NCBI GenBank assembly: GCA_017995215.1
Contig: JAGOJH010000023.1
Span: forward strand, 1-36,550
Origin: Thermoclostridium sp.
Lineage (GTDB): Bacteria; Bacillota; Clostridia; DSM-8532
Reading direction: 5' to 3'
Length of the DNA stretch: 36,550 nt
Shown here: positions 1-36,550 of the stretch, in pieces
Layout: each line of letters begins with the position of its first letter
Position numbering within the stretch: the stretch's first letter is position 1
Position numbers and translations under genes: made by a program
The notes under the pieces: generated by a model
Databases searched by the model: none
Told to the model about the DNA's origin: nothing
What the model saw: only the letters and a program-made list of their open reading frames with translations

Positions 1-2
1 AT

Positions 3-122
3 GATGGCCCGGACTTTAACCCATTTACGGATGCGGAGGATGAGCTACCCATCAAAATGCTGCTGGGGCTGACGAAGGAACACGACTGGAGCAGCGGTAA
101 CCAAATCAGGCTCACCCTATGA
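3..122 (+). CDS. C-terminal tail of an unidentified protein (5' part outside window)
   Basis: The reading frame is open from the left edge and ends at TGA 120-122, giving 39 residues that start DGPDFNPFTDAEDELPIKML and end WSSGNQIRLTL. The codon usage and the acidic/hydrophobic mix look like real coding sequence, but I do not recognise the family. It is convergent with argC, whose stop is 55 bases further on. A short AACCC/GGGTT inverted repeat at 159-175 lies between the two stops and might act as a weak terminator. Confidence 0.5.
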   Translation, partial: DGPDFNPFTDAEDELPIKMLLGLTKEHDWSSGNQIRLTL

Positions 123-177
123 GATAAGCATAGCATCAACGCCATTCTCCGTGTCAATAACCCAGTGGGAGGGTTCA

Positions 178-1119
178 TTATACCATCAGGCCTGTGGTTT
201 CCGGAGCGCCCAACATGATATTCATGTTTTGAATCGCCGCTCCGGATGCTCCCTTGCCCAGGTTGTCGAACCTCGCCATGACAACGATCTGCTCATCGTT
301 TCCGTAAACGAATATTTCAAACCTGTTTGTGCCGTTGCAGGCTTCTGCGTTCATATAGCCCTTTTCAAGGCAGGAATCATCCGACGCCATAACCTTCACA
401 AACGGTTCGTTCTGGTAGTATTCGGTGAAAATATTTTTTACGTCGGCAACGGTAACCTTTTTGTTCAGAAGCCTTGGCAGCAGTGGGATGGACGTCACCA
501 TGCCCTTATAGTAATTTGCGATGACGGGCATAAAAGCGGGCGGGTATGAAAGACCTGCGGCCTTCTGCATCTCGGGCAGGTGCTTATGATGCAGCTGCAG
601 CGCATAATGCTTCGGGCTGTTGATGCTCTCCAGTTCGCTGTTTTCAAAGGTCTGGATCAGCTTCTTCCCACCACCGCTGTAGCCGGTCAGCGAATAGCAC
701 ACCACCGGATAATCTTTTGGAACAATCCCTGTCTGAACAAGCGGGTTCATGCTTAAAACGAAACCTGTTGCATGGCAGCCCGGATTAGCCACCCTGGAGG
801 CAGCCTTAATTTTGGCTCTTTGCCCCGGGTTTAGTTCAGGCATGCCGTAGGTCCATTGATCGTCGGTTCTGTAGGCAGTGCTTGCGTCAATGATCCTCGT
901 TTTGGGGTTTGAAACAAGAGAAACCGCTTCCCGTGAGGCCGCATCGGGCAGACACAAAAAAACAATATCCGCTGAATTCAGAAAGAAGGAACGCCTTTCA
1001 GGGTTTTTTCGCTCTTCCTGCTCTATTTTGAGAATCTCCAGATCCTTGCGTTTTTCCAAATAATCATTGATCTGCAGCCCGGTTGTTCCTTCCTGGCCGT
1101 CTACAAATACCTTTACCAT
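178..1119 (-). CDS. argC: N-acetyl-gamma-glutamyl-phosphate reductase, type 2
   Basis: This cytoplasmic NADPH-dependent enzyme reduces N-acetylglutamyl-5-phosphate to the semialdehyde in arginine/ornithine biosynthesis. The 313-residue protein has a nucleotide-binding GQEGTTGLQI segment near residues 8-17. The active-site cysteine is C115 in NPGCHATGF. Length and sequence style fit the short type-2 ArgC group (about 310 residues) rather than the roughly 345-residue type 1. The ATG at 1119 is preceded by GGAG about 10 bases upstream. No other arg genes are adjacent, so it stands as a single-gene unit. Its promoter is overlaid by a tandem ArgR-type operator (1144-1185), which supports arginine-repressed expression. 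Confidence 0.92.
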   Translation of the reverse strand: MVKVFVDGQEGTTGLQINDYLEKRKDLEILKIEQEERKNPERRSFFLNSADIVFLCLPDAASREAVSLVSNPKTRIIDASTAYRTDDQWTYGMPELNPGQRAKIKAASRVANPGCHATGFVLSMNPLVQTGIVPKDYPVVCYSLTGYSGGGKKLIQTFENSELESINSPKHYALQLHHKHLPEMQKAAGLSYPPAFMPVIANYYKGMVTSIPLLPRLLNKKVTVADVKNIFTEYYQNEPFVKVMASDDSCLEKGYMNAEACNGTNRFEIFVYGNDEQIVVMARFDNLGKGASGAAIQNMNIMLGAPETTGLMV

Positions 1120-1143
1120 GGTACATCATCTCCATTTATCTTC

Positions 1144-1185
1144 GTATTGCATAATTATACGACTTTCCGTATAATTATGCAATAC
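1144..1185 (-). promoter_or_regulatory. argC promoter overlaid by tandem ARG-box operator
   Basis: Two 18-base arms (1144-1161 and 1168-1185) are perfect inverted complements with a 6-base spacer. Each arm itself resembles a half-palindromic ARG box: core TGCATAATTATACG against consensus TGAATAATTATTCA. The two box centres lie about 22 bp apart, the usual spacing for a hexameric ArgR/AhrC. On the minus strand the same DNA gives -35 TTGCAT (1177-1182), a 17-base spacer and -10 TATAAT (1154-1159), so repressor binding would occlude the promoter directly. The ArgR assignment is inferred from box similarity and from the downstream gene. Confidence 0.8.
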
Positions 1186-1291
1186 CCTTTGTAAAAGTTT
1201 TTGTGTCAAGAGGGACTGTTGGCATTGGTACAATTGCTAAAACAAGAACGTTCCGACACCGCCCCTGATAACGATTAGGCACCCGGTCGGC

Positions 1292-1936
1292 TTAACCTTC
1301 CATCACTAAGGGCACCTGGCCTCTGATGGCTGCTGTCAGCCGTCTTTCAACTTCATTCCAGTTGATCAGCTGCCACCAGGCATTCACATATTCTTCCCTC
1401 TTGTTTTGATAATCCAAATAGTAGGCATGCTCCCATACATCGCACACCAGAATCGGAATGCCGCTCCACTGGGTCAGGTTCTGATGCTTTTCACACTGCA
1501 GAATTTCAATGCGTCCCCAGGTGGGTTGCCAGGTTAGTATGCCCCATCCGGATGCTTCCACCTTTTTCGTTGCTTCAATAAACTGGTTCTTCATTGCATC
1601 CATGCTGTCGAAGTATTGATTCACATGGCTGACCGTCCGGGGTCCCGGTTGCCCGCCGGCACCAATCGGAGCCATCACCGTCCAATAAACACTGTGCAGA
1701 ATGTGTCCCGAGCCGTTAAATGCCAATTCATTCTCCCAGTATTTGATATATTCCATGTCATTCGTCTTGCGTGCTTCCACCAGATACATTTCAGCCTTGT
1801 TCAGCCCGTCCACATAGCTTTTATGATGCCTGTCATGATGAATTCTCAAGGTTTCCTGACCGATAACAGGCTCCAGCGCATTGTAGGGGTATGGCAGCGG
1901 CGGAAGTTGGTGCATTCCCGGAATAATATACGGCAT
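1292..1936 (-). CDS. sodA: Superoxide dismutase, Mn/Fe family (Mn-type signature)
   Basis: The enzyme dismutates superoxide to H2O2 and O2 in the cytoplasm, giving oxygen tolerance to an anaerobe. Metal ligands align with E. coli SodA: H33 (in IHHDRHH), H81 (in LHSVYW), and D166 and H170 (in DVWEHAYYL). G77, with Q152 in KHQNLTQW, is the Mn-type arrangement of the outer-sphere glutamine rather than the Fe-type. Metal use still cannot be fixed from sequence. I chose the ATG at 1936 (214 residues) because GGGGAGG lies 5 bases upstream. An in-frame ATG 16 codons earlier has no comparable site and would add a non-homologous extension. The N-terminal MPYIIPGMHQLPPLP has a slightly long lead-in before the conserved LPYPYNALEP. 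Confidence 0.93.
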   Translation of the reverse strand: MPYIIPGMHQLPPLPYPYNALEPVIGQETLRIHHDRHHKSYVDGLNKAEMYLVEARKTNDMEYIKYWENELAFNGSGHILHSVYWTVMAPIGAGGQPGPRTVSHVNQYFDSMDAMKNQFIEATKKVEASGWGILTWQPTWGRIEILQCEKHQNLTQWSGIPILVCDVWEHAYYLDYQNKREEYVNAWWQLINWNEVERRLTAAIRGQVPLVMEG

Positions 1937-2028
1937 TTGATCCTCCCCTTTCATACGAAAGCCGCCCGGAAAAACCTGTTGCATATCAACAGGGATGGTT
2001 TCCCGAACGGCCTCTTGCTTGACCGTAT

Positions 2029-2034
2029 ATTATA
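2029..2034 (-). promoter_or_regulatory. Possible -10 of the superoxide dismutase gene
   Basis: The minus strand reads TATAAT here, about 93 bases upstream of the chosen ATG. The matching -35 region is poor (CTTTGG or TTGGGG, depending on spacing). This is a candidate only; an activator or a redox regulator could compensate for the weak -35. Confidence 0.35.
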
Positions 2035-2111
2035 CTTTATGTGAACTTACCCCAAAGAGTTCCTATATGAAGGAAGTCGGCTATATCAGCACTTCAGCAT
2101 GATCCCTTATT

Positions 2112-2359
2112 ATAACAACGGAAGCGATTGCTTGCAATCTCAACACACCGTTATTGCAACGGCAGGTTTGCTTTAGCAAAACCATCGCACCGCAACAAGG
2201 TTCTTGCCGCCAAAGCGGCAAGGTTCTTATATCGAAGCATGAGAAGAGGATTTTGTAAACAAAATCCAGCATTGAGCGACCCGTTATTCAATGCTCGCCG
2301 CCTGATTAAGGTAATCGGTACCCGCCAACATGTATTTTTTGCCTTTGGCAAAAAATACA
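2112..2359. repeat. Array of consecutive palindromes in an intergenic region
   Basis: The space between the superoxide dismutase and the M56 gene holds a run of hairpins. They are GATTGC/GCAATC (2126-2139), CCGTT/AACGG (2148-2162), GGTTTGCT/AGCAAAACC (2165-2183, one bulge), CTTGCCGC/GCGGCAAG (2203-2222, perfect), GGATTTTGT/ACAAAATCC (2248-2267, perfect), AGCATTGA/TCAATGCT (2268-2295) and a perfect 13-bp stem TGTATTTTTTGCC/GGCAAAAAATACA (2331-2359). The last could help terminate the M56 gene, whose stop is at 2399. Short open frames through this stretch do not look like genes. A mobile palindromic element family or a structured RNA is possible. Confidence 0.7.
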
Positions 2360-2398
2360 GGATAGAGGTGGGGGACATTTGGCCTCGTTATAAACAAA

Positions 2399-4801
2399 TC
2401 ATCCCGGTGCCTTTAACAGTTGGTGCGAAATAATGTAATATTTCCCCTCCCAATTGCGCAATGTAAGCAGGACGATGCCTCCATCGTCTTTATCCCAGTA
2501 CAACCGAACTATGTTTCCTGCAATCTCACCGCGGGTGCATTGAAATATGCCCGGCCCAAAATCGCTGGTGAAGTTGTAATAGGCATCATATTCCTCCAGA
2601 TAAAGCACCTCGTCAAAGCCAACTCCGCTTAAAGCCGCCAGTGAAATTCCGGCATACTCCCAAAGAACCTGATCCACTGCTTCAGACAGGTATTTGCGCG
2701 TAGGAACCGGCATGTTTTCAAGGGTTACGTCTTGGCCAAACCTCCAACCATCAAGCTTCTTCAGGGCACGAAACTCTTTTTTGTCAGTCATTAAGTCGGA
2801 GCCTGGTAAATACCTCAGGAAATCGGCAAAGTTCAGGTCTTCCGGTTTATTATACCAGGATGTAAAGAAGCAACAGACCGGGTTCACCTCCAGAACGCCC
2901 TCTGAATTGGGAATCAACGGTACGAGGGCTGCGTTGGCTTTTTCGATCTGCTCCTGCGTCAGAGAAACAACCTCTTCGGCAGGCATAAATTTTTTGTATA
3001 GCTCCATGGCAGCGGCAGTATAAGCGTTTCCGTAACGTTCCAGCATTTCCGGCGTACCGTAATCCACTTCAATCAAGTTGGTATTTGTCACACAGATGCG
3101 CTGCCAGATGGTTTCACTTCCGCTTCCATCATAGTATAAGAGCAGATACGGCTGCCCTGTGCTTCCCGATTCTGTAATCCAGCCATTCTCTATGGTCATG
3201 CCGCCAGCAAGCATGACATTCTCCACCTTATCAGGCAACAAACGGTACTCAAGCAGATACATGGCTACACCGCTGTTTAGTCCTGCGGTTCCGGTATTCA
3301 TCGGTTTCAGGCCGGTTATCCGCGCGTCGGTGATGGTATAGCTGCCCGCACCTTCCGCTGGATTCTTGCCCATTTCTTTATAATCAGATATTCTCAGAGC
3401 AACATATTCCTTCGCATAATCGATCACTGCGGAAGGGATTTTCCCATCAACATCCATGGATATCTCGGTTTCTTTGCCGTTCCTCCATGCTGCGTACCAG
3501 CATTGCGGCAGCTCAGGTCGTTCAATATAGTAGTCCTTTCCTTCAGCCAGTGCGATATCAAGCCCCGAAGTTTCGCTTGAGCCGTCAGAATAAGTAATCG
3601 TAACTGAAAACGAATTCGTACCTGGTTTAGGCTCCTCGCCTTTCACTTCTTCGCCGAGCTTGAAGCTGTGCAGCCAATCCATCATTTCCGGCAGGTATTC
3701 TTCCGCGACGTTGACGGTTCCTTCGCCCTGACCATGCAGTGACATGCTTTTCACATCCTCACGTTCTGAGAAAACCGGTTTGCCAGCTTCTTCAGGAACT
3801 GCCCCGGTAAAGGTGCAGCCAACAGCTGCCACTGCGAGTATCACGACGGCAATAAGGGTATAACCCGCCATTTCAGGTTTTTTTGCTATCAGCAGAATAC
3901 GCTCACTGATACCAGCTTTGCTGCCATTCATGGTAGTTGCTGCAACAAGCAGTTCGGTTCTCTTTTCGCAGGTCATCCCTATCAGGGTCCGTCCATACCC
4001 AGCCCGCTCATGCTCACCAAGCCGTTTGATCGTTGCCTCGTCGCAGGCTAGCTCCGCGTCACGTCTGGACAGGAAAGCCGCCCACCAGACCAGTGGATTA
4101 TACCAATGCAGCGCAAGGCATATGACACGCAAAATCGACCAGACATGGTCACCATGGCGGTAGTGTGACATTTCATGCTCAACGGCATGCCGCAGAATCG
4201 TTTTGTTTTCTGCTGCTTCAGCCGTGACAAATATCTCGGGCTGGAAAAGACCAAACAGGCACGGGGTTTCGACAGCATCTGTCATATATACCGGCAGTGC
4301 GCTTCCGGCAACCTTAATGCTGCTGCATTTCTTTTTTATTCTGATGGAGAAACGCAAATTGGTAATCACAAAGAAAATGATGAAGGCTGACGCAACTGTA
4401 AGCCAAATGATTGTCAAGGTTTTTGACAGCAAATTTACATACGTATCCCCGTATAAATGCTGAAGCAGCCCTTCATTGGAGCTCTGTTCGGAAACCTCGT
4501 TCAATGCTGGATTCTCAGCGTATTCACCCGCTTTATCGTTCATTTCACTGTTGTCAACAGCGATTGCTGGTTCTTCAGCTTTATTCAGGTACTGTTCAGC
4601 ACTATTATAAATTGCTGTCTTCTCTACCACGCTCATTGCGCTGAAACTGGTGCTGCCGAAGCTGACCGGAATCAACAGCCGTACAAGAACAAGCGCCCAA
4701 AGCGCATATTGCAGCCGAAGGCTGAGCTTCCCCCTGAGGATATACCTTATCGCAATAACCACCGCGATAAGGATACTTGAGGTAATCAACCATTCAATCA
4801 T
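2399..4801 (-). CDS. M56-family (BlaR1/MecR1-like) membrane sensor metalloprotease
   Basis: The 800-residue membrane protein is predicted to sense an extracellular signal and cleave or inactivate the co-encoded BlaI-type repressor. TM segments fall at about residues 3-20, 32-46, 125-147 and 312-330. The cytoplasmic zinc-protease motif is HEMSH (H209, E210, H213), with E250 in RDAELACDE as a likely third ligand. Unlike classical BlaR1, the roughly 470-residue region after the last TM carries no recognisable penicillin-binding SxxK/KTG domain. It looks like unrelated alpha/beta ectodomains, so the ligand is probably not a beta-lactam. The ATG at 4801 is chosen because GGAGG lies 9 bases upstream and because it overlaps the blaI-like stop by 8 bases, implying translational coupling. 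An upstream in-frame ATG would give 815 residues. Confidence 0.85.
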   Translation of the reverse strand: MIEWLITSSILIAVVIAIRYILRGKLSLRLQYALWALVLVRLLIPVSFGSTSFSAMSVVEKTAIYNSAEQYLNKAEEPAIAVDNSEMNDKAGEYAENPALNEVSEQSSNEGLLQHLYGDTYVNLLSKTLTIIWLTVASAFIIFFVITNLRFSIRIKKKCSSIKVAGSALPVYMTDAVETPCLFGLFQPEIFVTAEAAENKTILRHAVEHEMSHYRHGDHVWSILRVICLALHWYNPLVWWAAFLSRRDAELACDEATIKRLGEHERAGYGRTLIGMTCEKRTELLVAATTMNGSKAGISERILLIAKKPEMAGYTLIAVVILAVAAVGCTFTGAVPEEAGKPVFSEREDVKSMSLHGQGEGTVNVAEEYLPEMMDWLHSFKLGEEVKGEEPKPGTNSFSVTITYSDGSSETSGLDIALAEGKDYYIERPELPQCWYAAWRNGKETEISMDVDGKIPSAVIDYAKEYVALRISDYKEMGKNPAEGAGSYTITDARITGLKPMNTGTAGLNSGVAMYLLEYRLLPDKVENVMLAGGMTIENGWITESGSTGQPYLLLYYDGSGSETIWQRICVTNTNLIEVDYGTPEMLERYGNAYTAAAMELYKKFMPAEEVVSLTQEQIEKANAALVPLIPNSEGVLEVNPVCCFFTSWYNKPEDLNFADFLRYLPGSDLMTDKKEFRALKKLDGWRFGQDVTLENMPVPTRKYLSEAVDQVLWEYAGISLAALSGVGFDEVLYLEEYDAYYNFTSDFGPGIFQCTRGEIAGNIVRLYWDKDDGGIVLLTLRNWEGKYYIISHQLLKAPG

Positions 4802-5183
4802 TTTTATTCGCCTCCAGTTCACGCAGCAGCGCATATAGCTCATCAATTTCCTGCTGCGGAAGGGATTGTTTTCTTGTCAGCGAACTCACCATCAGGCTCA
4901 AACTGCCCTTATAAACCCTGCCGAGGAAATCTTCAGTCTCCTGTATAGCTGCGTCCTCCCGGTGTAATAGAGGCCGGAAGATCTTTATGTCACCGTCGGT
5001 ATCTCCCGAAACTGCACCCTTCGCTTCCATGCGGCGCAAAAGGGTCAGGGTTGTACTACGGTTCCATCCCATCCGTTGATTCAGGATTTCCACAGCCTCG
5101 CGCCCGGTGATGGGCGCTTTCTCCCAAAGGCATTCCATGACGCTCCATTCCGCAGGTGTTAAACTGATTTTATTCGTTTCCAA
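4794..5183 (-). CDS. BlaI/MecI/CopY-family winged-helix repressor
   Basis: The 129-residue DNA-binding protein has an N-terminal winged helix (LTPAEWSVMECLWEKAPIT through NRSTTLTLLRRMEAKGAV), followed by a helical dimerisation region, the standard BlaI layout and length. It should repress its own two-gene unit with the M56 sensor downstream. The start codon is TTG at 5181-5183 (minus strand), the only start consistent with the family N-terminus, with GGGAG 10 bases upstream. Two operator-like palindromes lie directly over its promoter (5202-5251). The target set may include the neighbouring exporter, but no matching operator is seen there. Confidence 0.88.
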   Translation of the reverse strand: METNKISLTPAEWSVMECLWEKAPITGREAVEILNQRMGWNRSTTLTLLRRMEAKGAVSGDTDGDIKIFRPLLHREDAAIQETEDFLGRVYKGSLSLMVSSLTRKQSLPQQEIDELYALLRELEANKND

Positions 5184-5201
5184 TCACATCACGCTCCCGT
5201 C

Positions 5202-5251
5202 TGTTTACATCCGTAACCACATCATATCAGGGGTGTTTACATTTGTCAACA
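5202..5251 (-). promoter_or_regulatory. Promoter and double BlaI-type operator of the repressor/M56 unit
   Basis: The minus strand gives TTGACA (5244-5249), a 17-base spacer and TATGAT (5221-5226), near consensus. Two palindromes share the half-site TGTTTACA: 5234-5251 (TGTTTACA-tt-TGTCAACA, 7 of 8 matched) overlaps the -35, and 5202-5219 (TGTTTACA-tc-CGTAACCA, 6 of 8) sits around the expected start of transcription. Start-to-start distance is 32 bp, about three helical turns. The half-site resembles the TACA/TGTA core of known BlaI/MecI operators. Confidence 0.78.
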
Positions 5252-5309
5252 GTCATGGAAAGAAAAAGCCGGATCCGGTTTTCCCCGAATACAGCTTTTA
5301 TCTTCTTAT

Positions 5310-5331
5310 GAGTTTGATGCGTATCATTCTC
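5310..5331. promoter_or_regulatory. Fur-box-like palindrome
   Basis: The plus strand reads GAGnnTGATnnnnATCAnnCTC with matching arms. On the minus strand 13 of 19 positions agree with the classical Fur 19-mer. It lies between the stop of the ABC exporter gene (5343) and the promoter of the repressor gene, so its target is unclear. It may be a chance or relict site. Confidence 0.25.
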
Positions 5332-5342
5332 AGTATTTCCCG

Positions 5343-7172
5343 TTAAGATGTTTTCTCCTCCGCAGCCTCTGCCGACAGTTCCAGGGTATACTGGCTCGTA
5401 TAGAGCTTCGCGTAATGCCCCTTTCGGGCCAGCAGCTGAGTATGCGTTCCTTCCTCCAGAATTTTGCCGTCCCGGATCACCAGAATGCGGTCGGCTGATC
5501 GGATCGTAGAAAGCCGGTGCGCGATGATAAAGCTGGTTCTGTTTTCCAGGATATTGGCAATAGCGTCCTGAATCAGATGCTCGGTTTCGGTGTCCACCGA
5601 GGAGGTAGCTTCATCCAGCACAAAGATGGCCGGGTTGGCGATAATCGCGCGCGCGAAGGAAACCAGCTGTTTTTCACCTGTGGACAGCAGTGAGCCTCCC
5701 TCACCCACAGGGGTGTCAAAGCCCTTTTCCATTTTCTCAACAATATGTTGCAGGTTCACAAGCTTGCTGGCCCGGATGATATCCTCGTCGGTAGCATCAA
5801 GCTTGCCGTATATGATATTATCCCGTATGGTGCCGCTGAAAAGGTGCGGTGTCTGCAGCACATATCCAAGGTTTGAATGGAGCCATAGCATCGGCATCCC
5901 GGTATAGTCATGACCATCTATCAGGATCCTGCCCTCGGTGGGCTCGTAAAAACGGCAGGCCAGGTTTACGATGGTGCTTTTTCCAGAGCCCGTGTCCCCT
6001 ACAAGGGCTATTTTTTCACCGGCCCTCACCGTCAGGTTAAAGTTCTCCAGAACCTTTTCCCCGGTTTTATAGGCAAATGTGATATTTTCAAATACGATAT
6101 TCCCCTTCACCTCAGGCCATTTGCTCCGGTTGTTCAGCCCATATTTCGTAAGCACCTCACTACTGTCCTGAATATCGGGCTGTGTTTCCATCAGGGACAT
6201 CACCCTCTCAGCGGAAGCCTGTGCCGACTGAAGATCTGTGAAAATCCTTGCCATATCGCGAATGGGATAGAAAAACTGTATCGCATAGGTGATAAAGGCG
6301 GCCAGCGTACCATAGCTGAGCTTGCCATCGATGACCCCGTTCCCACCCTGCCAGAGCGCAATCCCTGCACCAATAGCGCCCAGCACCATAACAATGGGCA
6401 TGTAGACAGCTGAAAAAGTAGCGGCCCGGATGGATTTGCGGTTCATCTCGGACGTCAGGCCCTGAAAATCCTTCAGGTTTCCGGATTCCCGCACCAGGGT
6501 TTTTGTGGTTTTCACCCCCTGAATGCCTTCATTGAAGGCGGCTGTAATCAGCGAGTTGTTCTTGCGGATATCCCGGTGGCTGAACAGGATTCTTTTTTGA
6601 AAGAACATGCTGACGGCAAAAAGCACCGGAACCACCGTAAAGGTGAGCAACGCCAGCCTCCAATCCAGCGTCAGCATGACAATGATTGAAAAGATCATCA
6701 TGCAAAATCCCCAGGAAAAGTCCACAAGGCCCCAGGAAAGAGTATTGCCCAGCCTCCAGATGTCGGAGGTCAGCCGGGACATCATCCATCCCACCGGGGT
6801 TGTGTCATAATACGAAAAGGACAGTGCCTGAAGGTGCTCAAAGCCATCCTTGCGGATATCATGACATATTCCAGTTTCGACGATACCTGCAGAGGTGATC
6901 ATCAGCTTTACCACGATCATCTGTACCACAATCACCAGTGAGTAAATGACAATGAATACGACTGTGCCCTGCACATTGCGTTGTATAATAAAATTGTCGA
7001 TAGCGTACCGCTGCATCAGAGGAAGAACGGCATCCGCACCAGCCAGGCAGGCCATAAACAGGCTTAATATAATAAGGCGGCCGGTGTAGGGCTTTGCATA
7101 ATGAATCAGTTTCTTCCAAAGGGGCAGATTAAAACCTTTTGAAAATACCTCTTCCTGAAATGTATTGTCCAT
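5343..7172 (-). CDS. ABC exporter half-transporter with intact catalytic Glu (BmrD-like partner)
   Basis: This 609-residue TMD-NBD fusion carries six TM helices in residues 30-330 and an ATPase domain from about 355. Visible motifs are Walker A GDTGSGKST (392-400), Q-loop Q440, a degenerate signature LSTGEKQ (496-502), Walker B FVLDE with catalytic E521 and H-loop H552. The partner gene upstream (7332-9134) has the opposite defect, so the two should form a heterodimer with one competent ATP site. Such pairs export drugs, peptides or lipids. The ATG at 7172 has AAGGAG about 12 bases upstream. The 159-base gap from the upstream gene has no obvious promoter, so co-transcription is likely. Substrate is unknown. 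Confidence 0.88.
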   Translation of the reverse strand: MDNTFQEEVFSKGFNLPLWKKLIHYAKPYTGRLIILSLFMACLAGADAVLPLMQRYAIDNFIIQRNVQGTVVFIVIYSLVIVVQMIVVKLMITSAGIVETGICHDIRKDGFEHLQALSFSYYDTTPVGWMMSRLTSDIWRLGNTLSWGLVDFSWGFCMMIFSIIVMLTLDWRLALLTFTVVPVLFAVSMFFQKRILFSHRDIRKNNSLITAAFNEGIQGVKTTKTLVRESGNLKDFQGLTSEMNRKSIRAATFSAVYMPIVMVLGAIGAGIALWQGGNGVIDGKLSYGTLAAFITYAIQFFYPIRDMARIFTDLQSAQASAERVMSLMETQPDIQDSSEVLTKYGLNNRSKWPEVKGNIVFENITFAYKTGEKVLENFNLTVRAGEKIALVGDTGSGKSTIVNLACRFYEPTEGRILIDGHDYTGMPMLWLHSNLGYVLQTPHLFSGTIRDNIIYGKLDATDEDIIRASKLVNLQHIVEKMEKGFDTPVGEGGSLLSTGEKQLVSFARAIIANPAIFVLDEATSSVDTETEHLIQDAIANILENRTSFIIAHRLSTIRSADRILVIRDGKILEEGTHTQLLARKGHYAKLYTSQYTLELSAEAAEEKTS

Positions 7173-7331
7173 ATGTGAAAATCACTCCTTTTCCGTGTTA
7201 TCGAGAATAGCTTTGGAGGAATTCATTCGGTTGCGTGCAGTTCAGATAACAGCTGTTTTCCCCTTGGTTTCAGGGTTCCTGTCTGCTCCCTTACAACTGC
7301 GCTTCAAAGGTTTTGCAGAACCAGCGCCTAA

Positions 7332-9134
7332 TCACGCGGGTTCCACGCCTGCAACCTCTTCCATCGAGCTTTGGATCGCCCATATCCTGGCATACAGTCC
7401 GCCGTCCCGGATGAGCTCGGAATGCGTGCCCCTCTCGATAATGCGCCCCTTGTCGATGACGATGATAAAATCAGCCTGTGCCAGAGAATTAATCCTGTGG
7501 GAAATAATAAACGTGGTGACATCCTTGCTTCGCTCTTTCAAAGCATCCCGGATCAGGATATCTGTCTCCATATCCACCGCGCTTAATGAATCATCAAAGA
7601 TCAGTACAGGATGAGTTTGCAGCACTGTGCGGGCAATGGCCACACGCTGAATCTGCCCACCCGACAGGGTGACGCCGCGCTCTCCGACGAGGGTGTCATA
7701 GCCCTTTTCAAAGGATACGATGGAATCGTGTATGGCCGCTATTTTGGCAGCTTTCTCAATTTCATCACGCTCTGCGTCGGGCTTTGCGAGCTTGATATTG
7801 TCTATCACCGATTTTGAAAACAGGAAAGGCTCCTGCAGAACAATCCCCACATGGCTCCTCAGCCATTTCTTGTCGATTTCCTTCAATTCCACACCGTCCA
7901 GCTTGATAGAACCCTGCTGATAATCAAACAGCCTTACCAGCAGGTGCATCAGGGATGATTTCCCGCAGCCGGTGGGGCCAAGCACGCCCACGGTCTGTCC
8001 CGGCTTCACCTCGAAGGAAATATCGTTCAGCGGGCTTGTGCCGTCAGGGTATTGAAAGGACATCCCTTTAAACACCAGGCCGCCTTTGATCTCAGGGGTC
8101 TTACCCTGCGTGGTTTTGGATTCTGCCGGTTTATCCAGTACTTCGACAATTCTGTCGAAGGCCACGAAGGCCTGACCCATATCTGAAATAACCCTTCCAA
8201 GCTGGCGGATGGGCCATATCAGGTTGCGGATGTATACCGTGAAAAGGATGACTGTTCCCAGTGTGATCCTGCCGTTTGCCGCCCAGAGAACAGATATGAA
8301 AAGCACCACTGCGGCCTGCGCCATGCATAAAAAATCCGACATGGACCAGTACCAGGACATCAGGTTGATCAGCTTTCTGACCTGATTTCTGTGGTTTTTG
8401 TTCTTCACGGCAAATTTATCAATTTCATGGCTTTGCCGGCCAAACGCTTTCACGACGCGAACACCCGTCAAATTCTCCTGAATGGTGGTATGCATCTCCG
8501 AGTCGGTCTGCTCCACCTTCTGGAAGGTTTTCTTCACCTTCGTAAAGAAGATGAAGGACGCCAGGAATATAAACGGGATGACACAAAGGGAGTAAAGGGT
8601 CAACTCCACATTGATTGAAAGCATCGTGACGAGTGTGAGCACCACGTTAAACAGGATTTCACCCACCTGCGGCACCTGGTTGGACAGAAAGTTCCGCGTG
8701 GTTTCTACATCGGAGGAGCAGCGCTGAGTCAGGTCGCCGGTCTGCGATTTTACATGCTCGTAATACTCCATATGCTGAAGATGGTCATACATGGTATCCC
8801 GGATATTCTTGGCAGCGTTTTCGCAGCTCATGGAAATCCAACGGCTCTTCAGGTATTGAAATAACCCCGATATAAGCGTCAGCACTACAAAAATCAAGCC
8901 GAGCGCCCATATTCTGGGGCTTAAGCCTTCCCTCCCGCCAAAGCGGTCGACCAGCTTCATCATCCACCCCGGAAGGTTCATCGGTTCGGTGCCGATCACA
9001 GAATCCACCGTAAAGCTGATGACCATCGGGTTAATCACAGAAACGAGTACGCCAATCCCTGAAAAGATAATGGCCGTATAATAGCGAAGCAAATTCTTTT
9101 TCATGAATTGCTTCAGTATTCTGAGTCTTTTCAT
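7332..9134 (-). CDS. ABC exporter half-transporter with Glu-to-Asp Walker B (BmrC-like partner)
   Basis: The 600-residue TMD-NBD protein has six TM helices in about residues 17-310 and its NBD from about 350. Walker A is GPTGCGKSS (386-394), the Q-loop is Q434, the signature is canonical LSGGQ (490-494), Walker B is LIFDD with D515 replacing the catalytic Glu, and the H-loop is H546. This is the degenerate-site partner of a BmrCD/TM287-288-type heterodimer: its LSGGQ completes the active site of the neighbour. The start at 9134 has AAGGAGG 6 bases upstream. Transcription probably begins far upstream and passes through a leader peptide and a terminator-like hairpin (9162-9340), implying attenuation control. 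Confidence 0.88.
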   Translation of the reverse strand: MKRLRILKQFMKKNLLRYYTAIIFSGIGVLVSVINPMVISFTVDSVIGTEPMNLPGWMMKLVDRFGGREGLSPRIWALGLIFVVLTLISGLFQYLKSRWISMSCENAAKNIRDTMYDHLQHMEYYEHVKSQTGDLTQRCSSDVETTRNFLSNQVPQVGEILFNVVLTLVTMLSINVELTLYSLCVIPFIFLASFIFFTKVKKTFQKVEQTDSEMHTTIQENLTGVRVVKAFGRQSHEIDKFAVKNKNHRNQVRKLINLMSWYWSMSDFLCMAQAAVVLFISVLWAANGRITLGTVILFTVYIRNLIWPIRQLGRVISDMGQAFVAFDRIVEVLDKPAESKTTQGKTPEIKGGLVFKGMSFQYPDGTSPLNDISFEVKPGQTVGVLGPTGCGKSSLMHLLVRLFDYQQGSIKLDGVELKEIDKKWLRSHVGIVLQEPFLFSKSVIDNIKLAKPDAERDEIEKAAKIAAIHDSIVSFEKGYDTLVGERGVTLSGGQIQRVAIARTVLQTHPVLIFDDSLSAVDMETDILIRDALKERSKDVTTFIISHRINSLAQADFIIVIDKGRIIERGTHSELIRDGGLYARIWAIQSSMEEVAGVEPA

Positions 9135-9161
9135 TGGAAACCTCCTTGTTTCGTCTATTGG

Positions 9162-9224
9162 CAGATTCCTTGAAAAATCTGAAGAGGCAAAGAAGGGCTA
9201 CAGATTTCAAAGAAACTGCAGCCC
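9162..9224 (-). promoter_or_regulatory. Candidate transcription attenuator ahead of the ABC exporter
   Basis: Seventeen bases after the leader-peptide stop, the minus strand forms GGGCTGCAG/CTGTAGCCC (9216-9224 with 9195-9203). It is extended by an inner GAAA/TTTC pairing and followed by the T-rich TTCTTT, as in an intrinsic terminator. A second hairpin, CAGATT/AATCTG (9162-9167 with 9176-9181), sits just before the exporter ribosome binding site. Its arm CTTCAGATTTTTCAA is largely complementary to TTGAAATCTGTAG of the terminator, so the two folds look mutually exclusive. This is the expected geometry for ribosome-mediated attenuation. Confidence 0.65.
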
Positions 9225-9241
9225 TGTGTTCTCAATAAGAG

Positions 9242-9340
9242 TCAGAGGATGGTGATCCCCCCGGGATGCAGGTGCGAGCCGCCATGCTCGAAGCTAAACT
9301 GCAATCTGAAAAGGCAATAGCGTTGATAGCCTGCGAACAT
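9242..9340 (-). CDS. 32-residue leader peptide upstream of the ABC exporter
   Basis: The minus strand reads from ATG at 9338-9340 to TGA at 9242-9244. The peptide begins MFAGYQRYCLFRLQF and ends HLHPGGITIL. It has an ideal ribosome binding site, AAAGGAG (9349-9355), 8 bases before the ATG, so it is very likely translated. The stop lies 17 bases before a terminator-like hairpin and 107 bases before the exporter start. By analogy with bmrB ahead of bmrCD in Bacillus subtilis, ribosome stalling on this peptide by an antibiotic would favour an antiterminated fold. The peptide sequence itself is not one I can match. Its Arg/Tyr/Phe-rich first half and SHLHPGG end are candidate stall segments. Confidence 0.7.
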   Translation of the reverse strand: MFAGYQRYCLFRLQFSFEHGGSHLHPGGITIL

Positions 9341-9492
9341 GAAACAGTCTCCTTTCACCAGGTAATCCGTCGGTTTCGACATTGAAGCCGATTTCAATCC
9401 TCTTTCATTTTGGAAGAATTGTAAACCCTTTATGCATGATGTTTACCACCGTATCGAGCATGCTTTTAAGACAGTATTGATGATCCTATACT

Positions 9493-9521
9493 ATTTTACT
9501 CCCCACTATGTGGAAAGTAAA
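9493..9521 (-). promoter_or_regulatory. Possible promoter for the leader peptide/ABC exporter unit
   Basis: The minus strand has TTTACT (9516-9521), a 17-base spacer and TAAAAT (9493-9498). The spacer contains an imperfect palindrome (ACTTTCCAC-ATA-GTGGGGAGT) that could be a regulator site. The transcript leader would be about 145 bases to the leader-peptide ATG. Match to consensus is only fair. Confidence 0.4.
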
Positions 9522-9666
9522 GAGAAAAAACAATTATAAGCAAACGTTCGTTCATGTTTCCGGGTCCCTCAGCTGCAAGCCTTTATATCCTCACAGGCAG
9601 TAATGCTTCGAAATATGCCGCCCTTCGTCATGAAATCATCCGAACCACCTACTCGCTCGGCATGAC
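9522..9666. other. Intergenic stretch without a supported gene
   Basis: A plus-strand frame from ATG 9554 to TGA 9692-9694 (46 codons) reads plausibly, for example YAALRHEIIRTTYSLG. It has no good ribosome binding site and its last 28 bases are antisense to the aspartic-protease gene. It could be a relic of a lost gene. I see no other structure here. Confidence 0.3.
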
Positions 9667-10596
9667 CTACTTCATTCTGAAAATGATCCGCTGATCGATC
9701 AAATCAAGGGTCACGACAAGGCCGTGCCGCCAAATCTGATCGGAGTTCAGCTCGATCATCGTAGGATAAGGAAGTCCTTCCGCCTGTACAAGATCATTCA
9801 CCTGGGCCACATCCTTCATGATAATTTCCCTGGAACCGATTTTTATCGGGACATCGGTAAAACCGGACGGGAGATCGGACATGGAAATATCGCAGGACGG
9901 GTTATAAACAAACGAGTAATTCTTCCCAGTGTCCAGATAGGCCATTACAGGCTTGTCGTCATACTCCACCTGAAAAAATGGCAGCATTTCCTGACCCTCG
10001 CTGGTACTCCTGTGAAGCGGCAGTATGATATATTTTTCAGGATCAAGCTTTGTTTCATCTATCGGCCTGTTGCTGACAGCAATTTGTTGTCCCCAGTAAT
10101 CCAGAGTGATCACCCTGGACTGAAAATACTTCAGACCAACGATTCCATTGAACTTTGTGGATGCATATAGTTTCCAGTCGGCGATATTCGTTTTAACCCC
10201 TTCGAAAACCTCACCGAATACGTTTAATGATTTGATAGATACGTGGTTGGACCAACCCCGGTGGGATCCGTCCCTGTTCAACTCCTCGGTCCGACCCAAC
10301 AGGTCATAATCTATTTTCCCTTCCAGCGCGGTTGTAAGGCTAAACCTCGATCCACTGCCTGTGTCAAACCCAACCTTGAATTCCTTTTCATTGATCAAAA
10401 CCGGTATATCCGGGCAGCTTCTGTTCCCAGGAAGCTGAAATGAAAGTGAATGGATTTCATCTTTCTGGTAACCAAAATCAGCAATCCATGAGCGATCAGC
10501 AAACAGCAGCTTTATTCCCCGAGCTCCGAAGTACCCTGTAAAGAGCAGGGCAACAATGATGAAAAATATCATAATGAATCTTTTTCTTATTTTCAT
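9667..10596 (-). CDS. Membrane-anchored aspartic protease-like protein with two DTG motifs
   Basis: The 309-residue protein has one N-terminal TM helix (about residues 6-28) and an extracytoplasmic body. Two Asp-Thr-Gly motifs are visible: FDTGSG at 78-82 and LDTGKN at 222-226. Each sits after a beta-strand with a hydrophobic residue before the Asp, as in retropepsin/pepsin-fold lobes. A hydrophobic segment FNGIVGLKYF (149-158) resembles the hydrophobic-Gly motif that follows DTG in these folds. A single chain with two DTGs suggests a bilobal, pepsin-like enzyme rather than a retropepsin homodimer. The ATG at 10596 has AGGAG 5 bases upstream; a TTG nine codons earlier was rejected. It appears monocistronic. 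Substrate is unknown, and activity is inferred from motifs only. Confidence 0.65.
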   Translation of the reverse strand: MKIRKRFIMIFFIIVALLFTGYFGARGIKLLFADRSWIADFGYQKDEIHSLSFQLPGNRSCPDIPVLINEKEFKVGFDTGSGSRFSLTTALEGKIDYDLLGRTEELNRDGSHRGWSNHVSIKSLNVFGEVFEGVKTNIADWKLYASTKFNGIVGLKYFQSRVITLDYWGQQIAVSNRPIDETKLDPEKYIILPLHRSTSEGQEMLPFFQVEYDDKPVMAYLDTGKNYSFVYNPSCDISMSDLPSGFTDVPIKIGSREIIMKDVAQVNDLVQAEGLPYPTMIELNSDQIWRHGLVVTLDLIDQRIIFRMK

Positions 10597-10702
10597 ATTT
10601 TCTCCTATAAGACTTAAAACCAACGCTAATCAAAATCTGTTTTGTTTTCCTGATGATTCATACGAATTTAAATTACAAGGGTCTGCGTGAGAGATAAAAT
10701 AT

Positions 10703-10777
10703 GGACATAGAGAAGTGCCATGTCCTTACAGGAAGGTTACTGTGGCGGCACTTGGGTCTTGGGTGACTGTTCAGACC
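10703..10777. ncRNA. Possible structured RNA or relict element
   Basis: Several short complementary arms lie close together: GGACAT/ATGTCC (10703-10708 with 10720-10725), GTGCC/GGCAC (10715-10719 with 10747-10751) enclosing ACAG/CTGT (10728-10731 with 10740-10743), and GGTCT/AGACC (10755-10759 with 10773-10777). The first two overlap and would be alternatives. I cannot match it to a known RNA family. A frame with one shift reads like a degraded protein remnant (VTVQTGGLDDYSDERQ), which competes with the RNA idea. Confidence 0.25.
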
Positions 10778-10869
10778 GGTGGCTTGGATGATTACTCTGA
10801 CGAAAGACAACTGAAGCATTCCTGTCATGATTAGTTAATTTTTTGAAGTGTTATTTTGGCAAATGGACA

Positions 10870-11034
10870 CTGTGCAAAAATCGGAGCATAGTATTCCATA
10901 CATGGTTAAACATGTTAAAACTCGTGATTGTGTTAAGCTAAATCGCACTTTTCTCAAGTTTTTGCACAGCGGATTGGTCATTTTTGTACTAAACTCGGTA
11001 TTTTGCACACTTGAATACTGCGAGTGTGCAAAAT
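10870..11034. repeat. Inverted repeats built on TGTGCAAAA
   Basis: Four copies of TGTGCAAAA or its complement lie in alternating orientation in a gene-free region. CTGTGCAAAAA (10870-10880) pairs with TTTTTGCACAG (10959-10969) across 78 bases. ATTTTGCACACT (11000-11011) pairs perfectly with AGTGTGCAAAAT (11023-11034) across 11 bases. The long open frame on the minus strand through this region is an artefact of its composition. The repeats could be regulator binding sites, a MITE remnant or structured RNA. Confidence 0.6.
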
Positions 11035-11137
11035 GACTGTCTGCTCTGACGGGGTCACTGCCAGCGACTTTGTACTTTTGGCTGCCTACGAACAGTAACG
11101 CATGAAATACAAACTCTCCTGCCATACTTGTCACACA

Positions 11138-11166
11138 TTGCATGCAATCGCTTGTATTGATATAAT
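11138..11166 (+). promoter_or_regulatory. Promoter of the M23 lipoprotein gene
   Basis: TTGCAT (11138-11143), a 17-base spacer and a perfect TATAAT (11161-11166) lie about 75 bases before the ATG at 11241. The -35 sits within a TTGCATGCAA palindrome. Confidence 0.65.
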
Positions 11167-11240
11167 GAAAGCATCTTGCTGTTCGCTGGGGTCGTCTGGA
11201 TTTCTGAAAATTTAGATAAAGATTCATTGGGAGCGTTATC

Positions 11241-12899
11241 ATGAAAGATTTAAGAATCAAAAAATATATCTGTGTGATATTTCTTCTCATCATAGCTTCC
11301 TGCATGCCTGCCGGTTGCAGCGGTTTGGCTCTGTTTTCAAAAGCAGGGTTGAAAGCTGAACGATTCAGTCAAATCAGTATATCCGATAGCAATGGAAACT
11401 GTTCAACCATTACAGATGAAAATGAAATTGTTACCTATATTGAGGCTATCAATACAGCATTACAAATCGATCTTGCAAGTCATGGCGCTACCTTGACTGA
11501 ATATCGGTTTGTGCTTGAAGGAAATAAGCCCAAGCATTCCAAAGAATTCTCCCTGTTTCTTGATGAAAGCCTTGAAAACAGGAATCTTTATGTTCGAACG
11601 GAAACTGAACTGAAAAGAATAAACGATGACTATTTTAATGCTTTTCTTACCAAACCTGTTTTCGAACCGGTTTACCCATTTCGTTCACCGCCTCAGGTTA
11701 CGCTTCAATATGATTCACACGATTTTAAGCTGAATCCTGGCAGTTATCAATGGAAATTCAAGAAAACCGATCTGAAATATTATGAAGCAATGGATGAACA
11801 GCCAGACAGCAACGGAGATATCGGTCTGATATTAACCATAGCGGGTGGCCTTCCGGCAATCGTTGATGCTGATACGCCGGCTGCTGTGAAATGGACTTTC
11901 CTGCAGAATGATCAGGAAGTGTTTTCCATGGAAAGTACTCAAACTGAAGCTCCTGCCGATAACACGCCAAATAATCCTCTTCCCCTGCCAGAAGGCACAT
12001 ACCAATGCCTGTTGGAGCTGCGGTGGCCTGAAAGCCAGGATACCGATTATTATGGAAAAGCCCAGTATCTTTTTGATGCTCTTGTTGACAATCCGCCTGA
12101 AATTAATATTTCATCTGTGAAAACCTATCCAGGGGAACTACTGGTCATCTCTGCTGAATATGTGAATGCAGACGAAGAGGTCACCATTCAGACAGAGGTT
12201 GACTTCAAGCCCAATGTCTTCAATCTGGGTGCAAAAAAAGTGATTCTTTTACCGGTAAGCTATCATCACAAGGCAAACAAAACCTATTCCGTTCAGGTTA
12301 CCGCAGGGCAGGTTTCAGAAACCTTTCAGGTGGAAGTACTGGATAAGGAATTTAAAATTCAGTATCTGACCATTGATAAACAAGTGGCGGCGGCTACCAG
12401 AAACGATGAAAGCGCCCGCGAGGTAACCGAAAAGATCGCTCCATTAAGGCCTGTGTGCGATGATGAGAAATATTGGGAAGGTGCCTTTATTCAGCCTGTG
12501 GAAGGAGGACGTGTAAGGCCTGCCGACTTTGGAAAGCGCAGATATGTTAACGAAGCCCCCACCTCCTACCGGCATAACGGCCTGGACATTGCTCATAATC
12601 AAGGTGAACCGGTAAAAGCCGCAAACCACGGCAGGGTTCTGTTCGCCGATCATATGATTGGCACGGGAAACACAGTGATCATTGAGCATGGCTACGGCCT
12701 GAAGTCATGGTATTATCATATGGTTTCACTGAATACGAAAACCGGTGATATGGTTCATAAGGGAGATATCATTGGTCTGGTGGGCTCTACAGGTTTCTCA
12801 ACAGGACCTCATTTGCACTTTGCCATATCGGTGAACAATGTTTATGTGAACCCCATGCCTTTCCTTGAAGAAGGCCTTTCCTTTCAGGAAGAGGAATAG
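11241..12899 (+). CDS. Lipoprotein M23-family peptidoglycan endopeptidase
   Basis: The 552-residue exported protein is predicted to cut peptide cross-links in the cell wall. The N-terminus is a lipoprotein signal: a basic start, a hydrophobic core and the lipobox IASC with C21 (C26 in PAGC is an alternative). The central 400 residues look like beta-rich, Ig-like modules without a family I can name. The C-terminal M23 (LytM) domain starts near residue 415. Zinc ligands and catalytic residues are visible: H445 and D449 (HNGLD), H493 (YYHM), and H524 and H526 (HLHF). GGGAG precedes the ATG by 7 bases. It heads a plus-strand group with a hydrolase and a lytic transglycosylase, suggesting cell-wall remodelling. 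Confidence 0.88.
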   Translation: MKDLRIKKYICVIFLLIIASCMPAGCSGLALFSKAGLKAERFSQISISDSNGNCSTITDENEIVTYIEAINTALQIDLASHGATLTEYRFVLEGNKPKHSKEFSLFLDESLENRNLYVRTETELKRINDDYFNAFLTKPVFEPVYPFRSPPQVTLQYDSHDFKLNPGSYQWKFKKTDLKYYEAMDEQPDSNGDIGLILTIAGGLPAIVDADTPAAVKWTFLQNDQEVFSMESTQTEAPADNTPNNPLPLPEGTYQCLLELRWPESQDTDYYGKAQYLFDALVDNPPEINISSVKTYPGELLVISAEYVNADEEVTIQTEVDFKPNVFNLGAKKVILLPVSYHHKANKTYSVQVTAGQVSETFQVEVLDKEFKIQYLTIDKQVAAATRNDESAREVTEKIAPLRPVCDDEKYWEGAFIQPVEGGRVRPADFGKRRYVNEAPTSYRHNGLDIAHNQGEPVKAANHGRVLFADHMIGTGNTVIIEHGYGLKSWYYHMVSLNTKTGDMVHKGDIIGLVGSTGFSTGPHLHFAISVNNVYVNPMPFLEEGLSFQEEE

Positions 12900-13000
12900 T
12901 TTATGAAGACTCTATGTCTTTCATTAGAGCGGTCATAAGTTTAATCTCAAAAAGGAACGTATTGAACGAGAAAGCTGTAAAAAAGAAGGAGGAAAACCAT

Positions 13001-13864
13001 ATGCAAAACAACAGCATTAAAACCTTCAAGCATAACCCCAACCTGGTGGGCCAGGCTTTTCTGGTTCCCAATGTGGTTTTTTCCAAAGCGACAGGTGTTG
13101 AGCTGAAAATGCAGATTATCCAGCCCTGGCAGGATGACAACTGGCCTGTAAAACCAAAAAACCCCCTGATAGTTTTTCTTCAGGGCAGTGCGTGGACTTT
13201 TCCCAATGTAAACTATGAAATCCCTCAGCTTTCCGAGTTTGCCAGAATGGGCTATGTTGTGGCAACGATAACCCATCGCAATCGTATGGAAGGATATCCT
13301 GGACCTGCGTTCTTACAGGATACTAAAACTGCAATCCGGTTTCTGCGAAAAAATGCAGACGAATATGGTATTGATCCCGAGCGGATATGTTTCTGGGGAA
13401 CCTCCTCCGGGGGAAATACTTCCTTGCTGGTTGCGCTCACGGGCGATGACCCGAAATACAAAACCGAAGAATATCCCGAATTTTCTGACAGTGTAAAGGT
13501 TGCCATTGATTGCTTTGGTCCTGTAAACCTGATAAGCCTTGCGGATTATCTGACAGCCCATGGCGATCCCGCCATCTTTGAAAGCCTTGTCGGCGGAAAA
13601 CTGGCAGATCATCGTGAATTACTGAAAGAACTCAGCCCTTTGTTGATTATTAAAAAGAACGAAAAGTACCCCCCCTTCCTCTTGCTGCATGGTGATGCGG
13701 ATTCAATTGTGCCCTATGACGAAAGCCTTAACATGTATCAAGCACTTTTGGAAAACGGGTATGAAGCGGAAATGATCCGTGTTGAAAACGGCCCCCATGA
13801 GCATTCCTTCTGGAGCCGTGAACTGCTTGCTGAAATAGCTGATTTCATTAAAAGAAAACTATAA
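13001..13864 (+). CDS. Alpha/beta-hydrolase esterase (BD-FAE/acetylesterase-like)
   Basis: The 287-residue cytoplasmic serine hydrolase has the nucleophile elbow GTSSGG (S135), the acid in HGDADSIVP (D234, or D232) and the base in NGPHEHSF (H268 or H266). The FLQGSAW segment corresponds to the HGGGW oxyanion-hole strand but has lost the usual HG, which may change specificity. The start at 13001 is chosen because AAGGAGG lies 8 bases upstream; an in-frame ATG at 12914 lacks such a site and would add an unlikely basic extension. It lies 101 bases after the M23 gene. Candidate substrates are acetylated or feruloylated sugars, unproven here. Confidence 0.82.
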   Translation: MQNNSIKTFKHNPNLVGQAFLVPNVVFSKATGVELKMQIIQPWQDDNWPVKPKNPLIVFLQGSAWTFPNVNYEIPQLSEFARMGYVVATITHRNRMEGYPGPAFLQDTKTAIRFLRKNADEYGIDPERICFWGTSSGGNTSLLVALTGDDPKYKTEEYPEFSDSVKVAIDCFGPVNLISLADYLTAHGDPAIFESLVGGKLADHRELLKELSPLLIIKKNEKYPPFLLLHGDADSIVPYDESLNMYQALLENGYEAEMIRVENGPHEHSFWSRELLAEIADFIKRKL

Positions 13865-13869
13865 TGGAA

Positions 13870-13901
13870 ACACAGGGGGACGGTTAACCGTCCCTTCGTG
13901 T
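13870..13901. repeat. GGGACGGTTAACCGTCCC palindrome
   Basis: A perfect 7-bp stem with a TTAA centre (13877-13894) is framed by ACAC (13870-13873) and GTGT (13898-13901). It follows the esterase stop by 5 bases and could terminate that transcript, though no T-run follows. A half copy, AACCGTCCCYTCGTGT, recurs at 15922-15937 on the other side of the transglycosylase gene. Repeats of this GGGACGGTT type are common in Clostridia genomes as dispersed REP-like elements. Confidence 0.65.
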
Positions 13902-13916
13902 CCCATTCGAAAGGGT

Positions 13917-15746
13917 TTGGATGTATTGAGGAAAAGAGTATTCATAGGATTATTGATTCTAATACCTGTTTTGATTGCTGTTGTATATTTCTTAATCATC
14001 AGAAATAATCAACCCGTATTTCATGAAAACCAGGAGAGCATCGATGAGCTTGTCTCCTCCGGTGAGACTGTATCCGGGGACATGCTGGTTAGTCCTGCGC
14101 CTGCGGAGATCCTCCCTCCTGCTTTTTCTGATTTAATATCAGAACTGGAAACAGGCATAGAGACCGTTCAGGAAGAGGGGTTGCTCGTTCTTGCCGGTGA
14201 GGAGAATGCACGCGGATACTATTCGAATTTAATTCTTGCTGCACGCAAAGAAAAAGCAGGCAAAGATGCTTCAGGATATTACAGATCTGCTCTTGCACTT
14301 TATCCTGCGAGCGATATTCATTTAAAGCTTGCATCATTTCTTTTGCAGGAGGGCAGGACTGATGAGGCTGAAAAAGAATATTTGCTGCTTTTGCCAGATG
14401 ATATTGCGATGCAGGCTCTGACAGAAATCAATACAAACCCTATAAAAATCAGTGAAGCGCTCTTTGGAAAGAAGCAATGGAACGCGCTGCTCGAATATAT
14501 AAAACCCATCATAGAGAGTTGTTCGGATAAAAGTATATGTGTAGCTTTACAAAGATACTATGCCATCGCTTTGGCTGAACAGGGCGAATATAAACAAGCA
14601 CTTCCCTTTTTTAAAAATTTGTATGAGATGGACTCGACAGATCCCCAGGTAGCTTGGTATTACGGACGTAGTCTTGAGGCCACAGGGCAGGGAACCAGTG
14701 CTGAGAAAATATACGCCACTATCGGAGAAAAGGGTGCCTACAGACGAGGCCTTATTCTGCAAAAAAAGGGCAAAACGACAGAAGCTGCTCAGGCTTTTGA
14801 AGCCAGCAATGAATCCATTTCCCTTTGGCAGGCAGCACATATCTGGGATCTTGCCGGGAACATCGAGAAAGCTGTAGATGCATACACCCGAGTGGCCGAA
14901 ACCACAAGCTCCTACCAGGATGATGCCGCATACAGAGCTTATATTTTAGCCAATCGTCTTGGTAAAGCAAATACCGAAAAGCTTTTAGCGGTACTGACAA
15001 AATACCCTGCTTGGATGGCACGGCTGAACATGGAGCATGTTATGCCTGAGTTGTACGAGGTAGCTTATAATAAGCCTGAATATCTGAATCAGGTTGAGGT
15101 ATATGAAAAAGATGGATACACTGATGCAGCCACCATTGAACTGGCGATATGGACGAAGAATACTGATCTTGCAGAGAAATTGGCTTTAGGCGACTGGTAC
15201 CTGGCACGAGGAGAGTATCACAATGCCATTGTGTGGGGAATTCGATCCCTGAATGAAAAACCGACAAAAAAAGGTTATATGCTCGCTTATCCAAAGGCAT
15301 TTGAAGAGCTTGTCATCGCGGCTGCTGATAAAAATAATCTGGATCCGGAGCTGATATGGGCCGTGATGAGAGAAGAGAGCCATTGCAGGTACGATGCTGT
15401 TTCACGGGCTGGAGCCATGGGGCTGATGCAAATCATGCCTCCCACAGGAAAAGATATTGCATCACGCATGGGCGTATCCTATTCCGATAATATTTTGCTA
15501 AATCCGGAAACCAATATCAGCTTCGGGGCGTTCTATATTCACTCCATGATGAGGATGTTTGAAGACGATATCGATAAAGCGATGGCCGCATACAATGGCG
15601 GCGGAGGAAATGTCAAAAAGTGGATGGAGAGCAGTTTCGGCACCTCCATTGAAGATTTCCCTACAGCAATTTCTTTCCCTGAAACTCAGGAATACATTAC
15701 AAAGGTTAGGAACAGCTATTCCATTTATCAATGGCTTTACCAGTAA
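13917..15746 (+). CDS. Membrane-anchored lytic transglycosylase with helical (TPR-like) repeats
   Basis: The protein cleaves the glycan strands of peptidoglycan to give anhydro-muropeptides. One N-terminal TM helix (about residues 8-27) is followed by a long alpha-helical repeat region (about 90-450), including TPR-like units such as EQGEYKQALPFFKNLY and ARGEYHNAIVWGIRSL. A C-terminal SLT domain follows, with catalytic E487 in MREES and the GLMQIMP and AYNGG motifs. The layout matches Slt70-type enzymes with a superhelical ring. No ATG is in frame: TTG at 13917 gives 609 residues, but TTG at 13926 is better spaced from AAAGGG (13910-13915). The flanking repeats at 13870 and 15922 are noted separately. 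Confidence 0.85.
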   Translation: MDVLRKRVFIGLLILIPVLIAVVYFLIIRNNQPVFHENQESIDELVSSGETVSGDMLVSPAPAEILPPAFSDLISELETGIETVQEEGLLVLAGEENARGYYSNLILAARKEKAGKDASGYYRSALALYPASDIHLKLASFLLQEGRTDEAEKEYLLLLPDDIAMQALTEINTNPIKISEALFGKKQWNALLEYIKPIIESCSDKSICVALQRYYAIALAEQGEYKQALPFFKNLYEMDSTDPQVAWYYGRSLEATGQGTSAEKIYATIGEKGAYRRGLILQKKGKTTEAAQAFEASNESISLWQAAHIWDLAGNIEKAVDAYTRVAETTSSYQDDAAYRAYILANRLGKANTEKLLAVLTKYPAWMARLNMEHVMPELYEVAYNKPEYLNQVEVYEKDGYTDAATIELAIWTKNTDLAEKLALGDWYLARGEYHNAIVWGIRSLNEKPTKKGYMLAYPKAFEELVIAAADKNNLDPELIWAVMREESHCRYDAVSRAGAMGLMQIMPPTGKDIASRMGVSYSDNILLNPETNISFGAFYIHSMMRMFEDDIDKAMAAYNGGGGNVKKWMESSFGTSIEDFPTAISFPETQEYITKVRNSYSIYQWLYQ

Positions 15747-15831
15747 ATATCAGGTAACAAATTCCTGATTCAATGGGTACAGGATTGTATCAATCTTCTT
15801 CTGGGCAATCAAAAATTTTTCCCTGAAAGAC

Positions 15832-15868
15832 AATGCCAGACCACTCTATTCAGAGTTGATCTGGCATT
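15832..15868. terminator. Bidirectional terminator between convergent genes
   Basis: Perfect 9-bp outer arms AATGCCAGA (15832-15840) and TCTGGCATT (15860-15868) enclose a second ACTCT/AGAGT stem. It lies 86 bases beyond the transglycosylase stop and is positioned to stop transcription in either direction, although flanking T-runs are modest. Confidence 0.6.
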
Positions 15869-15921
15869 TCGACTATATTACTCTATTTGTGAGGGCAAAA
15901 TTTCCGATTGACCCCTTTAGG

Positions 15922-15937
15922 AACCGTCCCCTCGTGT
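15922..15937. repeat. Half copy of the GGGACGGTT repeat
   Basis: AACCGTCCCCTCGTGT matches 13886-13901 at 15 of 16 positions in the same orientation. The two copies bracket the transglycosylase gene. Confidence 0.6.
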
Positions 15938-15939
15938 TT

Positions 15940-15954
15940 GTGGGCGAAGCCCAC
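15940..15954 (-). terminator. Hairpin directly after the clostripain-family gene
   Basis: GTGGGC-TTC-GCCCAC begins one base after the TAA stop on the minus strand. It is a compact GC-rich stem with a tight loop. No clear T-run follows, so termination strength is uncertain. Confidence 0.45.
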
Positions 15955-15955
15955 T

Positions 15956-18349
15956 TTATTTTGTGACAGATGGGGTCCAGTATTTGTTGTTGTAAATGTC
16001 GGTGATGCGGTAGGTCATCTGATAGTTGTCATCGCCAACGGAAAGGTTTTCAACAGTCCACTTACCAGTGGCAGTATAGGCATCTCCAAGGAAATAAGTA
16101 TCGTTATATTGGCCGTCATAGGTGTAATAGTCGCACAAATAATCAATTTTGTCTCCCTGAAGGATCTCTATCAATCCCTTTGCCTGGGTTTCGGTTTCTG
16201 TATTTGTATCATATCTCAGCTGGGCTCCGATGACTGTTCCATAGGGGTTTTCGTTATCAAATACAATGATGATGTCCGCCAGCTGATCATTCAGCAGAAC
16301 CGGCACACGGCCCCTGATAGAATAGGTGTCGCCGCTGCGGTCTTCGGAAACCATATAGTAACTGACGATATGGTCGTTTAACGCCACCCACGTGCCGTCA
16401 AATTCCATGATCAAATCGCCGTCGTTATTATATTCGAAAACATTGTCCAATCCAAGATCGATAAAGCCCTCCCCATCGTCAATGAAAACGTTCAGCTCCA
16501 GGTTTTGAACAAGTTTCCATTGCTGTTCGGTCAGCTGCAGTACTCTCTGCCCACCCTTTTTTGTTATTTTTAACGCGGCAGCATCAAGCTGGTTTTCTTC
16601 ATAATACTCTTTTGCATTCTGGATACGGTCGAGATCAAGCCAATCGGCAGCACCATCTGTCGACCCTGTGATGCTGCTGAAATCCCCTTCTGAAAGGAAG
16701 CTGTTTAAAAGCACGCCCACCAGACCACTGCCGGAAGAGGAAGATGAACCGGATTCCTGACTCGACATTCCCAGCAAACTATCCAGCGGGTTTCCGCTGC
16801 TGTTCGAAACAATCTGTCCGCCGGCGGCCATGGATGCAAAGCTTCTGATACATTCACTGTATTCTTCGTCCAAGCCAATCTTATCATAGGTGTTGAGCAT
16901 GGCATTCATCTTATTCAGGCTGTTATATGGGAAATAAATGGATAGCCCGTTGGCATTGGTAATATTATTGGTGGTTCGGTTATATTTGATGCTGCCGCTC
17001 AAAGTTTTCGCTAAAGAAACCGCCTCTGGGGTTTCCAGCTTTTTAGCAAAATCGATCAAATCGATTTGGTTCAGCTTTGAGGACTTTGAAAACTCCTTAC
17101 AGGAAGACCGTGCATCTGAAACCACATGATATTGCTCCCCGTCAAGCAGTACCCCCGTAGACCTGGCAAAAGCTTTGAACTGTGTGGGTGCAGTGCCTTT
17201 CAGCTCCGCCAGGTCGATCAGGGAAAGGGTTCCCTGGCTGCGCGGGGTATCCTGCTTAACCTTGGCAATATAATCGTCTATCAGCTTTTTCCCCAGATCA
17301 ACCGTTGATACAGAAGTGTTTTTGGAGAGCTCACTGATCCATCCGGTATAATACCAGCCTATCCCTGGCTCTGTTTCTTCGGAGGCGACCATGTAATCGG
17401 CATAAGGTTCCAGAACCATAGCTGTTTCCAGCGTTGCCATCAGACAGGCGTCAAAGCCGATGATATCGAAGTTGCAGCCTGCATTTTTCAGCGCTGTTCC
17501 GATTTCGTCAAGGGTCATGCTGTCACCCTGGAAATGCTGGTCATAGCCATATCCGCTAAGCGATCCACCGCCGTGATCCCAAAAGACCAGAATATATCTG
17601 TCTGCCGGATATTCCGCCTCGCAAAAGTCAATGAAATCCGTAAGGGTACCGGGCTTAACCATGGATTTCTTCCCAAGATTCTTCTCAAGCGGTTCCAGGC
17701 CCTCCGGAGTAACACGGTATCGCTGGTTTGTACTGCTGTTAATCACGCTGTTCTGCCATTTCTGTGTTCCACCGGTTTCGACGATGATGTTCACCTTTTC
17801 GGAGATATCTGCATGCAGCATTTCGTTAAGGTCTGAAGAAGCCATACCGCTGCGGCTTTCCAGGTCTGTTCCGCACATATACACCATAACAGTGGCAGTG
17901 TCCTTCCCATTTCCCTGCAGTGTGGTGCGCTTTGTACGGGCAATATCTGATACTGTGGTATCGGGTGCATATGCGCCTGTATCTGTGGTGATGTTGCCCG
18001 GGTTATTGGGCTGTGAAGGCGTTGAGGGTAATGTCTGTGATGAGGGTGTGCTATTGCCCTGATCCTGGGGCTGGGTATCATTGTTATTGCCGCCCAGCTG
18101 TGTGATAATCAGATACATCACGATTAGAATGACAACAAAACTCAGCAGCTTAGGCTTGCCGCCGGGTGCTCTGTTTCGGCTGGTACCCCCTCCTGCATTA
18201 AAACCTGAACTTCTGTCGGAATATCCTCCCGAATTGCCTACCGGCCCGCCTGTAGAGCCGCCCAACCCGGAACCTCTCCTGGTTACACTGCCCCCGCCTG
18301 TTCCAACGCGCTTCTCACGGCCTACCGGCCTGTTATCTTTGTTCATCAT
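15956..18349 (-). CDS. Clostripain-family (C11) cysteine peptidase, membrane anchored
   Basis: The 797-residue protein has a Gly/Ser/Arg-rich cytoplasmic N-terminus (about 1-65), one TM helix (about 68-87, LSFVVILIVMYLIITQL), a Pro/Ser/Gln/Asn linker and a large extracytoplasmic body. The C11 dyad is visible: H259 in FWDHGGG and C302 in GFDACLMA, after the family's VYMCGTDLES strand. Clostripains cut after Arg or Lys and are often self-processed. A beta-rich C-terminal region of about 250 residues is of unknown role. GGAGG lies 5 bases before the first of two adjacent ATGs (18349 and 18346), so either may be used. It starts 30 bases after the radical SAM gene and is probably in the same transcript. 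Confidence 0.88.
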   Translation of the reverse strand: MMNKDNRPVGREKRVGTGGGSVTRRGSGLGGSTGGPVGNSGGYSDRSSGFNAGGGTSRNRAPGGKPKLLSFVVILIVMYLIITQLGGNNNDTQPQDQGNSTPSSQTLPSTPSQPNNPGNITTDTGAYAPDTTVSDIARTKRTTLQGNGKDTATVMVYMCGTDLESRSGMASSDLNEMLHADISEKVNIIVETGGTQKWQNSVINSSTNQRYRVTPEGLEPLEKNLGKKSMVKPGTLTDFIDFCEAEYPADRYILVFWDHGGGSLSGYGYDQHFQGDSMTLDEIGTALKNAGCNFDIIGFDACLMATLETAMVLEPYADYMVASEETEPGIGWYYTGWISELSKNTSVSTVDLGKKLIDDYIAKVKQDTPRSQGTLSLIDLAELKGTAPTQFKAFARSTGVLLDGEQYHVVSDARSSCKEFSKSSKLNQIDLIDFAKKLETPEAVSLAKTLSGSIKYNRTTNNITNANGLSIYFPYNSLNKMNAMLNTYDKIGLDEEYSECIRSFASMAAGGQIVSNSSGNPLDSLLGMSSQESGSSSSSGSGLVGVLLNSFLSEGDFSSITGSTDGAADWLDLDRIQNAKEYYEENQLDAAALKITKKGGQRVLQLTEQQWKLVQNLELNVFIDDGEGFIDLGLDNVFEYNNDGDLIMEFDGTWVALNDHIVSYYMVSEDRSGDTYSIRGRVPVLLNDQLADIIIVFDNENPYGTVIGAQLRYDTNTETETQAKGLIEILQGDKIDYLCDYYTYDGQYNDTYFLGDAYTATGKWTVENLSVGDDNYQMTYRITDIYNNKYWTPSVTK

Positions 18350-18379
18350 CGTTCCCTCCATTATGTAAGGTTGAAAACA

Positions 18380-19309
18380 CTAAAACAGCAAGCTTGCTTC
18401 ATCATCCCATTTTGTATATAATTTACAGTTCGTTTGCAGAATCAAATACCGAACAGCTTCTTTCATTTTTTCTGACTGATTAATCTTCGATTCTTTATGC
18501 TTATCCATGCAATTATCGTCGAGTACAGTGCTTAATCCAGCCACTGAATACCGGATGGAGCCTGACTCGAGCCTGTCCAGTATGGTCCCCTGATGTATGA
18601 TATAAGATTGAATCTCCTCCAGAACCCCGTCTCTGATCTTGTGTTCTTCGATCCATCGGTCTTGCTCTGTGTATTGATTCTCATCGTTCGTTGTTTTGTA
18701 CAAGACCCTGAAGGTAATCTGGTCTGCTCCCAGCTCGTTTTTAGCGTGCTGCAGTATCTGCTGGGGTGTCCAATGATTAAAGCTGTCTGTTAAATTGACG
18801 GACAACCTTAAATTGAAATTCAACTCGCTGTCTTTTATTTGTGCGCACAATCTTCGTAAATCTACCTTCAGCTTATCTGTTGTTCCATTATATAATTGAT
18901 TGGTATGTACATCAAACGAAGAAAGAGATATGGAAATTGTACTTACTCCCACATGGTTTCTCAGAAACTTAAGATAGGGTTTATCGATACCTGCTCCGGT
19001 TGTTTGCATCTCTATCCAACGGAATGGCTTTTCAAGGTTGGCATTTAATGTTCCAAAGGTTTGCAGGAATTCTCTGTTCTGTTGGGGCTCAATTCTGCCT
19101 GTAAGCATCACAGTATTACAGTCGTTATCTCTGGCAAATTCCATTCTTCGGATATAGTCTCTTTGGGCTTCATGGTAGTTCGGTGAGCCTGGGTCCATTA
19201 AGTTCTGGTATTGTTCATGATGCATGCGTGAAACACAGAAACCGCAATTATTGATGCATTTACCTTTTGCTTTTGGTGGTACAACAATGCTTAGACTCTG
19301 TACTTTCAT
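18380..19309 (-). CDS. Radical SAM protein of unknown substrate
   Basis: The 309-residue cytoplasmic enzyme has an N-terminal CxxxCxxC cluster (C18, C22, C25 in KCINNCGFC) that binds the 4Fe-4S used to cleave S-adenosylmethionine. A TGRIEP segment and the long beta/alpha pattern fit a radical SAM barrel. There is no obvious C-terminal SPASM cysteine cluster, and no neighbouring precursor peptide is seen. The ATG at 19309 has GGAGG 9 bases upstream. It lies directly upstream of a C11 protease with a 30-base gap, so the two are probably co-expressed. I cannot assign a reaction. Confidence 0.8.
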   Translation of the reverse strand: MKVQSLSIVVPPKAKGKCINNCGFCVSRMHHEQYQNLMDPGSPNYHEAQRDYIRRMEFARDNDCNTVMLTGRIEPQQNREFLQTFGTLNANLEKPFRWIEMQTTGAGIDKPYLKFLRNHVGVSTISISLSSFDVHTNQLYNGTTDKLKVDLRRLCAQIKDSELNFNLRLSVNLTDSFNHWTPQQILQHAKNELGADQITFRVLYKTTNDENQYTEQDRWIEEHKIRDGVLEEIQSYIIHQGTILDRLESGSIRYSVAGLSTVLDDNCMDKHKESKINQSEKMKEAVRYLILQTNCKLYTKWDDEASLLF

Positions 19310-19398
19310 GAAAATAAACCTCCATTACTCTGTCTTATGAATGCTTCTGCGGATCGCCATTCATTCACCGTTTACAAGCGCAGTATAATTCCATATTC

Positions 19399-19404
19399 AT
19401 TATA
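19399..19404 (-). promoter_or_regulatory. Possible -10 for the radical SAM/C11 unit
   Basis: The minus strand has TATAAT, about 90 bases before the radical SAM ATG, with only weak -35 candidates. It is the first arm of GTATAAT-9 bases-ATTATAC, a perfect 7-bp inverted repeat that could bind a regulator. Confidence 0.4.
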
Positions 19405-19473
19405 CCATCCTTTTATGAACAAAAGTAGGTGGATACTCGCCTGGAACGACTTACCCGTAAAGACAAAGGTTCC

Positions 19474-21153
19474 TTAAAACAGCCCTGATATTTTCCCATT
19501 GGAATCCACATTAATGGATTCGGCAGCGGGTACCTTCGGCAAGCCGGGCATGGTCATGATATCTCCGGTTAATACAACTACAAAGCCAGCGCCGGCGGAA
19601 ACCTTCACATTCCGCACCGAAACCTTGAAATTCTTAGGGCTGCCAAGCTTTTTAGGATCGTCCGAGAAGGAATACTGGGTTTTGGCCATACACACCGGTA
19701 AATCTCGAAAGCCCATTTCCTCAATTTTTGCAATTTCTTTCAGGGCTGCGGGAGTGAAATCAACACCATCCCCGCCGTATACCTTTGTAACAATTGCTTC
19801 AACCTTTTCCCGGATAGACAGTTCGTTGTCGTAGATATATTGAAAATCACTCCTGCCTTCACCCACCAGCCGGATAACTTCCCTGGCCAGTGTCTCTCCC
19901 CCTTCACCACCCTTTGCCCATACTTCAGACAGGGCAACATTGGCCCCATATTGCCTGCACTTTTCTTCGATCATCGCAAGCTCGGCTTCCGTATCGGTTG
20001 GGAACCTGTTGATGGCGACCACCGTCGGGAGTTTGAATTTCGTTGTGATATTTTCAATATGCTGCAGCAGATTTGGCAACCCCTTTTCAAGGGCTGCCAG
20101 GTTTTCAACGGACAATTCGGTTTTCTGTACACCGCCGTGATGCTTTAACGCCCGAACAGTTGCAACGATAACTACTGCCGATGGCTTGAAGCCCGCAACC
20201 CGGCACTTGATGTCCAAAAACTTCTCCGCACCCAGATCTGCACCGAAACCAGCCTCGGTAACAACATAATCGCCCAGCTTCAAGGCCATTTTGGTTGCCA
20301 TGATGCTGTTGCAGCCATGGGCGATATTTGCAAAGGGACCGCCATGGATGAACGCCGGCGTATGCTCCAGGGTTTGAACCAGATTGGGCTTTAGAGCATC
20401 CTTCAGCAATGCTGCCATGGCTCCATCTGCTTTCAGCTGGCCTGCGGTAACCGGCTCATCAGCCCAAGTATAACCCACGATAATATTGCGCAGCTTTTCC
20501 TTCAGGTGATCCAGATCTCTGGACAGGCATAAAATCGCCATTATTTCGGAAGCAACCGTAATGTCAAAACCATCTTCACGCGGAACACCATTCACTTTTC
20601 CATTCAGGCCATTCACCATGAACCGCAGTTGGCGGTCATTCATGTCCATACACCGTTTCCAGGTGATCCTTCTTGAATCGATTCCAAGCTGGTTCCCCTG
20701 GTAAATGTGGTTGTCCAGCATGGCTGCCAGAAGGTTGTTTGCGGCGCTAACTGCATGCATGTCGCCGGTAAAGTGAAGGTTAATATCCTCCATGGGGACC
20801 ACCTGAGCATAACCACCACCTGCAGCGCCCCCTTTAATGCCGAAAACAGGACCCAAAGACGGCTCGCGCAAAGTAATGATGGCTTTTTTTCCCAAGCGTG
20901 CGAGGGCATCCCCCAGCCCAACAGTGGTTGTGGTCTTACCCTCTCCTGCCGGCGTGGGTGTAATAGCAGTTACAAGGATAAGCCTGCCATCGGGATTTGC
21001 TTCCAGCCTGTCAAAAATAGTATAATTGATCTTCGCCTTGTAATTACCGTACAGCTCCAGATATTCTCTGTCAACGCCAAGGCTTTGTGCAATTTGTTCA
21101 ATGGGATGAAGCGGAATACTTTGGGCAATTTCAATGTCACTTGGATACTTCAT
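19474..21153 (-). CDS. fhs: Formate--tetrahydrofolate ligase
   Basis: The enzyme makes 10-formyl-tetrahydrofolate from formate, ATP and tetrahydrofolate, feeding purine synthesis, formyl-Met-tRNA and, in acetogens, the methyl branch of the Wood-Ljungdahl pathway. The 559-residue length matches the family (about 556). The ATP-binding loop [10 protein letters not shown] lies at 65-74. The conserved [25 protein letters not shown] and [12 protein letters not shown] segments are all present. The ATG at 21153 has GGGGGG 6-7 bases upstream. It appears monocistronic. No other Wood-Ljungdahl genes lie in the window, so acetogenesis cannot be inferred. Confidence 0.96.
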
Positions 21154-21324
21154 ATAGATCCCCCCGTTGGATGTCCTTCGGATTTATTAAACCTGAAACT
21201 AAAAATCACTCATTGCTTTCATTTATCATCATAGCACATGTATACGCTTTTTAAAGGGGTAAAACTTTATATCAATGATCCCCAGTGGGCCGAGCAAAGT
21301 TATGAGCATAGCATAAAAACAATA

Positions 21325-21353
21325 CAGCCGGATAGGAGCACCCCGTCCGGCTG
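21325..21353 (-). terminator. Intrinsic terminator after the beta-lactamase-fold hydrolase gene
   Basis: On the minus strand CAGCCGGA and TCCGGCTG form a perfect 8-bp stem followed by TATTGTTTTTATG. It lies 29 bases past the stop at 21382 and ends the long minus-strand gene run that starts near 30519. Confidence 0.8.
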
Positions 21354-21381
21354 GTTTCATCAGCAAATAGTTGTTAAATCG

Positions 21382-22863
21382 TTATCGGGATTCATACTCA
21401 GCTACGCCCGATGCAAAGCCTTCGTATGTATCCAGTAAATTTCCGATGGTTCTCTTCATGGCAATGGTGATGGTATCTCCCATAAAGGTGATGGTCATGT
21501 GAACGCTGCCAGGCTCCTGTTCAATAATATAAGAACGCAGACGCAGCTTGTTCTCTTCCACCCAGGCAGCCGATGTGATGCACTGCAGCTTGAACTGTGG
21601 GAAGGCTTGCTGCTGCATTTGGCCCAGGCCAAAGGAAATCCGGTAAGCACCTTTTTCATTTGCATAACGAAAAACACCTGTTTGCTCATTGGTAAATTTT
21701 AGCATGCATTCAGTTATCCCCATTGCATTTGGAGCCATAATATATTTCTTCCCATGAACCCGCTCGGCTGTATCACTATGGAATGAACCCTGCTCGGGCT
21801 GCACCGTCAGGGATGATATCCTTTTCTCAAGCTCTGTGGCATAAGCTTCATCCCTGTTTATTTCTGCCTGGTTTTTACCCTTCAGGTAAGGGAAGATTTG
21901 GTGCCACAAGGCTTCATAAATCCCCTGTATTCCGCAGGGGTTTGCCTGGTTGTCCGCGGTGGCTGCCAGCATGAAATCATGCTCTGGCAGACAAATGGCC
22001 AATTGCCCCCCCATCCCGCACAAGGCAAAACCGTTGTTCCTGCATCTCCAGAATTGGTATCCATACCCCTGCTGCTCCTCAATCCCTGGCTGCAGGCCAG
22101 TGTCTATTTGCCTTGAAACCGCCTGACAGATATATTCCCTCGGAAGAAGCTGATCGGTGTTAAAAACCCCTTCATGCATGCAGACATATGCAAATTTGGC
22201 CAGATCCCTCAGGGTACAGATCAGGCCAGAACCTCCCTGGCAGATACCCATGGGGCATTTCAACCAGCTGATGTACCTGGAGCAGTCAAGCTTGTTAAAA
22301 ACCTTGATTTTCAAATATTCCAGCAGAGACATGCCGCTTAGCCGCTCCACAAGCGCAGCGAGCACATGAGTGGCAGAAGTGTCATATACGAAGCTTGTCC
22401 CCGGATAACGTACCGGTTCAACGTGAAAGAAGGTTTTTACCCAGTCATCGCATTCCATCAGTTTGTAGGTTGTTGCCTTGTGGGGTGAAGCCATGCGCAG
22501 CATATCCCGGATCGTTGTTTGCAGCAGATAGGGATGAACCCCTGTTTTAGGAAGTTTATCGGGAAAATAGATACAGATCCTGTCGTTGAGCGAAAGCTTG
22601 CCTTCTTCCTGTAACAGTCCGATAGCAGCTGAGGTAAAGCTTTTACTCGCTGAAAACATTCTATGCGCAAAGTTGGCATGGAACGGAGCATAATATCCCT
22701 CTGACAGAATCCTGCCATCCTTCAGGATTGCAAACCCATGCATGCACAGGCCTTTCTGCTCCAGTTCATCCAGAAAGCCAAGCACCGCCCGTGATGGGAT
22801 TCCCGCTGCCTCCGGATATGCAACCTCCCAGTTCCTGATATCATCGTCTTTTCTGTTCAGCAT
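21382..22863 (-). CDS. Serine hydrolase, class C beta-lactamase/PBP4* fold
   Basis: The 493-residue protein has the SxxK nucleophile motif SASK (S71, K74), a Tyr motif at Y160 (YDTSATH) and GMGGQ in place of the KTG triad. These define the esterase/D-peptidase branch of the beta-lactamase superfamily (COG1680). No signal peptide is visible, so it is probably cytoplasmic. A beta-rich C-terminal extension (about 390-480) resembles a lipocalin-like domain found in this family. I chose the ATG at 22863 because AAAGGAG lies 7 bases upstream; an in-frame ATG six codons earlier overlaps that site. It is last in the phospho-signalling gene run. The gene at 32590 is a diverged relative. Confidence 0.82.
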   Translation of the reverse strand: MLNRKDDDIRNWEVAYPEAAGIPSRAVLGFLDELEQKGLCMHGFAILKDGRILSEGYYAPFHANFAHRMFSASKSFTSAAIGLLQEEGKLSLNDRICIYFPDKLPKTGVHPYLLQTTIRDMLRMASPHKATTYKLMECDDWVKTFFHVEPVRYPGTSFVYDTSATHVLAALVERLSGMSLLEYLKIKVFNKLDCSRYISWLKCPMGICQGGSGLICTLRDLAKFAYVCMHEGVFNTDQLLPREYICQAVSRQIDTGLQPGIEEQQGYGYQFWRCRNNGFALCGMGGQLAICLPEHDFMLAATADNQANPCGIQGIYEALWHQIFPYLKGKNQAEINRDEAYATELEKRISSLTVQPEQGSFHSDTAERVHGKKYIMAPNAMGITECMLKFTNEQTGVFRYANEKGAYRISFGLGQMQQQAFPQFKLQCITSAAWVEENKLRLRSYIIEQEPGSVHMTITFMGDTITIAMKRTIGNLLDTYEGFASGVAEYESR

Positions 22864-22920
22864 GATTATTCTCCTTTCCATGGCATGACAACAGGTTTAT
22901 CCGCCTGATGAAAGTAAAAG

Positions 22921-23403
22921 CTAACAGTTGACTGTCTGCAACATTTTGCGCAATAACCAGTACTCCGGGTATTGGGCGGGTCGAGAATCCTCATCTACAT
23001 CACAGAGATTGATATGGCTGGTTTTCATTTTTTCTGTAAAACCCATTCTTTCATATAACCTGACGTTCGCTTTTTCACAGGGTTCCACCCCAATGGTTGC
23101 ATAACGGAAGCCCAATTCAGAAAGCCTTTGAAGAACGGCTTTCAGCAGTGTTGTGCCCAGGCCCTTCCCTCTCATGTTTTCGGTGACATAAAAGCCGTAC
23201 AGATATGCAGTGGTTGAGCCATCGGCAAAATCATGATCTGAAAGACATTTAAAAAAATACAATTCCGCAACCAGGCGGCCTTGCTTCTCAATAACCCAAA
23301 ACTCCGCATTTCCCGTCTGTAAATTCTCCACAAAAAACTCTGTAGTGTAAAACTTATACCACAGTGAAAGCATTTCTTCGATTGTTCCCTGGCGTATAGT
23401 CAT
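22921..23403 (-). CDS. GNAT-family N-acetyltransferase
   Basis: The 160-residue cytoplasmic enzyme should transfer an acetyl group from acetyl-CoA to an unknown amine. The acetyl-CoA-binding motif A is visible as YVTENMRGKGLGTTLL (RGKGLG at 78-83), followed by the usual NVRLYERMGF end motif with its conserved Asn and Tyr. It lies 57 bases upstream of the serine hydrolase start and 70 bases after the secreted-protein gene. GAGGAA precedes the ATG. Nothing in the sequence fixes the substrate. Confidence 0.85.
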   Translation of the reverse strand: MTIRQGTIEEMLSLWYKFYTTEFFVENLQTGNAEFWVIEKQGRLVAELYFFKCLSDHDFADGSTTAYLYGFYVTENMRGKGLGTTLLKAVLQRLSELGFRYATIGVEPCEKANVRLYERMGFTEKMKTSHINLCDVDEDSRPAQYPEYWLLRKMLQTVNC

Positions 23404-23473
23404 GTTTCATTCCTCGGAGCTTCCGATTCAGCAGTATTCATCCAATATGTGCTTATGCTTGTGCCGATTGGTT

Positions 23474-24124
23474 TTATTCAATTTCTGTCAGGCCCGAGCA
23501 GTGATAATAGCTCCAATTGTATTCATCTCTTAATAATGTCATATAGCCCTGATAAAGCTTCATTTGCGGGCCTTCACCGGAATATGCATCAAACCGAACG
23601 ACTGCCGCATAGGGCTTGCCATTCAGATATGCGTGGTAGATAACCTTTGGGACCTCAACCAGGTTCTGCTTTCCAGCCTCATACACAGCGGGATCGTCAT
23701 TGTAATAAACCGGCTCAATGGATGTTTCTTCAGGGATTGAGAGCTTTCTGCGCATTTCAGCCATACATTCAATCTGTTCTTCAAGGTTGACCTGTTGGGA
23801 ATGAACGTAATAAAGTGAATTCCTTACCTCTTCAAGGGTTAACGCAGTACTGCTGTAAGGAGAGTGCAGGCGGACGAAGTTCAATGCAATCGAATAATCG
23901 TAAAAAATATCTTCAGCCTTCAAAAGCGGGCCAGGTTGAAAATCCAGAAAGGAAACCTCCGACCGCTCAGCGAGCATGGACATGTAATCGTTATCCTTCT
24001 TGTCCTGTGCACTGCTTTCACCAGTGAATGCAGCTTGCGCAGCTTCACTTATCCCATGCACACAAAAGGCAATCAGAACCGTTAAGAAAAAGAATATAAA
24101 GCTTTTTGAAACTTTTCTTTTCAT
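23474..24124 (-). CDS. Secreted or membrane-tethered protein of unknown function
   Basis: The 216-residue protein has a basic start, a hydrophobic stretch at about 8-23 and a likely signal-peptidase site after SEAAQA (about residue 31). The mature part has a helical segment LTLEEVRNSLYYVHSQQVNLEEQIECMAEMRRKL, followed by a beta-rich half with VPKVIYHAYLNGKPYAAVVRF. I do not recognise the family. It starts 29 bases after the Ser/Thr kinase stop with GAGGAG 7 bases before the ATG, so it is almost surely co-transcribed. It could be a ligand or target of the kinase ectodomain. Confidence 0.7.
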   Translation of the reverse strand: MKRKVSKSFIFFFLTVLIAFCVHGISEAAQAAFTGESSAQDKKDNDYMSMLAERSEVSFLDFQPGPLLKAEDIFYDYSIALNFVRLHSPYSSTALTLEEVRNSLYYVHSQQVNLEEQIECMAEMRRKLSIPEETSIEPVYYNDDPAVYEAGKQNLVEVPKVIYHAYLNGKPYAAVVRFDAYSGEGPQMKLYQGYMTLLRDEYNWSYYHCSGLTEIE

Positions 24125-24153
24125 GTTTTCACTCCTCTAAGCCGTTGGCAATC

Positions 24154-26286
24154 TTAATCAAAGTACTGAAGGTTCACCTGGAAAGAATCATGAATACGAA
24201 TATATTCACTCCGGTAATCAGCATAATACTCGCTTGCTGTCCAGGAAATTAACTGCACGATATCTTCATCGGTTTGGGTGATTGAAAAAAGGTAGGTTAA
24301 GTCTATGCCATCAGCATTTTCAGTCACTTCAAAGCGAAGCCCGTCATACCCTGCCAGCTTGATTTTCTCATAACCCAATTCTGACTGGTTCAGGTCAACA
24401 TCAATAGATTGTTTTATAGATTGAATGATTTCTTCCATGGTCATGGTGTCGGAGTAGATCGGATCGAAAATTCCCATGGTATACTTGCCCTCATCTTCAA
24501 TGCCAACACAGAAATCAACATCTAAATCAACCACAAAAATCTCTTGCCAGTCTCCCGGTGCCGTAATCTGATATTTACGGTCATAGGTTTTAAAATATCG
24601 TTCATCAAAGGAAACATTATCCCGAGATAAACCTTGAAACTCATTGGAACAGTACCTGTCGTTGCCAGCGATTCGAATCCAGCCTTCAGCTGTTTTCGCA
24701 TTGCCAGGAACTGCCCGGACCTCGGACGCATCCCTCCGGATCTCAAAATAACCAATGGGATAGCTTTGAACGATTGGCAGTTCTTTATTTCTTAGAATCA
24801 ACTCTTCCGTAACCTCTTCACTGTCTATCAGCGGGAGCTTTATATCCTGCTCACGGACAGCTGTCTGGATGGTATTGAGTATGTTCGAGCAATTCTCTTC
24901 ATCAGCTCTGCCATGCTCCGGATCAACTGCAGCAGGAACAGAACTTTTATTTTGTTCTTCAGCTCCGGTTACAGCTGGCTCAGGCTGCACGAATGCGGTA
25001 TTATTCCCTGCCGTGGGTTCTTCATCAGGTTTCGGGCTGATGACTGTATTTGTATTCGACGGAGTGATTGGGGGTTTTTTGTTTGATAGCAGAATTCCGG
25101 TTAATATACCCGCACCAATGATAAAAACAGCAGCAAGCGCTATCAAAACCTTTTTACCAGTTGTAGCCGATTTTCGAACGCTCACCGGCTCCTGAACCGG
25201 TTGTGCTGCTGATGGCGCTTTTACAGCCGGTTCGGGCGATAGTTGTTTTGGAATGCCAACGGTTTCACTGTGGTTTTTAATATTGAATGTGCTGGCAGGC
25301 ATTTCAGGTGCAGTTGCGGCCCCACCACCAATGAGCATGCTTTTAAAATCTTCCATGGTTTGGAATCTGTTTTCTGCTTTGACCGCCAAAGCTTTCAGGA
25401 TGGCATTCTCCACGTTTGAAGAAATCGCCACACCCAGTTGGGATGGCAGAATCAACTCATCTTCATTCAGCCTGTCCATGGATTCAGGAGGAAGCTGGCC
25501 TGTAATCATGCGATACAGCGTGGCAGCCGTGGCATAAATATCGGTCCAGGCACCCTGGATGCCTTTACTGCGATATTGTTCTTCCGGAGCATACCCCGGT
25601 TTTAAAATGATGGACAGGCTCTTGCTCTGTTCACCCATGGCATATCGCGCAGCACCAAAATCAAGCAGCTTGATGGTTCCATCCTTTGTCAGGTAAATAT
25701 TATCCGGGCTGATATCTCTGTGCAGCATACCGTTGCGGTGAACCACCGCCAAAGCATCGATCACATCGGTCATAAACGACAGCGCTTCATCCAGCGGAAT
25801 CTTGCCGCCCTTGCTTTGAACATACTGAGCCAGGTTGGTGCCGTCAATAAAATCCATGACAAAATAGGCTGTCCCATTTTCTTTAAAGAAATTCTTCACA
25901 GAAACAATGGATTTGACATCACTGAACTTTGCCATCATTTTGGCTTCATCCAGGAACTTACCCATCCCATATTCAAAATGCTCCAGTTTGCTGCTGGAAT
26001 AAGCGGCAACCGTGTTTTCTCCCAGAGTTCTGGTGACAAGACCATCGGGCATATATTCCTTGATAGCCACCTTGGTTTCAAGGTTCAGATCCAGAGCGAT
26101 ATAAGTAACGCCAAAACCGCCCTGCCCAAGCACCTTACCCACCAGATACTGCCCGTTGAGTATGGTTCCGGGAGGCAGACACCTGGGGTCATGCGCTTGT
26201 TCAGAAGCTTTGTGGCCGCAATATGGGCATGCATCGCTGCCATCCGTTTGCCTCATGCAGCCCATGCACAGCTTGTCGTATTCCAT
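24154..26286 (-). CDS. Zinc-ribbon Ser/Thr protein kinase with TM helix and sensor ectodomain
   Basis: The 710-residue kinase has, in order, an N-terminal four-Cys zinc ribbon (C7, C10, C20, C23), a Hanks-type kinase domain (about 47-320), a Pro/Ala linker, a TM helix (about 380-400) and a 300-residue ectodomain. Kinase motifs are complete: glycine loop GQGGFG (54-59), K76 in VAIKEY, HRD at 189-191 with N196, DFG at 209-211 and APE at 233-235. There are no PASTA repeats. The last 150 residues (from YQITAPGDW to IHDSFQ) look like a PsbP/DcrB (Mog1-like) fold, my inference from the strand pattern. GGAGG lies 7 bases before the ATG. Two phosphatases and two FHA proteins are encoded upstream in the same direction. 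Confidence 0.92.
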   Translation of the reverse strand: MEYDKLCMGCMRQTDGSDACPYCGHKASEQAHDPRCLPPGTILNGQYLVGKVLGQGGFGVTYIALDLNLETKVAIKEYMPDGLVTRTLGENTVAAYSSSKLEHFEYGMGKFLDEAKMMAKFSDVKSIVSVKNFFKENGTAYFVMDFIDGTNLAQYVQSKGGKIPLDEALSFMTDVIDALAVVHRNGMLHRDISPDNIYLTKDGTIKLLDFGAARYAMGEQSKSLSIILKPGYAPEEQYRSKGIQGAWTDIYATAATLYRMITGQLPPESMDRLNEDELILPSQLGVAISSNVENAILKALAVKAENRFQTMEDFKSMLIGGGAATAPEMPASTFNIKNHSETVGIPKQLSPEPAVKAPSAAQPVQEPVSVRKSATTGKKVLIALAAVFIIGAGILTGILLSNKKPPITPSNTNTVISPKPDEEPTAGNNTAFVQPEPAVTGAEEQNKSSVPAAVDPEHGRADEENCSNILNTIQTAVREQDIKLPLIDSEEVTEELILRNKELPIVQSYPIGYFEIRRDASEVRAVPGNAKTAEGWIRIAGNDRYCSNEFQGLSRDNVSFDERYFKTYDRKYQITAPGDWQEIFVVDLDVDFCVGIEDEGKYTMGIFDPIYSDTMTMEEIIQSIKQSIDVDLNQSELGYEKIKLAGYDGLRFEVTENADGIDLTYLFSITQTDEDIVQLISWTASEYYADYRSEYIRIHDSFQVNLQYFD

Positions 26287-26418
26287 TTTTAAACCTCCAC
26301 ATAATGATATTCGAAATTTGCCTGTATGAGGGTCAGTGAATCTTCCTTCGCTTCATTGGGAGCTTCCCGATCCCTCCAAGAAAAACTCCGGTGACCCTTA
26401 CGGCAAAAAGTAAATCCG

Positions 26419-27150
26419 TTATCTTACAAAGACCGCAATAGCAGAGTAGTTATCATTGTCTTTTTCCACCCTGTCCAATAGTCTGCGGTTCATCCTGTTT
26501 ATCCAGGTTTCGGGGCTTTTGGCCTGCTGCAGATCCTCTTCCATTTCATCCTCCAGCACATATTCCCAAAAACCATCGGTACACAGCAGGAAGGCATCCC
26601 CCTTTTCTGGAACCATGGGGGACTCGCAAATCTCCACCTTTAAATTTGCATCCGTTCCCAGAACTTTCAGTAGCCTGCATCTATCCTCATGAAACCGTAT
26701 TTGCCCGGCTGTGATCTCTCCTGAGCGCACACAAGCCTGTGAGACGCTATGATCCATCGTCTGATAGCTTAACTGTCCGCCGTGGAAGAAATAGAGGCGG
26801 GAATCGCCGACATGAGCCCAGGTGATCCGCTTGCAATCGGTAAAAAGCCCCACTGCCGTCGTGCGCATGCTTCTAAGCTTCGGTTCATCTTCCTGTCTGT
26901 TCAGAATTTTATCAAGCGCATAACCAAAGCACTGCCGTATTGAATTCACGTCCAGCCCTGGGGATCGACAAAATTTCGCTGCAATAGCCTCAGTTGCTAT
27001 GGCGGAAGCCACCTCTCCTGCCGCATGGCCTCCCAGGCCATCTGCGACGATCCAGCAGCCGCTTTTTCCGTGTTGGTAATGCGCGCAGACGCTGTCTTCG
27101 TTTTTGGTCCTGCCACCCTTGTCGGTGACAGTATAGCTTTCAAACTCCAT
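26419..27150 (-). CDS. Soluble PP2C-family Ser/Thr phosphatase
   Basis: The 243-residue cytoplasmic metal-dependent phosphatase should reverse the kinase encoded next to it. All PP2C motifs are present: TKNEDS, DGLGGHAAG, HVGDSRLY, CTDGFWE and DNYSAIAV. The length is that of the single-domain Stp/PrpC group. Its ATG follows the TAA of the protease-FHA gene with no gap (GGAAAGTAAATGGAG), and its ribosome binding site is weak, so translation is probably coupled to the upstream gene. A 132-base gap with only a short GGGA/TCCC hairpin separates it from the kinase gene. Confidence 0.92.
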   Translation of the reverse strand: MEFESYTVTDKGGRTKNEDSVCAHYQHGKSGCWIVADGLGGHAAGEVASAIATEAIAAKFCRSPGLDVNSIRQCFGYALDKILNRQEDEPKLRSMRTTAVGLFTDCKRITWAHVGDSRLYFFHGGQLSYQTMDHSVSQACVRSGEITAGQIRFHEDRCRLLKVLGTDANLKVEICESPMVPEKGDAFLLCTDGFWEYVLEDEMEEDLQQAKSPETWINRMNRRLLDRVEKDNDNYSAIAVFVR

Positions 27151-28413
27151 TTACTTTCCCATCCTGACTTCAAACAGGATGTCCCTGTTCCCAAGGTAAA
27201 AACGCTCCCCTGCGTTCAGCGAATATACCTGAGCACTGGTGAGCTTGTCACCCGAATTCAGGAAGGTTCCATAGGTGGATCCGCTGTCGGTGAGATTAAA
27301 CTTCCCGGTTGAGCGATCATAATATACTTCACAGTGCTTGCCGCTGATGCCCGGGGTGTTCTCCTGAAAGATGATATTGCAGCGTTTCGGATCTCGTCCG
27401 ATGTTCAGCTGACCTTCCGCAAGGCTGAAGAATTTGCCGGCAAACTGCCCGGCAACGCAAAGCAGCTCGGGTTTTACTGTGTTCTGCGGTGCAGCCTGTG
27501 TTTTGGGCGAAGCCTGTGTCGCATCTGGTGCACCGGAAGAGACTTTTACTGTGGTGGTTCTCTTCTTCTTTGATTTCATAAAAAGCATAGCGGCAACCCC
27601 TGCACCTGCCAAAACAACAACCACCAGCAGAATGATGAACCAGGCTTTACTAAACAGCGATTCCTGCTGTGGTTCAGGATATAATTCAGGCTCTGAATAT
27701 ACTTCATATTCTATTCCAAGGGTATTCAGACCGGGCAGGAGCTCATCGATATAAATGGAACCCTTTACGGCCGAATCGGTAAAGCCCAGTGTGTTGATGC
27801 CGATAACCGATCCGGTTTCATCCAGCAGCGGGCCACCGGAGGAACCCGGTGAAATCGGTACACTGTGCTGATAGAATTTTACCCCGTTCAAGGTTGTAAA
27901 CTTACTGATGTTGCCGTTAAAGGCTGTCACATCCTCGGGGTTTGCTTCAAGGTAATCGGTAAAATCCAGGGAATCACCCGGGAACCCAAGAGCGTATACT
28001 GCCTGGCCATCCCTGATGTTTTCACTGGTTTGCAGCGCCAGGGGCGTCTTGTTATGTATCGGAGTAGAAGCCTTCAGGATAACATAGTCAATCACCGGGT
28101 CTGAAAAGATAACCTCCAGCGGCAGAATATTGCTTCTGCCAACCAGTATCCCCACGCCTTCCGGGTTATCTGCAACAACATGGTAGTTTGTAATAATGTA
28201 ATCGACGGGGTCCCCTTGTTTTCCTATGGCAAACCCACTGCCATGGGACATGACATATCCATCTTGATCCGTTACAAGTACCAGAAAGATGCTGTTTTTT
28301 CCATCAACGACCGGCTGCGGGTATGTCTCCGCAAAAACACCCAGGCTAACCGTGCACAGAAGCACAGCTATAACCATCACACATATTTTTTGATGCAGGT
28401 TTCTTTTGTTCAT
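27151..28413 (-). CDS. Trypsin-like serine protease with TM helix and cytoplasmic FHA domain
   Basis: The 420-residue protein has a signal peptide (cleavage near VFA-ET, 28/29), an HtrA/trypsin-like domain at about 35-235, a TM helix (257-279), a basic juxtamembrane segment, and an FHA domain (about 325-420). The protease triad is H78 (NYHVV), D109 (VIDYV) and S192 (PGSSGG). The FHA core is visible as LNIGRD, ISGKHCEV, DSGSTYGTFLN. The protease is therefore outside and the phospho-Thr reader inside. Three adjacent ATGs (28419, 28416, 28413) follow GGAGG; spacing favours 28416 or 28413. The stop abuts the PP2C start. The architecture suggests a link between extracellular proteolysis and intracellular Thr phosphorylation. 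Confidence 0.9.
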   Translation of the reverse strand: MNKRNLHQKICVMVIAVLLCTVSLGVFAETYPQPVVDGKNSIFLVLVTDQDGYVMSHGSGFAIGKQGDPVDYIITNYHVVADNPEGVGILVGRSNILPLEVIFSDPVIDYVILKASTPIHNKTPLALQTSENIRDGQAVYALGFPGDSLDFTDYLEANPEDVTAFNGNISKFTTLNGVKFYQHSVPISPGSSGGPLLDETGSVIGINTLGFTDSAVKGSIYIDELLPGLNTLGIEYEVYSEPELYPEPQQESLFSKAWFIILLVVVVLAGAGVAAMLFMKSKKKRTTTVKVSSGAPDATQASPKTQAAPQNTVKPELLCVAGQFAGKFFSLAEGQLNIGRDPKRCNIIFQENTPGISGKHCEVYYDRSTGKFNLTDSGSTYGTFLNSGDKLTSAQVYSLNAGERFYLGNRDILFEVRMGK

Positions 28414-28471
28414 CATCATTGCCTCCAGTTGATTATTTATGCTTTCATCCCTGAAAAAAATGTATCTGACT

Positions 28472-29836
28472 TCAGTTACCAATTTCATACCCCAATACAA
28501 TCACGGTAACATTGTCCTGATACTTCCTGTCTTTTTGTATTGCCTGATCCACCATTTCCTGTGCGGCTTCCTGTGGGCTTTTAGCCATAGCCTGCACCAT
28601 TTCTGCCTCGGACAGCGTTGAAAACAGTCCGTCGCTGCACATCACCACCCTGTCACTGGGTTGTAGCTGGACGGGTTCAAGGTTTCTGTCAATTTCGGTT
28701 AATTCACTGATGCCAATATAGCTTGTCAACGCAGCCCTGTCGGGATCGTTTTGCGCTTCTTCCGCTGAAATGATACCCAATTGAACATTCTCATCAAGCC
28801 GGGTGCCATAATTATGCTCTTTGTTCAACTGCGTCAAACTGTTATCCCTGAACAGGTAAACCCTGCTATCCCCGACTGAAATCCAGTAAAGCAGGCTGCC
28901 CTTAATGACCACGGCTACAACCGTGCTGCCCGTCATACTCTGCGTATTCTTTTGGTTGAATTCAAAACAAATATTTGAATTGACATTTTCAATAATTGCT
29001 CTCAGTCCTTGTGCAATATCTGCCTGAATATCATTTTGTGCAAAAGCATCAAGCATCTGTGCGACTAAGCTTTTGCTGCATTCCGCACCGTTTTCCAGAC
29101 CGCCCATGCCATCAGCCAGGACGGCAAGGATTCCCTTCTGCGAAACCTCTTCGCGGTCAAAAACATCCGAAACCCCGAAAGAATCCTGTTGATCTTCCCG
29201 CTTTCCGATGTGCTGGGCGTTTCCGATGGAGCAGGCTTCATCCTGCCCATCTGTTGCAAAAAGCTCCAGCGTGGTAGGAATTGAAGATATATTATGAAGA
29301 TCGTCTGCTTTTTCTAAAATCGGAATTCCGATTGTTATAGGCTGTTCGGCAGATGTGGAAAGCCTTTGGGTCTGTTCCTCAGGCTTAGTAAGCTTTACCG
29401 TTGCAGGCTGCACCACAGGTGCTGACGCGTCATTCGGCATGTCGTCAAACAGGTGAATCTCATCCTGCTGCTTCTGTATACCCTTTTTGGGCTTAACCTT
29501 TTCATCATAAAGCTTTACCGTGTCCTGTACACTTTGCCGTTTAGGCGGGTTACCTGGTTCTACAGGCGTTTCGCCTTCTGTGGTATTATCATCTTCCTCG
29601 TTAAAGAGCTTAACTGCAGTTTGCTTTCCTGGCTGCATTCTCTTTTTTCTTTTGCGCCTTTTCTCATCAAACAACTGCACACCTTCAACCTCGGTAGAAA
29701 CATGTTTTTTCCGGTCAAGAATCACAAGCAGCACAATAATGACCAGGATTGCCAGCAGGGTCAGGCCTATAGTGAGGATCGCCGGGGAATTCCATGCAAA
29801 GCCCTGAGGGTTACTGATATCTGAACGAATTACCAT
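28472..29836 (-). CDS. Membrane-anchored PP2C-family phosphatase with repeated linker motifs
   Basis: The 454-residue protein has an N-terminal TM helix (about 18-40), a 150-residue charged linker and a C-terminal PP2C domain (about 205-454) with complete motifs GKREDQQDS, DGMGG, SVGDSRVY, CSDGLFS and DNVTV. The linker repeats a short motif: VQLFDE (53), VKLFNEE (75), VKLYDEK (107), IHLFDD (127), VKLTKPEE (147) and LELFATD (190). Some are preceded by Thr (DTVKL, ATVKL), giving pThr-x-x-Leu sites of the type FHA domains bind. The ATG at 29836 overlaps the upstream FHA gene stop by 7 bases (ATGGTAA) and has GGAGAG 8 bases upstream; a start 20 codons earlier was rejected. Confidence 0.9.
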   Translation of the reverse strand: MVIRSDISNPQGFAWNSPAILTIGLTLLAILVIIVLLVILDRKKHVSTEVEGVQLFDEKRRKRKKRMQPGKQTAVKLFNEEDDNTTEGETPVEPGNPPKRQSVQDTVKLYDEKVKPKKGIQKQQDEIHLFDDMPNDASAPVVQPATVKLTKPEEQTQRLSTSAEQPITIGIPILEKADDLHNISSIPTTLELFATDGQDEACSIGNAQHIGKREDQQDSFGVSDVFDREEVSQKGILAVLADGMGGLENGAECSKSLVAQMLDAFAQNDIQADIAQGLRAIIENVNSNICFEFNQKNTQSMTGSTVVAVVIKGSLLYWISVGDSRVYLFRDNSLTQLNKEHNYGTRLDENVQLGIISAEEAQNDPDRAALTSYIGISELTEIDRNLEPVQLQPSDRVVMCSDGLFSTLSEAEMVQAMAKSPQEAAQEMVDQAIQKDRKYQDNVTVIVLGYEIGN

Positions 29837-30447
29837 TTGAAATTCTCTCCACAAAAAGGTATAAAAAGAAGCTTGGTCCTGCCGATTTCGATGCAATCAT
29901 AAGCCTTCAGTTCTTCAGGATTGATAACCTCTTCACCGTTGAGGTAAACAAGGCTTTTGCTCTCCCCCTGGTATATCCTGAAAACACCTTTTCTCGGCTC
30001 AAAGCTGACAATCGCATGGGTGTCCCGGGATACCGTATCATCCCCTGCAATGCACACATCCATTTTTTCCGAACGCCCAATCATATTTTTGGCTGAATGC
30101 AGCCGATAATCCTTTCCCTTGTTGGATCCATCAATGCATACCAGCCAGCCGGTAACGGGATCCATCCCAGTTTCTTTATAAACAATGGCAACGGTTTTGT
30201 TGTCTTTTTCTTTTTGTTTTGGATCTTCCAAAGGACGGGTAACCGGAAAAGAATTATTTGACTTTTCGTGAATGGGACGGGTTTTCTGAACATCGTTGGC
30301 TGGGTTCATATCTTTGGTTTGTGGATATGTAATATTGCTGTCGACAATACAGGCTTTACCCTGCTTATCATTGCCGGAACAGTATGGGCAGGTTGCAGCC
30401 CGTGAGGCATCATAAAAATGTCCCTGAGGACATCTCTTCATATCCAT
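29830..30447 (-). CDS. Zinc-ribbon FHA-domain phosphopeptide reader
   Basis: The 205-residue cytoplasmic protein has an N-terminal zinc ribbon (CPQGHFYD and CPYC; C5, H8, C19, C22 as candidate ligands), a flexible middle and a C-terminal FHA domain. The FHA core reads NMIGRS, VSRDTHAIV and a strand-end NGEEV. The linker has two near-repeats, KTRPIHEK and VTRPLEDP, each a Thr-x-x-Ile/Leu that could be phosphorylated and bound by FHA domains. The ATG at 30447 is chosen because GGAGG lies 8 bases upstream and the zinc ribbon starts right after it; an in-frame ATG 24 codons earlier lies inside the promoter. It is the first gene of the phospho-signalling unit. Confidence 0.9.
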   Translation of the reverse strand: MDMKRCPQGHFYDASRAATCPYCSGNDKQGKACIVDSNITYPQTKDMNPANDVQKTRPIHEKSNNSFPVTRPLEDPKQKEKDNKTVAIVYKETGMDPVTGWLVCIDGSNKGKDYRLHSAKNMIGRSEKMDVCIAGDDTVSRDTHAIVSFEPRKGVFRIYQGESKSLVYLNGEEVINPEELKAYDCIEIGRTKLLFIPFCGENFKW

Positions 30448-30490
30448 GGCGCATTCCTCCAATGTTTCGATTGTTTGGTTATACCACCTT

Positions 30491-30519
30491 AGATTATCAT
30501 ACTGGAAAATGAGTGTCAA
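30491..30519 (-). promoter_or_regulatory. Promoter of the Ser/Thr phospho-signalling gene unit
   Basis: The minus strand has a perfect TTGACA (30514-30519), a 17-base spacer and TAATCT (30491-30496), about 45 bases before the FHA gene ATG. An overlapping GATAAT gives an alternative -10 at 15 bases. No later promoter of this quality is seen before the terminator at 21325-21353, so up to eight genes may share it. Confidence 0.7.
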
Positions 30520-30662
30520 ATCTTGCTGGCGGTACAGCAGAAGGGCTGCGGGGATTCAACAAACCTGTGATTACACCGCTATACGCTTCAAACTGCTTAA
30601 ATTATGTTTTGATCTTGATATGTTCAAGCTTCTACAGCCAATTATAGCAAACCAACTAAAAA

Positions 30663-30679
30663 ACTGCAAAAAAAGCAGT
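30663..30679 (-). terminator. Possible terminator between the GH43 gene and the signalling unit
   Basis: The minus strand reads ACTGC-TTTTTTT-GCAGT followed by TTTTTTAG. The stem is short (5 bp) but the T-tract is good. A CCCCA/TGGGG stem (30680-30701) lies just before it in the direction of transcription. Confidence 0.5.
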
Positions 30680-30751
30680 ACCCCAGATGAGTCCTTTGGG
30701 GAACACGTTGCATAATGGCTCCGTTCTTTGTTATATTCTAAAAGGATAAAC

Positions 30752-30772
30752 GGAGCAGAAAAATTCTGCTCC
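30752..30772 (-). terminator. Hairpin downstream of the GH43 gene
   Basis: GGAGCAGAA and TTCTGCTCC form a perfect 9-bp stem with a 3-base loop, 97 bases past the GH43 stop. The following bases on the minus strand, GTTTATCCTTTT, are moderately T-rich. Confidence 0.6.
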
Positions 30773-30868
30773 ATTATATACTCCAATTCTAAAAGGTTAT
30801 AACTCGTGGCATCATTCAGCCTGCCAATTGCAATACTGCTGCGATTCAAGCCTGGTGGAGATTTCAGC

Positions 30869-32284
30869 TTACTCCAGTGAAAATGACGCCAGGTTTGCAC
30901 TCCCGCCGCCTGCATACGTAAAATACAGGGCATGTATGCCATCGGGAATGGTAATATCGGCCGAAAACCCGGTCCATATGTTGGCAGAAACCACAGGTAT
31001 TGTTCCCAGCGGCTCGCCATCCCATGCTGTTTTTACTTCAAAAGCACCATTGCAGTAACCACGCACCTTAATAGTAACCTTTCGGATGCCCTTGCAGTCA
31101 AAGTATTTGAAGCCCGCAGTGGCTGAATTCTTCATATTGGCAATAAAGCCTGCCTCTTCATCTCCGTCCCTTCCATCCTGGGTTATCTTTGGGAATTGAT
31201 TGTTCATCCAGGATGCAGTCCAGTCCGTATAGAGGGATTCCTCACTGCAGAAAAGATTGCAGGCCAGGTAGGTTGGGTACTCTCCAAAACCTTTAAGCGG
31301 TCCTCCATTGAGGCCGCAGGAGGTCATTTCTACCTGGGGAATCGATCCGTCATCCATGATTGAAATGGGCTCAGCACAGGCCTGACGGCTGAAATTTGTT
31401 CCGTTGGTGTGCCTGTGGTAGAAAATGTACCATTGTCCTTTGATTTCAACCATGCCGCCATGGTTGTTGCCGCCGTAAAACATCGGCTTTTTAGCCGGCT
31501 TATAGGAATCGATGTGAAGATCACTGTTGCTGACGATCACGCCGCGATAGACAAAGCCCTGGGTAGGGTTCTTGCTGGTGGCATAGCACAACTCATGAAA
31601 GACCACGGATGAATAAACGAAATAATAGGTGTCCCCCTTTTTCCTTATGGAGGGGGCCTCGAAGAATTCGTGCCCTTCATATCCGCTTCCCTTGCTGTAT
31701 GGTTCACTGGGTGCTATAAAGACGGGCTCTTCAATGATTGTAAGCATATCCGGCCCAAGCACGGTTGCCATGGGGCCTTTTCTGGATGTGTCTTTCCTTG
31801 GGCAAAAGCCTGTATACAGATAAGTTTTATCCCCCTCGGTGATCACTCCGGGATCAAACTGAGGCTGATCGCCTTCTCTTTCCCCCAAACGTTTTCCGTT
31901 ACTGTCATGCACATAGCCATAAAACTCATATTTTCCTGCCGGGGTATCGCAAACAGCTACTGATACAATGGATACCTTGTCGAGAACATAATATAAATAA
32001 TAGCGCCCATCCGGCCCAACTGTAACATCGGGTGCATAAAGACACATGTGACCATCGGGATTCAATGGATCATCGGTTTTTTTGTAGATAACGCCTTCAT
32101 ACCGCCAGTCTGTCAGGTCATCGACAGATGCCGACCAGCATACATAATCATTCAGACAGTAAACATACCCGTTAAAACGATCGTGTGAGCCATATACATA
32201 GACCCTGCCGTTATAGATATGAGGTTCGCCGTCAGGAATATATTCCCATGATGGCAGAAAAGGATTAAGCCCTTGTTTTTTCAT
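30869..32284 (-). CDS. Glycoside hydrolase family 43 with C-terminal beta domain
   Basis: The 471-residue protein has no signal peptide, so it probably acts on imported oligosaccharides such as arabino- or xylo-oligomers. The five-bladed GH43 catalytic domain spans about 12-320. Likely catalytic residues are D18 (PDGEPHIYNG, base), D86 (LYAPDV, pKa modulator) and E209 (FFEAPS, acid). The motif set DGEP, YGSHD and NNHGGM is that of the arabinofuranosidase/xylosidase branch. The last 130 residues look like a CBM6-type beta-sandwich ending in ALYFTYAGGG. AAGGAG lies 11 bases before the ATG. It is divergent from the hydrolase gene at 32590. Exact sugar specificity cannot be read from sequence. 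Confidence 0.86.
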   Translation of the reverse strand: MKKQGLNPFLPSWEYIPDGEPHIYNGRVYVYGSHDRFNGYVYCLNDYVCWSASVDDLTDWRYEGVIYKKTDDPLNPDGHMCLYAPDVTVGPDGRYYLYYVLDKVSIVSVAVCDTPAGKYEFYGYVHDSNGKRLGEREGDQPQFDPGVITEGDKTYLYTGFCPRKDTSRKGPMATVLGPDMLTIIEEPVFIAPSEPYSKGSGYEGHEFFEAPSIRKKGDTYYFVYSSVVFHELCYATSKNPTQGFVYRGVIVSNSDLHIDSYKPAKKPMFYGGNNHGGMVEIKGQWYIFYHRHTNGTNFSRQACAEPISIMDDGSIPQVEMTSCGLNGGPLKGFGEYPTYLACNLFCSEESLYTDWTASWMNNQFPKITQDGRDGDEEAGFIANMKNSATAGFKYFDCKGIRKVTIKVRGYCNGAFEVKTAWDGEPLGTIPVVSANIWTGFSADITIPDGIHALYFTYAGGGSANLASFSLE

Positions 32285-32330
32285 TTTCTTCTACACTCCT
32301 TCAAAATTAGATTAAAAAAAGGCCATTTGT

Positions 32331-32359
32331 AGCATATCATTTGGTTTTCGGCTAGTCAA
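32331..32359 (-). promoter_or_regulatory. Promoter of the GH43 gene
   Basis: The minus strand has TTGACT (32354-32359), a 17-base spacer and TATGCT (32331-32336), about 47 bases before the ATG. The rest of the divergent region (32360-32589) holds only a weak plus-strand -10 candidate, TACAAT, and no clear operator. Confidence 0.6.
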
Positions 32360-32589
32360 TGAATAATCGAAATACTGCCTTGAAAAGCCCATTAATGGAT
32401 AGAATCGCGACTCATTGGGAAACCATAATGAATTCAGGGCAGAATCATATCGACACAGGGTTTAAAGTCATATACAATGTTGCTGTGCAGTGCCTGTTGA
32501 ATTATCTGTCAGACCGCTGAATCACAGCTTTTGTGAATGAGGGATACAATTCTGAAATGCCCTGTTATAGTGTCAAGGAGGTTTAATGT

Positions 32590-34365
32590 ATGGGTATAGC
32601 CACTCTCAATAACACAATTACATTGGTTAACCGGATTCTGGATACAAAGCAAAGCACCGTTCCCATAATAGAAACAAAACCACAAAAGCCAGCCTTTAAA
32701 CCTTCACAAATTCAGCAGCCGTTTGAGCGGGTAACCCCCGAATCGCAGAATATTCCCTCCGAGAAAATTGAAGCATTCATCAAAAAGATAGTTCAGGATA
32801 AAACAATCAAGCTGCATAACCTGATGATTTTACGAAACGGGAAGGTTCTTTGTGAAACAAGCTTTGGTGAACAAAACCTTAACACCTGGAAATGTACTTT
32901 CTCCGTTTGCAAAAGTATTACCTCTATGGCCATTGGAATTCTAGTTGATGAAGGGAAATTGCACCTGGATGATAAAGTGATCGATTTGTTTCCCGAATAC
33001 GCAACCCCGATGAATCGATTGCTCCATAAGGGATTGACCATGCGGCACCTGCTTACAATGACGAGTACCGTATTGTTCAATGAAGCAGAGTGCATGACTG
33101 AAACCGACTGGGTAAAGTCCTTTCTGAATTCCATCACCAGGGGTGATGTTGGCAAGACCTTCAACTATAACAGCTTGAATAGTTATCTATTATCTGCGAT
33201 CGTGCATGAAGTAACCGGTCAAGGTTTGACTGAATACCTTAAAGAAAGGCTTTTTCAGCCCCTGGGCATTACCAACATATTTTGGGAGAAATGCCCGAAA
33301 GGAATTGAAAGGGGTGGCTGGGGGCTTTATATTCTTCCTGAGGATTTGGCAAAGATTGGTCAGCTTGTACTGCAGGACGGTGTATGGAACGACAGGCAGA
33401 TTGTTTCAAAGGATTGGATAACACAGGCTACCACGGCACATATTACTGTACCGGAGGAGTATGGCGGTTTTAACTACGGTTACCAGATATGGGTCGGAAG
33501 AGACCAGAATATGTTTTTATTCAACGGCTTGTTTGGACAAAATGTGCTTGGTTTCCGTGACAGTAGCATTCTACTTGTTACCAATGCCGGGAATGATGAA
33601 CTGTTTCAGCAGAGCAATTACTTTATTTACGCCAATGAGTGTTTTGCGGATTTATCAGACAATCGGCTGCAGAAAAACCCCAGGGCTTATCACTGTTTAA
33701 AGGAATACCTGTCGAGCCTGAAACCGCTCCAGCATCCAATAAAGACAAAGAAATCCTGGTTGAGCAGGCGTTCCACTGATCAAACAACTCCTCTTCCCGG
33801 GGAATGCTATACGCTGTGCGCAAAGAGCCTGAGCGCGCAGGAGGAAGCAGCAGCTTCCATTGGCTTGCTGCCCCTGTGTTTGCAGTCTTTCCAGAATAAT
33901 TACACAAAGGGATTGCAAAAAATAGAGTTCACGATTCACGATGATAAATTTTTTATGGATTATCATGAGAATGACGAAGTGTATCATCTGACCATCGGGT
34001 TTGACCATGCAGAGTATACAGAGCTTACCTTTCATGGCGAGCCTTACCTTATAAGTGCCAGGGGGAAATTTGCAACCGACGAGGATGACTGCTTGGTGTT
34101 GAAATTACAGCTGGATTTCCTTGAAACTCCTTTCAGCCGGATCATAAAGCTGTTTTTTATTGATAGCAAGGTGATATTGGAGCAGTCCGAAACCCCTGGT
34201 TATGAATTTATCATTCAAGGTCTTAGTGCCATCAAGGAAATCTATCAGAAGAAACCTGTGATCGGTCATGCCATCACGAGGTTTGATAACGGATATCTGC
34301 TTTATAAGTTCGAAAAAGTAATCGAACCAAAAATCGGGCTGGTGGGAAAAGAAAGAGAAGCATGA
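32590..34365 (+). CDS. Serine hydrolase, beta-lactamase/PBP4* fold, with long C-terminal extension
   Basis: The 591-residue protein has a Lys/Pro-rich N-terminal lead of about 55 residues without a signal peptide. The catalytic domain (about 56-360) follows, with SxxK as SVCK (S105, K108) and a Tyr motif at Y193 (YNSLNSY); FNGLFGQ stands near the expected KTG-equivalent position. A 200-residue C-terminal region has a beta-rich, lipocalin-like second half (LTIGFDHAEYTELTF). It is a diverged relative of the gene at 21382. AAGGAGG lies 8 bases before the ATG. It converges on the next gene with 10 bases between stops. The substrate may be a peptide or ester; beta-lactamase activity is not supported. 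Confidence 0.82.
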   Translation: MGIATLNNTITLVNRILDTKQSTVPIIETKPQKPAFKPSQIQQPFERVTPESQNIPSEKIEAFIKKIVQDKTIKLHNLMILRNGKVLCETSFGEQNLNTWKCTFSVCKSITSMAIGILVDEGKLHLDDKVIDLFPEYATPMNRLLHKGLTMRHLLTMTSTVLFNEAECMTETDWVKSFLNSITRGDVGKTFNYNSLNSYLLSAIVHEVTGQGLTEYLKERLFQPLGITNIFWEKCPKGIERGGWGLYILPEDLAKIGQLVLQDGVWNDRQIVSKDWITQATTAHITVPEEYGGFNYGYQIWVGRDQNMFLFNGLFGQNVLGFRDSSILLVTNAGNDELFQQSNYFIYANECFADLSDNRLQKNPRAYHCLKEYLSSLKPLQHPIKTKKSWLSRRSTDQTTPLPGECYTLCAKSLSAQEEAAASIGLLPLCLQSFQNNYTKGLQKIEFTIHDDKFFMDYHENDEVYHLTIGFDHAEYTELTFHGEPYLISARGKFATDEDDCLVLKLQLDFLETPFSRIIKLFFIDSKVILEQSETPGYEFIIQGLSAIKEIYQKKPVIGHAITRFDNGYLLYKFEKVIEPKIGLVGKEREA

Positions 34366-34375
34366 CTTCTCCCCG

Positions 34376-36550
34376 CTAAAACGACATATGAATAGGCCAG
34401 TTCACCGAGCCGCCGATATCATCCAGCCACAAATCTACATGATAGCTGATGCGCGCATTGGCATCGAGGGACCAGTCACCGTCGTAGCTCTTCTTTAAAT
34501 CAGCCGTAGCTTCAAGCATGAGGCTGATCACGTTGAAATCCCTGTCCAGAACGTGGACACCTCCCTCAACGCCGCCTCGCAGGTAAACTTTCAGCCTCAG
34601 GTAGTCGTCGCTGAAACTTCCTTCCCCACCGGCCTCTAAAAATGCCCTGACATAAACAATGCTTATTCTAGCTTTGGCATCAAAACCAAAAGCAGCTTGC
34701 ACCTTGATGTAACTCTCATCAATGTCCGAATCCCGAATGGCAAGACCAAACCCCACCTTGTAACCACCGCCGCTGGTCATCAGCATTCTCGGGTACCCCA
34801 TGCGGAACTCCCAGTAATCGGGAGACATCTCAAACCCCATATCTCCATTGATCTTCAGGCTATACATGCCAAAATCATACAGACTGATGCTGAATTTGAA
34901 CAGCTTATCCTGATGGTAGTACCCGATGGAGGCCTCCCCCATCCTCTTCAGGCTTCCTGAGCCGACAAAATCATCCACACTGTCGGGGCCGTAATAGGCA
35001 CCGCCCATTTCAAGTGTCGGGCCCTTTTCAACGATCAGGTAAATATCCCGCACTTCCCCCAGGTTGATGCTGCCATAACCTATCTGCATGGTACAGGCTG
35101 CAGCAAAGAAGTAATTCCCGCCGCCGGTATTCACCTGCATCGTGTCCACCATGCCCAAAAGGGCTGTCTTATCCTCGGGAATGGCATAGGTGCCATCAGG
35201 GTTCATAGCCATATCCATGTTATAGCCAAGCATTGCACCCATATTGTTGATCTCCCCGATGGAGAACGGAATGCCCTGGCCGGTATAGTACATCGCAACT
35301 GCAAAAAATGAGCGTTCCTTATTCCGGTCATATCCAATCCTGGCGTTGATTTCAAACTCACCATCAGGCAGCAGGCTACCTGCCGACGTAAAGGCCATTT
35401 CAAAATCGCTGGTGTCATACTCAATATATTCACCATCGGTGGCAATGGGTGTACCGGTTCCAGTGATCTCTGCAAACTCCTCGAAGTTCATCACCACTTC
35501 CGAGTGGGATTCCTCATAGGAGAAACTGGGTGCGTAGAAAATGTCGGTCAGCCGCAGCGTATCTGCGTTCTTGTTCGCGTTCAGCGCCAGGTTGTCAGAA
35601 AGCTGCATTCCTCCCCACAGGTTCATATTCGTGGTATACCTTGGCCCCGTATAGTCTGCAAAGGTCACCGTGCTCATCGGTATAACCACCGAAGCCAGTG
35701 TGAGCGCGCGAATTTCCATGGGGAATTTGTTGAATTCCACCAGATAGGGCTTGTCAAACAGGGCTGTCCCATAGATGCCCGGGTTTTGGTTTTTGTGCAG
35801 GTTGGCCATATCCGAAGGCAGGATCAGATCACTGAACTGTGCATCGGTCAGGTTCATTTCATCAGCGTTTTCCCCGAACTGCAGATCCAATGTGCCGTCG
35901 AGATGCATTCCCACTTTATCCAGATAACCCCCCGCAATCTTCACCTTCACCTTCCCGTTTCCCGCAGGGTCAAACTTTCCGGTTTCGGCGACATTGCAAA
36001 CAAACATGCCACTGTCGTCATCCCGCAGCATTTTCACCCTGATACGCCGGTGGAAAATGGGAATGGCCACGTCGGCATCAATCAGAAGGTCGGCAATGTT
36101 ATTGTACAGATCGATGACCACGTTGCGCACCAGCACATCCTTGAAATCGCCGAGATTCGTGCCAAATTCCGCCGGAGCGCCCTCGGGCGTATAGGCCTGA
36201 TTCTGGTAGCTGAAGCCGTTCTGATCATACAACAGCTCTCCGGGCGTCAGGTTAAAGCGAATGCGCTCGTTATTCTGGGTATGGACATACGCCGGTGGCA
36301 AGGATACATTGCCGTTCTTAACGACGATGCCCATCCACTCGGGAACCTTTGTATCATCGGGTGCATTGCCGGAATAAACGGTATCTCTGCGCAAATCCAG
36401 AGCGATTTTACCGGGGGTGATGCCCAGGTTGGCTTCCTTCTGATCTTCAAGCTGTTCCTCGTTCAGCTTGTTTGGATCATACAGCGGTATGTTGGAGGGG
36501 GTCATGGAACCATCCTCCACCATAAAGCCGCCGCCGTCCCAGGCTTGAAT
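34376..36550 (-). CDS. C-terminal 724 residues of a large beta-strand-rich protein (5' end outside window)
   Basis: The frame is open to the right edge (upstream residues read QAWDGGGFMVEDG), so the ATG at 36523 is internal. There are no TM helices, no sorting signal and no Cys clusters. The sequence is dominated by alternating hydrophobic/polar strands rich in Gly, Tyr, Phe and Asp, for example FKFSISLYDFGMYSLKINGD and YLRLKVYLRGGVEGGVHVLD. This looks like a long amphipathic beta-sheet, beta-taco or barrel. The C-terminus VNWPIHMSF ends in Phe with hydrophobics at every second position, like an outer-membrane barrel signal, which is unexpected in a monoderm. I do not recognise the family; similarity in style to DUF6603-type giant proteins is only an impression. 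Confidence 0.75.
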   Translation of the reverse strand: MQAWDGGGFMVEDGSMTPSNIPLYDPNKLNEEQLEDQKEANLGITPGKIALDLRRDTVYSGNAPDDTKVPEWMGIVVKNGNVSLPPAYVHTQNNERIRFNLTPGELLYDQNGFSYQNQAYTPEGAPAEFGTNLGDFKDVLVRNVVIDLYNNIADLLIDADVAIPIFHRRIRVKMLRDDDSGMFVCNVAETGKFDPAGNGKVKVKIAGGYLDKVGMHLDGTLDLQFGENADEMNLTDAQFSDLILPSDMANLHKNQNPGIYGTALFDKPYLVEFNKFPMEIRALTLASVVIPMSTVTFADYTGPRYTTNMNLWGGMQLSDNLALNANKNADTLRLTDIFYAPSFSYEESHSEVVMNFEEFAEITGTGTPIATDGEYIEYDTSDFEMAFTSAGSLLPDGEFEINARIGYDRNKERSFFAVAMYYTGQGIPFSIGEINNMGAMLGYNMDMAMNPDGTYAIPEDKTALLGMVDTMQVNTGGGNYFFAAACTMQIGYGSINLGEVRDIYLIVEKGPTLEMGGAYYGPDSVDDFVGSGSLKRMGEASIGYYHQDKLFKFSISLYDFGMYSLKINGDMGFEMSPDYWEFRMGYPRMLMTSGGGYKVGFGLAIRDSDIDESYIKVQAAFGFDAKARISIVYVRAFLEAGGEGSFSDDYLRLKVYLRGGVEGGVHVLDRDFNVISLMLEATADLKKSYDGDWSLDANARISYHVDLWLDDIGGSVNWPIHMSF

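Follow-up and report, generated by a model that had tools for sequence, protein, structure and literature searches.

Induction of the bmrCD genes of Bacillus subtilis by lincomycin, erythromycin and chloramphenicol requires translation of the leader bmrB (PMC4191407). The Listeria leaders Rli59 and Rli53 are induced by translation inhibitors, and an anti-antiterminator/antiterminator arrangement has been reported for Rli53 (PMC8079631). The same three-way logic is described for vmlR, which also provides the general reason why an antiterminator must lie upstream of its terminator (PMC9226507). Ketolides and macrolides arrest ribosomes at Arg/Lys-X-Arg/Lys (+X+), a motif within leader peptides (PMC8298421). 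Naville and Gautheret predicted attenuation for many ABC transporter genes and left the mechanisms open (PMC2965389). No description of the attenuator family reported here was found in the part of the literature that was searched.

The window, by which we mean the whole stretch of DNA analysed, comprises 36,550 nt from Thermoclostridium sp. (GCA_017995215.1, contig JAGOJH010000023.1, positions 1 to 36,550). A heterodimeric ABC exporter encoded on its minus strand is probably controlled by a ribosome-mediated transcription attenuator, in which three RNA strands (A, B and C) compete and a ribosome stalled on a short leader leads to read-through. The leader frame appears to be a switch that watches the ribosome, with the exporter transcribed only under impaired translation. 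The exporter, the leader and the terminator arms map as follows.

7332–9134, minus strand: ABC exporter subunit 1, 600 amino acids, with ABC_membrane and ABC_tran domains, a Walker B motif ending in D and the signature LSGGQ (sequence and Pfam).
5343–7172, minus strand: ABC exporter subunit 2, 609 amino acids, with a canonical Walker B motif and the degenerate signature LSTGE, the heterodimer partner (sequence and Pfam).
9493–9521, minus strand: predicted sigma-A promoter of the leader transcript, TTTACT-17-TAAAAT (promoter scan).
9349–9355, minus strand: leader ribosome-binding site (RBS), AAAGGAG (sequence).
9242–9340, minus strand: leader open reading frame, 32 codons plus TGA, peptide MFAGYQRYCLFRLQFSFEHGGSHLHPGGITIL (sequence, and frames of homologues at the same place).
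9216–9224, minus strand: strand C, GGGCTGCAG, the 5′ arm of the terminator and alternative partner of B (folds and duplex energy).
9195–9203, minus strand: strand D, CTGTAGCCC, the 3′ arm of the terminator, with the tail TTCTTTGC next to it (sequence and folds).

Because the Walker B motif of subunit 1 ends in D and the signature of subunit 2 is LSTGE, the exporter is a heterodimer with one degenerate ATP site, as in the bmrCD type. The PDB matches of its subunits include TM287/288, TmrAB and BmrC/BmrD (YheI/YheH). Downstream of the exporter operon lie a BlaI/MecI-type repressor gene and a gene of the BlaR1-like membrane-protease type (5249–2399, minus strand), with a strong promoter-like box, TTGACA-17-TATGAT, at 5249–5221. 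PF00398 (rRNA adenine dimethylases, the fold to which Erm belongs) matched strongly over its full length once, and twice over short segments.

The original prediction had described a 32-codon frame with a good RBS that ends 17 bases before a 9-bp terminator-like hairpin, and both elements are present: the frame at 9340–9242 behind the RBS at 9355–9349, and, across a 17-base gap from the leader stop on the minus strand, the hairpin at 9224–9195. The hairpin reads GGGCTGCAG-TTTC-TTT-GAAAT-CTGTAGCCC, followed by the tail TTCTTTGC. Its stem has 9 bp, including one G-U pair, plus 4 inner bp beyond a one-base bulge, and its stability is about −17 to −20 kcal/mol. The tail is only fair (5 T in 8, with the T tract interrupted), and another 60 bases separate it from the start of exporter subunit 1. 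A short leader frame with its own RBS is therefore found upstream of the exporter gene, with an intrinsic terminator of imperfect T tract between the two. When the upstream region was shuffled 400 times with its dinucleotides preserved, an RBS-led frame of 18–46 codons followed by an equally stable hairpin and a T-rich tail never occurred (0/400); the frame alone occurred in 64 of the 400 and the hairpin alone in none (0/400). The leader peptide has no match in NCBIfam or Pfam.

In the proposed mechanism, strand A is the leader RBS region, strand B lies in the last ten or so leader codons and the 5′ terminator arm serves as strand C; RNA polymerase would synthesize A, the leader frame with B, C and D in that order. 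With no ribosome on the leader, A:B would form and leave C free for D, and the resulting terminator would keep the exporter off. During normal translation the ribosome would cover B while C is being made, and the C:D terminator would form here too. A ribosome stalled or queued in the early or middle part of the leader would cover A and leave B free; B:C pairing could then precede the transcription of D and would let the polymerase continue into the exporter genes. Such stalling would most likely come from a drug-bound ribosome, or from any slowed elongation. The corresponding strands A and B of the window are the following.

9356–9368, minus strand: candidate strand A, GGATTACCTGGTG, immediately upstream of the leader RBS (minimum-energy folds, terminator included).
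9263–9271, minus strand: strand B, CTGCATCCC, in the final leader codons, the 5′ strand of the antiterminator (homologous site in loci L046–L049 and L052).

The window's B:C pairing, CTGCA-CCC with GGG-TGCAG, lies at the homologous place and consists of five plus three pairs around one mismatch, with a duplex energy of −13.4 kcal/mol in a search restricted to the end of the frame. When a ribosome is placed at codon 12 and strand D is still unmade, the best fold of the window contains exactly B:C. Strand A is weak, has drifted from its counterparts in relatives and is displaced upstream of the RBS compared with them; its GGAT/GGTG can pair with ATCC/CACC around B, with a partner probability of 0.15–0.42 that is reached only in folds without the terminator. 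Compared with shuffled leaders over the whole frame, neither pairing of the window alone exceeds chance (A:B, p = 0.55; B:C, p = 0.45), so the window's case rests mainly on homology with its congener L046 and with the wider family. The window and L046 both keep the RBS, the frame length, the promoter and the position of B.

The exporter is found at 75–84% identity in nine genomes of the same GTDB family (eight at full length, L053 partial), at 46–49% identity in nine more genomes, and at further loci across the class and beyond. The nearest named relatives of the window are metagenome-assembled Clostridiaceae/Ruminiclostridium genomes. Leader, terminator and promoter are conserved: most exporter homologues have an upstream frame of about 21–46 codons with a strong RBS, a terminator follows the frame in most, and a box TTTAC[A/T]-16/18-TA...T lies upstream of the leader or terminator in seven related loci (L045–L049, L051 and L052). 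The leader peptides are unrelated beyond close clades, as in MAARINENFRNNTYVHSDKHLHPGYIPVL, MTRSYWFDFKLYFSACVYYDNNLQPEKNRSF and MRTRLDINTHKVLNMAYLHYIRNCNPIVHT. Common to the leaders is a nucleotide sequence near the frame end that fits the terminator arm. Strand B reads CCTGCA-N-CC against strand C GGCTGCAGGTT in the group to which the window belongs, and the two strands change together in other genera, as in L074 (TATTACCCATGCC with GGCCATGGGTAATA), L087 (ATTACCTATGCC with GGCCATAGGTAAT), L084 (TTTGCACGACCTTATGCC with GGCCATAGGTTCGTGCAAA) and L096 (GCCTCCGGT with GCCGCAGGT). In relatives, strand B is in addition complementary to strand A, the RBS region of the leader itself: GGAGGTCGTG with CACGACC in L067, GGAGGCTGCGA with TCGCAGCC in L058, GGGGGTTGTT or GGAGGTTGTT with AACAACC in L047 and L048, GGAGGCAACTT with AGTTGCC in the Spirochaete loci L035 and L038, and GGGGCATACG with GTATGCC in L100 and L101. 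The A:B helix is rebuilt in other letters from clade to clade (GGTCGTG:CACGACC, GGCTGCG:CGCAGCC, GGCAACT:AGTTGCC, GGTTGTT:AACAACC and GGGCATAC:GTATGCC). Both pairings thus covary across the family, and the attenuator that the original prediction had proposed for the exporter is well supported by the leader frames, the terminators and the covarying alternative pairings of the homologues.

It is the RNA, rather than the peptide, that is kept, since one and the same RNA is read in different frames, as F-A-R-P in L067 and as C-T-A-C in L063. Codon tests of the relatives' leader peptides were mixed (pN/pS of 0.2 to 2.3, at few sites), and we therefore make no claim of selection on the peptide. A search with the leader peptide for its relatives matched roughly a third of genomes at E ≤ 1; the matches looked like chance and lay in unrelated contexts. 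The leaders of genera g2 and g4 (L054–L057, L061 and L062) contain AAA, mostly as VAAA. The stretch coding for it is rich in GCGGCC (mostly GCGGCCGC) and complementary to the RBS region, which reads GGTCGCG, GGTCGTG or GGCCGCA. In many class-level relatives, the terminator upstream of the exporter is followed in tandem by a further terminator-like hairpin of similar sequence (L067, L068, L073, L074, L077, L079, L080, L084–L087, L092, L094, L095 and L099).

A small-molecule riboswitch or a T-box that happens to contain a short frame would likewise give a structured leader with a terminator ahead of a transporter. Rfam 15 had no family matching the window or any of 20 related loci. Conservation falls on the leader RBS, the last codons and the terminator and includes no unpaired core, and B lies within a translated-looking frame that is read differently between species. 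We consider a riboswitch or T-box extremely unlikely.

The pairings of the attenuator were compared with those of dinucleotide-shuffled frames. Of 46 leaders, a set in which L034, too near a contig end for strand A, was scored as 1, 31 had an A:B duplex superior to the shuffles at p ≤ 0.05; B:C was better at the same threshold in 21 of 38, with the terminator cores chosen by eye and set by hand because automatic picking selected long folds in several leaders. No clear terminator could be assigned to L054–L057, L061 and L062 (genera g2 and g4), which therefore entered the A:B test alone. The B segments that pair with A and with C share 6 nt or more in 32 of 38 leaders, and B lies about 30 to 13 nt ahead of the frame end. 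Fisher's combined p is tiny, and such nominal p values overstate independence, as the sequences are related. In a swap test with 20,000 permutations, the species' own A or C was compared with the A or C of other species against its own frame. Own strands matched better for A:B (z = −8.8 and −9.8 for two lengths of A; 0/20,000 permutations) and for B:C (z = −7.9; 0/20,000), and the result was much alike in a thinned sequence set. The exporter's own start region, used as a negative control, gave 1 of 44 at p ≤ 0.05 and a swap z of +1.6. Strand A matched the N-terminal part of the leader less well than the frame end (z = −3.3), as expected if B sits late. The family thus has an antiterminator strand within the leader frame that is exclusive with the terminator, and an upstream strand around the leader RBS that would sequester it; the window has the former at the same site and the latter in weak and displaced form.

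The pattern AGGAGGTCGTG-N40-70-CACGRCCT was also scanned over 391 genomes without reference to any protein, and gave 8 matches, compared with 2 for the reversed pattern. Six of the eight precede exporter homologues, five of them already encountered (in G046, G084, G138, G168 and G181) and one new (L106 in G379). The match L111 looks like chance. At L108 (G235:C5), the same leader plan, comprising the RBS complement, an ARP-coding B and tandem terminators, stands ahead of small proteins: in the roughly 700 bases downstream, two related proteins of about 60 amino acids, with no Pfam match, take the place of an ABC exporter.

The locus could alternatively be a plain intergenic or promoter-proximal terminator next to a chance short frame, a decayed leader that exerts no translational regulation in this organism. 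The chance-level pairings of the window and its interrupted T tract agree with such decay, as does a pN/pS of around 1 in parts of the relatives' leader peptides. In addition, the congener L045 (G002:C156), whose exporter is 84% identical, has lost the leader frame but retains promoter and terminator, which lie some 100 bases upstream of the exporter gene; the leader is therefore dispensable there. Against decay stand the features retained jointly by the window and L046 and the absence of any RBS-led frame plus terminator from the 400 shuffles, and we regard a decayed leader as unlikely.

The original prediction had placed the alternative pairing on the 3′ side of the hairpin, where AAATCTG (9207–9201) is complementary to CAGATTT (9181–9175), just before the exporter RBS. 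That duplex exists on paper, with an energy no better than in shuffles (−9.3 kcal/mol, p = 0.18). Relatives give p values of 0.07–0.69 for this kind of duplex: 0.08 for an 11-bp duplex at the corresponding position of the congener L046, 0.29–0.69 in four of the five relatives at greater distance, and 0.07 in the remaining one, L034. As the CAGATTT segment is transcribed only after the termination point, downstream of the hairpin, it cannot prevent termination or act as an antiterminator, and could at most affect the exporter RBS. The competing strand lies upstream: it is the last leader codons that contain the antiterminator, and not the segment ahead of the exporter RBS. A second segment past the terminator bears on translation.

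9182–9188, minus strand: GCCTCTT, predicted partner of the exporter RBS AAGGAGG at 9147–9141 (minimum-energy folds).

This segment can cover the exporter RBS, and its predicted pairing may constitute a second, translational layer of control. It resembles the RBS-covering hairpin of vmlR, and the same GCCTCTT is present in L045. An arrangement in which read-through depends on the pairing of the terminator 3′ arm before the exporter RBS, or in which that pairing frees the RBS in the manner of vmlR, is nevertheless improbable in our assessment.

For the upstream attenuator, sensing of antibiotics by the leader is plausible, given the exporter downstream and the enrichment of +X+ in relatives. The motif, tested after the leader peptides had been inspected, occurs ahead of B in 11.0 of 26 clades, against 5.2 ± 1.5 expected (0/2000 residue shuffles). 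Spacings of 0, 2 and 3 between K/R residues show no enrichment in the leaders of the 26 clades; when the same DNA is read in one shifted frame, which has more K/R, +X+ appears in 7.7 of 26. A rough estimate of the ribosome footprint suggests that arrest at +X+ would keep B accessible in 25 of 27 cases. In many relatives the signal would probably be an antibiotic of the macrolide/ketolide type. The leader peptide of the window is without +X+, the motif of macrolide arrest. A peptide consensus, F-R/K-hydrophobic, is also enriched (5.1 versus 1.6 of 26 clades) and is given no weight because it was noticed after the sequences had been inspected.

Amino-acid attenuators of the trp/his type, in which starvation rather than a drug stalls the leader ribosome, share the A/B/C/D logic, and early stalling from any cause would suffice. 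They use a run of one regulatory codon, which is absent from the leaders of the window and its relatives; moreover, the controlled genes serve export, not amino-acid synthesis, and the leader peptides vary freely between species. Amino-acid starvation as the signal is very unlikely.

More tentatively, at slightly below an even chance in our judgement, a Clostridia-wide attenuator family, with two Spirochaete loci, may guard heterodimeric ABC exporters as a nearly sequence-independent sensor of stalled, macrolide- or ketolide-bound ribosomes. Selection would then act on the contest between RBS, last codons and terminator, and the peptide would be free except for a minimal trigger such as +X+. 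If this is right, many Clostridia of anaerobic communities carry inducible drug exporters whose induction escaped protein-based annotation, since their leader peptides are not conserved. The family would offer dozens of natural variants for testing how much leader peptide the sensing of stalled ribosomes needs, and its RNA features (a complement of the RBS in the last codons, and of the terminator arm) allow such leaders to be found without knowledge of the peptide.

The parallel with bmrB-bmrCD drawn in the original prediction is right in kind. As for bmrB, a leader frame, a terminator and a predicted antiterminator and anti-antiterminator stand ahead of a heterodimeric multidrug ABC exporter (PMC4191407). 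BmrB, however, has 53 codons with the terminator inside its coding region (PMC4191407), whereas the frames here have 21–46 codons and the terminator follows the leader stop (by 17 nt in the window), so the details are not those of bmrB. The leader peptide of the window also appears to differ from BmrB. Like the Listeria leaders Rli59 (before lmo1652) and Rli53 (before lmo0919), the locus combines a short leader ORF with a downstream ABC gene (PMC8079631); the likeness is in the reported arrangement, and the Rli53 ORF has three codons (PMC8079631) compared with 21–46 here. With vmlR of Bacillus subtilis it shares a uORF-containing anti-antiterminator, an alternative antiterminator and a hairpin (here a predicted one) over the target RBS (PMC9226507), but vmlR controls an ABCF ribosome-protection protein, with NusG pausing (PMC9226507), and the target here is an exporter. 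The arrest motif of ErmDL-type leaders (PMC8298421), Arg/Lys-X-Arg/Lys, is enriched in the leaders of the relatives; ErmDL has a defined peptide as its stall site (PMC8298421), whereas here most of the peptide is free and that of the window lacks the motif. The attenuator works like bmrB-bmrCD, Rli53/Rli59 and vmlR, and is a widespread variation on a known principle.
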